A DNA stretch of 50,449 bases, from assembly GCA_902778285.1 (NCBI GenBank), contig CACYXC010000022.1:1-50449 (forward strand), read 5' to 3'. Positions 1 through 50,449 of this stretch are shown in pieces. Positions within the stretch are counted from its first letter, which is position 1. Every line of letters begins with the position of its first letter. Origin of the DNA: Oscillospiraceae bacterium. GTDB taxonomy: Bacteria > Bacillota > Clostridia > Oscillospirales > Oscillospiraceae. The notes beneath the pieces were generated by a model, which saw only the letters and a program-made list of their open reading frames with translations, had not been told where the DNA came from and searched no databases. Both the position numbers and the translations under genes were made by a program.

Positions 1-89
1 ATCGTCTTTGCGATGTGATCAACAACCTCTCCGCTGATATCGTTCGCAGCATCACCGGACGCAGCTGGATTTTGTCTTGTTTTAATTAG
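1..89 (+). CDS. Possible 3' end of an unidentified plus-strand gene (partial)
   Basis: One frame is open from the window edge to a TAG at 87-89 and would encode about 28 residues ending RSITGRSWILSCFN. The other two plus frames stop early. There is no start inside the window and I do not recognise the tail. It could be the end of a real gene that begins outside the window, or chance. The terminator-like hairpin at 153-191 lies downstream and would suit a gene ending here. Low confidence. Confidence 0.25.
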   Translation, partial: RLCDVINNLSADIVRSITGRSWILSCFN

Positions 90-152
90 GTTTTAGTATG
101 AAACAATATGGCATAATTGATTGATGAGACCGCGCTTTATTAAGAAGCAAAG

Positions 153-191
153 ATGCCCCCTGATGAAGATTTTTCAAACATCAGGGGGCAT
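153..191. terminator. Perfect 13-bp stem hairpin, probable bidirectional terminator
   Basis: ATGCCCCCTGATG at 153-165 pairs perfectly with CATCAGGGGGCAT at 179-191. On the plus strand it is followed by TCCTTTT. On the minus strand a looser T-rich run follows (CTTTGCTTCTT). It lies about 60 nt downstream of the stop of the minus-strand surface protein gene and downstream of the possible plus-strand ORF end, so it could serve both. Nothing else is seen between 192 and 251. Confidence 0.75.
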
Positions 192-251
192 TCCTTTTCA
201 CTATTAATGCTTGACGATTCCCAGTCAATGGGATACGTCTGCTGTATCAGA

Positions 252-3026
252 TCAGGTTGGGGCCTTGTCAGAGCGGCCGAACTGATCAAAGGTATAGTCT
301 ACGCCGCCGATTGTGAGCGTGGTGTTCATCGCGGCAGAACCATCGGCCTGGAAATAGTACCAGTTGGAACCAATCTGCTTCCAAACGCTTGACAGCATGG
401 CGCCGTCGCTCTGATTGAAGTAATAGCGCTTGTTGTCGATTTTTCTCGCTCCGGTAATCATCTGGCCGAGATTGGATTTATCGGTGCTCAGATAGAACCA
501 CTTGCTGCCGGAATAGAGCCAGCCGGTCTTCATGGAGCCGTCGCTGTTGAAGTAGTACCACTTGCTGTCGATCTGCTGCCAGCCGGTCAGCATGGCACCA
601 TCAGCTGCGCAGTAGTAACGCTTCTTGTCAACGGTGATCCAGCCGGTCCGCATGACACCGTCGGTGCCGAGGTAGTACCACTTGCCATCGACATACTGCC
701 AGCCCTTCTGCATGACGCCGTCGTTGTTGTAATAGTACCACTTGCCGCCGGACTTCTGCCAGCCGGTCTTCAGGGCGCCGCTGCTGCCGAAGTCATAGGT
801 CTTATCGCCGATCTTGACCTGGCCGGTCGCCATGATGCCCTTCGGCGCGGAATCGGGATAGAAGTAGTAGCGCTTGCCGTCGATGGTCTTCCAGCCGGTC
901 GTGGTGGAGCCGTCGGACTTCAGGTAGAACCACTTGTCGTTGGTCTTCAGCCAGCCGTCTTTCTGCATGACGCCATTGCTGTTGAGATAGTAGCTCTTGT
1001 TATCGACATAGATCCAGCCGGTCAGCTTGACGTTGTCCTTGAGGTAATACCAGTCGCCTTCCTCATAGACCCAGCCGGTGCGGGTCTTGCCCACCTGGTA
1101 GACGCCGTTTTTGTCGAACAGGCACCAGACGCCGTTGATCTTGACCCAGCCGGTCTGCATGATGCCGTCCTCATTGCAGTAGTAGGTGTTGCCGTTGAGG
1201 ATGACCCAGCCGGTCTGCATGGCGCCGTCGCTGCCCATGATGTATTTGTTGCCGCCGCTGGTGATGATGCCGGTCTGCATCACGCCCTTGCCATTGAAGT
1301 AATACCACTTGCCGTTGATCTGATTCCAGTAGGTGACGGGGTTGCCGCTGGTGTCGTAGTAGTACCACTTGCTGTCGATCTGCTCCCAGCCGTAGCGGTC
1401 CTTGTTGGGGTTGAGAACGCCGTTTGCGTCAAAGAAGTACCAGGTGCCGTCGATCTTTTCCCAGCCGGTGGCCATCGCGCCGGAGCTGGTCAGATAGAAG
1501 ACCTTGTCGTTGTCGCGCAGCCAGCCGGTCTGCATGGCGCCCTTCTCGTCAAAGAAGTACCACTTGTTCTTGACCTGATTCCAGCCGGTGACGAGCTTGC
1601 CGTTCTTGACATAGAACCAGACGCCGTCCTGGATCTGCCAGCCTTCCTTTTTCAGGTCGACCTTCTTCTCGGGGCCGGGCACCACGCTGGAATCCCACGC
1701 ACCGGTCTCGTCCAGGAAATACCAGGTGTCGCCGTCCTTGATCCAGCCGGTCTGCATGACGCCCTTGTCGTTCATATAGTACCACTTGCCGCCGGACTGG
1801 ACCCAGCCGGTCTGCATGGCGCCGGAGCCGTTGAAGTAGTACCAGTTGTCACCTTCCTTGTACCAGTAGGTGTTCATGACGCCGTTTGCGTCGAGATGAT
1901 AGGTCTTGCCGCCGACGGTGATCCACTGATTGACGACCAGACGGCCGTTGGCGTCGTAGTAATACCATTTGTCGCCGCTCTTGACCCAGCCGCGGTTGGT
2001 GGAGCCCTGGTCCTGCACGGTCCAGGTCAGCGTGCCGCCGTAGTCCTTCATGACGCTCTCGGTCCAGCTGCTGTCGCCGCCGGGGAAGTACGCGGCCGCC
2101 GTGACGAGCTTGAAGGCGGTATCACTGATCGTGGGGGCCTTGCCGCGGAAAATGACGGTGTTGAGCTTGCTGCATTCGGAGAAGGCCTTGGCCCCGATGC
2201 TCGTCACGAGCGCGGGGATGGTGACGCTGGTCAGGGAGATGCAGCGCTCAAAGCAGCTGGCGGGGATGGCGGTCAGGCTGGCAGAGAAGGTGACGCTCGC
2301 CAGCGCGGAGCAGTCGGAAAACGCCTTCTCACCGAGGCTCGTGACCGTGTCGGGCATGGTGATGCTGACCAGCTTGGTGCAGCCGGCGAAAGCGCTCGCG
2401 CCGATGCTGCCCAGCGTGCTCGGCAGGGAGACGGACGTCAGCTTGGTGCAGCCCTCAAAAGCGGAATCGCACAGGCTGGTGATGCTGCTGTTGACCGTCA
2501 CGGAGGTGATGATCTGCGCCACGTCGGACTCGCTCAGCCAGGGCGTAGAGGTGACCGCACCGCTGCCGTTGATGATGAGGTTGCCGGTGGTCAGGTGCAG
2601 CGTAGCAGTGGCATCCGCGCCGCAGTTCCAGCTCTTGGTGTCGGCGTCTGCCGCGTCGTCGTCCACGGACTCGGAATCGCCCTCGACCAGGAACGGGTCC
2701 TCAAATTCCTCGGGTTCCTCAGCGGGGGCTTCCTCGGTGGGCTCTACCGCGGGCTCCTCAATGGGAGCTTCCTCGGCGGGCTCTACCGCGGGCTCCTCAG
2801 CGGCGGCCTCCTCGGTGGGCTCTTCCGCAGGCTCCTCGATGGGAGCTTCTTCGGCGGGCTCCTCCGCGAGAGCTTCCTCAACGGGAGCTTCCTCGGCGAA
2901 AACTTCCTCCGCCGGAACCTCCTCCGGGAGGGCCTCCTCGCCGTCATCGGCGAAAGCAGTCACCGGGAGAAGAGAGAGGCACATGATCAGTGCCATCAGA
3001 AACGCTATAACTCGCTTGCTGTTCAA
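252..3026 (-). CDS. Secreted surface protein: acidic repeats, BspA-type LRRs, about 27 GW cell-wall-binding repeats
   Basis: The 924-aa protein starts with TTG behind AAGGAAG. Residues 1-27 form a signal peptide ending near AFADDG. Residues about 28-130 are a Glu/Ala/Pro tract of EEAPxEEP-like repeats. About 140-320 matches LRR_5 (BspA) repeats with the ITSLGEKAFSDCSALASV pattern. From about 340 to the end there are about 27 units of roughly 20 aa of the type GWxxxxGKWYYFNxxGxMQT, the choline/glucan-binding (cell wall-binding) repeat family. Such repeats attach proteins non-covalently to wall or teichoic-acid polymers, and BspA LRRs often mediate adhesion. No enzyme domain is visible, so an adhesive or structural role is inferred. 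It has its own consensus promoter and a downstream terminator, so it is monocistronic. The repeats make copy-number change by recombination likely. Confidence 0.88.
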   Translation of the reverse strand: MNSKRVIAFLMALIMCLSLLPVTAFADDGEEALPEEVPAEEVFAEEAPVEEALAEEPAEEAPIEEPAEEPTEEAAAEEPAVEPAEEAPIEEPAVEPTEEAPAEEPEEFEDPFLVEGDSESVDDDAADADTKSWNCGADATATLHLTTGNLIINGSGAVTSTPWLSESDVAQIITSVTVNSSITSLCDSAFEGCTKLTSVSLPSTLGSIGASAFAGCTKLVSITMPDTVTSLGEKAFSDCSALASVTFSASLTAIPASCFERCISLTSVTIPALVTSIGAKAFSECSKLNTVIFRGKAPTISDTAFKLVTAAAYFPGGDSSWTESVMKDYGGTLTWTVQDQGSTNRGWVKSGDKWYYYDANGRLVVNQWITVGGKTYHLDANGVMNTYWYKEGDNWYYFNGSGAMQTGWVQSGGKWYYMNDKGVMQTGWIKDGDTWYFLDETGAWDSSVVPGPEKKVDLKKEGWQIQDGVWFYVKNGKLVTGWNQVKNKWYFFDEKGAMQTGWLRDNDKVFYLTSSGAMATGWEKIDGTWYFFDANGVLNPNKDRYGWEQIDSKWYYYDTSGNPVTYWNQINGKWYYFNGKGVMQTGIITSGGNKYIMGSDGAMQTGWVILNGNTYYCNEDGIMQTGWVKINGVWCLFDKNGVYQVGKTRTGWVYEEGDWYYLKDNVKLTGWIYVDNKSYYLNSNGVMQKDGWLKTNDKWFYLKSDGSTTTGWKTIDGKRYYFYPDSAPKGIMATGQVKIGDKTYDFGSSGALKTGWQKSGGKWYYYNNDGVMQKGWQYVDGKWYYLGTDGVMRTGWITVDKKRYYCAADGAMLTGWQQIDSKWYYFNSDGSMKTGWLYSGSKWFYLSTDKSNLGQMITGARKIDNKRYYFNQSDGAMLSSVWKQIGSNWYYFQADGSAAMNTTLTIGGVDYTFDQFGRSDKAPT

Positions 3027-3085
3027 GAAAACACTTCCTTTACGAAACAGAACTGTTCACAGAATGTTACTGGAATGTAATAAAT

Positions 3086-3114
3086 ATTATAGTTTGAGCC
3101 AGCCCCCTTGTCAA
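3086..3114 (-). promoter_or_regulatory. Sigma-A promoter of the surface-protein gene
   Basis: On the minus strand TTGACA (3114-3109) is followed after 17 nt by TATAAT (3091-3086), a perfect consensus. It leaves a 5' UTR of about 55 nt containing the direct repeat ACATTC before the AAGGAAG ribosome site. The perfect match suggests strong constitutive expression. Confidence 0.85.
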
Positions 3115-3161
3115 GCATTATTTACCGTCGAAACGATGAAAAAACTGGGGGAGCGGCCAGC

Positions 3162-3198
3162 AAAAACGGCGTCCTTTCCGAATAGAAAGGCGCCGTTC
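3162..3198 (-). terminator. Rho-independent terminator of greA-lysS
   Basis: Read on the minus strand, AACGGCGCCTTTC pairs with GAAAGGACGCCGTT across a short loop and runs into TTTTTG. It starts about 10 nt after the lysS stop. The stem has one bulge. Confidence 0.85.
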
Positions 3199-3207
3199 TC
3201 ACCTTTT

Positions 3208-4707
3208 TCAGTTGTTCTCCGGCTTCATTGTCGGGAACAGCAGCACGTCGCGGATGGAGGGAGAATCGGTCAGCAGCATGACCAGGCGGTCGATGCCGTA
3301 GCCGATGCCGCCCGTGGGAGGCATGCCGATCTCGAGGGCGTTGAGGAAGTCCTCGTCCGTGTGGTTGGCCTCGGCGTCGCCGGCGGCGGCCAGCGCGTCC
3401 TGCGCGGCGAAGCGCGCGCGCTGGTCGATGGGGTCGTTGAGCTCGCTGTAGGCGTTGCACATCTCGCGGCCGTAGATGAAGAGCTCGAAGCGCTCGACCT
3501 TGGAGGGGTCGGAGGGCTTGCGCTTGGTCAGGGGGCTGATCTCCACAGGGTGGTCCATGATGAACACCGGCTGGATCAGCTGCTCCTCGCAGTAGGTCTC
3601 AAAGAAGAGGTTGATGATGTCGCCGCGCTTGTGACGCGCCTCGACCTCAATGCCGCGCTCCTTTGCAAGCGCTCTGGCCTCCTCCTCGGTGGCGACGGCG
3701 TCAAAGTCAACGCCCGCCCAGCGCTTGACCGCCTCGGTCATGGTCAGGCGCTCAAAGGGCTTGCCGAGGTCGATCTCGGTCCCCTGATAGCTGATCGTCG
3801 TCGTGCCGCAGACCGTCTTCGCCAGATGCCGGAAGAGATCCTCCGTCAGGTCCATCATGCCGTTATAGTCGGTGTAGGCCTGATAGAGCTCCATGAGCGT
3901 AAACTCAGGGTTGTGGCGGGTGTCGAGGCCCTCATTGCGGAAGACACGGCCGATCTCGTAGACCTTCTCGAGGCCCCCGACGATCAGGCGCTTGAGGTAC
4001 AGCTCCAGTGAGATGCGCAGGCGCACATCCTCGTCAAGCGCGTTGTAATGCGTCTCGAAGGGGCGGGCCGCCGCGCCGCCGGCGTTGGCGACGAGCATGG
4101 GCGTCTCGACCTCCATGAAGCCGCGCGCGTCGAGGAAGCGGCGGATCTCGCTGATGATCAGGGAGCGCTTGATAAAGGTATCGCGCACGTTGGGGTTGAC
4201 GATCAGGTCCACATAGCGCTGACGATAGCGCGCGTCCACGTCGGTCAGGCCGTGGAACTTCTCGGGCAGCGGCTTGAGCGACTTCGACAGCAGCGTGAGC
4301 GAATCGGCGTGGACCGTGGTCTCGCCGGTCTTGGTCTGAAACACGGTACCGGTGACGCCAATGATGTCGCCGATGTCCATCTTCTTGAAAAGGGCGTACT
4401 CGTCCGGGCCGATGCCGTCGCGCGCCACATAGATCTGCAGCAGGCCCTCGCGGTCCTGCAGCTTGCAGAAGGAGGCCTTGCCCATGACGCGCTTGACCAT
4501 CATGCGCCCGGCGACGGAGACTTCCTTTCCCTCCAGCTCGGCAAAATGCGCGAGCACCTCGGTGCTGTGGTGGCTGACTTCGTACTTTGTGATCTGGAAG
4601 GGGTCTCTCCCCTCCTGCTGCAGCGCGGCCAGCTTGTCCCGCCGTACCTGCAGGATCTCGCTCAGCTCCTGCTCGGGAGCGGCGCTCAGATTCGAATTGT
4701 CACTCAT
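3208..4707 (-). CDS. lysS: Lysyl-tRNA synthetase, class II
   Basis: The 499-aa protein has the normal length for bacterial LysRS. It charges tRNA-Lys with lysine in the cytoplasm. An N-terminal OB-fold anticodon-binding domain covers about residues 55-150. The class II core follows, with motif 2 at about 254-270 ([17 protein letters not shown]) and motif 3 at about 466-479 ([14 protein letters not shown]). The start has AGGAGAG 7 nt upstream. It is downstream of greA, with a GC-rich 11-bp hairpin in the 68-nt spacer and a terminator after its stop. No T-box leader is visible, so expression probably follows the greA promoter. Confidence 0.97.
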
Positions 4708-4729
4708 TCTTTTCTCTCCTGTAAACGGA

Positions 4730-4756
4730 CACGGGCGGCCACGAGGGCCGCCCGTG
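4730..4756 (-). other. Intercistronic hairpin between greA and lysS
   Basis: CACGGGCGGCC (4730-4740) pairs perfectly with GGCCGCCCGTG (4746-4756) over a 5-nt loop. On the minus strand only TCCGTTT follows, so it is at best a weak terminator. It may attenuate lysS or stabilise the 3' end of greA mRNA. Confidence 0.55.
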
Positions 4757-4775
4757 GGAATATCAATAAGAAGGC

Positions 4776-5267
4776 TCAGCTGTTCTCCACGGACAGGATT
4801 TCAAACCTGAGCTCGCCCGCGGGCGCGAGTACCACGACGGTCTCGCCGGCACGGTGGCCGATCAGGCCCTGGCCCAGCGGGGAGTCATCGGAAATGCGGC
4901 CGGCCTTGGGGTTTGCCTCCTGGCTGCCGACGATCTCATAGGTCTCCTCGAAATCATCCTCCACGTCGCGCACACGCACGACGCTGGAGAGTGTCACGGT
5001 GTCCTTCGGGACGTCATGATCGATATTGTCCACGATCTCGGCGTTCTCGATCAGGACCTTCAGCTCCGCGATCTTGGAGTAAAGCTTGCCCTGCTCCGCC
5101 TTCGCCTCGTCGTATTCGCTGTTCTCGGACAGATCGCCGAAGCTCCTCGCTTCCTTGATCAGCTCCGCAACCTCTTTTTCGCGAACAGTCTCCAGATACT
5201 GCAGTTCCTGTTTGATCTCGTCCAGGCGCTCCTGGCTCATCTTAAAACGATTGCTGTTGCTGGCCAT
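4776..5267 (-). CDS. greA: Transcription elongation factor GreA
   Basis: The 163-aa protein is full length for GreA. It binds the RNA polymerase secondary channel and stimulates cleavage of backtracked transcripts. The N-terminal coiled-coil hairpin (about residues 8-80) has the acidic tip region [13 protein letters not shown]. The C-terminal FKBP-like domain ends with [20 protein letters not shown]. The ATG has AAAGGAG 8 nt upstream. It is the first gene of greA-lysS and is driven by a consensus promoter. Confidence 0.96.
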
Positions 5268-5314
5268 GAATGAAAACTCCTTTACTGAATCGTTCAGGCA
5301 TTTTTAACCAAATA

Positions 5315-5344
5315 ATTATACTCGCTTTTTGTACACTGTGTCAA
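5315..5344 (-). promoter_or_regulatory. Sigma-A promoter of greA-lysS
   Basis: On the minus strand TTGACA (5344-5339) is followed after 18 nt by TATAAT (5320-5315), both perfect hexamers. It lies about 45 nt upstream of the greA ATG. Confidence 0.85.
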
Positions 5345-5398
5345 CTTAATTCTTTCTCTTTCCGTAAACACCCGATTCGATGGGCATTAGGGGGAGTT

Positions 5399-5757
5399 CA
5401 GAGGGGTTCTCCCCTCTGATTTTCGCCTCGCAAGGCGAAAACAAATGGAATCGTTTTTTCCGGGGGCATGTACCTCGGAAAAAAACTTCTCGCTCCGCAA
5501 GTGTGCACGCAGTCGTCCTCACAAGCTCCGTATCGTCTCGCTTCCGTGCTTGGCACGAAAGCTCGCTCACTCCTCTGTTCGTCCTCTCACATTCAAAGCC
5601 TGATGCTTTGAATGTGGAAGGAAAACAGAAGGAGCGGACATGTAGCTTTCGCCAAACTTGGCGGAAGCGGAATAGAGCGAGTTTTGTTTGACGCGCGTGT
5701 GCGCGCAGCGGAGTGCAGCCTTTTAGCTTTTTATCCCCGCAAGGGGATGAAAAGTTA
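5399..5757. repeat. Non-coding hairpin array between the S41 gene and the greA promoter
   Basis: This stretch has no supported gene. It is a chain of inverted repeats: 5399-5406/5411-5418 (CAGAGGGG), 5420-5428/5433-5441 (TTTTCGCCT), 5453-5462/5476-5486 (GTTTTTTCCG), 5588-5599/5605-5616 (CACATTCAAAGC, 12 bp perfect), 5645-5655/5658-5668 (GCTTTCGCCAA, one wobble) and an ATCCCC/GGGGAT hairpin at 5740-5755 next to the S41 stop. The architecture resembles the array inside the V-ATPase operon at 42981-43160. It is probably a mobile or degenerating intergenic repeat. Short open frames in it have no ribosome sites or family resemblance. Confidence 0.7.
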
Positions 5758-5759
5758 CT

Positions 5760-7007
5760 TTAGCTCAAATATTTCAGCGCGGTCATCAGCTGCTCGTCCG
5801 CCGAGATACTGGCCGTACCGGAGTCGCCGCCGGTTGTGCCCTCGGTGGTGCCGGTGGCGGACTCGTCGCTGTTGAAGACGATCATATCGGGTACCACGCC
5901 GCCGACCTTGGAGATGTCGGTGCCGTTCGGAGTCAGGTAGCTTCGGGTGGACAGACGGATAGCGCTGCCGTCCGCAAGCGGAATGGTCTCCTGCGAGCGG
6001 GTGCTGCCGCTGGTGGATTCGCCCATGAGCGTTGCGCGCCGGTACTCCTTGAGCACAGCGGCGCAGAGCTCGGACTCGCGGAAGGTGCCGCCGTTGATGA
6101 GAACGACCATCGGGAACTGGATCCACATGCCGTCCGAGTTGCTGACCTCGGCGCTGCCGTCCTTGCTCACCTCGGAGAAGAGACGGCCCTCCGGCAGCAG
6201 ATAGTCCAGCAGGATCCGCACCTCTTCCGAGAGGCCGCCCGCGTTGTTGCGCAGGTCGAGCACACAGGAATCCGCGCCCTGGGCCATGAAATACTCGATG
6301 GCATCCACGGCGGCCTGTCCGCTGCCCGCTTCAAAATTCTTGACCTGGACGTAGACGGCCCCGGTTTTTTCAAGGCGGGAGAGAACGGCGTTGGAGTTGA
6401 AGTTGGTGCAGTCAACATCCAGGTTGTACTGGTTGTTGATTTCCAGCTGGAACTTGCTGTTGAGCTTGGAGCGGATCAGCGTACGCACCTGGTCGGTGGA
6501 GAAGGCGGAGACCTTCTGTCCGTCCACGGCGGTGATCAGCATACCCTGCGTCACCCCGGCCCAGGCCGCGGGAGAGCCCGGATAGACGGCGATGACCTGG
6601 AAGCCGCCGAGGGTATCATCCTTGACCAGCGACATGCCGATGTCGGAATAGTCGTTGGACGAGGAGAGCTGATACGTGCGGTACTCGTCCGCGTTCATGA
6701 AATAGCTCCATTTGTCGCCCAGTCCCGAGACCATGGCGGCCGCGGCGGACTGCCCCATCGAAACACGGTCCACCGGGTCGATGAACTTCTCATCCAGCAG
6801 GTCCTTGATCTCGATGTAGCGCATGGCCTCGTCAAAGTCTTCTTTGCCGCCCACGCGCTTGAGCATGCTGTTGTAGGTCCAGTAGTACATGCCGCCGCCC
6901 ACGAGCGCCAGCAGGATCACGACCGCGCGCAGGCTGATGCCGATGCTGAAAAAGCCGTGGATAAATTGTCCGACCCGGCGTAAGATTCTGCCCAATATCC
7001 GTCCCAA
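5760..7007 (-). CDS. S41-family (CtpA/CtpB-like) protein, predicted catalytically inactive
   Basis: The 415-aa protein starts with TTG, 7 nt after GGAGG. It has an N-terminal membrane anchor (about 24-43), an S41 N-terminal helical region, a PDZ domain (about 118-175) and an S41 core with the conserved DLRNNAGGL (251-259) and SYLTPNGTDI motifs. Active CTPs carry GTxSAxE with the nucleophilic Ser and GExTxGKG with the general-base Lys. Here the first reads GGTFRESE (Arg310 in place of Ser) and the second GESTSGST (Ser335 in place of Lys). Both catalytic residues are therefore lost while the fold is kept, pointing to a pseudoprotease. It is the last gene of the FtsEX/M23 cluster, outside the membrane, and might scaffold or regulate the M23 enzymes. 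That role is inferred. A disordered Thr/Gly/Glu stretch (about 380-400) precedes the C-terminus. Confidence 0.88.
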   Translation of the reverse strand: MGRILGRILRRVGQFIHGFFSIGISLRAVVILLALVGGGMYYWTYNSMLKRVGGKEDFDEAMRYIEIKDLLDEKFIDPVDRVSMGQSAAAAMVSGLGDKWSYFMNADEYRTYQLSSSNDYSDIGMSLVKDDTLGGFQVIAVYPGSPAAWAGVTQGMLITAVDGQKVSAFSTDQVRTLIRSKLNSKFQLEINNQYNLDVDCTNFNSNAVLSRLEKTGAVYVQVKNFEAGSGQAAVDAIEYFMAQGADSCVLDLRNNAGGLSEEVRILLDYLLPEGRLFSEVSKDGSAEVSNSDGMWIQFPMVVLINGGTFRESELCAAVLKEYRRATLMGESTSGSTRSQETIPLADGSAIRLSTRSYLTPNGTDISKVGGVVPDMIVFNSDESATGTTEGTTGGDSGTASISADEQLMTALKYLS

Positions 7008-7032
7008 AATAAAACCTCCAAGTCATGGCTTA

Positions 7033-7058
7033 GCCGGACAGTGAAAACACTGTCCGGC
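7033..7058 (-). other. Perfect 11-bp hairpin between M23 and S41 genes
   Basis: GCCGGACAGTG (7033-7043) pairs perfectly with CACTGTCCGGC (7048-7058) over an AAAA loop (TTTT on the transcript). No T run follows on the minus strand. It lies in the 80-nt spacer and may act as an mRNA stability or processing element that sets different levels for the S41 gene and the hydrolases. Confidence 0.5.
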
Positions 7059-7087
7059 AGCCAGCTCAAATACGCTGAGTATTCATT

Positions 7088-8380
7088 TCATTCGCCCGCG
7101 TCCTGCGAGAAAGTCAGGCCCGAGAAGAACTGTTCGGGGTCGATCCGGCTGCCGCCGGAGAAGATCTCAAAATGACAGTGCGGGCCGGTGGCGATCCCGC
7201 TGCTGCCGACATAGCCGATCGTCTCGCCCTTGGAGACGACCTGCCCGGAGCTTACGGAGATCGACGACATGTGCCCGTAGAGCGTCACATAGCCGTTTCC
7301 GTGGTTGATCATCACGCAGTTGCCGTAGCCGCCCTTGACGCCGGCAAATGAGACCGTGCCGCCGTCGGCTGCGACGATCGCCGCGCCGTATCCCGCGCCG
7401 ATATCAATGCCGGAGTGATTCTTCTGTTCCCCGGTGATCGGGTGTACGCGCAGGCCGAAACGGCTCGTGATGTAGGTACAGGACGGGACGGGCCAGCCGA
7501 AAACGCCGGTTCCCGTCACGCTGCCGGCGCTGCTCGAGCCGGCGGCGGGCTGAGGGGCAGCCGCGGCAGCAGCTGCCGCAGCGGCAGCTTCCGCTTCCCT
7601 GCGTCTGCGCTCCTCTTCCTGACGCTGGCGCTCCAGTTCCGCAACCAGTTCGGAGAGCTGTCTGTCGGCCTCTTCCTCTTCCGCGCGGATCGCATCGACC
7701 TCTTCCTGGTTGCTGTCGATATCCGCCTGCAGAGTGAGGATGAGATCCGTGGCCTCGTCGATCTCGGCCTGAAGCTCCTCCTGCTGCTTCTGAAGTTCGG
7801 CTTTTTTCCCCTCAAGCTCCGTTTTGAACGCCTCGTAGTCGGCCTTCACCTGCTCGGTATGCTCCCGGGCGGCGCGGTAGGCCTCTTCCAGCTGCTTATC
7901 GCTCTGCATGATCTCCCCCACGTCGTCCATGACGGTGAGGAATTCACTCAAGCTGGAGGTCCGGAGTACCATGGCCAGGATACCGTATCCCCCGTTTTCC
8001 TCCATGGCGCGGATGCGGACGCGATAGCGCTCCAGCTGCTCGGCCTCCAGCGTTCTGGCGGCGTCGACCTCACGGGCTTTGGCGGAGATCATCTCATCGT
8101 AGATCGCGATCTCCTCGTTATTGAGCTGGATCTGCTGCAGGGTGTAGGCGTTTCGCTCATCCATGGCGCGCTTGCGCTCCATGACGCCCGCCTGCTCGGC
8201 CTCCAGCTGATCCACAACCGCCTGCTTCTCCTGACGCTTGGCCGCAATGGCGTCGCGCTCGGCACGCATGGCGTTGACCTCATCCTGAGTCACCGCGAAG
8301 GCGGGGACGGGCACAGCGCTCAGGCAGAGCGCGCACACCAGCGTCAGGGCGAGGATTTTGAAAAAAAGTCGTTTGTTCAT
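7088..8380 (-). CDS. PcsB-like coiled-coil M23 peptidoglycan endopeptidase (copy 1)
   Basis: The 430-aa protein has a signal peptide (1-29, ending AFA), a long coiled coil (about 32-260) and an Ala-rich linker (about 264-290). The coil contains a PcsB-type segment around 119-170 (RYRVRIRAMEENGGYGILAMVL). A C-terminal M23/LytM domain (about 300-415) keeps the zinc ligands H322, D326 and H403, plus H370 and H401. M23 enzymes cut peptidoglycan cross-links. PcsB-type coils dock on FtsX, and this gene follows ftsX in the same cluster, so FtsEX-activated septal hydrolysis is the likely role. It is paralogous to the gene at 8406-9704 and 25 nt downstream of it. No convincing Shine-Dalgarno precedes its ATG. 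Confidence 0.93.
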   Translation of the reverse strand: MNKRLFFKILALTLVCALCLSAVPVPAFAVTQDEVNAMRAERDAIAAKRQEKQAVVDQLEAEQAGVMERKRAMDERNAYTLQQIQLNNEEIAIYDEMISAKAREVDAARTLEAEQLERYRVRIRAMEENGGYGILAMVLRTSSLSEFLTVMDDVGEIMQSDKQLEEAYRAAREHTEQVKADYEAFKTELEGKKAELQKQQEELQAEIDEATDLILTLQADIDSNQEEVDAIRAEEEEADRQLSELVAELERQRQEEERRRREAEAAAAAAAAAAAPQPAAGSSSAGSVTGTGVFGWPVPSCTYITSRFGLRVHPITGEQKNHSGIDIGAGYGAAIVAADGGTVSFAGVKGGYGNCVMINHGNGYVTLYGHMSSISVSSGQVVSKGETIGYVGSSGIATGPHCHFEIFSGGSRIDPEQFFSGLTFSQDAGE

Positions 8381-8405
8381 AGGGTATGTACGAAGTCAAA
8401 CTGCC

Positions 8406-9704
8406 TCAGCAGTTCCAGTAGGTCAAGCCGCTGAAATACTGGGCCGGATCGGTGGTCGAACCGTTGATGCGCACCTCGAAGTGGCAGTGAGTGCCCGTGG
8501 CGTTGCCGGTGGCACCCAGATAGCCGATCACGTCGCCCGCGTTGACATAGGAGCCGCTGCTGACGGCGTTGGAGGACATATGCGCATACAGCGTCGTGTA
8601 CCCGTTTCCGTGGTCGATGATCACGTAGTTGCCGTAGGCGCCGCTGCTGGTGGAGGTGATGACCGTGCCGGAGGCGGCGGCCAGAACAGGTTGGCCGTCA
8701 TTGCCGTAGCCGTCGATATCGATGCCGGCGTGGAAATGCCCGGTGCGGCTCTCCCCGTAGCGGCCGGTGATGCGCCGGGAACAGGGCACGGGCCAGGTGA
8801 AGGAGCCGGTGCTGGCGGGAGGCTGCGGAGCGACGTATTCGGTGGATGCGCCGGCGGAATCTCCGCCCTGCCCCTGCGCGGCTGCGGCCGCAGCCGCCGC
8901 CTCGGCGGCTCTTCTGCGCTCCTCTTCCTCGGCCTTTTTCTGGGCCTCGTATTCTACGATCAGAGAGGTGACTTCCGCTGCGGCCTGCGCCTCGGCTGCC
9001 CGCTCCTCTTCAAACACTCTCGTTGCTTCCTCGATCTCGTCCGCGAGCTCTTCCAGAATGGCCTCGGTCTCCATCAGACGGGCCTCGATCTGTGCCTGCT
9101 CGGCACGGAGCGCATTCTGTTTTCCTTCGCATTCCGCACGGACCTGCTCGTATTCCGCCTTGACGCGCTCAAGCTCCATGCGCGCGGCGCGGTACTGTTC
9201 CTCCAGCCGCTTGTCGCTCTCCATGATGGCGTCCATGTCGTCCAGCTTGGACAGGAGCTCGGAGAAGTTGGCGGAGTTGAGGATCAGCGCCAGAATGTCA
9301 TACGTGCCGTCCTCCTCCATGGAGCGGATGCGGGCGCGGTATCTCCTGCCCTGCTCCTGCTCCGCAGCCTGCGCCTGCTCCAGCTCCAGCGTTTTCTCCG
9401 CCAGGAGCTGGTCGTACATGGCGATCTCTTCCGCCACGAGAGCGAGCGCCTCTTTGGCCGCCGTGTTTTCCTCCTCCAGCGCCGCCTTCTTTTCAAGGAC
9501 GCTGGCTTCCTGCTCCTGCATCGAGTCCAGGCGGGCCTGCGCTTCCTTTACGCGGGCTGTCAGCTCGTCCTTCTTTGCCTGCAGCGCGCTGATCTCCGCC
9601 TGCGTCACCGCATGCGCGGTCGGGATCACGCTGAGGATCAGCGACAGGATCATGACGATGGCCATGATGATCGCCAGTATGGATACTGCTCTCTTTCGAT
9701 TCAT
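8406..9704 (-). CDS. PcsB-like coiled-coil M23 peptidoglycan endopeptidase (copy 2)
   Basis: The 432-aa protein has the same architecture as copy 1: signal peptide (1-32, ending AHA), coiled coil (about 35-270) with the shared RYRARIRSMEEDGTYDILAL segment, an Ala-rich linker and a C-terminal M23 domain. Ligands H325, D329 and H408 are intact, with H375 and H406. The ATG is 8 nt after TAGGAG. It sits 30 nt downstream of ftsX, so it is the FtsX-proximal hydrolase. The two paralogues diverge in the coil and linker, which suggests an old duplication rather than a recent one. Confidence 0.93.
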   Translation of the reverse strand: MNRKRAVSILAIIMAIVMILSLILSVIPTAHAVTQAEISALQAKKDELTARVKEAQARLDSMQEQEASVLEKKAALEEENTAAKEALALVAEEIAMYDQLLAEKTLELEQAQAAEQEQGRRYRARIRSMEEDGTYDILALILNSANFSELLSKLDDMDAIMESDKRLEEQYRAARMELERVKAEYEQVRAECEGKQNALRAEQAQIEARLMETEAILEELADEIEEATRVFEEERAAEAQAAAEVTSLIVEYEAQKKAEEEERRRAAEAAAAAAAAQGQGGDSAGASTEYVAPQPPASTGSFTWPVPCSRRITGRYGESRTGHFHAGIDIDGYGNDGQPVLAAASGTVITSTSSGAYGNYVIIDHGNGYTTLYAHMSSNAVSSGSYVNAGDVIGYLGATGNATGTHCHFEVRINGSTTDPAQYFSGLTYWNC

Positions 9705-9734
9705 TCCGAATCTCCTAAAGCCAAATTCTTTCTG

Positions 9735-10619
9735 TCAAACCTTCAGATAATTGCGGATGGCGTTGACGCCGCCGAACACGCCGACGAACACGCCGATGCC
9801 CAGATAGGCGATCAGCATGGGGACAGCCACCTTGTCGAAGGGGATGATGCTGATAAAGCTGCCCGCGAGCGTGCCCATGATGCGGCTGGTCAGCAGGCCG
9901 TAAAGCCCCCACTCCGCCAGAAAGGCAAGTCCTCCGCCCAGAACGCCCAGCACCAGACCTTCGATGATGAAGGGCAGGCGGATGAAGCTGTTGGTGGCGC
10001 CGACCATCTTCATGATGCCGATCTCCTCGCGCCGGCCGAAGGTGGCGAGCTTGATGGTGTTGGACATGATGAAGACGGAAACGAAGACCAGGATCACCGT
10101 CAGCACCAGAGAGACGACGCTCACGATGTTGCGGATGGTGATGAAGGCGTTGGCATACTCCAGATGGGCCTTGACCTTGACGATGCCTTCCACGCTCTCC
10201 AGCGCAGACTTGGTCTCGGACATGAGGGAGATATCGTCCAGATGGATGACGAAACGGTGCCGGAACACGGTCTCGTCGATCCCGTCCCGGAAGTCCCGGT
10301 CGAAATTGTTCATGAAGGTGTCCATGGCCACGGCGCGGTCCACAAACTCCGCGTCGCTGACATTGGGGACGGCCTCGACCAGACTCTGCAGGGCCTGCGC
10401 GTCTTCAGAGCTGTAGGTCTCATCCACCAGGGCCACGACCTCGTTCTGGTTCTCCATGTCGCCGATCAGCTGATCGATGTTCAGGGACAGCAGGGAGACG
10501 CTTCCCATGATGATCAGGCAGGCCATGATGATCGTAACGGACGCGAAGGACATGAAGCTGTGAGTTTTGATGCTTCGGAAGCCCTCGCGAATCAGATAAC
10601 TGCCTCTACTCAAACTCAT
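9735..10619 (-). CDS. ftsX: Cell division protein FtsX
   Basis: The 294-aa integral membrane partner of FtsE has a first TM helix at about 24-46, an extracellular domain of about 120 residues and three further TM segments in the C-terminal half, the family topology. FtsX couples cytoplasmic ATP hydrolysis by FtsE to conformational activation of extracellular peptidoglycan hydrolases. Its ATG overlaps the ftsE stop (ATGA). The two adjacent hydrolase genes are its probable clients. Confidence 0.95.
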   Translation of the reverse strand: MSLSRGSYLIREGFRSIKTHSFMSFASVTIIMACLIIMGSVSLLSLNIDQLIGDMENQNEVVALVDETYSSEDAQALQSLVEAVPNVSDAEFVDRAVAMDTFMNNFDRDFRDGIDETVFRHRFVIHLDDISLMSETKSALESVEGIVKVKAHLEYANAFITIRNIVSVVSLVLTVILVFVSVFIMSNTIKLATFGRREEIGIMKMVGATNSFIRLPFIIEGLVLGVLGGGLAFLAEWGLYGLLTSRIMGTLAGSFISIIPFDKVAVPMLIAYLGIGVFVGVFGGVNAIRNYLKV

Positions 10620-11299
10620 AAGCCGAAATACCCATCCATTCCGTCACTGATCACATGCCCCTCGTCGATGGTGATAACACGCTTGGAGAGGGCGTTGACC
10701 AGTTCCTTCTCATGGGTCACGACCAGGATCGTGGTGCCCATCTCGTTGATCTTTTCAAACAGGAGCATCAGCTCCAGACTGCGCACCGGGTCCAGATTGC
10801 CGGTGGGCTCGTCCGCGACGATCATGCGCGGACTGTTGACGAGGGCGCGCGCAATGGCCACGCGCTGCTGCTCGCCGCCGGACAGCTCGCCGGGCAGCCG
10901 CTTCTCGCGGCCCTCCAGCCCGACCAGCTCCAGCACGTAGGGCACGCGGCGGCTGATCTCCCGCCCGGACGCGCCGACCACGCGCATTGCGAAGGCCACA
11001 TTGTCATAGACGTTCATGTTGTCGATCAGGCGATAGTCCTGAAAGATGACGCCCAGCGTTCTGCGGACCTTGGGCAGTTTGTGGCGGCGGATCTTGTTCA
11101 TGTCAAAATCGTTGACGATCACCTTGCCGGCGTCGGCCCTGACCTCGCCGGTGATGAGCTTCATCAGCGTAGTCTTGCCGGAACCGGAGGGGCCGACCAG
11201 AAAGACGAATTCCCCTTCGTCGATCGTCATGTTCACGCCGTCCAGGGCGACGGTGCCGCTGGAGTCGTAAACCTTCGTGACGTTCTTCATACGAACCAT
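10616..11299 (-). CDS. ftsE: Cell division ATP-binding protein FtsE
   Basis: The 227-aa ABC ATPase has an intact Walker A (GPSGSGKTT, about 36-44), signature LSGGEQQRVAIARAL and Walker B IVADEPTGNLDP, plus the switch His in VVTHEKE. It pairs with FtsX at the septum. GGAGG stands 6 nt before the ATG. It is first of ftsE-ftsX-M23-M23-S41. No clear promoter is visible in the 74-nt gap to the regulator gene upstream, so read-through from that gene is possible. Confidence 0.96.
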   Translation of the reverse strand: MVRMKNVTKVYDSSGTVALDGVNMTIDEGEFVFLVGPSGSGKTTLMKLITGEVRADAGKVIVNDFDMNKIRRHKLPKVRRTLGVIFQDYRLIDNMNVYDNVAFAMRVVGASGREISRRVPYVLELVGLEGREKRLPGELSGGEQQRVAIARALVNSPRMIVADEPTGNLDPVRSLELMLLFEKINEMGTTILVVTHEKELVNALSKRVITIDEGHVISDGMDGYFGL

Positions 11300-11333
11300 A
11301 GAATATCCTCCATAGGGGTGATGCTATGTATTT

Positions 11334-11364
11334 GCTGCGGGAGCCGGTCTGCCGGCCTTGCCGC
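11334..11364 (-). other. GC-rich hairpin between regulator gene and ftsE
   Basis: TGCGG/CCGCA and CCGG/CCGG arms form a hairpin with an internal loop. There is no T run on either side, so it is an attenuator-like structure at most. Confidence 0.35.
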
Positions 11365-11373
11365 AAAAGCGCC

Positions 11374-12468
11374 TCAATACTTGGACGTGCTGAGAGAATC
11401 GAGGTACTGTTTGACCATCATGGCGACCTTGAAAACGATCGCGTGATCAAACTCCCGCAGGTCGAGCCCGGTGATCTTCTTGATCTTCTCCAGGCGGTAG
11501 ACCAGGGTGTTGCGGTGTACGTAGAGCTTGCGCGAGGTCTCGGACACGTTCAGGTTGTTCTCAAAGAAACGGTTGATGGTCTCCAGCGTGTCTTCATCCA
11601 GCGTCTCGATCGGGTTTTTCTTGAAGACCTCGTTGAGGAACATCTCGCACAGCGTTGTGGGCAGCTGATAGATGATGCGGCCCAGACCGAGATTTTCGTA
11701 GTTGATGATGGTCTTGTCGCTCTCGAAAACGCGGCCCACCTCGATGGCGACCTGCGCCTCCTTGTAGCGGTCGGCCAGCTCGCGCAGGTGGTTGGCGTTG
11801 GTGCTGATGCCGATGACGCAGCGGATGCCCAGCTCCTCGTGCAGGCTGCTCTCGATGCTGCGGGCGACCTTGAGCACCTCCTCGCGGCTCTCCGGGGCGG
11901 AAAGAGCCTTGACCACGACCACATCGGTCTCGTTGATGTTGAGCACGAAGTCCTTCTGCCGGTCGGGGAAGATGCGCTGGATGACCTCCATCGCCGCCAT
12001 GTCGGGATTCTCGGTCTGGCGGGCCAGCAGGACGCTGCGCGGCTCGTCCGTGACGAAATGCAGCTCCTTGGCGCGCACATAGACGTCCCCCGGCAGGATA
12101 TTGTCGGAAATGATGCTCTTGACGAAGGCGGCCTTGTTGTGCTTTTCCTCGTAGTTGCTGCGCGCCTCGTTGAAGGCCACGGCGGACACGGCGCAGATCG
12201 TCCTGGCCGCCTGGTCGGTCCCTTCCACGAAGGCGGCGAAATCCATCCTCCCGCTCTCGGCGCTCAGCGCGCTGTAGCTCCTGCTGCCGGTGCAGAGCAC
12301 CCTCTCCGCGGAGTCAAAATCATAGGCGTGAAAATCGTCAAGCCGGGAGCCGATGATCGCCAGCTCGCTGCTGGCCACCACAAAGCCCTGCTCATCCACG
12401 ACGCCGATGGTGCGGTCGACGGCGTCCTTCATCTGAATAATCACATTTTGGAAGATTCTGCTGGACAT
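11374..12468 (-). CDS. PucR/CdaR-type transcriptional regulator
   Basis: The start is the ATG at 12466-12468, because GGAGG lies 7 nt before it and an upstream in-frame ATG precedes that site. The 364-aa protein has an N-terminal sensor-like region resembling the sugar-diacid recognition fold (VDRTIGVVDEQGFVVASS), a middle region like the CdaR GGDEF-like domain, and a C-terminal PucR helix-turn-helix (LNVSETSRKLYVHRNTLVYR, near residue 310). The ligand is unknown and no sugar-acid genes are nearby. It has its own promoter and lies just upstream of ftsEX, so it may control or simply precede that cluster. Confidence 0.85.
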   Translation of the reverse strand: MSSRIFQNVIIQMKDAVDRTIGVVDEQGFVVASSELAIIGSRLDDFHAYDFDSAERVLCTGSRSYSALSAESGRMDFAAFVEGTDQAARTICAVSAVAFNEARSNYEEKHNKAAFVKSIISDNILPGDVYVRAKELHFVTDEPRSVLLARQTENPDMAAMEVIQRIFPDRQKDFVLNINETDVVVVKALSAPESREEVLKVARSIESSLHEELGIRCVIGISTNANHLRELADRYKEAQVAIEVGRVFESDKTIINYENLGLGRIIYQLPTTLCEMFLNEVFKKNPIETLDEDTLETINRFFENNLNVSETSRKLYVHRNTLVYRLEKIKKITGLDLREFDHAIVFKVAMMVKQYLDSLSTSKY

Positions 12469-12553
12469 AATGATGCCTCCCATATCCTGCGGTCGGGCAG
12501 TTTACTATGTCAGGCTTGGCGAAAATGCCATACCCCCGCATTTTTCTTCCTAC

Positions 12554-12582
12554 ATAATAACGCAAGTCTTTGTGATTTTCAA
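12554..12582 (-). promoter_or_regulatory. Promoter of the PucR-type regulator gene
   Basis: On the minus strand TTGAAA (12582-12577) is followed after 17 nt by TATTAT (12559-12554), inside an AT-rich stretch (12484-12683) that otherwise holds no gene. The 5' UTR is about 80 nt. Confidence 0.6.
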
Positions 12583-12683
12583 TAGAAATCGTCTTCTTTT
12601 TTTGTTAATTTTTTCAGAATTGTGTTCTATCCGCTCAAAAACGTCGAATATTTGAAGGAGTTTTTTGACGATTTACCCATGCT

Positions 12684-13394
12684 TCAAGCATTGAACAGAG
12701 TGCACAAATCGTTTTCGCCCAGTTCCCGGAAGCCGCCCGGACCAAGCTCCTCCCCCAGCGAAAGCCCGCCGATCGACAGCCGCCGCAGCACGAGCACCGG
12801 TTTTCCCCGGCTGGCGAGCATACGCCGGACCTGATGGTATTTCCCTTCCATCACGGTCACAACACAGCGGCCGCCGCCCAGCGGCTCCAACTCGGCGGGC
12901 AGGCACTGTGTCCCGTCCTTCAGGACAATTCCCCGGGAAAAGGCCGCCGCGTCCTCCTCGTCCGCTTCGCCCTCTACCTCTGCATAATACCTTTTTTTGA
13001 CGCAGGATTTTGGCGAAATCACTCGATGTACAAAATCCCCGTCGTCCGTCAGCAGCAGCAGACCGCTGGTATCCTTGTCCAGACGGCCTACGGGAAACAG
13101 ACCCAGACGGCGCAGCTCCGGCGGCAGCAGGTCCAGCACCGTCTGCTGCGTTTTGTCCTCCGTCGCGGTGAGGACACCCACAGGCTTGTCCATCATATAG
13201 TAATGGAAGCGCCGATAGCGGAGCGCCTTCCCGTCCAGCGACACCAGTGCCGTATCCACTTCGAGCTTTCGCTCGGGCCGGGTCTCCGTCACGCCGTCGA
13301 CCTGTACGCGGCCGGCGCGGATGATCTCCCGCAGTTCCCTGCGCGAGGCGACGCCCATGTCCGCAAGCAGCTTATCCAGGCGTATCTGCGGCAT
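12684..13394 (-). CDS. RsuA/RluB-family pseudouridine synthase
   Basis: The 236-aa protein has an N-terminal S4 RNA-binding domain (MPQIRLDKLLADMGVASRRE) and a pseudouridine synthase domain with the catalytic Asp in GRLDKDTSGLLLLTDDG. It isomerises a specific uridine in rRNA. The length and short S4 domain fit RsuA (16S U516), but RluB/RluE/RluF cannot be excluded. GGAGGGGG precedes the ATG, and a consensus-like promoter drives it as a single gene. Confidence 0.92.
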   Translation of the reverse strand: MPQIRLDKLLADMGVASRRELREIIRAGRVQVDGVTETRPERKLEVDTALVSLDGKALRYRRFHYYMMDKPVGVLTATEDKTQQTVLDLLPPELRRLGLFPVGRLDKDTSGLLLLTDDGDFVHRVISPKSCVKKRYYAEVEGEADEEDAAAFSRGIVLKDGTQCLPAELEPLGGGRCVVTVMEGKYHQVRRMLASRGKPVLVLRRLSIGGLSLGEELGPGGFRELGENDLCTLFNA

Positions 13395-13427
13395 AGTATC
13401 CCCCCTCCCCTCTGCGCTGTGCTTTAC

Positions 13428-13456
13428 ATAATACCATATTTGTTGCTAAATTGCAA
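13428..13456 (-). promoter_or_regulatory. Promoter of the pseudouridine synthase gene
   Basis: On the minus strand TTGCAA (13456-13451) is followed after 17 nt by TATTAT (13433-13428), about 35 nt upstream of the ATG. The -35 hexamer is self-complementary and can be read in both directions. Confidence 0.65.
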
Positions 13457-13480
13457 CTATTTTAAGCCATTTTGTTTTAT
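13451..13480 (+). promoter_or_regulatory. Possible divergent promoter of the DUF4830 gene
   Basis: On the plus strand the same TTGCAA at 13451-13456 is followed after 18 nt by TTTTAT at 13475-13480. If used, the two divergent promoters share one palindromic -35 box. The -10 match is modest. Confidence 0.35.
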
Positions 13481-13534
13481 CCGACCGGCATAGGACGCTC
13501 CCGGCGTGAATATACATGTCCACAGGGGGGGGTG

Positions 13535-13981
13535 TTGTCCATCGAGAAAACAAAACGCCGCATGACCCGACCGCGCGCCGTTGCGATCGTTCTATCCGCT
13601 GCGGCGATCCTTCTCGCGCTGCTCGCTCTGCGCCTTCTCCTGACCCGGACCGACTGCGGCGCGCAGGAGGGGCGGCTGCGCTTTCTGGAGGGGCTGGGCT
13701 GGCAGGTCGACGCGGAGAGCGAGAGCCTCGAACATATGCGTCTGCCGGATAAGCTGAGCGGAGTGATGGCGGAATACAACAGGATGCAGAAGGCCCAGGG
13801 CTACGATCTGAGCCGGCATCTGGGAGAGAGCTGCGACGTCTACAGCTATCGTGTCACCAACTATCCGGACTGCGGGCAGAGCGTTCTGGCCACGCTCTAT
13901 GTGCAGGGCAGGTGCGTGATTGCGGGAGACATCCACAGCACCGCGCTCGACGGCTTCATGCACGGGCTGAAACGAAACTGA
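13535..13981 (+). CDS. DUF4830-type membrane-anchored protein
   Basis: This is the only complete plus-strand gene. The preferred start is TTG at 13535, 5 nt after an AGGGGG-type site. GTG at 13532 and ATG at 13562 are alternatives. The product is about 148 aa, with a short basic cytoplasmic start, one TM helix (VAIVLSAAAILLALLALRLL) and an external domain with the DUF4830 pattern RLRFLEGLGWQVD, GYDLSRHLGESCDVYSY and LDGFMHG near the C-terminus. The family has no established function but is common in clostridia. The stop codon overlaps the left end of an inverted-repeat element. Confidence 0.8.
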   Translation: MSIEKTKRRMTRPRAVAIVLSAAAILLALLALRLLLTRTDCGAQEGRLRFLEGLGWQVDAESESLEHMRLPDKLSGVMAEYNRMQKAQGYDLSRHLGESCDVYSYRVTNYPDCGQSVLATLYVQGRCVIAGDIHSTALDGFMHGLKRN

Positions 13982-14150
13982 GGGAGGCGAAAACAGAAAC
14001 ATTCGAAAATGCTCCTGTTTTCGCCGAAATTGAACCGCGAGAGGGAATAACCAATCCCCTCTCGCGCTCTCCCCATGCGTATTCAGGCTCGCCGCACAGG
14101 CCGTAGGCCTCTCTGCAGTCTAAAAAGACAAAAGCCTCCCTCAGTTTCGT
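13972..14150 (-). repeat. Structured repeat element, copy A
   Basis: A 17-bp perfect inverted repeat (13972-13988 and 14134-14150, ACGAAACTGAGGGAGGC) bounds 179 bp. Read on the minus strand, its core has AGACTGCAGAG (14121-14111), then a 24-nt block (14078-14055) identical to copy B at 17600-17623, then a hairpin closed by CGCGAGAGGG/CCCCTCTCGCG. A further inverted pair, GCGAAAACAG/CTGTTTTCGC, lies at 13987-14025. It separates the DUF4830 and phosphoesterase 3' ends, so it may also terminate both. Confidence 0.75.
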
Positions 14151-14159
14151 ATGCCGTAT

Positions 14160-15431
14160 TCAATCATATTCCCAATCCCAGCGGGTGTAGTCGTGTCCGA
14201 AATCCGGGATAACCGTGCGCATGTAATAATCCCACAGCGTGCCGGTAGAGGCCCAGAGCGCGGAGACGTGTCCGTCCGGGTCCCAGGACGCCGCTTCCGT
14301 CAGATTGCCGGAGAAATAGGCCTTGTTGAGCGTGCGGGCGTAGGCGAGCATCTCCGCCCGCTCCTCCGCCGAATAGCCCAGTGCTGTCAGCTCTCCCTCC
14401 GTCTCCCGGCCCGTTCGCATATCCATGACCTGCTCCGCGTATGTGGGGAAGTTTGCCGGCAGCGATTCGGAAAGGCCGTGCGCCGCCGCCCAGGCCGGCA
14501 CGTCCACACGCTTGGTCTCGTAATGGATCCGCCCGCGCTCCGCCGTCACGATACCGTATTGACAGGGGAAAACGGAGAGCGCGGAAGTGGTGATCTCCGT
14601 CAGGCCCTCCTCCGTTTTCCCGTGCTGGATGTGCAGATGACCCGAAAGGAAAAGAGGGACCCGGTATTCCCGCAGCAGCGCGCTGAGCTGCTGCGCGCGG
14701 TCGATCACGTAACCGTAGACAAAGGCCGAGTGGACAAAGAGGTTCTGATGGCCCGCCGCGATTACGAGCTTCTCTTCTCCTTCGGCCCGGCGGAGCTGTT
14801 CCTCCGTCCAGCGAAGAGTCGCCTCCGAGACGCCGCAGAAATCATGGGCAGTGTTAAAGTCGAACATCAGCGCCCAGGTGTTTTCATCGAGCGCACAGAG
14901 ATAGCTCAGAGAATCGGCGTCCGCGCTCAGCGCCTCATCCGGGCCGAAATCCGCGTAAACGTTCAGAAAGTCCTCTGAAGTGCAGCGCGTGAGCCGCGTG
15001 AAGCTGTCTCCTTCAAAGCGCGCGGCATTGCGGTTATACACGTCGTGATTGCCGGTCAGGACAAGCACGGGGATTCCGGCCGCCTCCACCCTGCGCAGCC
15101 TTTCGGCGAGATCGGCATGGCTCTCCCTGGCGCCGTTGAAGCTCAGGTCCCTGGTCAGCAGAAGCGCCGCGGGCTTCTGTGCGATCACCTCATCCAGGAA
15201 GGTCTCCGTCAGCTCCACGCAGTACTGCGTCAGCTTACTGTCGGAGTTGTCCATCATGTGCGTGAAATACGCTCCGAAGTCGCAGATCGCGGGGCTGATA
15301 TAGTGGAGGTCGCTGGCCACGATCACGCGGCATACGCTCTCGTCGCCCGCCTGGGCGCGAGCCTCCGTACCCAGGACGCCGCCGATGATAAGAAGCAGAG
15401 CCAGCAGCGTGGCCTGCAGTCTCGTTCTCAA
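14160..15431 (-). CDS. Secreted metallophosphoesterase
   Basis: The TTG at 15431 is chosen as start because GGGGGGAG precedes it and the protein then begins with a clean signal peptide (MRTRLQATLLALLLIIGGVL...ARAQA). The in-frame extension upstream to 15542 lacks these. The 423-aa product is a calcineurin-like phosphoesterase with DLH (VIVASDLHYISP), GNHD, AAGHQNLF and GHLHIQHG. The usual GD of motif 2 reads RD (LLTRDLSFNG), but the metal-binding Asp remains. Substrate unknown; it acts outside the cytoplasmic membrane. It is convergent with the DUF4830 gene across repeat copy A. Confidence 0.87.
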   Translation of the reverse strand: MRTRLQATLLALLLIIGGVLGTEARAQAGDESVCRVIVASDLHYISPAICDFGAYFTHMMDNSDSKLTQYCVELTETFLDEVIAQKPAALLLTRDLSFNGARESHADLAERLRRVEAAGIPVLVLTGNHDVYNRNAARFEGDSFTRLTRCTSEDFLNVYADFGPDEALSADADSLSYLCALDENTWALMFDFNTAHDFCGVSEATLRWTEEQLRRAEGEEKLVIAAGHQNLFVHSAFVYGYVIDRAQQLSALLREYRVPLFLSGHLHIQHGKTEEGLTEITTSALSVFPCQYGIVTAERGRIHYETKRVDVPAWAAAHGLSESLPANFPTYAEQVMDMRTGRETEGELTALGYSAEERAEMLAYARTLNKAYFSGNLTEAASWDPDGHVSALWASTGTLWDYYMRTVIPDFGHDYTRWDWEYD

Positions 15432-15513
15432 AGCACTCCCCCCTTTATTACATCTTACAACAGGCGCGGCGCAAGCGTCCGCTCGCCTTTTCTGCCGGCG
15501 AGACAAGAAAACC

Positions 15514-15552
15514 TCCCGTACCGTTCTTCGTTTTCCGATCACAGTACGGGAC
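15514..15552 (-). terminator. Terminator of the AAA-CYTH gene
   Basis: On the minus strand CCCGTAC pairs with GTACGGG across an 18-22 nt loop, followed by AGGTTTTCTTG. It lies about 40 nt after the AAA-CYTH stop and upstream of the phosphoesterase ribosome site. Confidence 0.65.
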
Positions 15553-15588
15553 GCTTCTCTCCTCCGGCCGCCTGCGGGTCGTCGCTTT

Positions 15589-16677
15589 TCAGGCGAGCTT
15601 TGCCAGCGCGGCGTTTTTGTAATTCGGGTCCTTTGTGACCTCGCGGATCACCTTCAGCTCCGGCGGGAAAACGACCTCAGCGTTCTTATCGCTCAGCTCG
15701 ATCTCCACGATGGCCTGATCCTTCCAGAAGGGGTAGAGGTCGATCTCGAAGTACTGTCCCTCATAGCTCAGGCAGTAGCGGGTCTTGCTGACCGGCTTCT
15801 TGTCCGGGTCGACCTCCCGCAGCAGGGACTGGAATTCGCCCTGGCTCAGGCGCTCCTCGACCTCCAGGCGCTTGAACTCGCTGAGGCGGCGCTTGAGCGT
15901 CTTGTAATAGATATAGTTGCCGTTCTCTTCGCGCTGGCGGATGCGGATCTCGTCCCAGGTTTTCGCAGGCAGATAAAACTGGCGGATCTCCACGCGGCGG
16001 CAGTCCGGCATACGCTCGAGCCGGTCACGGTCCGGGTAGGCGATCAGGAACTTCCGCTCGATCGCCAGCGGCTCAGGCTCGCCGAGCGTAAGTCGGATCT
16101 CAGCGATCAGACGGCGCAGCTTGTGGTAAAAGTCCACGGAGTTGTCGATCACGCGCAGGTAGGGGTGGCCGGACCATGCCTCGATCAGCCGGTCGTCCTG
16201 CCTGACGGCCTCCTCCACAGCTTCATAGCGGGCCCTGTTGTTCTCCCTGGTGTAGAACTGCTCGGCCCCCTTGGCTGCCGTGACCATATGGAACACCGCG
16301 TCATAGCGGCCGAGCAGTTCTTCCTCGCTCTGCCCCACATAGCGCAGCACCTCGGCGTACTCCTCCTCGTTCATGTAGGACTTGTTGTCCAGCGCGCCGC
16401 GGTCGCAGACGATCAGGATCTTGTCCGCCTTCATGGTGCGGGCCGCCTGCTCGAACAGGCGCTCCTTCTCGAGCTGCAGCGTCATCTGTACCTTCTGATA
16501 CTCCAGATTGGTCCCGCAGGTCCAGGGGGTCACGCCGCCGCTGATGAACTCCGTGGCCGTCTCCGGCACGAAGAGCACCGTGTAGCCCAGCTTGGTAAAG
16601 CTGTTCTGGATCCAGCTCAAGCCCGTGGTCTTTCCCGCGCTGGGCCCGCCGGTAATGACGATCTTACGGATCTCCAT
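15589..16677 (-). CDS. AAA (P-loop) - CYTH domain fusion protein
   Basis: The 362-aa protein has an N-terminal P-loop NTPase of the AAA_28 type, Walker A GGPSAGKT at 10-17 and a CDRGALD motif near 91-97. A C-terminal CYTH (triphosphate tunnel) domain runs from about 203 to 360. CYTH domains normally show ExExK; here it reads AIERK (205-209), so the first Glu is Ala. Other charged strands (EIRIRQRE, EIDLYPFW, EIELSD) remain. CYTH enzymes act on triphosphates such as thiamine triphosphate, tripolyphosphate or cAMP precursors. A similar AAA-CYTH fusion is known as TTD14 in animals. The function here is not known. AAGGAG sits about 9 nt before the ATG. Confidence 0.87.
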   Translation of the reverse strand: MEIRKIVITGGPSAGKTTGLSWIQNSFTKLGYTVLFVPETATEFISGGVTPWTCGTNLEYQKVQMTLQLEKERLFEQAARTMKADKILIVCDRGALDNKSYMNEEEYAEVLRYVGQSEEELLGRYDAVFHMVTAAKGAEQFYTRENNRARYEAVEEAVRQDDRLIEAWSGHPYLRVIDNSVDFYHKLRRLIAEIRLTLGEPEPLAIERKFLIAYPDRDRLERMPDCRRVEIRQFYLPAKTWDEIRIRQREENGNYIYYKTLKRRLSEFKRLEVEERLSQGEFQSLLREVDPDKKPVSKTRYCLSYEGQYFEIDLYPFWKDQAIVEIELSDKNAEVVFPPELKVIREVTKDPNYKNAALAKLA

Positions 16678-16726
16678 ATTCCGTCTCTCCTTCTGTTTCC
16701 TTTATCATGCAAACGAAAAACGGTAT

Positions 16727-17452
16727 TCAATCTTCCCTGTCGCCGTTGCCGCAGACCTCGCAGAAGCGGGCGGCGAAGGAGGGCTCGGTATGCGCGGCAT
16801 AGAGATGCGACACGTCCCCCACCTGCGCGGCGCGGAAAATGGCAATGCCCGGACGCCGCTCCTCGGTGCGGATCAGCGTCACCGATGTGGGGGCCATGAC
16901 CAGCCCATGCCAGAGCGGCATGGGCGAGCAGTTCATCAGATGGCTCATCAGCACACAGCTGACGCCGAAGTGGCAGAAGAAGGCGAGCGTATCCTCGCTG
17001 GGCCGCTCGGCCCGGTAATACAGGCCGTCGCGCACATAGCCGTGCCCGGCCAGCAGCGCGTCGAATCCCGCGATCACGCGGTCATATTCCTCGCCGACAT
17101 GCGCCGCCCGGAAGATCTCGTTTTCCCTCCACTCCTCGGGCAGCAGGAAGCGGCGGTCGGCCAGCCAGTCCTGCGGCAGCCAGTCCCAGGCGATGCGCGG
17201 CCTGTCGGAATCGGGCCGGGCAATGAGCGGAGAGAACTCCCGAAGCCAGTCACATTCGACCGCAGTCCTGCCGGCCTTCGCAAGCGTCGGGGCGGCGGTC
17301 GCCTTCGCCCTGCCCAGCGGGGAGACATAGTATTCCCTGATCGGCATCGGCGCGATGCGCTCCGCCAGCAGGGCGGCCTCATGCCTGCCGACCTCGGTCA
17401 GGTCGTCGTGTTCATAGTCCGGATCCCCGTGCCGGATCAGCAGCAGCTTCAA
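16727..17452 (-). CDS. Histidine phosphatase superfamily protein
   Basis: The 241-aa protein starts at TTG with GGGGAGG 8 nt upstream. It has the phosphohistidine motif MKLLLIRHGDPDY at the N-terminus and later the second His in FFCHFGVSC and a conserved Glu region (WRENEIF). The family includes phosphoglycerate mutases and small-molecule phosphatases; the substrate cannot be read from the sequence. It is followed after 49 nt by the AAA-CYTH gene in the same direction, so the two may be cotranscribed. Confidence 0.88.
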   Translation of the reverse strand: MKLLLIRHGDPDYEHDDLTEVGRHEAALLAERIAPMPIREYYVSPLGRAKATAAPTLAKAGRTAVECDWLREFSPLIARPDSDRPRIAWDWLPQDWLADRRFLLPEEWRENEIFRAAHVGEEYDRVIAGFDALLAGHGYVRDGLYYRAERPSEDTLAFFCHFGVSCVLMSHLMNCSPMPLWHGLVMAPTSVTLIRTEERRPGIAIFRAAQVGDVSHLYAAHTEPSFAARFCEVCGNGDRED

Positions 17453-17487
17453 GTGCAGGCCCTCCCCTTCTGTCTTCTTTTTCAGAA

Positions 17488-17516
17488 TATCACACTATTC
17501 AAGAGATTTCCACAAA
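17488..17516 (-). promoter_or_regulatory. Possible promoter of the histidine phosphatase gene
   Basis: On the minus strand TTGTGG (17516-17511) is followed after 17 nt by TGATAT (17493-17488). This is a moderate match. It lies between repeat copy B and the gene. Confidence 0.4.
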
Positions 17517-17534
17517 ATGAAAGGAAAAAAGCAA

Positions 17535-17732
17535 AAGGCAGCACCTTATGGTGCTGCCTTTCAGACTGTAGACAAACCCATACAGAGCAAGTCGGACTCG
17601 CATGGGGAGAGCGCGAGAGGGGACGGTAATCCCCTTTCGCGGTACAATCTGTGCAAAGTTCCCATTTTTGCTTTTCAAGCTGTCGACACTTTGTCGACAG
17701 CTTGAAAGGCAGCACCTTATGGTGCTGCCTTT
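17535..17732 (+). repeat. Structured repeat element, copy B, including the rpsU terminator
   Basis: The 198-bp element is bounded by two identical 28-bp palindromes (17535-17562 and 17705-17732), each AAAGGCAGCACC-TTAT-GGTGCTGCCTTT. Inside are AGACTGTAGAC (17564-17574), a 24-nt block (17600-17623) identical to copy A, a hairpin closed by CGCGAGAGGGG/CCCCTTTCGCG, and a perfect 16-bp stem with a 3-nt loop (17673-17688/17692-17707, TTTCAAGCTGTCGACA). The right-hand palindrome lies just after the rpsU stop and probably terminates rpsU on the minus strand. Core orientation is opposite to copy A. Confidence 0.78.
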
Positions 17733-17738
17733 GAGCGA

Positions 17739-17924
17739 TCAATAATAGCGCTTGTTCTTGTTCTTGCGGGCCGCCTCAGACTTTTTGCGGCGCTTCACGC
17801 TGGGGCTCTGATAATACTCTTTCTTTCTCAGATCCGCCAGAACGCCGGACTTGGCGCAGCTGCGCTTGAATCTTTTCAGAGCGTTGTCCAGAGACTCGTT
17901 TTCCTTGACGTAGATTTCAGACAT
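17739..17924 (-). CDS. rpsU: 30S ribosomal protein S21
   Basis: The 61-aa basic protein [19 protein letters not shown]... ending in [15 protein letters not shown] is a typical S21, a small-subunit protein near the 16S 3' end involved in initiation. GGAGGGAGGG precedes the ATG. It has a perfect consensus promoter and a strong hairpin after the stop, so it is a monocistronic, highly expressed gene. Confidence 0.96.
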
Positions 17925-17991
17925 TTATTTCCCTCCCTCCAACACGTCTCGCGACGTTCAAGGGCCAAATCATTGGCTGTTTAACATGGGC

Positions 17992-18020
17992 ATTATACAG
18001 GCTTCGGCCCTTCTTGTCAA
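17992..18020 (-). promoter_or_regulatory. Sigma-A promoter of rpsU
   Basis: On the minus strand TTGACA (18020-18015) is followed after 17 nt by TATAAT (17997-17992), a perfect consensus. The UTR of about 65 nt contains a small GCCAA/TTGGC hairpin. Confidence 0.88.
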
Positions 18021-18057
18021 GATTTCCTGCGCGTTTCGCAGAAAAACTTTTTTTCAT

Positions 18058-18091
18058 CGCCGCCGGAGCGCGTTTTCGCGCACCGGCGGCG
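18058..18091 (-). terminator. GC-rich hairpin after leuS
   Basis: CGCCGCCGG-A-GCGCG pairs with CGCGC-A-CCGGCGGCG over TTTT, about 10 nt after the leuS stop. No T run follows directly on the minus strand (GATGAAAAAAAG), so termination may be Rho-assisted or incomplete. The rpsU promoter lies immediately downstream. Confidence 0.55.
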
Positions 18092-18101
18092 GGGAAAGCG
18101 A

Positions 18102-20609
18102 TCACTTGGCGGGTTTCAGGATGAGGTTGACGAGCTTGTTCTTGACCACGATGGTCTTTACGAGCTGCATGCCCTCCATCTGGCGCTTGACCTTGTCCTC
18201 GGCGCAGGCGGCGTCGATCACCACGTCGTCGGGAGAATCCACGGGGACCTTGATCGTAGCGCGCAGCTTGCCGTTGACCTGAACGGCCATCTCCTTGACG
18301 ACATCCACGGTCTTGCTCTCGTCGTACTTCGGCCAGTCCATCTGCATGGCCATCTTGCCATACCTGGCAGCGAAGCCGGCCTGCTCCCACATCTCCTCGA
18401 CGATATGCGGGGCGAAGGGGCTGAGCAGGAGCAGCAGATACTCGAGATCGCCCTTGCTCAGGCCTCTGGCGTAGAACTCGTTGACCATGGTCATGAGCGC
18501 CGCGATGGCGGTGTTCATCTTCAGGTTCTCGATGTCGTCGCCGACCTTTTTGACGGTCTTGTGGATGACGGCCTCGTTTTCCGGCGTGACCGCAAAGTCG
18601 TCCTTCACCAGGTCCATCAGGTTCCAGACGCGGTCCAGGAAGCGCTTGGAGCCCTTCACTGCCTCATCGGACCATGTGGCGGTCTTCTCGAAGTCACCGA
18701 TGAACATGATGTAGACGCGCATGGTGTCCGCGCCGTACTCGCTGATGACGTCGTCGGGATTGACCACGTTGCCCAGGGACTTGGACATCTTCACGGAGGG
18801 GCGCAGCGCCTGGCTGCCGTATTTCTCGATCAGCGCCTGCTTTTCCTCCTCGGTCTCGGCGTAGCCCACATAGTGCGGGTTGCGGCCCAGGATCATGCCG
18901 TGGGAGGTGCGCTTGGCGTAGGGCTCCTTGGTGTGCACCGCGCCGATGTCGTACAGGAACTTGTGCCAGAAGCGGCTGTAGAGCAGGTGGAGCGTGGTGT
19001 GCTCCATGCCGCCGTTGTACCAGTCGACGGGGCCCCAGTATTCCTCAGCCTCTTTGGATACGAACTCCTTGTCGTTGTGCGGGTCCATGTAGCGCAGGTA
19101 GTACCAGCAGGAGCCGGCCCAGTTGGGCATGGTGTCGGTCTCGCGCCTGGCCGGGCCGCCGCAGTGCGGGCAGGTGGTGTTGACCCAGTCGGTCATCTTG
19201 GACAGCGGGCTCTCGCCGTCGTCCGTGGGCTCATAGCTCTCCACGTTTGGCAGCAGCAGCGGCAGCTCGCTCTCATCGAGCGGGACCCAGCCGCACTTGG
19301 GGCAGTTGACCAGGGGGATCGGCTCGCCCCAGTAGCGCTGACGGGTAAAGACCCAGTCGCGCAGCTTGTAGTTGACCTTCTCCCTGCCGAAGCCCTGCTC
19401 GATAACATACTGCTTCATCGCCGGGATGGCCTCGGCCACGGTCATGCCGTTGAGGAAGCCGGAGTTGACCATGATCGCCTTGTCGTCCTTGGCAACGAAT
19501 GCCTCTTTGGTGATGTCGCCGCCGGCGACTACCTCGACGATCGGCAGGCCGAATTTGGTGGCGAAGTCCCAGTCGCGCTGGTCATGGCCCGGAACGCCCA
19601 TGACGATGCCGGTGCCGTAGCCCATGAGGACGTAGTCGGAAACAAACATCGGGAGCACCTTGCCGGTTACAGGGTTCATCACCTCGATGCCTTCGAGGCG
19701 AACGCCGGACTTGTCTTTATTGAGCTCGCCGCGCTCAAAGTCGGACTTGCGGGAAGCGGCATCCTGATAGGCCTCGACCTCGTCCCAGTTGGTGATCAGG
19801 TCCTTCCACTGCGCCAGCAGCGGATGCTCCGGCGAGATGACCATATAGGTCGTGCCGAAGAGCGTGTCGGCGCGGGTGGTGTAGACGGTGATATCGTCGG
19901 GGGTATTGGTCTTGAAGGTGACCTCGCAGCCGTAGGAGCGGCCGATCCAGTTCTTCTGCTGGATCTTGACGCGCTCGATATAATCCAGATCGTCCAGATC
20001 GTCGATCAGGCGGTCGGCGTACTTGGTGATGCGCAGCATCCACTGGCTCTTCTCCTTGCGGACGACCGGGCTGCCGCAGCGCTCGCAGACGCCCTCGACC
20101 ACTTCCTCGTTCGCGAGGCCGCACTTGCAGCTGGTGCACCAGTTGATGGGCATAGTGGTCTTGTAGGCAAGACCCTTCTTGAACATCTGCAGGAAGATCC
20201 ACTGCGTCCACTTGTAGTACTTGGGATCGGTGGTGTCCACGCAGCGGTCCCAGTCGAAGCCGTAGCCCAGCATCTTCAGCTGCCGGGTGAAGTTGGCGAT
20301 GTTGTCGCGCGTTACAACGGCGGGGTGGATGTGGTTCTTGATGGCGTAGTTCTCCGTCGGCAGGCCAAAGGCGTCATAGCCGATGGGGAAAAGCACGTTG
20401 TAGCCGTCCATCCTCTTTTTGCGCGTGACGATGTCGATCGCGGTGAAGGGGCGGGGGTGGCCGACGTGCAGGCCCGCGCCGCTCGGGTACGGGAACTCGA
20501 TCAGGCCGAAGAACTTGGGTCTCGGGTCGCCGGTGACGGCGGCGTAAGGCTTGCTCTCTTCCCATCTGTCCTGCCATTTCTTCTCAATGGCAGCAAAATC
20601 GTATTTCAT
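18102..20609 (-). CDS. leuS: Leucyl-tRNA synthetase
   Basis: The ATG at 20609 ([12 protein letters not shown]) is preferred, with GAGAGG upstream; a TTG three codons earlier is possible. The 835-aa class I synthetase charges tRNA-Leu and edits mischarged products. The HIGH motif is HVGH at 48-51 in [13 protein letters not shown], the KMSKS motif is at about 607-611, and the CP1 editing domain with a Cys-rich insertion ([13 protein letters not shown]) lies between. The C-terminal anticodon domain is complete. It ends the yhbY-nadD/yqeK-rsfS-leuS series but is separated from rsfS by about 210 nt. No T-box motif is visible there. Confidence 0.97.
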
Positions 20610-20821
20610 AAATATCAATTCCTCTCATCTGATTATCTTGTTTTCCGGGGCGCCCCTGATGAGCCGTGATGAGCGAAGATGGGCCGTACAGGGCGGAGCA
20701 TTTTTTCGTTCGGGCGCGAAGCAGGCCGCAGGAGATCCTCGATGGATCTTCAAGGCTTGCGACAAAGCACGGGCGGAAAAAGGGCCGTCATGTGCGGTTC
20801 AGATTCGCTTATTGCGGGTCA
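20610..20821 (-). other. leuS leader region, structured, no T-box recognised
   Basis: This 212-nt gap between rsfS and leuS contains the palindrome GGGGCGCCCC near 20647, a GATCC-N5-GGATC hairpin near 20732-20746, and TTTTTCCG/CGAACGAAAAA-like complementary segments. I looked for the conserved T-box antiterminator motif expected upstream of an aminoacyl-tRNA synthetase gene and did not find it. It may be a leader RNA or another dispersed repeat. Confidence 0.4.
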
Positions 20822-21181
20822 TTAGGGGCGAGGAAGGGATGAGAGGGCCACCTCCTCGGAATCCGACCAGAGCCGCTCCAGATTGTAGAATTTCCGGGCC
20901 TCGTCGGTGAACACGTGGACGATCACGCTGCCGAAATCCATCAGCACCCAGATGTCCGAGCGCAGGCCTTCGCGGCGGATCGGCGGCTCCCCGGCCTCGG
21001 AGAGCTCCTTGTCCACCTCGTCCACCAGCGCCTTGATGTGGGTGGAAGAGGTGCCGTTGCAGATGACGAAATAGTCCGCCAGCACGGTCTGCTCCGCGGT
21101 CTTGAGGATCTTGACGTCGTGCGCCTTCTTCTCCTCCAGCGCGTGGGCTGCGACGGCGGCGATCTGTTCGGGTGTAAGCAT
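20822..21181 (-). CDS. rsfS: Ribosome silencing factor RsfS
   Basis: The 119-aa RsfS/YbeB/iojap protein has the motifs VICNGTSSTHIKALVDEV and WVLMDFGSVIVHVF. It binds L14 and blocks 30S-50S joining in starved cells. AAGGAGG lies 7 nt before the ATG. It lies 13 nt downstream of nadD-yqeK, the usual operon position. Confidence 0.95.
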   Translation of the reverse strand: MLTPEQIAAVAAHALEEKKAHDVKILKTAEQTVLADYFVICNGTSSTHIKALVDEVDKELSEAGEPPIRREGLRSDIWVLMDFGSVIVHVFTDEARKFYNLERLWSDSEEVALSSLPRP

Positions 21182-21194
21182 ATCGTGACCTCCT

Positions 21195-22361
21195 TCAGTC
21201 TTCCAGGCGGCTGTACCAGCGGTACGCCTTCACGGTATCGGAATACGGCTCCCGGCCCTTTGCGCGGATGAAGTCCAGGCTCATGCCCAGCGCTTTGGCG
21301 AGGGCCGCGTCGATATCCTCATAAGCGAGCTTTCGGATCGTTTCAACGCCCGGGAAATCGCGGTTTGGTTCGATGCAGTCCGCGAGCCAGACGATCTTCT
21401 CCAGCATCGTCATGTCCGGCTTGCCGGTGCAGTGCCAGCGGATGGCCTCCGTGACCTCCTCGTCCGTGCCGAAGAGATCCCGCGCGATGGCGGCGCCGGT
21501 CTTGGCGTGGAGGACCTGGGGGCTGGCAAGCTCGTCATGATCGTTGATAATACCATATTTTTCACAGATCTGCAAGTTTTCTTCCAAGCTAAATTTTTTG
21601 CCGATGTCGTGCAGGATCGCCGCCTCCGCCGCCTTCTCCGGGTCCTCGCCCCAGTAGACGGCCAGCATGACGGCCTCGTTCTCACATCCTGCGACATGGG
21701 CGATGCGCTTCGGCTTCAGATAGGCGTAGGCCTTTTCCCGCAGCCAGCTCAGCTCCGGCTTGGCGTCGTACCAGCGGTGTCGGATGATCTCGGCGTAAAC
21801 CTGTTCGTCCAGCATGTCCGAGCCCAGGCGGCGGCGCAGCCGGTCGCGGACAATATGGGAGTGCATCGGAAGCGGCTCGTGCGGCAGCAGGATCACCTTC
21901 GCGCCGTGTTCGCGCCGCAGCCTCTCCGCCTGCGCCTCGAGAGCGGGGCGCTCGTCGTCCTCCCGGGGCAGCACGGCCAGCGCGCACTGGGAGAGCAGAT
22001 ACTCGAAGCGGTACCACTCCTCGAAGCTAAGGAACATGTCGGTCCCCAGCAGGAAGACAAGCTCGTCGTCCGGGTAGCGCCCGCGCAGGGCGGTGACGGT
22101 GTCCGCGCTGTAGCAGCGGCCCTTGCGCCCGCGCGTGACGTCTGAGACCTGCACGTTGGGGACGTCCCGAAAAGCCAGCCGGCAGAGGGCGATCCTCGCG
22201 TCGAGAGAGGGGCTTCCCTCCTCCAGCTCCTTGTGCGGGGGCGTTGCGTCAGGCACCACCAGGAACAAATCGGGCCGCAGCAGCTCGCTCACGGTCCGGG
22301 CGGCGGCCGCGTGCCCCAGATGGGGCGGGTTGAAGCTGCCGCCGTAGAGTACGATTCTCAT
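21195..22361 (-). CDS. nadD: NadD-YqeK fusion: nicotinate-mononucleotide adenylyltransferase plus HD-domain Ap4A hydrolase
   Basis: The 388-aa two-domain protein has a NadD nucleotidyltransferase at about 1-200, with GGSFNPPHLGH at 7-17, for NAD synthesis from NaMN and ATP. The C-terminal YqeK HD domain covers about 215-388 with H222, H251-D252 in LHDIGKK, LHAKTGA and ADCIEPNR, the family that hydrolyses diadenosine tetraphosphate symmetrically. In most Firmicutes these are adjacent separate genes. The usual NadD C-terminal ISSTxIR signature reads MHSHIVR (166-172), so one substrate-binding motif is degenerate. The ATG overlaps the yhbY stop (ATGA). Confidence 0.93.
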   Translation of the reverse strand: MRIVLYGGSFNPPHLGHAAAARTVSELLRPDLFLVVPDATPPHKELEEGSPSLDARIALCRLAFRDVPNVQVSDVTRGRKGRCYSADTVTALRGRYPDDELVFLLGTDMFLSFEEWYRFEYLLSQCALAVLPREDDERPALEAQAERLRREHGAKVILLPHEPLPMHSHIVRDRLRRRLGSDMLDEQVYAEIIRHRWYDAKPELSWLREKAYAYLKPKRIAHVAGCENEAVMLAVYWGEDPEKAAEAAILHDIGKKFSLEENLQICEKYGIINDHDELASPQVLHAKTGAAIARDLFGTDEEVTEAIRWHCTGKPDMTMLEKIVWLADCIEPNRDFPGVETIRKLAYEDIDAALAKALGMSLDFIRAKGREPYSDTVKAYRWYSRLED

Positions 22362-22669
22362 GTCTTTTTCTTTCTGTCCTTTACGAGCTCGATCTTCGGC
22401 TCCTTCTCGTTGCGTTTATACAGCACGAACTTGGTGCCGATCACCTGGACCTGTTCCGCCCTGCAGGCATCACACAGTGCGTCGCAGGCCTCCCGGGCGG
22501 TGAGCATGGAGTTTTCCAGCACGCGGCCCTTGACCAGTTCCCGCGCCTTCAGCGCGGCGTCCACGGAGGCGATCAGGTTTTCGGTGATGCCGCCCTTGCC
22601 CACCTGAATGATGGTGTCCTCCGCCGCGGCCAGACCGCGCAGCTGAGAACGCTGTTTGCTTGTAATCAT
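22358..22669 (-). CDS. yhbY: YhbY-type CRM-domain RNA-binding protein
   Basis: The 103-aa protein is a single CRS1-YhbY (CRM) domain with the GxxG-type loop GKGGITEN and the LKARELVKGRVLENS segment. It associates with pre-50S ribosomal particles in other bacteria. AAGGAA precedes the ATG. It opens the yhbY-nadD/yqeK-rsfS group. No promoter could be picked out within the repeat array upstream. Confidence 0.93.
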   Translation of the reverse strand: MITSKQRSQLRGLAAAEDTIIQVGKGGITENLIASVDAALKARELVKGRVLENSMLTAREACDALCDACRAEQVQVIGTKFVLYKRNEKEPKIELVKDRKKKT

Positions 22670-22682
22670 TTTATATTCCTTT

Positions 22683-23035
22683 CCTTATAGCCTTCCCCTC
22701 TGGGGAAGGGGGACCGCGGAGCGGTGGATGAGGTCCTTTCCTTATAGCCTTCCCCTCTGGGGAAGGGGGACCGCGGAGCGGTGGATGAGGTCCTTTCCTT
22801 ATAGCCTTCCCCTCTGGGGAAGGGGAACCGCGGAGCGGTGGATGAGGTCCTTTCCTTATAGCCTTCCCCGCGCACGGGGAAGGTGGCTGGCAGGAGGCCA
22901 GACGGATGAGGTCTCCTTCCGTTTTGGCTCCCCTGTGCAAGGGGAGTTCCCGCAAAGCGGTGGATGAGGTTCCTTTCCTTACAGACTCCCCTGCCAGGGG
23001 AGCTGGCGCGCAGCGCCTGAGGGGTCTGTTCGTTT
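22683..23035 (+). repeat. Tandem 57-bp GC-hairpin repeats between ftsY and yhbY
   Basis: Three near-identical 57-bp units start at 22683, 22740 and 22797, and a divergent fourth at 22854. Two further degenerate relatives follow at about 22915-22977 and 22985-23026. Each unit has a CCTTCCCC-type hairpin (CCTTCCCC TCT GGGGAAGG), then a CCGCGGAGCGG hairpin, then TGGATGAGGT. The relative at 22985-23026 matches the copy at 31151-31190 closely. Open frames running through the array on both strands are a by-product of the period being a multiple of three. No gene is supported in this 414-nt gap. Confidence 0.88.
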
Positions 23036-23083
23036 TTGCTCCCTGCAAAAATGAGCAAAAAGGAATGTGTCGAAACCGCCGTT

Positions 23084-23992
23084 TTATCTCTTGAACAGGG
23101 CCTGCACGAAGGTCTCCGCCTCAAAGGGGATCAGATCGTCGATGCCCTCGCCCACGCCCACGAATTTGACTGGAAGCTTGAGCTCGTTGGCGATGGCGAA
23201 GACGATGCCGCCCTTGGCGGTGCCGTCGAGCTTGGTGAGCACGATGCCGGTAAGGCCCGAGGTCTCCAGAAACTGCTTGGCCTGAATGAGGCCGTTCTGC
23301 CCGGTGGTCGCGTCGAGCACCATCAGGGTCTCCACATCCGCCTCCGGCAGCTCGCGGTCGATGATGCGGCGAATCTTCGCCAGCTCGTTCATCAGATTCT
23401 GCTTGTTGTGCAGACGGCCTGCCGTGTCGATGATGATCACGTCAGAGCCTCTCGCCCTGGCGGCGCAGATGCCGTCATAGACCACGGCGGCGGGGTCGCT
23501 CCCCTCTTCATGCCGTACCAGGTCGGCCCCGGCGCGCTCGGCCCAGATACCGAGCTGCTCGGCCGCCGCGGCGCGGAAGGTGTCGCCCGCGACGAGCAGG
23601 ACCTTCTTGCCCTGTTCTTTGAGCTGGTGGGCCAGCTTGCCGATGGTGGTCGTCTTGCCGACGCCGTTGACGCCGACCATCAGAATGACGGAGGGCTTCT
23701 TGTCCAGCTTGAGCGCGGTGTCGCCCACGTTCAGAAGCTTGGAGAGCACCTCGATCAGGCCCTCGCGCGCCTCGTTGCCCTTGCGGAAGCGCTTCTCCCA
23801 GGTGGCCTTGCGCATCAGATAGTCCACGCGCTGCGCCGTGGAGGCGCCCACGTCGGCCAGCACGAGAAGCTCCTCCAGTTCCTCGTAGAAGTCCTCGCTG
23901 TCAGGCTGGTAGCCCTGAAACAGCTCCTCCAGCTCGACCATATTGCTGCGGGTCTTGCTCAGCCCGCCGAAGATCTTGTCAAAAAAGCCCAA
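23084..23992 (-). CDS. ftsY: Signal recognition particle receptor FtsY
   Basis: The 302-aa protein is the NG core of FtsY without a long acidic A domain. The G domain has [10 protein letters not shown] (107-116), [11 protein letters not shown] and [10 protein letters not shown]. It is the membrane receptor that pairs with Ffh for cotranslational targeting. The start is TTG (MGFFDKIF) about 10 nt after GAGGGGG. It follows smc by 57 nt, the usual clostridial order. Confidence 0.96.
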
Positions 23993-24049
23993 TTTACATG
24001 TACCCCCTCAGTACGGCATTCGGCCGTCCGGCTCCACAGAAAGGGAGCC

Positions 24050-27000
24050 TTATTCTTCAATCGTTTTCTGTGCGTCGGCCAGATCCAGCTCCAGAACGGT
24101 GGAGACGCCCTTGTCCTGCATCGTCACGCCGTAGAGCATGTCCGCCTCCTCCATGGTGCCGCGGCGGTGCGTGATGACCAGAAATTGGGTCTTGCCCGCC
24201 ATGCGGCGCAGATAATCGGCAAAGCGGCTGACGTTCGCCTCATCCAGCGCGGCCTCGATCTCGTCCATGACGCAGAAGGGCGTAGGACGGACCTTCAGGA
24301 TCGCAAAGTAAAGCGCGATGGCCACGAAGGCCTTCTCGCCGCCGGAGAGCAGGCTGATGTTGCTCACGGCCTTGCCGGGCGGCTGCACCTTGATCTCAAT
24401 GCCGCAGTCGAGCACATTGTCCTCATCCTCCAGCAGCAGCGAGGCTTTGCCGCCGCCGAAGAGCTCCAGAAAGGTCGTGCGGAAGCTCTCGTCGATCTCG
24501 CGGAAGCGGGTCGTGAAAAGCTCTTTCATCTCGCCGGTGATCTCGCTGATGATGCCCAGCAGCTCTTTCTTGGCCTTCTGCACATCGTCCCGCTGCTCGG
24601 CAAGGAACTGATAGCGGCTGTTGACGCGCTCGTACTCCTCGATGGCGCCGAGGTTCGGCGTGCCGAGGGCGCCGATCTGGCGGCGCAGGTCATTGATCTG
24701 CCTGCCTGCCTTCGCCATGCTCTCCACGGGCTGACGCACGGCGTTGGCGGCGCTGCGGCTGAGCTCGTAGTTCTCCCAGAGCTTGTCCAGGATCTGCTTC
24801 TCCTCCATCTCCGCGCTGAGCTTTTTCTGCTCGATGCGCGCGTTCTGCCGCTCCAGCTCGAGGATGTCGGCATTGCGGCTCTGCGCGTCTTTTTCGGCGC
24901 GGGTGCGCCTGCCCTCGAGCTCCAGCTTCTGGCTGCTGATGGCGGCGATCTCGCCGCGGATGCCGGCGGCCTTGTTCCGGATCTCCTCGAGTTCCTTTTC
25001 CTTGTCGGAAAGGCGGCTCCTGAAGCTCTCGATCTGCCGCTCCGCCGCCTCGACGGCGCTCCGGCGGGTGTCGCTGTCGCCGGTCAGGCCGTCCAGCAGC
25101 AGCTGCAGCTGGGCGATCGACGCGTTGGTCGTCTTCTTCTCCGTCTCGGCGGAGGCGGTCTCGCTGCGCAGATCGGCCTGATCCTGCAGCGCCATGTCCA
25201 GCTGATAGCGCACGGCGGAGAGGCTGTTTTTCGCGCGGTCCAGATCGGTCTGACAGTTTTTCTCTTCCTCGGCCTTCTTCACGCGCTGCTTTCTGAGCTT
25301 ATCGAGCTCGTTTGTGCGGGAGAGGATGCCGCTGTTTTTGGCGCTGCTGCCGCCGGTCATAGAGCCGCCGGCGTTGATCATCTGCCCGTCGAGGGTCACG
25401 ATGCGCAGGCGGTTGCCGTTATTTTTCGACATGCGCACCGCGTCGGCCAGCGTCTCAGCCACCACGGTACGGCCCAGCAGATCGAGAACGATCTGCTCAT
25501 ACTGTGCATTGAACTTCACCAGATCGAAGGCGAGGCCCACGAAGCCCGGATCCCGCTCCGGCGCGTTTTTCATCAGGCTTCCCCGGATCGTGTCGATCGG
25601 CAGGAAGGTGGCGCGCCCGGCGTCCATGCGCTTGAGCATCTCGATGGCGCTGCGGCCGTCGTTCTGGCTGTCCACGACGATGTTCTGCGCCGCGGCGCCG
25701 AGGGCCGTCTCGATGGCGAGGGCGCATTCCTCGTCCGCGCGCAGGAGGTTCGCGACCGGTCCGTGCACGCCGCGCAGCGTGCCGCGGCCCGCCTCGCGCA
25801 TCACGGTCTTGACCGCGCGGGAATAACCCTCGTAGTCCTTCTCCATTTCGGAGAGCATGTGGATGCGGGAGTCCATGCTCCGCCCTTCGACAGAGAGGCT
25901 GTTGAGCTTCCCGGTCAGCTGCGTGACCATGTCCTCGCGGTTTTTGAGCTTCATGCGGCAGCCGTCGAGCACGTTGTTGTTCTGCTTCGTCTTCTCGCCG
26001 AGTTCCTTCAGTATGTCCTCAAGCTGAGCGATGCGCGTCCGGCCCTCTGCGATGCTCTGCCGGATCTCCCCGACGCGGCTCTCCTGCTCGGCGATGTCGT
26101 GCAGCATGCGCGCTTTCGCTTCCTCGCTGCTTTTGACGTTTGCGCGCAGGACAGCCGCCTCGGACTCACAGGCGGAGGCCGCGGTCTCGACCGCGCTCAG
26201 CCGCTCCCGGGCCTGCTCGCTCTCGATGTCCTTCTGGTGCATACGCTCGGTGATGTTCCCGGAGGAGGCGTAGAGCGCCTCGAGCTCCGCCTTGGCCTTT
26301 TCGAGCGCAAGGCTCGCCTGCTCGAACTCGGTCTGTATGAGCGCCGACTGGGCGTGCAGTCTGTCGAGCGTGCTCATCCAGACGGAAATCTCCAGCACGC
26401 GCAGCTCGTCGCGCAGCACCAGATATCGCTTCGCCGTCTCGGACTGCTTCTTCAGCGGTCCGACCTGCAGCTCCAGCTCGTCGATCTTGTCGTTGATGCG
26501 GACAAGGTTCTCCTCGGTCTTCTCCAGCTTTCGCTCGGCCTCCTCCTTCCGGTAGCGGAAACGGGAGATGCCGGCGGCCTCCTCAAAGACCTCGCGCCGG
26601 TCGGTGCTGCGGGAGGAGACGATCTCTGCGATCCTCCCCTGCCCGATGATCGAGTAGCCGTCGCGCCCGAGGCCGGTATCCATCAGCAGACCGTGGATAT
26701 CCTTGAGGCGCACGGACTCACGGTTGATATAGTATTCGCTCTCGCCGCTGCGGTAATAGCGGCGGGTGAGCATGATCTCCGAGGCGTCGCTGTCGAAGAT
26801 GCGGGCGGAGTTGTCGATGATCAGCGAGACCTGCGCAAAACCGAGGGGGCTGCGCTTCTCGGTGCCGCCGAAGATCACGTCCTCCATCTTCGCGCCGCGC
26901 AGCGCCTTGGAGCGCTGCTCGCCCATGACCCAGAGCACGGCGTCGGAAATGTTGGACTTGCCGGAGCCGTTCGGGCCGACGATGGCGGTGATATCCTTTT

Positions 27001-27067
27001 CAAATGTCAGTCGGGTCTTGTCCGCGAAGGACTTGAAGCCCTGAATCTCCAAAGCCTTTAAGTACAA
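24050..27067 (-). CDS. smc: Chromosome segregation protein SMC (short-armed)
   Basis: The TTG at 27067 (MYLKALEIQGFKSF) is chosen, preceded by GAGGT. The 1005-aa protein has the N-terminal head with Walker A GPNGSGKSN (31-39), coiled coil, hinge (about 430-580, from GVHGPVANLL to NAGGSMTGGS), coiled coil, and the C-terminal head with signature LSGGEK (about 908-913) and Walker B FCVMDEIEAALDE. All ATPase motifs are present. Bacterial SMC is usually 1150-1200 aa; the missing length lies in both arms, not the heads or hinge. It organises and segregates the chromosome with ScpA/ScpB. It lies 39 nt downstream of the radical SAM gene. Confidence 0.95.
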   Translation of the reverse strand: MYLKALEIQGFKSFADKTRLTFEKDITAIVGPNGSGKSNISDAVLWVMGEQRSKALRGAKMEDVIFGGTEKRSPLGFAQVSLIIDNSARIFDSDASEIMLTRRYYRSGESEYYINRESVRLKDIHGLLMDTGLGRDGYSIIGQGRIAEIVSSRSTDRREVFEEAAGISRFRYRKEEAERKLEKTEENLVRINDKIDELELQVGPLKKQSETAKRYLVLRDELRVLEISVWMSTLDRLHAQSALIQTEFEQASLALEKAKAELEALYASSGNITERMHQKDIESEQARERLSAVETAASACESEAAVLRANVKSSEEAKARMLHDIAEQESRVGEIRQSIAEGRTRIAQLEDILKELGEKTKQNNNVLDGCRMKLKNREDMVTQLTGKLNSLSVEGRSMDSRIHMLSEMEKDYEGYSRAVKTVMREAGRGTLRGVHGPVANLLRADEECALAIETALGAAAQNIVVDSQNDGRSAIEMLKRMDAGRATFLPIDTIRGSLMKNAPERDPGFVGLAFDLVKFNAQYEQIVLDLLGRTVVAETLADAVRMSKNNGNRLRIVTLDGQMINAGGSMTGGSSAKNSGILSRTNELDKLRKQRVKKAEEEKNCQTDLDRAKNSLSAVRYQLDMALQDQADLRSETASAETEKKTTNASIAQLQLLLDGLTGDSDTRRSAVEAAERQIESFRSRLSDKEKELEEIRNKAAGIRGEIAAISSQKLELEGRRTRAEKDAQSRNADILELERQNARIEQKKLSAEMEEKQILDKLWENYELSRSAANAVRQPVESMAKAGRQINDLRRQIGALGTPNLGAIEEYERVNSRYQFLAEQRDDVQKAKKELLGIISEITGEMKELFTTRFREIDESFRTTFLELFGGGKASLLLEDEDNVLDCGIEIKVQPPGKAVSNISLLSGGEKAFVAIALYFAILKVRPTPFCVMDEIEAALDEANVSRFADYLRRMAGKTQFLVITHRRGTMEEADMLYGVTMQDKGVSTVLELDLADAQKTIEE

Positions 27068-27106
27068 AAGCTCTACCTCTATCAAGTAAAATGTGTCGCA
27101 GTTTCT

Positions 27107-28135
27107 CTATTTCCGCGCGCTCCCGCCCTCAGACGCGAGAACGCGGATCTCTCCGAGCGCGCAGTCCCCCGGCTTCACCCGGATCTCCTTCAGGGCGAAG
27201 GCCTCGCGGAGGGCTGTGAGATTCTCCCGGTGCTGCCCGGTCATCTGGGAGACCTGGGAGGGATGCACTTCCAGGATCACGCGGCTGCCAGGCTCGACCC
27301 GCTTGAGCAGCCGTGCCGCCTCATGGTACAGGATGCGGCTCTTGACCAGCTCGCCCAGGGCAGGATGATAGGCCCCGGCGACGGCGGCGCCGCCGGAGAG
27401 CTCCTCCGTGGGGTTGAGCCCGAGGCGGATCACGGGGATGCCCGCGCGCTCAAAAAGCGGCACGATCCTGGCGCAGATACTCACGGCGTCCTCGACGCTG
27501 TGCTCCCGGTATTCGCCGCGGCGCCAGAGCTCATAGAGCTCCGTGTCCTTCACGACCACCGTGGGATAGATGCGCACACCGTCGGGACGGCACCTGATGA
27601 TGCGCCGCGCCGTTTCCACGCAGCGGCCCGGCGTGTCGCCCGGCAGGCCGGTCATCATCTGCAGGATGAGCCGGAAGCCCGCTTCCTTGACCATTTCGGA
27701 CGCGCGCACCACGTCCGCCGCCGTATGTCCGCGGCCGGATCTGCGCAGCACCTCGTCGTCCATGGACTGGGCGCCGAGCTCCACGGTCTCCACGCCGTAC
27801 CGGCGAAGCCGTGTGAGCACAGTCTCATCGATGGCGTCGGGCCGGGTAGACAGGCGGATCGCGTCGATCCTGCCTTCGTCCAGAGCCTCCTTCGCCGCCG
27901 CGAGCAGCTCGATCTGCTGCCTTTCGGGAATGGCGGTGAAGCTGCCGCCGTAAAAGGCGAGCTCCCGCTTTTGACCGCGCGGCAGACTCTCCGCCGCCCG
28001 GATCGCATCGCGCACGTTCTCCGCCGCGGCAGGCCTCTCCTGCCCGGTGATGCGCCGCTGGTTGCAGAACACGCAGGCGTGCGGGCAGCCCAGATGCGGC
28101 ACGAAAACCGGAAGGATCGAAGCTCTCGCGCTCAT
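27107..28135 (-). CDS. Elp3-like radical SAM protein
   Basis: The 342-aa protein has the iron-sulfur cluster motif CPHACVFC near residue 18 and radical SAM features (AFYGGSFTAIP, STRPDAID, TVELGAQSMDD, MTGLPGDT). It belongs to the COG1243-like group found between rnc and smc in many clostridia. No acetyltransferase domain is present. A tRNA-modifying role is suggested by relatedness to Elp3 but is not shown. The ATG overlaps the rnc stop (ATGA). Confidence 0.88.
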   Translation of the reverse strand: MSARASILPVFVPHLGCPHACVFCNQRRITGQERPAAAENVRDAIRAAESLPRGQKRELAFYGGSFTAIPERQQIELLAAAKEALDEGRIDAIRLSTRPDAIDETVLTRLRRYGVETVELGAQSMDDEVLRRSGRGHTAADVVRASEMVKEAGFRLILQMMTGLPGDTPGRCVETARRIIRCRPDGVRIYPTVVVKDTELYELWRRGEYREHSVEDAVSICARIVPLFERAGIPVIRLGLNPTEELSGGAAVAGAYHPALGELVKSRILYHEAARLLKRVEPGSRVILEVHPSQVSQMTGQHRENLTALREAFALKEIRVKPGDCALGEIRVLASEGGSARK

Positions 28136-28809
28136 GCCTTCAGCTTGCGCAGCGCCTCGCAGGCGGCCATCTGCTCGGCCTCCTTCTTGGTGCGGCCGCT
28201 GCCCTCTCCGGCACTCTCTCCGTTGATGGTGACGCGGAAGGAGAACAGCTTGTTGTGGTCCGGCCCGCTCTCGCCGATGAGCTCATAGGCGATGTGCTGG
28301 TCGGCCTTGCGCTGTACCAGCTCCTGCAGCTCCGTCTTGTAGTCGGCCGAGCGATGTGCTGCTCCGATCTCGACGCCCTGCAGGATCTGCGTCATGATGA
28401 AGCGGCGCGGCTCCTCCAGGCCGCCGGAATCGAGATACAAAGCGGCGATGACGGACTCCACCATATCGGCCAGGATGGACGGGCGCTGCCGCCCTCCGGT
28501 GTGCTCCTCGCCCCGGCCGAGGCGCATATAGGCGCCCAGATCCAGCCGCAGCGCCGTCTGATGCAGGCTCTGCTCGCACACGAGCTCCGCCCGCAGGCGC
28601 GTCATCCGGCCCTCGGGAAGGGGCGGCTCGTGCCGGAAGAGGAACTCCGCCGTCACATAGCCGAGGATCGAATCGCCCAGAAACTCCAGGCGCTCGTAGC
28701 TCTGACAGTCGCCGTGGCGCTCGTTGGCGTAGGAGCTGTGGGTCAGCGCCGTGACGAGAAGCTCCCGGTCACGGAAGCGGTATCCGATTTTCTCTTCAAG
28801 CTTCTGCAT
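28132..28809 (-). CDS. rnc: Ribonuclease III
   Basis: The 225-aa protein has an N-terminal nuclease domain with signature ERLEFLGDSILG (39-50) and the second metal-binding segment ADMVESVIAALYLDSG. A C-terminal double-stranded RNA-binding domain covers about 155-224. It processes rRNA precursors and structured mRNAs. Its start overlaps the plsX 3' end by 14 nt, implying translational coupling. Confidence 0.96.
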   Translation of the reverse strand: MQKLEEKIGYRFRDRELLVTALTHSSYANERHGDCQSYERLEFLGDSILGYVTAEFLFRHEPPLPEGRMTRLRAELVCEQSLHQTALRLDLGAYMRLGRGEEHTGGRQRPSILADMVESVIAALYLDSGGLEEPRRFIMTQILQGVEIGAAHRSADYKTELQELVQRKADQHIAYELIGESGPDHNKLFSFRVTINGESAGEGSGRTKKEAEQMAACEALRKLKA

Positions 28810-29821
28810 GCGTCTCGTTCCTGAGCCTCATGTATTCGATGTTCCTGTTGATATCCTCGATGATGCCGGACTCCGCGAAGGCCTTTGCCTGACGGATGGC
28901 GGCGAACAGGCTCGCGGCGTTGGAAGAGCCGTGGGCCTTGATGACGGGCTTCGAGATACCCACCAGCGCCGTGCCGCCGACCTCGTTGACGTCCAGGGAT
29001 TTCTTCATGGCGGCAAGGTCCTTCTTCAGTACGGCTGCGGCCAGCTTGTTTATGGTGCTGGCATAGAAAACGCCCTTGAGCGCCTTCATCATGTATTTGA
29101 TCACGCCCTCGGTGCCCTTGAGGAGGACGTTGCCGGTAAAGCCGTCGCAGACCACTACGTCCACATCGCCCGCGAAGACGCCGGTGCCCTCCACGTTGCC
29201 GACGAAGTTGAGGCGGCCCTCCTCATGGGCCTGCCGGAGCAGCGCGAAGGTCTGGTGCTGCAGCTCGCCGCCCTTGGTATCCTCGGTGCCGACGTTGAGC
29301 AGGCCGACGCGGGGATTGGCGCAGCCCATGAGCTTTTTGGCATAAAAGCTGCCCATGAAGGCAAACTGCAGCAGGTATTCGGAGGTGCACTCCACGTTCG
29401 CGCCGCAGTCGATGAGCATGACGCCGTGCTCGCCCGCGGGGAGCACCGGGGCCATGGCCGCCCGACGGATGCCGCGGATGCGCTTGACCGTGAGTGTCGC
29501 CCCGGTCAGGAGCGCCCCGGTGGAACCGGCGGAGACCACCGCGTCCCCCTCCCCGTTTTTCAGGCGTGTCAGCGCGACGGCCATGGAGGAATCCTTCTTG
29601 CGGCGGGTGGCGGTGCTGGGGTCGTCCTCCATGGTGATGACCTCGCGCGCGTCCACCACGGGGATGTCCGTGCAGCCCTCTGCGGCGAGGCAGGCCTCGA
29701 CCTCCTCCCTGCGTCCCACGAGCTCGATCTCCACGCCCAGCTCGCGCCGGGCGCGCACCGCGCCCCTGACGATCTCCTGCGGAGCGTTGTCGCCGCCCAT
29801 GGCGTCAACGATGATCTTCAT
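28796..29821 (-). CDS. plsX: Phosphate acyltransferase PlsX
   Basis: The 341-aa protein starts MKIIVDAMGGDNAP and has the PlsX motifs SAGSTGALLTGAT, GANVECTSEYLLQFA and VCDGFTGNVLLK. It makes acyl-phosphate from acyl-ACP for phosphatidic acid synthesis at the membrane. The ATG lies within the trmFO 3' end (17-nt overlap), with AGGAG in the trmFO coding sequence. acpP, often found between plsX and rnc, is absent here. Confidence 0.96.
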   Translation of the reverse strand: MKIIVDAMGGDNAPQEIVRGAVRARRELGVEIELVGRREEVEACLAAEGCTDIPVVDAREVITMEDDPSTATRRKKDSSMAVALTRLKNGEGDAVVSAGSTGALLTGATLTVKRIRGIRRAAMAPVLPAGEHGVMLIDCGANVECTSEYLLQFAFMGSFYAKKLMGCANPRVGLLNVGTEDTKGGELQHQTFALLRQAHEEGRLNFVGNVEGTGVFAGDVDVVVCDGFTGNVLLKGTEGVIKYMMKALKGVFYASTINKLAAAVLKKDLAAMKKSLDVNEVGGTALVGISKPVIKAHGSSNAASLFAAIRQAKAFAESGIIEDINRNIEYMRLRNETHAEA

Positions 29822-31130
29822 ATCTGAATATCTCCTTTTCCTGTAAGCTCTCTATGATCTCCAGGGAACGCTTTGAAATCTCCGCGTTCTTGTTTCTCTT
29901 TCCCTTGACCCGATAGCCCAGGGGGCTGATGATGCCGAAGTTGATGTTCATCGGCTGAAACTCCCCCACGCTGCCGCCGGAGATGTAGAGGCCCAGCGCG
30001 CCGATGGCCGTCTCCTGCGGGAAATCCGCAGGCGGCAGGCCCAGCATACGGGCCGCCGTCTCGATGCCGACCAGCATGCCGGAGGCGGCGGACTCCACAT
30101 AGCCCTCCACGCCGGTCATCTGCCCGGCGAAGGAGATGCGCGGCTGCGTCCGCAGGCGGTAATAGCGGTCGAGCAGCTTCGGGCTGTTGAGATAGGTGTT
30201 GCGGTGCATGACGCCGTAGCGCACGAACTCCGCGTTTCTCAATGCCGGGATCATGGAGAAGACCCGGCGCTGCTCGCCCCAGGTCAGGTGGGTCTGGAAG
30301 CCCACCATGTTGTAGATGGTGCCGTCGGCGTTGTCGCGCCGCAGCTGCACCACGGCGTAATTCTCCCGCCCGGTGCGCGGATCCCTCAGGCCGACGGGCT
30401 TGAGCGGACCGTAGCGCAGCGTATCCACGCCGCGGCGGGCCATGACCTCCACCGGCATGCAGCCCTCGAAGACGCCCGCGTCGTCAAAGCCGTGGACCCC
30501 CGCCTCCTTCGCGGATACCAGCTCGCGCACGAAGGCCAGATATTCGTCCCTGTCCATCGGGCAGTTTACATAATCCGCCGTCCCCTTGTCGTAGCGGGAG
30601 GCGAAAAAGGCGCTCTCCATGTCCACGCTCTCAAGCGTGACGATCGGCGCGACGGCGTCGTAGAAGTGCAGATCGGAGTCGGGACACAGCGCCGCGATCT
30701 TTTCCGCGATAGCGTCCGAGGACAGCGGACCGGTGGCGACGATCACTTCCCCCTCCGGGATCTCGGTCGCCTCGGCGCGGACGATCTCGATGTTCTCCTG
30801 CGCCTCCAGCTTTTCGGTCACACAGCGGGCGAAGCCCTCACGGTCCACGGCCAGCGCGCCGCCCGCGGCGACGCGGTTTTGGTCCGCCGCCGCCATGATC
30901 AGCGAGCCCATGCGCCGCATCTCGGCCTTCAGCAGGCCGACGGCGTTGGACAGCTCGTCGCTGCGCAGGGAGTTGGAGCATACAAGCTCCGCAAAGTATT
31001 CGGATTTATGCGCCGGGGTCATTTTCTCCGGCTTCATCTCCACCAGGCGGACGGAGACGCCGCGTCTGGCAAGCTGCCAGGCGGCCTCGCTTCCCGCGAG
31101 CCCCGCGCCCAGGACGGTGACTTTTTCCAT
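29805..31130 (-). CDS. trmFO: Methylenetetrahydrofolate-tRNA-(uracil-54-C5)-methyltransferase TrmFO
   Basis: The 441-aa flavoprotein has the FAD-binding motif VLGAGLAGSEAAWQLARRG at the N-terminus and the family segments SEYFAELVCSNSLRSD and FAGQMTGVEGYVESAASG. It makes m5U54 in tRNA with methylenetetrahydrofolate as carbon donor. AAAGGA precedes the ATG. It follows topA across a repeat-containing spacer and overlaps plsX. Confidence 0.96.
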   Translation of the reverse strand: MEKVTVLGAGLAGSEAAWQLARRGVSVRLVEMKPEKMTPAHKSEYFAELVCSNSLRSDELSNAVGLLKAEMRRMGSLIMAAADQNRVAAGGALAVDREGFARCVTEKLEAQENIEIVRAEATEIPEGEVIVATGPLSSDAIAEKIAALCPDSDLHFYDAVAPIVTLESVDMESAFFASRYDKGTADYVNCPMDRDEYLAFVRELVSAKEAGVHGFDDAGVFEGCMPVEVMARRGVDTLRYGPLKPVGLRDPRTGRENYAVVQLRRDNADGTIYNMVGFQTHLTWGEQRRVFSMIPALRNAEFVRYGVMHRNTYLNSPKLLDRYYRLRTQPRISFAGQMTGVEGYVESAASGMLVGIETAARMLGLPPADFPQETAIGALGLYISGGSVGEFQPMNINFGIISPLGYRVKGKRNKNAEISKRSLEIIESLQEKEIFRYEDHR

Positions 31131-31150
31131 TGTCTATCCTTTGTCTCGGT

Positions 31151-31245
31151 GCCCCTGCAAGGGGAGCTGCCGCGCAGCGGCTGAGGAGTCAATTCACGAT
31201 ACCCCTCCGGCACCTCGTGCCACCTCCCCTTTCAGGGGAGGCATG
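31151..31245. repeat. Inverted pair of GC-hairpin repeats between topA and trmFO
   Basis: A plus-orientation unit at 31151-31190 has GCCCCTGCAAGGGGAGC followed by TGCCGCGCAGCGGC and TGAGGAGTC. It closely matches 22985-23026. An opposite-orientation unit follows at 31201-31245, with GGCACCTCGTGCC and CCTCCCCTTTCAGGGGAGG. Together they form a head-to-head pair inside an operon spacer. Confidence 0.75.
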
Positions 31246-31250
31246 CCGCC

Positions 31251-33509
31251 TCATTTTGTCTTCCTGCCTGTCGTCTTCTTTGCAGCGGACTTGGCTGTGT
31301 CCGTTTTCTTCGCCGTGCTCTTTGCAGCGGTCTTTCCCGTGCTCTTTGCGCTCTTCGCCGCTGCCTTCTTTTCAGCGGCGGCAGCCTTCTCTTCCGGCGT
31401 CTTTTTCTTGTAGCTGCGCTTTTCCTCGGGCACGAAATTCGGGCAGGCTTCGTTGATGCAGAAGCTCTTGAGCGGGCCGCGGCCGGACTTCTTGAAGAGC
31501 GTCTTCCCGCAGGCGGGGCAGAAGTCCTTGGTTGGCACGTCCCAGGTGATGAAGCCGCAGTCGGTCCCGCGCTCGCAGGCGTAGAACACATAGCCCTTCC
31601 TGGAGGTGCGCTTGAGGATCTTGCCGCCGCACTTGGGGCATTTTCCGGGCATTTCCACGACGATGGGCTTGGTGAAGGTACATTCGGGGAAGCCGGGACA
31701 GGCCAGGAAATAGCCGAACCTGCCCTTCTTGACCACCATCTGGCGGCCGCACACGTCGCAGGTTTCGTCGGAGAGCACGTCGGGCACCTTGACGCGCACG
31801 CCGTCCAGGCTCTTCTCGGCCTGCTCGTACTCCTTCTCGAAGCCCCGATAGAACTCGTCGAGCACCTTGCGCCATTCCGCCCTCCCGGATTCGATGCCGT
31901 CGAGCTCCTCCTCCATGTGATTCGTGAACTTCAGATCCACGATGTCGGCAAAGTGCTCCTTCATGAGCCCGGTCACGACCTCGCCCAGAGGCGTGGGGCG
32001 CAGATACTTGCCCTCCTTGATGACGTAATCGTGGGCCGTGATGGTGGAGATCGTCGGCGCGTAGGTGGAAGGGCGGCCGATGCCCTTCTCCTCCATGGCG
32101 CGGATCAGCGTCGCCTCCGTGTAGCGGGCGGGCGGCTGCGTGAACTGCTGGTCGGGGGTCATCTTCTCGAGCTTCAGGCCTTCGCCCTCGCTGAGCGAGG
32201 GCAGAGGATTCTTAAGCTCGTCGCTCTCCTCGTCCTTTGCCTCCTCATAGACGGCGGTGTAGCCGGGGAACTTCAGCTCGGAGTAGTTGGCGCGGAAGGT
32301 GTGCCCGGCGGAATCCACGTCCACGGACACGTTGTCATAGACGGCGTTTGCCATCTGGCTTGCAGTGAAGCGGCCCCAGATCAGGCGGTAGAGCCGGTAC
32401 TGCTCCTGTGTCAGGTCCTTGCGGACCATCTCGGGCGTCAGGTTCACGTCCGTGGGGCGGATGGCCTCGTGGGCGTCCTGCGCGCCGGCCTTGGTCTTGA
32501 AGCGTCTGGGCTTGCCGGGATAGTACGCGCTGCCGTAGCGGCCGATGATATAGTCCTTCGCGGCCGCGAGCGCGTCCTCGGACAGGCGCAGGGAGTCGGT
32601 ACGCATATAGGTGATGAGGCCGACGCTGCCCTGCCCCGCGATCTCCACGCCCTCGTAGAGCTGCTGCGCGATGGACATGGTGCGCCGCGGCGTCATGGAC
32701 AGGCGGCGGCTGGCCTCCTGCTGCAGCGTCGAGGTGATGAAGGGAGGCGCGGGCGTGCGCTGCTTTTCGCCGCGCTTGACCGACGTGACCGTAAAGGGGG
32801 CGTCCTTCGTATCCTCTAAGATCGCGTCCACATCCGCGCGGAACTTGAGCTCGCGCTTTTTCTCGCCCTCCCCGTAGTAGCGGGCGGTGAAGCTGCCGCC
32901 GTCGGCGCGCGAGAGCAGGGCGTCGAGCAGCCAGTATTCCTCGCTGACGAAGGCCTTGATCTCCTCCTCGCGGTCCACCACCATGCGCGTCGCGACCGAC
33001 TGTACGCGCCCGGCGGACAGGCCCGTCCTGACCTTGCGCCACAGGAGCGGGGAGAGCTTGTAGCCGACGATGCGGTCCAGGATGCGGCGCGCCTGCTGGG
33101 CGTCCACCAGATCCTGATCGATGCCGCGCGGGTGCTGGATGCTGTCGGTGACGACCTTGCGGGTGATCTCGTTGAAGGTCACGCGCCGGGCCTTGTCCTC
33201 CGGCAGGTCCAGAAGCTCCTTGAGATGCCAGGAGATGGCCTCGCCCTCGCGGTCAGGGTCCGTCGCGAGGTAGACGGTGTTCGCGCTTTTGGCGTCCTTT
33301 TTGAGCTGAGTGATGAGCTCCGTTTTGTCCCGCACGGGGATGTACTGCGGCTCGAAGCCGTTTTCTATATCTACGCCCATCTTGCTCTTCGGGAGGTCCC
33401 GCAGATGCCCCATGGACGCCGTTACCTTGTAATTGCCTCCGAGATACTTTTCGATCGTCTTCGCCTTGGCGGGGGATTCCACGATCACAAGATCCTTCGC
33501 TTTTGCCAT
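31251..33509 (-). CDS. topA: DNA topoisomerase I
   Basis: The ATG at 33509 (MAKAKDLVIVESP) is chosen, with AGGAG 5 nt upstream. The 752-aa type IA enzyme relaxes negative supercoils. The TOPRIM domain has E11 and DPDREGE (84-90), and the catalytic Tyr is about 301 in GLITYMRTDS. Three C4 zinc ribbons follow (CDVC...C, CPKCGG...C, CPACGK...C), then a Lys/Ala-rich tail of about 50 residues (AAKSAKSTGKTAAKST type) that probably binds DNA non-specifically. It lies 13 nt downstream of dprA. Confidence 0.96.
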   Translation of the reverse strand: MAKAKDLVIVESPAKAKTIEKYLGGNYKVTASMGHLRDLPKSKMGVDIENGFEPQYIPVRDKTELITQLKKDAKSANTVYLATDPDREGEAISWHLKELLDLPEDKARRVTFNEITRKVVTDSIQHPRGIDQDLVDAQQARRILDRIVGYKLSPLLWRKVRTGLSAGRVQSVATRMVVDREEEIKAFVSEEYWLLDALLSRADGGSFTARYYGEGEKKRELKFRADVDAILEDTKDAPFTVTSVKRGEKQRTPAPPFITSTLQQEASRRLSMTPRRTMSIAQQLYEGVEIAGQGSVGLITYMRTDSLRLSEDALAAAKDYIIGRYGSAYYPGKPRRFKTKAGAQDAHEAIRPTDVNLTPEMVRKDLTQEQYRLYRLIWGRFTASQMANAVYDNVSVDVDSAGHTFRANYSELKFPGYTAVYEEAKDEESDELKNPLPSLSEGEGLKLEKMTPDQQFTQPPARYTEATLIRAMEEKGIGRPSTYAPTISTITAHDYVIKEGKYLRPTPLGEVVTGLMKEHFADIVDLKFTNHMEEELDGIESGRAEWRKVLDEFYRGFEKEYEQAEKSLDGVRVKVPDVLSDETCDVCGRQMVVKKGRFGYFLACPGFPECTFTKPIVVEMPGKCPKCGGKILKRTSRKGYVFYACERGTDCGFITWDVPTKDFCPACGKTLFKKSGRGPLKSFCINEACPNFVPEEKRSYKKKTPEEKAAAAEKKAAAKSAKSTGKTAAKSTAKKTDTAKSAAKKTTGRKTK

Positions 33510-33522
33510 AATGACTCCTACC

Positions 33523-34740
33523 TTATTTTTTCGAGATTTTGCGTTCAAACAGCCGGCCGGGAAGCCGGCCCACATAGCCCTTGAGCTCCAGCATGGTCAG
33601 CTGTGCGAGCACCTTGGCCACCGGGAGCTGGCTGCGCTCCACGATGTCGTCCACATGGACGGGGCCTGCGTCCATGGCGGCGATGATGCGAAGCTGATCC
33701 TCGCTCAGCTCGCTGAGCTGCTGTTTTAGGTCAATATAGTCTCTGACCCCGGGCTTGTCAAGCGCGGCCTTCGGCTTTTTCTCAGCCGGCGCGGAGTGCT
33801 CCCCGACCGGCACGGGCTTCAGCGCGGGCTCCTCCGGCGCGTGCAGAGCGCTGCTCCGTTTGAGCGCGCCGGGGTAGAGCGCCTCGAACTCGCTCAGCAC
33901 GTCCCAGCCGCAGGTGACGAGCTTTGCGCCGTCCTTGAGCATGGCGAGCGTCCCGGCGCTGCCCTCCGCGTCCGCGTTGCCGGGGACGGCGAAGATCTCC
34001 TTTCCCTGCGCGGCCGCCTCCTCCACAAAGAGGCGGGTCCCGCTCTTCTCCGGGGCCTCCACGGCCAGCACGCCCAGCGAGAGGCCGGCGGTGATGCGGT
34101 TGCGCTCCCGGAAGAAGCTGCGCTGGAGCCGGGTGCCGGGCGCGTACTCGCTGATGAGCGCGCCGCGTGCCGCGACCGTCTCGGCAAGCTGCCCGCGCTC
34201 GGCCTCGTGCGGCGTGCCGAGAACGCCGATGCACCGGCCGCCCGCCGCAAGCGCGCCCCTGGCCGCCTCCGCGTCGATCCCCGCGGTCAGGCCGGAGAGG
34301 ATCACCGCGCCGGACGCCGCCATCTGATAGCTGAGATCCCGCGCCATCTTGCGTCCGTAGACGCTGGCGCGCCGGGTCCCCACCACGGCAATGGCCGGGA
34401 AGCTGTCCAGCGGCGGCAGCTCACCCCTGACATACAGTACCACCGGCGGGGCGAAAATATACCGCAGACGCGCGGGATAGGCCGCGTCCTGCATCGTGAC
34501 GATGCGCAGCTCCTGCTGCGCGCAGGCCGCCGCAATGTCCCGCACGCGGCTGAGATCTCTCTTCTCCAGCGTCTCGGCCTCCTGCCGGGTCAGGCCCGTC
34601 ATCTCGCGAAAGGCGCCGTCCGGCGAGCTGAAGGCGGTCTCCGCGTCGCCGAAGCGCTCCAAAAGCGCGGCCTTCGCGCGGAGGCTGAGCTCCGCCGAAG
34701 AGAGCCAGAGCCAGGTTTCCAATGCCGCCACCGCCGTCAC
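33523..34740 (-). CDS. dprA: DNA processing protein DprA
   Basis: The 405-aa protein starts at GTG, close behind AAGGAAAGG. An N-terminal SAM-like helical region precedes a Rossmann-like DprA fold with VVGTRRASVYGRKMARDL, SGLTAGIDAEAARGALAAGG and SEYAPGTRLQRSFFRERNRI. A C-terminal winged-helix domain covers about 345-400. DprA loads RecA on incoming single-stranded DNA during transformation. No other competence gene is in the window. It precedes topA, as in many Firmicutes. Confidence 0.95.
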   Translation of the reverse strand: MTAVAALETWLWLSSAELSLRAKAALLERFGDAETAFSSPDGAFREMTGLTRQEAETLEKRDLSRVRDIAAACAQQELRIVTMQDAAYPARLRYIFAPPVVLYVRGELPPLDSFPAIAVVGTRRASVYGRKMARDLSYQMAASGAVILSGLTAGIDAEAARGALAAGGRCIGVLGTPHEAERGQLAETVAARGALISEYAPGTRLQRSFFRERNRITAGLSLGVLAVEAPEKSGTRLFVEEAAAQGKEIFAVPGNADAEGSAGTLAMLKDGAKLVTCGWDVLSEFEALYPGALKRSSALHAPEEPALKPVPVGEHSAPAEKKPKAALDKPGVRDYIDLKQQLSELSEDQLRIIAAMDAGPVHVDDIVERSQLPVAKVLAQLTMLELKGYVGRLPGRLFERKISKK

Positions 34741-34749
34741 CGCCTTTCC

Positions 34750-35502
34750 TTACTCTTTTTCAGACTGCTCCCACATCAGCACGGAGGCCGCCACCGCCGC
34801 ATTGAGCGACTCGCTGTCCGGCCGCATGGGGATGAGGATGGTTTTCTCACAGATGCCGAGAAGCTCCGCGCTCAGGCCGCGGCCCTCGCTGCCCACGGCC
34901 AGCGCAGTGCGCCGCAGGTCCATGCCCCGGATGCTCTGCGCGTCCTCCGCCAGCGCAGCGCCGTAGAGCGGCAGCCCCTGCTCGCGCAGGAAGTCCGCGA
35001 GATACTGCACTTCGATCTCGAGAACAGTCTGCCGGAAGATGGCGCCCATGGTGGCGCGTACGGTTTTGGGGTGATAGAGGTCGGCGCAGCCGCCGGTCAG
35101 GATCACCGCGTCGATGCCGAAGGCGTTGGCGGTGCGGATGACAGTCCCGACGTTGCCGGGGTCCTGCACGCCCTCAAGGATCATGGCGCTGCGAAGCTTC
35201 GCGCTCTTGCGGCAGCCGCGGATCGCAACTGTAAACAGCGGACCGGGACTGTTGACCATGGGCGAAGCGTAGTCGAAGAGCTCCGCCGGGCAGACGTACT
35301 GCGCCGCATGGGGATACTCCCCTTCGCCGGCCCGCTCCTTCCACAGGATCGAGCTGACCTTCGCGCCGAAGCTGAGAGCTTCCCGCAGGGTCTTCATCCC
35401 GTCGCAGAGGTACTCCCCGCGCTCCCGGCGATAGGCGCCGTCGGCGGCGAGCTGCCGCACATGACGGATGTATGCGTTTTTCCGGGAGCTGATCTGCTCC
35501 AT
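34750..35502 (-). CDS. TrmH-family (SpoU) RNA 2'-O-methyltransferase
   Basis: The ATG at 35502 (MEQISSRKNAYIRHVRQL) is chosen, with GGGGG 9 nt upstream and a promoter 34 nt further on. The in-frame extension to 35811 runs into a repeat and is rejected. The 250-aa protein has an N-terminal substrate-binding domain and a SPOUT knot with the three SpoU motifs DPGNVGTVIRTANAFG, VGSEGRGLS and IPMRPDSESLNAAVAASV. It methylates a ribose in rRNA or tRNA; the target cannot be assigned. First gene of the long operon leading to ftsY. Confidence 0.93.
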   Translation of the reverse strand: MEQISSRKNAYIRHVRQLAADGAYRRERGEYLCDGMKTLREALSFGAKVSSILWKERAGEGEYPHAAQYVCPAELFDYASPMVNSPGPLFTVAIRGCRKSAKLRSAMILEGVQDPGNVGTVIRTANAFGIDAVILTGGCADLYHPKTVRATMGAIFRQTVLEIEVQYLADFLREQGLPLYGAALAEDAQSIRGMDLRRTALAVGSEGRGLSAELLGICEKTILIPMRPDSESLNAAVAASVLMWEQSEKE

Positions 35503-35535
35503 GGCCGTAAACCCCCATTTTGTATATATAATAGT

Positions 35536-35563
35536 ATCATACACAGTTTTTCCAGTTTTGCAA
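35536..35563 (-). promoter_or_regulatory. Probable promoter of the trmH-dprA-topA... operon
   Basis: On the minus strand TTGCAA (35563-35558) is followed after 16 nt by TATGAT (35541-35536), with an AT-rich TATTATATATA run just downstream. Confidence 0.55.
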
Positions 35564-35580
35564 GACCCCAAAGCAAAAAA

Positions 35581-35789
35581 ACCGGGGCAGTGCAAAGCGT
35601 CTGATGCTGAAATCTGATAGAAAGGTCGATAAAGATTTTCGAGCAGAATTTGCGCCAGGCGAGGCGAAGACCGCAGAGCATAATGGAGATATATGCCTAA
35701 GGGCTTCAACGAAGTATGGCACAAATCCTGCCGGAAAGATTCCGAGATTTCTATTAGATTCCAGTATGAAAGCTTCACACTGTCCCGTA
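35581..35789. repeat. Long imperfect single-hairpin element (about 209 bp)
   Basis: The left arm (from 35581, ACCGGGGCAGTGCAAAGCG) is complementary to the right arm (to 35789, CTTCACACTGTCCCGT) with mismatches along nearly the whole length. The symmetry centre is near 35685. Matching internal pieces include TCTGATAGAAA/TTTCTATTAGA and CAGAATTTGCGCC/GGCACAAATCCTG. I see no gene in it. It resembles a decayed MITE or a long structured RNA. It lies between the TraX-like gene and the trmH promoter and may end transcription from the former. Confidence 0.7.
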
Positions 35790-35807
35790 TTCTTTTGGAA
35801 AGAGGGC

Positions 35808-36539
35808 TCACAGGCCCCAGAGCGCCCAGCGGATCCCGGCCAGAATCAGCAGGTGCGCCGGATAAAAGAGGTAGAAGAAATACTTTCTCTGCCGCCCGCG
35901 CTGTCCGTTATACAGCCGGAACAAAACGACGTCCGGAAACGCTGCCAGCTCGAGCGTGCTGCTCGTGAAGAGCACGGCAAGCATACCGAGATCGCGCGGC
36001 ACGGGCAGCTCACGCAGCAGGTACATCAGCGAGATCACCGCCACGCCCTGCCAGCCGTAATCGGTACGGCAGAGCTCGGCGAGCCATGCCAGCGCGGCGA
36101 TAAGCAGCAGGCCCAGTGCCTGCCGCCACCATGCGGCGCGAAAGCCCTTTTTCTGCGTCAGCCACTGCCACAGAGACAGGGCGAGCAGACCGAAGAACAG
36201 CGTGAAAAAAACGTTTTGATACTTCGGTGTGAAAAAGGTCCGGTGAAGCGCCAGGTCAAAGGGCAGCTCAGAAATCAGGGCGAAGAGGCCCATGCGGAGC
36301 AGATACTTCTTCACATTGCGCGTATGCAGCAGGCCTTCGGCCAGCAGGAAGCAGTAGATGGGAAAGGCAAGCCTGCCGATGCCGCGCAGCACAAGGTACT
36401 CGTTATAGCTGACCGCGCGGAATCCGGCGATCCAGCCCGCCTCCACCAGAACCGCGGTACAATGGTCGATGAACATGGTCAGCGCCGCGATCCATTTGAG
36501 CGCGCTGCCGGATATCCCGTTTTTCTTCTCAATCTCCAT
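35808..36539 (-). CDS. TraX-family membrane protein
   Basis: The ATG at 36539 (MEIEKKNGISGSALKWIAAL) is preferred over upstream TTG extensions. The 243-aa polytopic protein has the TraX-typical opening LKWIAALTMFIDHCTAVL and about seven hydrophobic segments, ending YLFYPAHLLILAGIRWAL. TraX acetylates F pilin in plasmids. Chromosomal homologues in clostridia are common and have unknown acyltransferase-like roles. No conjugation genes are nearby. Confidence 0.88.
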   Translation of the reverse strand: MEIEKKNGISGSALKWIAALTMFIDHCTAVLVEAGWIAGFRAVSYNEYLVLRGIGRLAFPIYCFLLAEGLLHTRNVKKYLLRMGLFALISELPFDLALHRTFFTPKYQNVFFTLFFGLLALSLWQWLTQKKGFRAAWWRQALGLLLIAALAWLAELCRTDYGWQGVAVISLMYLLRELPVPRDLGMLAVLFTSSTLELAAFPDVVLFRLYNGQRGRQRKYFFYLFYPAHLLILAGIRWALWGL

Positions 36540-36570
36540 AATGATGGCCTGTCTCTCAGTGTACAACACG

Positions 36571-36640
36571 AAGAAGAATCCCCCGTTTCGGCCGTGGTTC
36601 TGTCGAAAAAGGAGATTCTTCGCTTCGCTCAGAATGGCGT
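36571..36640. repeat. Small inverted repeat downstream of the V-ATPase operon
   Basis: AAGAATCCCC near 36573 pairs with GGAGATTCTT near 36611-36620, and the adjacent ATTCTTCGCTTCGCTCAGAAT makes a second small hairpin. On the minus strand a CTCCTTTTTCG run follows the second one, so it may terminate the V-ATPase operon about 15-40 nt after the atpD stop. Confidence 0.45.
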
Positions 36641-36651
36641 GGTCTGTTCGT

Positions 36652-37305
36652 TCACATCTGGTAATGGTGGGCGTCCTGCAGGACCATTTCCTTGACCTTC
36701 AGCAGGCGCACCTTGGTGGAGTTCTCGTTCTCCTCCAGCTTCATGGTGATGTACTTGATGTTCTTCTCCAGACCGGGGATCATCACGTACTCCAGGGCGT
36801 TTACGCGGCGGCGGGTCTTCTCGATCTCCTCCGCCAGCAGCTGCATGGTCTTCTCGACCTGCGCCAGCTCCAGCATGTCCTCAAACACGCGCGCCAGCTT
36901 GTCGAGCGCGTCGTCCAGCTCGCCTGAGGTCTGCGCAAAGCCGTAGGGGTAGATCTCCGACGGGTCGTTGTTTTTTGTCGTGAAGCTGTACAGCGGCACG
37001 TTCACGCTCATGATGTTCTTGTATTTCAGCCCCAGCTCCACGCTCTGCCGCGGATAGAGCAGCGCCTGCTCCAGCATCTCGGGAGACATGATGGCGCTGG
37101 CGACCTGCAGCGAGCCGAAGGCGGCGGTCAGACCGTCCTCCACGCGGATACGAAGCTGTTTGTTGCGCTTGACCACGTCTATGAACTGGCGCATCAGCTC
37201 GTCGCGCTTGTCCTTGAGCAGCTTGTGGCCGCGCCGGGCGGTCTTCAGGCGGCCCTTGAGCTGGTTGAGCACCATTCTGGTCGGGGTTATCGTCGTATTT
37301 GCCAA
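36652..37305 (-). CDS. atpD: V-type ATP synthase subunit D
   Basis: The 217-aa central-stalk protein starts at TTG, 7 nt after GGAGGTG. It has the family opening MANTTITPTRMVLNQLKGRLKTA and long N- and C-terminal helices that form the rotor coiled coil inside A3B3. Last gene of the V-ATPase operon, separated from atpB by an 87-nt spacer that holds a copy of the GC-hairpin repeat family. Confidence 0.95.
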   Translation of the reverse strand: MANTTITPTRMVLNQLKGRLKTARRGHKLLKDKRDELMRQFIDVVKRNKQLRIRVEDGLTAAFGSLQVASAIMSPEMLEQALLYPRQSVELGLKYKNIMSVNVPLYSFTTKNNDPSEIYPYGFAQTSGELDDALDKLARVFEDMLELAQVEKTMQLLAEEIEKTRRRVNALEYVMIPGLEKNIKYITMKLEENENSTKVRLLKVKEMVLQDAHHYQM

Positions 37306-37329
37306 AGAGTTTCACCTCCGTATTGTTTG

Positions 37330-37386
37330 GTTTGCTTCCCACCCGGGGAAGCTGTTTCTCCCCTCCCCTTTTGGGGAGGCTTCACG
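37330..37386 (-). repeat. GC-hairpin repeat relative between atpB and atpD
   Basis: CTTCCCACCCGGGGAAG and CTCCCCTTTTGGGGAG-type hairpins fill the atpB-atpD spacer. The GCCTCCCC-AAAA-GGGGAGG module resembles the units at 31201-31245 and 22683-23026. It could tune atpD expression within the operon. Confidence 0.5.
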
Positions 37387-37392
37387 GGAAGC

Positions 37393-38766
37393 TCAGTTCT
37401 TCGGCAGATACTTCTCGATAAACTCCGGCTTGATGCGTTTGAGCTCGCGGCGCGGGAGGATCGACAGCAGCTCCCAGCCGATGTCCAGCGTCTCTTCGAT
37501 GCTGCGGTTGGTGTTGTTGCCCTGGCTGACGTAGACCTTCTCAAACTCCTCGGCAAACTTCGCGAAGAGCTTGTCGTCCTCGCTCAGCGCGGCCTCGCCC
37601 AGGATGGTCATGAGCTCCTTGGCGTCCTTGCCGCGGGAGTAGGCGGCAAAGAGCTGGTTCATGGTGCCGGCGTGGTCCTCGCGGGTCTTGCCGACGCCGA
37701 TGCCTTTGTCCTTCAGACGGCTCAGGGAGGGCAGCACGTCCACGGGCGGGACGATGCCCTTGCGGTGCAGGTCGCGGCTGAGGATGATCTGGCCCTCGGT
37801 GATATAGCCGGTCAGGTCGGGGATCGGGTGGGTCTTGTCGTCCTCGGGCATGGTCAGGATGGGGATCATGGTGATCGAGCCCTTCTTGCCCTGGCGGCGG
37901 CCGGCGCGCTCGTATAGCGTGGCGAGGTCGGTGTACAGGTAGCCGGGATAACCGCGGCGGCCGGGAACTTCCTTCTTGGCCGCGGAGACCTCACGCAGGG
38001 CCTCGGCATAGTTGGTGATGTCGGTCAGGATGACCAGCACCTGCATGTCCTTCTCGAAGGCCAGGTACTCGGCGGCGGTCAGCGCCACGCGCGGCGTGGC
38101 GATACGCTCGACCGCGGGGTCGTTGGCGAGGTTGGAGAAGACCACGGTGCGGTCGATGGCGCCGGTGCGGCGGAAGTCGTTGATGAAGTACTCGGACTCC
38201 TCGAAGGTGATGCCGATGGCGGCAAAGACGACGGCGAAGGTCTCATTGTCGCCCAGCACGCGGGCCTGACGGGCGATCTGGGCCGCCAGCGCCGCATGCG
38301 GCAGGCCGGAGCCGGAGAAGATCGGCAGCTTCTGGCCGCGGACCAGGGTGTTCAGGCCGTCGATCGTGCTCACGCCGGTCTGGATGAACTCCGCCGGGTA
38401 GGCGCGGGCGGCGGGGTTCATGGGCAGGCCGTTGATGTCGTTATGGGCGTCGGCCAGGATGGCGGGGCCGCCGTCGATGGGCTGGCCCATGCCGTTGAAG
38501 ACGCGGCCGAGCATGTCCTCGGACACGGCCAGCTGCTGGGGATGGCCCAGGAAGCGGACCTTGCTTTCGGCGAGGTTGATGCCCTGTGCGGATTCGAAGA
38601 GCTGAACGACCGCGCGGTCGCCCTCGACCTCCAGCACCTTGCAGCGGCGGGTATCGCCGTTGGGCAGCTCGATCTCGCCCAGCTCGTCGTAGGTGACGCC
38701 CTCGACGTGCTCCACGATCATCAGAGGGCTCGCGATCTCTCTTATGGTCTTATACTCTTTGATCAT
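37393..38766 (-). CDS. atpB: V-type ATP synthase subunit B
   Basis: The 457-aa non-catalytic subunit of the A3B3 ring has the conserved regions [40 protein letters not shown] and [24 protein letters not shown] subunits naturally lack a P-loop and contribute the arginine finger. Length is normal. The ATG overlaps the atpA stop (ATGA). Confidence 0.96.
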
Positions 38767-40484
38767 TCGTCCTCACCTCCGGCAATGACTTCCTCGATCT
38801 CTTTCTTCATCTGCGCGGCAATGGCGTCATAGTCGGCCTTGAAGGAGGCGGCGTCTGCCATCTTGGCGCGGCCAAGACGCTCGCGCGAGTCGATGGCGAA
38901 GAGCGCGTTCATGTCAGCCCCCTTCGCGAGCGCGTCGCGGCAGAGCGTGTCGTAACGGAGCACCAGATCCATCAGCGCGAACTGCTTGGCGTAGGAGGAA
39001 TAGGCGTCCTCATCCACGAAGGCGTTCTGCTGCAGAAAGTCCTCGCGGATGCTCTTGGCTGTCTCCATGGTGAGACGGTCCGCGGGAGACAGGGCGTCCT
39101 GTCCGACCAGACGGACGATCTCCTGCAGCTCGCTCTCCTCCTGCAGGATGTGCATGGCCTTGGTCCGGTTCTGCATGTACGCCTCGCCGAACTGCTCGGT
39201 GTACCAGGGTGCGAGCGTGTCCAGATACAGGGAGTAGGAGGTTAGCCAGTTGATGGCCGGGAAGTGGCGGGCGTAGGCAAGGCTGGAGTCCAGCGCCCAG
39301 AAGACCTTGACGATACGCATCGTGGCCTGGGACACGGGCTCGGAAATATCGCCGCCCGGAGGCGACACGGCGCCGATGGCCGTGACGGAGCCGCGGCGTT
39401 CGTCGCTGCCGAGGCATTCGACCACGCCGGCGCGCTCATAGAACTGCGCCAGACGGGAGGCCAGATACGCGGGGTAGCCCTCTTCGCCGGGCATCTCTTC
39501 CAGACGGCCGGACATCTCACGCAGAGCCTCGGCCCAGCGGGAGGTGGAGTCGGCCAGGACGGCCACGTCGTAGCCCATGTCGCGGAAGTATTCGGCGATG
39601 GTGATGCCGGTGTAGATGGAGGCCTCGCGGGCCGCCACGGGCATGTCGGAGGTGTTGGCGATCAGCACGGTGCGCTTCATCAGCGGCTCGCCGTTTCTGG
39701 GGTCCTTCAGCTCGGGGAACTCCATCAGAACGTCGGTCATCTCGTTGCCGCGCTCGCCGCAGCCGATGTAGATGACGATGTCCACGTCGGACCACTTGGC
39801 CAGCTGGTGCTGGCCCTTGGCGATGGGGAACATCGTGTCGATGATGCGCTGGCCCGAGTTCATGGGACGGGCCGGCACATATTTTCTCACATAGGGTCTG
39901 GCGACGCGGACGGGCCAGCGCTGCATCATGGTGAGTTCATGCTCTTTGCCCTTCTCGTCGCGCACGACGGCGATCACGTCGGTGACCACATGCTCGCCGC
40001 TGTCCACGCTCACGACCTCGCCGCTGACGCCGCGGGGGACCATGATCTTGTGGAGGATGGCGCTGGTCTCCTGCACGGTGCCGAGCACGTCGCCCGCGAT
40101 GACCTTGTCGCCGGGCTTTGCCACGGGCACGAAATCCCATTTCTTTTCCCGGTTGAGCGCGGGCACGTCGGTGCCGCGGGTGATGCAGTCGCCCGTCAGG
40201 GCGCGCATCTCGGGCAGGGGGCGCTGGATGCCGTCGTAAATGTTGTCCAGCATGCCGGGTCCGAGCTCGACGGACAGAGGCATCCCGGTGGTGACGACCG
40301 CGGCGCCGGGGCCGAGGCCGGAGGTCTCCTCATAGACCTGGATGGAGGCGCTGTCGCCGGTCATATTCAGGATCTCGCCGATCAGGTGCTGAGAGCCTAC
40401 GCGCACAACGTCGGAGACGTTGGCGTCCGCCAGGCCCTCCGCCACGACAAGCGGACCGGATACTTTGGTAACTCTTCCGCTCAT
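38763..40484 (-). CDS. atpA: V-type ATP synthase catalytic subunit A lacking the P-loop
   Basis: The ATG at 40484 is chosen, with AAAGGAAG 8 nt upstream. The 573-aa catalytic subunit is collinear with family members (normally about 585-595 aa) except at one point. Between FPIAKG and QHQLAKWSD, where homologues carry about 16 residues including the Walker A GPFGAGKT, nothing is present; G224 is followed directly by Q225 (bases 39813/39812). The reading frame is kept, and the later motifs ([11 protein letters not shown], Walker B region [28 protein letters not shown]) are intact. Without a P-loop Lys and Thr it should not hydrolyse ATP. This is either a real loss or a sequence or assembly error. 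Confidence 0.95.
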
Positions 40485-40504
40485 AAGCAAAACTTCCTTT
40501 CGAT

Positions 40505-40825
40505 TTAGTCGCCCAGAATATTGGTGCCGACGGCGCGCTCGACGGCTGCTTTCAGCGCCGACTGGCCGAGGCCGATGCTGCCCTCGCGGCCGGGGATCAG
40601 AATGACGGCCGGGGTGGGGCTGTCCTTGAATTTGTCGATTTCCGCGCTCAGCTGCTGGGCCAGGCCCTCCTCGATGTAGATGATGGCATAGTCCTCGCTC
40701 TCGCGGGTGAGGCGGCGCAGCGCGTCCTTCGCCTCCTGGGCGTTGGCGGCGGGGCAGGTGTCCAGCCCCAGCGCCTTGAAGCCCATGACGGTCTCTCTGC
40801 CGCCGATTACTGCAATTTTAAGCAT
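40505..40825 (-). CDS. atpF: V-type ATP synthase subunit F
   Basis: The ATG at 40825 ([20 protein letters not shown]) is chosen; three extra in-frame codons upstream are unlikely. The 106-aa protein has the usual Rossmann-like N-terminal half and [12 protein letters not shown]. It binds the central stalk subunit D and modulates activity. It overlaps atpC by 8 nt and precedes atpA by 20 nt. Confidence 0.93.
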
Positions 40826-41807
40826 ACAGATCACGCAGCCTTTCCCGGATGACCTGTGGCGTGATGCCCGCGAGTCTCCCCGTCAGGATCATGCGCACCG
40901 CGGTGAGCTCGTTCTCCACGGCCGCCTGATAGGCGATCACCGGCTCCTCGCCGTAGCCGACCAGCTTGGCCTGCGCCAGATAGGCGTTGACCGCGTTGTC
41001 GCAGGCGAGCTCGAACTTGGTCAGCGGACCGCCCTTCACGGCCTCGGCGCCGAGCGCCGCGGCTTCGGAAAGACGGGTGCTCTCAAACAGGGCGGCGAGC
41101 CCTTCGGCGCCCGCGGCGATGAGCCTGCGCGGCTCGATGGAGCCGCCGGGTACCAGCGCCTCCTGCAGGTAGCCGCTGTCCTTGCCCATGCGAAGGGTGC
41201 GCACGGCCGAGCGCAGGTTGGTGCTGTCGGCCAGGATGGCAGCGTAGCCCCTGAGGAACTTGCTGTCGGCGGCGTCCGCGATCTCCTTCAGCTCGCCGAA
41301 ATACGCCTTGTCCAGGCTGAAATCCGCAAGCTGGGGGTTGGCCGTACGGGCGAGGATGCTTTTGGCTTCCGCCACCGCGGCGGCAAAGGCCTTCGGCAGC
41401 TCGCGGAAATCGTCCTCCCGGACGGCCTCCAGCAGCGCTTCGGGCTTCACCCGACCGGAGGGAGAGAGCAGCGCGCTCTCGTCCAGATTCTGGGCCTCCG
41501 CCTTCAAAATCACCTTGGCGTTGTGGTAGTCGTACTTGACGCGGAAAAAGTCCACCAGCGCCTTTTCTGGCACCATGGATTCCAGCTCTCTGCCGAGCGC
41601 CGCGCGGCGCTCAGCCAGAAGCTGTTCGATCTCTCCCGCCTTTTTCTGGGACATGTCCTCATAGCCGCAGTCGGTCAGGAGCTTGGCGCACTCCTCGAAG
41701 GAAGGCGCATCCAGCATGCGCTCGGCCTTCTCGCGCGAGAGCATGCCGGGCTCCCGGGCCCGCAGCATGGCGGAGAGGAAAAGATACGCTTCTTTCTTCT
41801 TTGCCAA
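40818..41807 (-). CDS. atpC: V-type ATP synthase subunit C
   Basis: The 329-aa, mostly helical protein connects the central stalk to the membrane rotor (subunit d in eukaryotes). It starts at TTG (MAKKKEAYLFLSAMLRARE), 9 nt after GGAGGG, and has the typical KYDYHNAKVILKA segment. It follows atpE by 27 nt. Confidence 0.92.
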   Translation of the reverse strand: MAKKKEAYLFLSAMLRAREPGMLSREKAERMLDAPSFEECAKLLTDCGYEDMSQKKAGEIEQLLAERRAALGRELESMVPEKALVDFFRVKYDYHNAKVILKAEAQNLDESALLSPSGRVKPEALLEAVREDDFRELPKAFAAAVAEAKSILARTANPQLADFSLDKAYFGELKEIADAADSKFLRGYAAILADSTNLRSAVRTLRMGKDSGYLQEALVPGGSIEPRRLIAAGAEGLAALFESTRLSEAAALGAEAVKGGPLTKFELACDNAVNAYLAQAKLVGYGEEPVIAYQAAVENELTAVRMILTGRLAGITPQVIRERLRDLYA

Positions 41808-41834
41808 ATTTGATTCCCTCCTTTGCCTGAGGGC

Positions 41835-42422
41835 TTATGCAAAGAGGATGCCTGCGATCTCGGCAGACAGATCTCCCCGCGCGAGGTCCACGAGGAGCTC
41901 GGCGGTGCAGTTGGCCTCGACGTTGCCGCGGCGCAGGATCAGACCGCCGGCGAAATCGCCCGTCTCTTCGGCGAGCGTCAGCTTTCCGCCGTCGAGCTTC
42001 GCGTTCGCGGCGGCGGCGACCTTTTCGCCCACGGCCTTCCGGTCCCGGGCATTGAGAAGGATCTCCTCATCCCCGGTGACGGAGGCTTTGGCGGCAAGGC
42101 CGGCGAGGAAAGCCACGTATTCCTCCTCGGGCAGCGCGCAGAGGGCCTCCAGCGCCTTGTCGAAGGCGAGAGAGACCATCTCCTGCTTGACGGCCAGCGT
42201 GCCCTTGCGCGCCTCCATCTGGTCGATGCGGACGCGGCTGTCCACCTCGTCCTGACAGGCCTTCACGCCGGCGCGGATCCTCTCGGAATAACGTTCCGCC
42301 GCCTGTCTGTCAAACTCGGCCTTGATCCCGGCGCACTGCTGCTCTGCCTGAGCGAGGATCGCGTCAGCCTGCGCCTTCGCGTCAGCCTGGATATGCGCGA
42401 TGATTTTATCAGTGCCTTTCAT
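41835..42422 (-). CDS. atpE: V-type ATP synthase subunit E
   Basis: The 195-aa peripheral stalk subunit has an N-terminal helix rich in Ala/Lys/Gln (MKGTDKIIAHIQADAKAQADAILAQAEQQ) and a globular C-terminal half. It pairs with the small coiled-coil G/H subunit encoded at the start of the operon. AAGGAG precedes the ATG. It follows atpK by 19 nt. Confidence 0.92.
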   Translation of the reverse strand: MKGTDKIIAHIQADAKAQADAILAQAEQQCAGIKAEFDRQAAERYSERIRAGVKACQDEVDSRVRIDQMEARKGTLAVKQEMVSLAFDKALEALCALPEEEYVAFLAGLAAKASVTGDEEILLNARDRKAVGEKVAAAANAKLDGGKLTLAEETGDFAGGLILRRGNVEANCTAELLVDLARGDLSAEIAGILFA

Positions 42423-42441
42423 AGTCCGCTCCTTACCGCGA

Positions 42442-42939
<498 letters not shown>

Positions 42940-42980
42940 CTAAGTACTGTTTTTGTTATAGACGATTTATGCTGGGAACA

Positions 42981-43160
42981 GACAAACTCAGTTTGTCGGC
43001 CCGGGGGGAATCGAAATCGTTTTTGACGGGGCTTTGCCTCGTCAAAAACTCCCCGAGGCGAACCGAGTGAGCCCTCGCTTCGACCAGGCGAGGCGTCTCA
43101 CGCGAGCCTCGCGCGATAAAAGCGAGTCCCTCAATTGCAAAACCGGAGTTTTGCAATTGA
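42981..43160. repeat. Hairpin array inside the V-ATPase operon (atpI-atpK spacer)
   Basis: Three stems follow each other: GACAAACT/AGTTTGTC (42981-42997), a 14-bp stem with one wobble GTTTTTGACGGGGC/GCCTCGTCAAAAAC (43019-43049), and a perfect 13-bp stem TCAATTGCAAAAC/GTTTTGCAATTGA (43131-43160). The GGAATCG-like word before the second stem and the order of stems resemble the array at 5399-5757. No gene is supported. It must be transcribed as part of the operon. Confidence 0.75.
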
Positions 43161-43166
43161 AAGCAT

Positions 43167-45143
43167 TTATTCTTCCGGGTTAATGAATCTGGTGCGCACG
43201 CTCAGCGGGGCGAAGGGCCGGCCGCCGTCCTGATAGAACTTGCCGAAGAACTCCAGGCACTGCAGACGCAGGTCGTGCACGAAGCAGCCCAGCAGGTTCA
43301 GTCCGAAGTTCAGCGCGTGGCCGATCAGGAAGATGACGATGAAGATCGCGCCGGACAGCGGGGTCACGCCGTTGGCGGAGGGCATGGCGGCGATGGTGTT
43401 GAAGACCTGCGCCACGACGCCGCCGGCCAGCATCAGGGCCATGATACGCGAGTAGCTCAGGATATCGCCGAACCAGCCCGTGAGTGTATTATAGATGACG
43501 CCGAAGGCCGCCGTCAGCTTGCCGATGCCCTTGCTGTGGCGTCCCGCGCCGAAGAGCAGCATCGCCGCGCCGACGATCAGGATCGCGAGGCCGAGGTTGT
43601 GCAGCATCCGGGACCTGAGTATCCCCAGCATATCCAGCGCCAGCAGGATACCGCCGAGCAGGATGACCCACAGGGAGCCCTCCTCAAAAATACCGTCGGC
43701 CAGATTGCCGTTCTTTTTCTTCTCCAGGAAGGAGACGACCATGCCGGCGTTCAGATGGATCACGCCCAGCGCCATGGCGCCGTAGAGCACGAGCGTACTG
43801 TCGCGCACGGGGCTGAACAGCGCGGGCAGGCCCTTCCAGTCGGAGCCGAACATGCCCGCGATCACCTCGGGGGCGTTGCCGAAGAGGCCGCCGGTCAGCG
43901 CGCCGCATATGAATGTGGCGATACCGCCGTAGAGCAGCAGCTGGCAGAAGGACAGTGTCCCCCCGCGCGGCTTGATCTTCTTCATGGCAACCAGCGCCGC
44001 GACGATCATGATCAGGCCGTAGCCCATATCCGCCATCATCAGCCCGTAGAACAGGATGAAGAAGGGCGCCATCAGCGGGTTCGGGTCCACCGTGCCGTAG
44101 GCCGGCAGACTGTACATGTTGGTGACCATATTCAGGGCGTTCGTCACCTGATTGTTTTTCAGCTTGACGGGCACCTCCGGGTACTCGTCCGGCTCCGGAT
44201 CGCGGCACTCCCACGCGCAGTCGAAGCGCTTGAAGACCTGCTCCAGCTCCTGCTCCCGCTCGGCGGGCATCCAGCCCTCCAGGATCAGGGTGCTGTCCGT
44301 GCCGACGAGGCGCTCCTCAGCCTCCGCCATGGCGACGCGGGTGGAGAGCTTGTCGCTGGCGAGCTTCAGCTCGTCCCGGTGCCCGCTTTCGGCTTTGATC
44401 TGTTCGACGAGTTCCGCCTTCTGCGCGGCGAGAGCGCTCAGACTCTCCTCCGCGGCGGCGGCCGCCTCTCTCGGCGTTCCGCTCAGGCCCCCCAGGGCGG
44501 CGGCGGTGAAGCCGAAGCTCCGCAGGGCCTCCTGCGCGGCGGGCATCTGCTCCTTCATGCACAGCAGAGCCACATAACGCGCGCTTTTGTCCTCGCTGAC
44601 GGGGAAGAGCTCCGCCTCGTCGGCGGCGTCACGCAGCGCCTCCACGGCGGCGGAAAAGCTGACCTTGCCGGGGATCGCGCCGAGGACCAGCTCGGTGCGC
44701 TCGGTCCCGCCGCACTCGAGCGGCAGATCCAGGCTCATCCAGGGCTGCAGCGATTCGAGAACCGTCCGCAGGCGGCTCTCCTCCGCGCCGATACGGCGGA
44801 CCTGATCGTGCAGTTCCGTGATCTTCTCCGCGAGGGCGAGCGCATCGTCTATGCCGTCGTCCTCCAGGAAGGTCTCCGCTGCCAGCTCGGGCTTTGCCGA
44901 GAGCAGCCTGCTTTTGACCGGCGCGTACTGGCCCAGCAGCTCCAGGGCATGGTCAAGCGACGCCAGCCGGGTGCGCGCGGCCATGACGCCGCTGCTCTCC
45001 GGGCGGAGGCTTTCGGTCTCAGGCAGCTCCTCCCCGGCCTCGGAGATCTCCACGCAGCCCAGTCGGGTCAGCTCGCGCAGCAGCTCCTCCTTGCGGGAAC
45101 GAACGGCGATCAGCCGAAGCCGTTTCATTCGTAAAATGGCCAT
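43167..45143 (-). CDS. atpI: V-type ATP synthase subunit I (membrane stator)
   Basis: The 658-aa protein has a cytoplasmic N-terminal half (about 1-325) with coiled coils and a C-terminal membrane half with seven or eight TM helices. The essential Arg region GCFVHDLRLQCLEFFGKFYQDGGRPF near the end is intact. It forms the ion half-channels against the K ring. Its ATG is 1 nt after the G/H stop, so translation is probably coupled. Confidence 0.94.
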   Translation of the reverse strand: MAILRMKRLRLIAVRSRKEELLRELTRLGCVEISEAGEELPETESLRPESSGVMAARTRLASLDHALELLGQYAPVKSRLLSAKPELAAETFLEDDGIDDALALAEKITELHDQVRRIGAEESRLRTVLESLQPWMSLDLPLECGGTERTELVLGAIPGKVSFSAAVEALRDAADEAELFPVSEDKSARYVALLCMKEQMPAAQEALRSFGFTAAALGGLSGTPREAAAAAEESLSALAAQKAELVEQIKAESGHRDELKLASDKLSTRVAMAEAEERLVGTDSTLILEGWMPAEREQELEQVFKRFDCAWECRDPEPDEYPEVPVKLKNNQVTNALNMVTNMYSLPAYGTVDPNPLMAPFFILFYGLMMADMGYGLIMIVAALVAMKKIKPRGGTLSFCQLLLYGGIATFICGALTGGLFGNAPEVIAGMFGSDWKGLPALFSPVRDSTLVLYGAMALGVIHLNAGMVVSFLEKKKNGNLADGIFEEGSLWVILLGGILLALDMLGILRSRMLHNLGLAILIVGAAMLLFGAGRHSKGIGKLTAAFGVIYNTLTGWFGDILSYSRIMALMLAGGVVAQVFNTIAAMPSANGVTPLSGAIFIVIFLIGHALNFGLNLLGCFVHDLRLQCLEFFGKFYQDGGRPFAPLSVRTRFINPEE

Positions 45144-45144
45144 G

Positions 45145-45459
45145 TCAGTTGCTCACTATCCTTTCCACGATGAGCGCCGCGGCCTTGCCGAGATTCTGCC
45201 CGGCCTGCTCCCGGAGCGCCGTTTTCCGGCTCTCCAGCGCCGCCGCCTGCTTCTCCGCCTCGCTTCGGTACTTCTCCTCCGCTTTCCGGCGCAGCTCGCG
45301 CAGCTCCGCATCCGCCTTGGCGCCGGCCGCTTCCACCGCGGCCTGACCGGTCGTCCTCGCCTCGGCCAGCATCTGACGGGCCTTGGCCTCAGCCGCCTGT
45401 ACGGCCGCCTTCGCCTCGCTCTCGGCGGCGGTGACGTTCGCAATTGCCTCCCATGACAT
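45145..45459 (-). CDS. V-type ATP synthase subunit G/H-like peripheral stalk protein
   Basis: The ATG at 45459 (MSWEAIANVTAAESEAKAAV) is chosen, with GAGGGGG about 7 nt upstream. The 104-aa all-helical, Ala/Glu/Arg-rich coiled-coil protein has the heptad pattern of the NtpF/AhaH family and pairs with subunit E in the peripheral stalk. First gene of the V-ATPase operon. Confidence 0.88.
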   Translation of the reverse strand: MSWEAIANVTAAESEAKAAVQAAEAKARQMLAEARTTGQAAVEAAGAKADAELRELRRKAEEKYRSEAEKQAAALESRKTALREQAGQNLGKAAALIVERIVSN

Positions 45460-45545
45460 GGGCACACCCCCTCTTCTCTCAGATTCCATAATATTGCGTT
45501 CGACTTTGCCTGTTCACGCAGTAACTTGTGGTATTCGACTCTATA

Positions 45546-45574
45546 ATCATACCGCAGAAGCGTTCCTGTTTCAA
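45546..45574 (-). promoter_or_regulatory. Possible second promoter of the V-ATPase operon
   Basis: On the minus strand TTGAAA (45574-45569) is followed after 17 nt by TATGAT (45551-45546), about 85 nt downstream of the consensus promoter and about 87 nt before the first ATG. Confidence 0.45.
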
Positions 45575-45632
45575 GGTTAAGATACGCTCGACCCTGACAA
45601 AAATCATTCGACTTCGCGCCGGTTTTTTGGAC

Positions 45633-45662
45633 ATTATACGCCCTTTGTCAAGATCGTGTCAA
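45633..45662 (-). promoter_or_regulatory. Sigma-A promoter of the V-ATPase operon
   Basis: On the minus strand TTGACA (45662-45657) is followed after 18 nt by TATAAT (45638-45633). A second TTGACA lies within the spacer (45651-45646). The leader of about 170 nt contains four TTCGAC/CTCGAC words on the plus strand (45499, 45534, 45587, 45607) that may be operator-like. The 45460-45779 gap holds only these signals and the rpoC terminator. Confidence 0.8.
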
Positions 45663-45731
45663 TTCTTTTGTATGTATGATGTTCGTATCCGTTCTATCGC
45701 GTTCCGTCCCCACGCGTGAATGAAAAACGGT

Positions 45732-45757
45732 AAGAGGACCTCCGAAGAGATCCTCTT
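45732..45757 (-). terminator. Rho-independent terminator of rpoBC
   Basis: On the minus strand AAGAGGA (45757-45751) pairs with TCCTCTT (45738-45732), followed by ACCGTTTTTC. It begins 22 nt after the rpoC stop. Confidence 0.8.
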
Positions 45758-45779
45758 TTCGTTTTTTCCTATACAGGGA

Positions 45780-50449
<4,670 letters not shown>

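Follow-up and report, generated by a model that had tools for sequence, protein, structure and literature searches.

Can the V-type ATPase of a living member of the Oscillospiraceae do without the P-loop of its catalytic subunit, or is the P-loop missing only from the sequence record? The question is raised by the window analyzed here, the whole stretch of 50,449 nucleotides that forms contig C22 of the draft genome G000 (76 contigs, 2.43 Mb, 89% complete, 2.6% contaminated). If the absence is real, it would be remarkable, as a rotary enzyme that is intact in every other respect would have lost function together with its catalytic P-loop. No V-type A subunit without a P-loop appeared among the listings and abstract beginnings returned by searches of the literature, which is no proof of absence in print.

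The Recorded A Subunit

The gene for the V/A-type ATPase catalytic A subunit lies on the minus strand at 38763..40490 and encodes 575 residues, as identified by its open reading frame (ORF) and by Pfam matches. The ORF is open on both sides of a join at 39812..39813 (minus strand), where alignment to relatives places 48 nt (16 codons) that are absent from the window; the residues are missing in frame and the whole P-loop is gone with them. The initial annotation had described exactly this loss from the single sequence, and had expected about 16 residues with the P-loop at the same place in homologs. Both statements hold: 108 of 109 loci in relatives (L005–L113) carry 16 extra residues at the join, including GPFG(S/A)GKT. 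The 109th locus, L110, was missed by the search pattern and is unscored, and it should be noted that the loci are not fully independent, as some represent one contig under two names. Aligning the A gene of close relatives, a check that had been proposed along with these claims, gave a single 48-base gap at the join against all 17 genus relatives at the DNA level, and the gap falls between codons. When 102 genus genomes were searched with a 26-mer across the junction, allowing up to three mismatches, the window's genome was the only one to contain it.

Outside the gap, the protein shares its domains, length and motifs with V/A-type A subunits such as Enterococcus hirae NtpA (3VR2) and the Pyrococcus A subunit (1VDZ; phmmer E values of 5e-206 to 3vr2_A and 1e-215 to 1vdz_A). 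It differs from them in lacking exactly the 16 P-loop residues, and the alignment to 1vdz_A shows a 16-residue gap precisely over the P-loop. Four Pfam domains score above their cut-offs (ATP-synt_ab_N, ATP-synt_ab_Xtn, ATP-synt_ab, and ATP-synt_VA_C), corresponding to the beta-barrel, the A-specific insertion (barrel-sandwich), the nucleotide-binding domain and the C-terminal domain; the ATP-synt_ab match begins at profile position 15 of 213. A conserved 12-residue segment downstream of the P-loop, invariant in a 17-sequence alignment, is kept. The Walker A motif GPFGxGKT is absent from the A subunit as recorded in the window, and in our reading it is missing from the sequence record only.

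The V-Type Operon and the ATPase Complement of the Genome

The A subunit is encoded beside the B, D, F, C, E, K, and I subunits, all on the minus strand. Best-hit comparison and Pfam indicate intact genes for the D (36652..37305), F (40505..40834), C (AC39; 40818..41807), E (41835..42422), K (ring; 42442..42927), and I (43167..45143) subunits, and the B subunit (37393..38766) is likewise intact, being 97.8% identical to those of the relatives G092 and G033 with no gaps and matching its Pfam family. A small stalk subunit (45145..45489, minus strand), G/H-like by position only, is conserved in relatives; it is the only one of the nine operon proteins to have no Pfam match. The impression given at the outset that the eight other genes of the operon are intact is borne out by insertions and deletions of no more than five residues against their best hits (up to six per gene).

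The K subunit is identical to that of G033 over 161 residues and only 80% identical to that of G092, with a DNA identity to G033 in the ordinary range of 93–94%. It also has four residues near positions 79–82 that are absent in four of its best six hits.

The G000 draft holds one V-type A subunit, one V-type B subunit and one F-type alpha/beta pair, and the P-loops of the F-type pair are intact; an F-type ATPase had been named in the initial annotation as something to look for. One way to rescue the complex would be a second A subunit, encoded elsewhere in the genome, that provides the P-loop. The draft is about 89% complete and such a copy could sit in the missing part, yet no second V-type A subunit was recovered when the draft was searched with the A protein, its Pfam family and a 55-residue P-loop segment. 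These searches returned this A subunit, the B subunit and the F-type pair, and otherwise weak candidates: one Pfam hit below the cut-off on contig C8 and several hits with E values of 0.19–0.5. We consider a supply from elsewhere extremely improbable.

Across the genus, a V-type A match (E ≤ 1e-60) is found in 95 of 102 genomes and in all 34 of those of good quality. Where a genome has two or three matches, they are mostly fragments of a single split gene. A distant second copy of full length (62%) is present in G021, and G081 has two additional N-terminal pieces.

Selection and Structure Models

Pairwise dN/dS values for the A gene of the window are 0.110 (with G092), 0.073 (G033), 0.087 (G104), 0.086 (G114), and 0.118 (G012), and those between intact siblings, used as a control, are 0.098 (G092–G033) and 0.082 (G092–G104). 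These values show a gene under ordinary purifying selection on both sides of the gap, with no sign of decay. AlphaFold2 models of the window protein and of the intact A subunit of G033 have mean pLDDT values of 71.6 and 73.5, and both are weak in the P-loop region. In the intact model, the lost block is predicted to form a strand (226–230) and the start of a helix (235–246), both of which are missing from the window model; pLDDT is 29 at the join in the window model and 40–48 over the block in the intact control. This structural evidence counts for little, because both models are weak and the intact control is poor at the block too.

These comparisons bear on the suggestion that the A subunit has been repurposed, in which case the complex would have no catalytic ATP turnover and might offer a passive or regulated ion path. 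The intact appearance of the eight other operon genes and the ordinary selection on the A gene are compatible with such a role. However, the junction is absent from the other 101 genus genomes, so that no lineage is seen keeping a repurposed function; selection on the A gene of the window resembles what is seen among intact siblings; and the strand and helix start predicted to be lost would also speak against it, with little weight. Repurposing therefore seems to us barely credible.

A Second Gap in rpoC on the Same Contig

A comparison of the neighboring genes of the window with G033 revealed a further gap, about 7.9 kb from the P-loop join, of which the initial annotation makes no mention. 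The gene rpoC (45780..49448, minus strand), encoding the beta' subunit of RNA polymerase with 1222 residues, lacks a conserved block of 25 residues in comparison with siblings. The join, at which the relatives' 75 nt (25 codons) are absent, lies at 47666..47667 (minus strand; its placement is ambiguous by 1 nt), and the gap is clean and in frame. The lost block includes TTVGRIIFNEPIP, which is nearly unchanged among the siblings listed. The block is present in 21 of 22 aligned stretches from sibling genomes of the genus (20 loci together with G092 and G033, the latter being the reference and counted among the 21), and the 22nd, from G002, begins after the block. No second full-length rpoC was found in G000, in which a single match was obtained at E ≤ 1e-200.

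RpoC is essential. A loss of 75 nt from its gene in a living cell is therefore hard to accept, and one shared cause at the level of the record is a simpler explanation for the gaps in both the A gene and rpoC.

The main alternative is a real and very recent deletion in one strain, by which the V-type ATPase would be dead, with the F-type enzyme carrying on and the operon so far undecayed. An in-frame gap in a gene open on both sides, an F-type alpha/beta pair with intact P-loops, an A gene in which decay has not begun, as expected if the event were recent, and a contig that does not resemble a two-species chimera all agree with it. It requires, however, a second and unrelated in-frame loss in an essential gene of which the draft has no other copy at the above threshold, and this in a genus in which every genome of good quality keeps the V-type A subunit. 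Such a deletion is unlikely, and two further observations given below, on sibling drafts and on the joins, also tell against it.

The rpoC gene of G092 keeps the block up to residue 617 and then has an in-frame gap of its own, of 24 residues, at 618–641. This gap adjoins that of the window and differs from it; it is seen in locus L227 (G092:C37:20001-40000, bases 1–2378, minus strand). Were all of these gaps real, conserved blocks would have been lost in frame from both the A subunit and RpoC of this lineage, and the neighboring RpoC block from its sister G092. Some process would then have to remove codon-exact pieces from the most conserved genes, and the gapped A and RpoC products would still have to be used, or be supplied in another way. 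We hold this to be very improbable.

Comparable Damage in Sibling Drafts

Clean joins of the same type occur in the A genes of several sibling drafts. In that of G111 (L150), an in-frame gap of 144 nt covers the P-loop and one of 47 nt, out of frame, follows downstream; that of G107 (L151) lacks 69 nt in frame and that of G101 (L156) lacks 20 nt, whereas insertions are seen in G031 (L154; 34 nt directly after the P-loop) and G106 (L155; 8 nt). Two rpoC genes are affected as well, with 72 nt missing in frame from that of G092 and 76 nt missing out of frame, near position 4554, from that of G023 (L189). Because a break of the reading frame in rpoC would be expected to kill the cell, the event in G023 is almost certainly an error. 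Counting both gaps of the window, ten events were recorded in the A gene and rpoC, five of which keep the frame and five of which break it; that half of them break the frame counts against a true deletion confined to one strain. The rpoC gene of G013 (L180) also has an insertion of 33 residues at reference position 547, in a stretch of variable length, and this was left out of the count.

The pieces of the G111 A gene are 82%, 97%, and 77% identical to the window protein, which suggests a mixture. By a hand count from the result tables, which omits hits with merely slightly short ends, the A gene is split or misjoined in 22 sibling genomes. The break lies in or overlaps residues 216–383 of 589 in 18 of these 22 (binomial probability 3e-7, for a range picked post hoc). 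In G099, the A gene is found on two contigs, the ends of which overlap at the start of the block missing from the window.

The Joins and Their Surroundings

The reading frame is kept by both gaps of the window and by the rpoC gap of G092, and all three allow a placement between codons. Going by the DNA of relatives, neither join of the window has an overlap or direct repeat beyond 1 nt, and slippage between direct repeats was rejected as an origin for this reason. A hairpin at the A join was likewise rejected: the corresponding stretch of the G033 A gene folds no better than shuffled sequences. Joins that offer slippage no direct repeats and DNA that folds no better than shuffles also count against a deletion in the living strain.

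A chimera of two species was considered as well; when the DNA is compared with that of siblings, the identity of the closest relative does not clearly change at either join, and such a chimera is therefore unsupported. The sharing of exact 31-mers between species is moderately elevated at the P-loop, where it is seen in 19.7% of 861 pairs compared with a mean of 12.5% for the gene, and 406 of 1720 A-gene windows score as high. At the rpoC site, it is not elevated (5.0 vs. 7.1), with 2131 of 3667 windows scoring as high.

To see how far such losses extend, 441 kb of the 2.43 Mb of G000 were compared with 1.18 Mb of G092 and 260 kb of G033. At an identity of at least 80%, the scan covered 110 ORFs against G092 and 23 against G033, leaving out rows in which the relative reads more than one stop; at no less than 70%, it covered 149 and 31 ORFs, respectively (158 distinct), dropping rows with any stop in the relative and including some antisense ORFs, with 34 (G092) and 11 (G033) rows lying inside the window. 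Four distinct losses of at least eight residues were found in G000 by the latter scan: the P-loop, the rpoC block and two inside low-complexity linkers. The P-loop loss showed up twice, with G092 in an antisense ORF and with G033 in the A gene itself. Losses of this size in the relatives numbered none in the scan at 70% and one, of 10 residues, in that at 80%. It should be noted that both scans missed the rpoC gap of G092, as it nearly cancels against that of the window; it is visible with G033 as the reference. With the two linker losses as the only others of this size among the 158 ORFs, damage is not spread over the part compared, and in the part seen it appears to be local to rpoC and the A gene.

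Origin of the Gap

Taken together, the evidence makes it highly probable that the P-loop is missing through a fault in the sequence record; the likeliest kind is a local misassembly in a draft built from mixed DNA. The nearest named relatives of the window are drafts of uncultured Clostridia and Oscillospiraceae, several of them from gut or rumen to judge by their titles, and from these relatives and the form of the draft we infer that G000 is derived from a metagenome. Two flanking pieces of the A gene of one species would have been joined with 48 nt dropped, and the error would have arisen during assembly or scaffolding, and not in the cell. In the living organism, the V-type A subunit is most probably ordinary and complete.

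This reading rests foremost on the clean in-frame gap in an essential gene on the same contig and on the comparable damage in sibling drafts. It is supported by the restriction of the A junction to 1 of 102 genus genomes, by the presence of V-type A in all 34 genomes of good quality, by the otherwise ordinary purifying selection on the gene and by the fragmentation of the draft into 76 contigs. Counting against it are the frame-keeping nature of the window's gaps, their overlap-free joins, the lack of an excess of shared k-mers at rpoC, the lack of a two-species mosaic, and the lack of a wider spread of losses in the part of G000 compared. Of the three outcomes put forward in the initial annotation (a dead complex, a repurposed one, or a 48-nt error), the error is the best supported, by the rpoC gap and the sibling damage, and repurposing has found no positive evidence in its favor.

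Draft genomes assembled from mixed DNA are described as containing local assembly errors that yield wrong protein-coding genes (PMC7111523). The present case resembles those errors in its wrong joins inside protein-coding genes of drafts, and in the contig ends and misjoins that affect the same gene, here that of the A subunit, in siblings. As a local assembly error would lead one to expect, the junction is absent from related genomes, being found only in the window's own, and clean joins occur elsewhere, including in an essential gene (rpoC of the window, G092, and G023) and in the sibling A genes of G111, G107, G101, G031, and G106. The case differs from PMC7111523 in that the passages of that article considered here describe no in-frame losses in V-ATPase genes or rpoC, and in that the losses reported here are known from assembled sequence.

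For work on this genus, the result is a caution: highly conserved genes in its drafts show clean gaps, some of them in frame, and the genes affected still look like open ORFs, so that a gap can be taken for a real loss. A quick test is to inspect an essential gene nearby for a comparable gap.

Other Features of the Window

A putative secreted protein of 924 residues is encoded at 252–3026 (minus strand). It has leucine-rich-like repeats, and, also by the look of its sequence, from which it is named, many tryptophan/tyrosine-rich repeats of the cell-wall-binding type. At about 22666–23124, in a stretch that looks intergenic, the window has a short tandem repeat that reads FPRGEGYKERTSSTAP in one frame.
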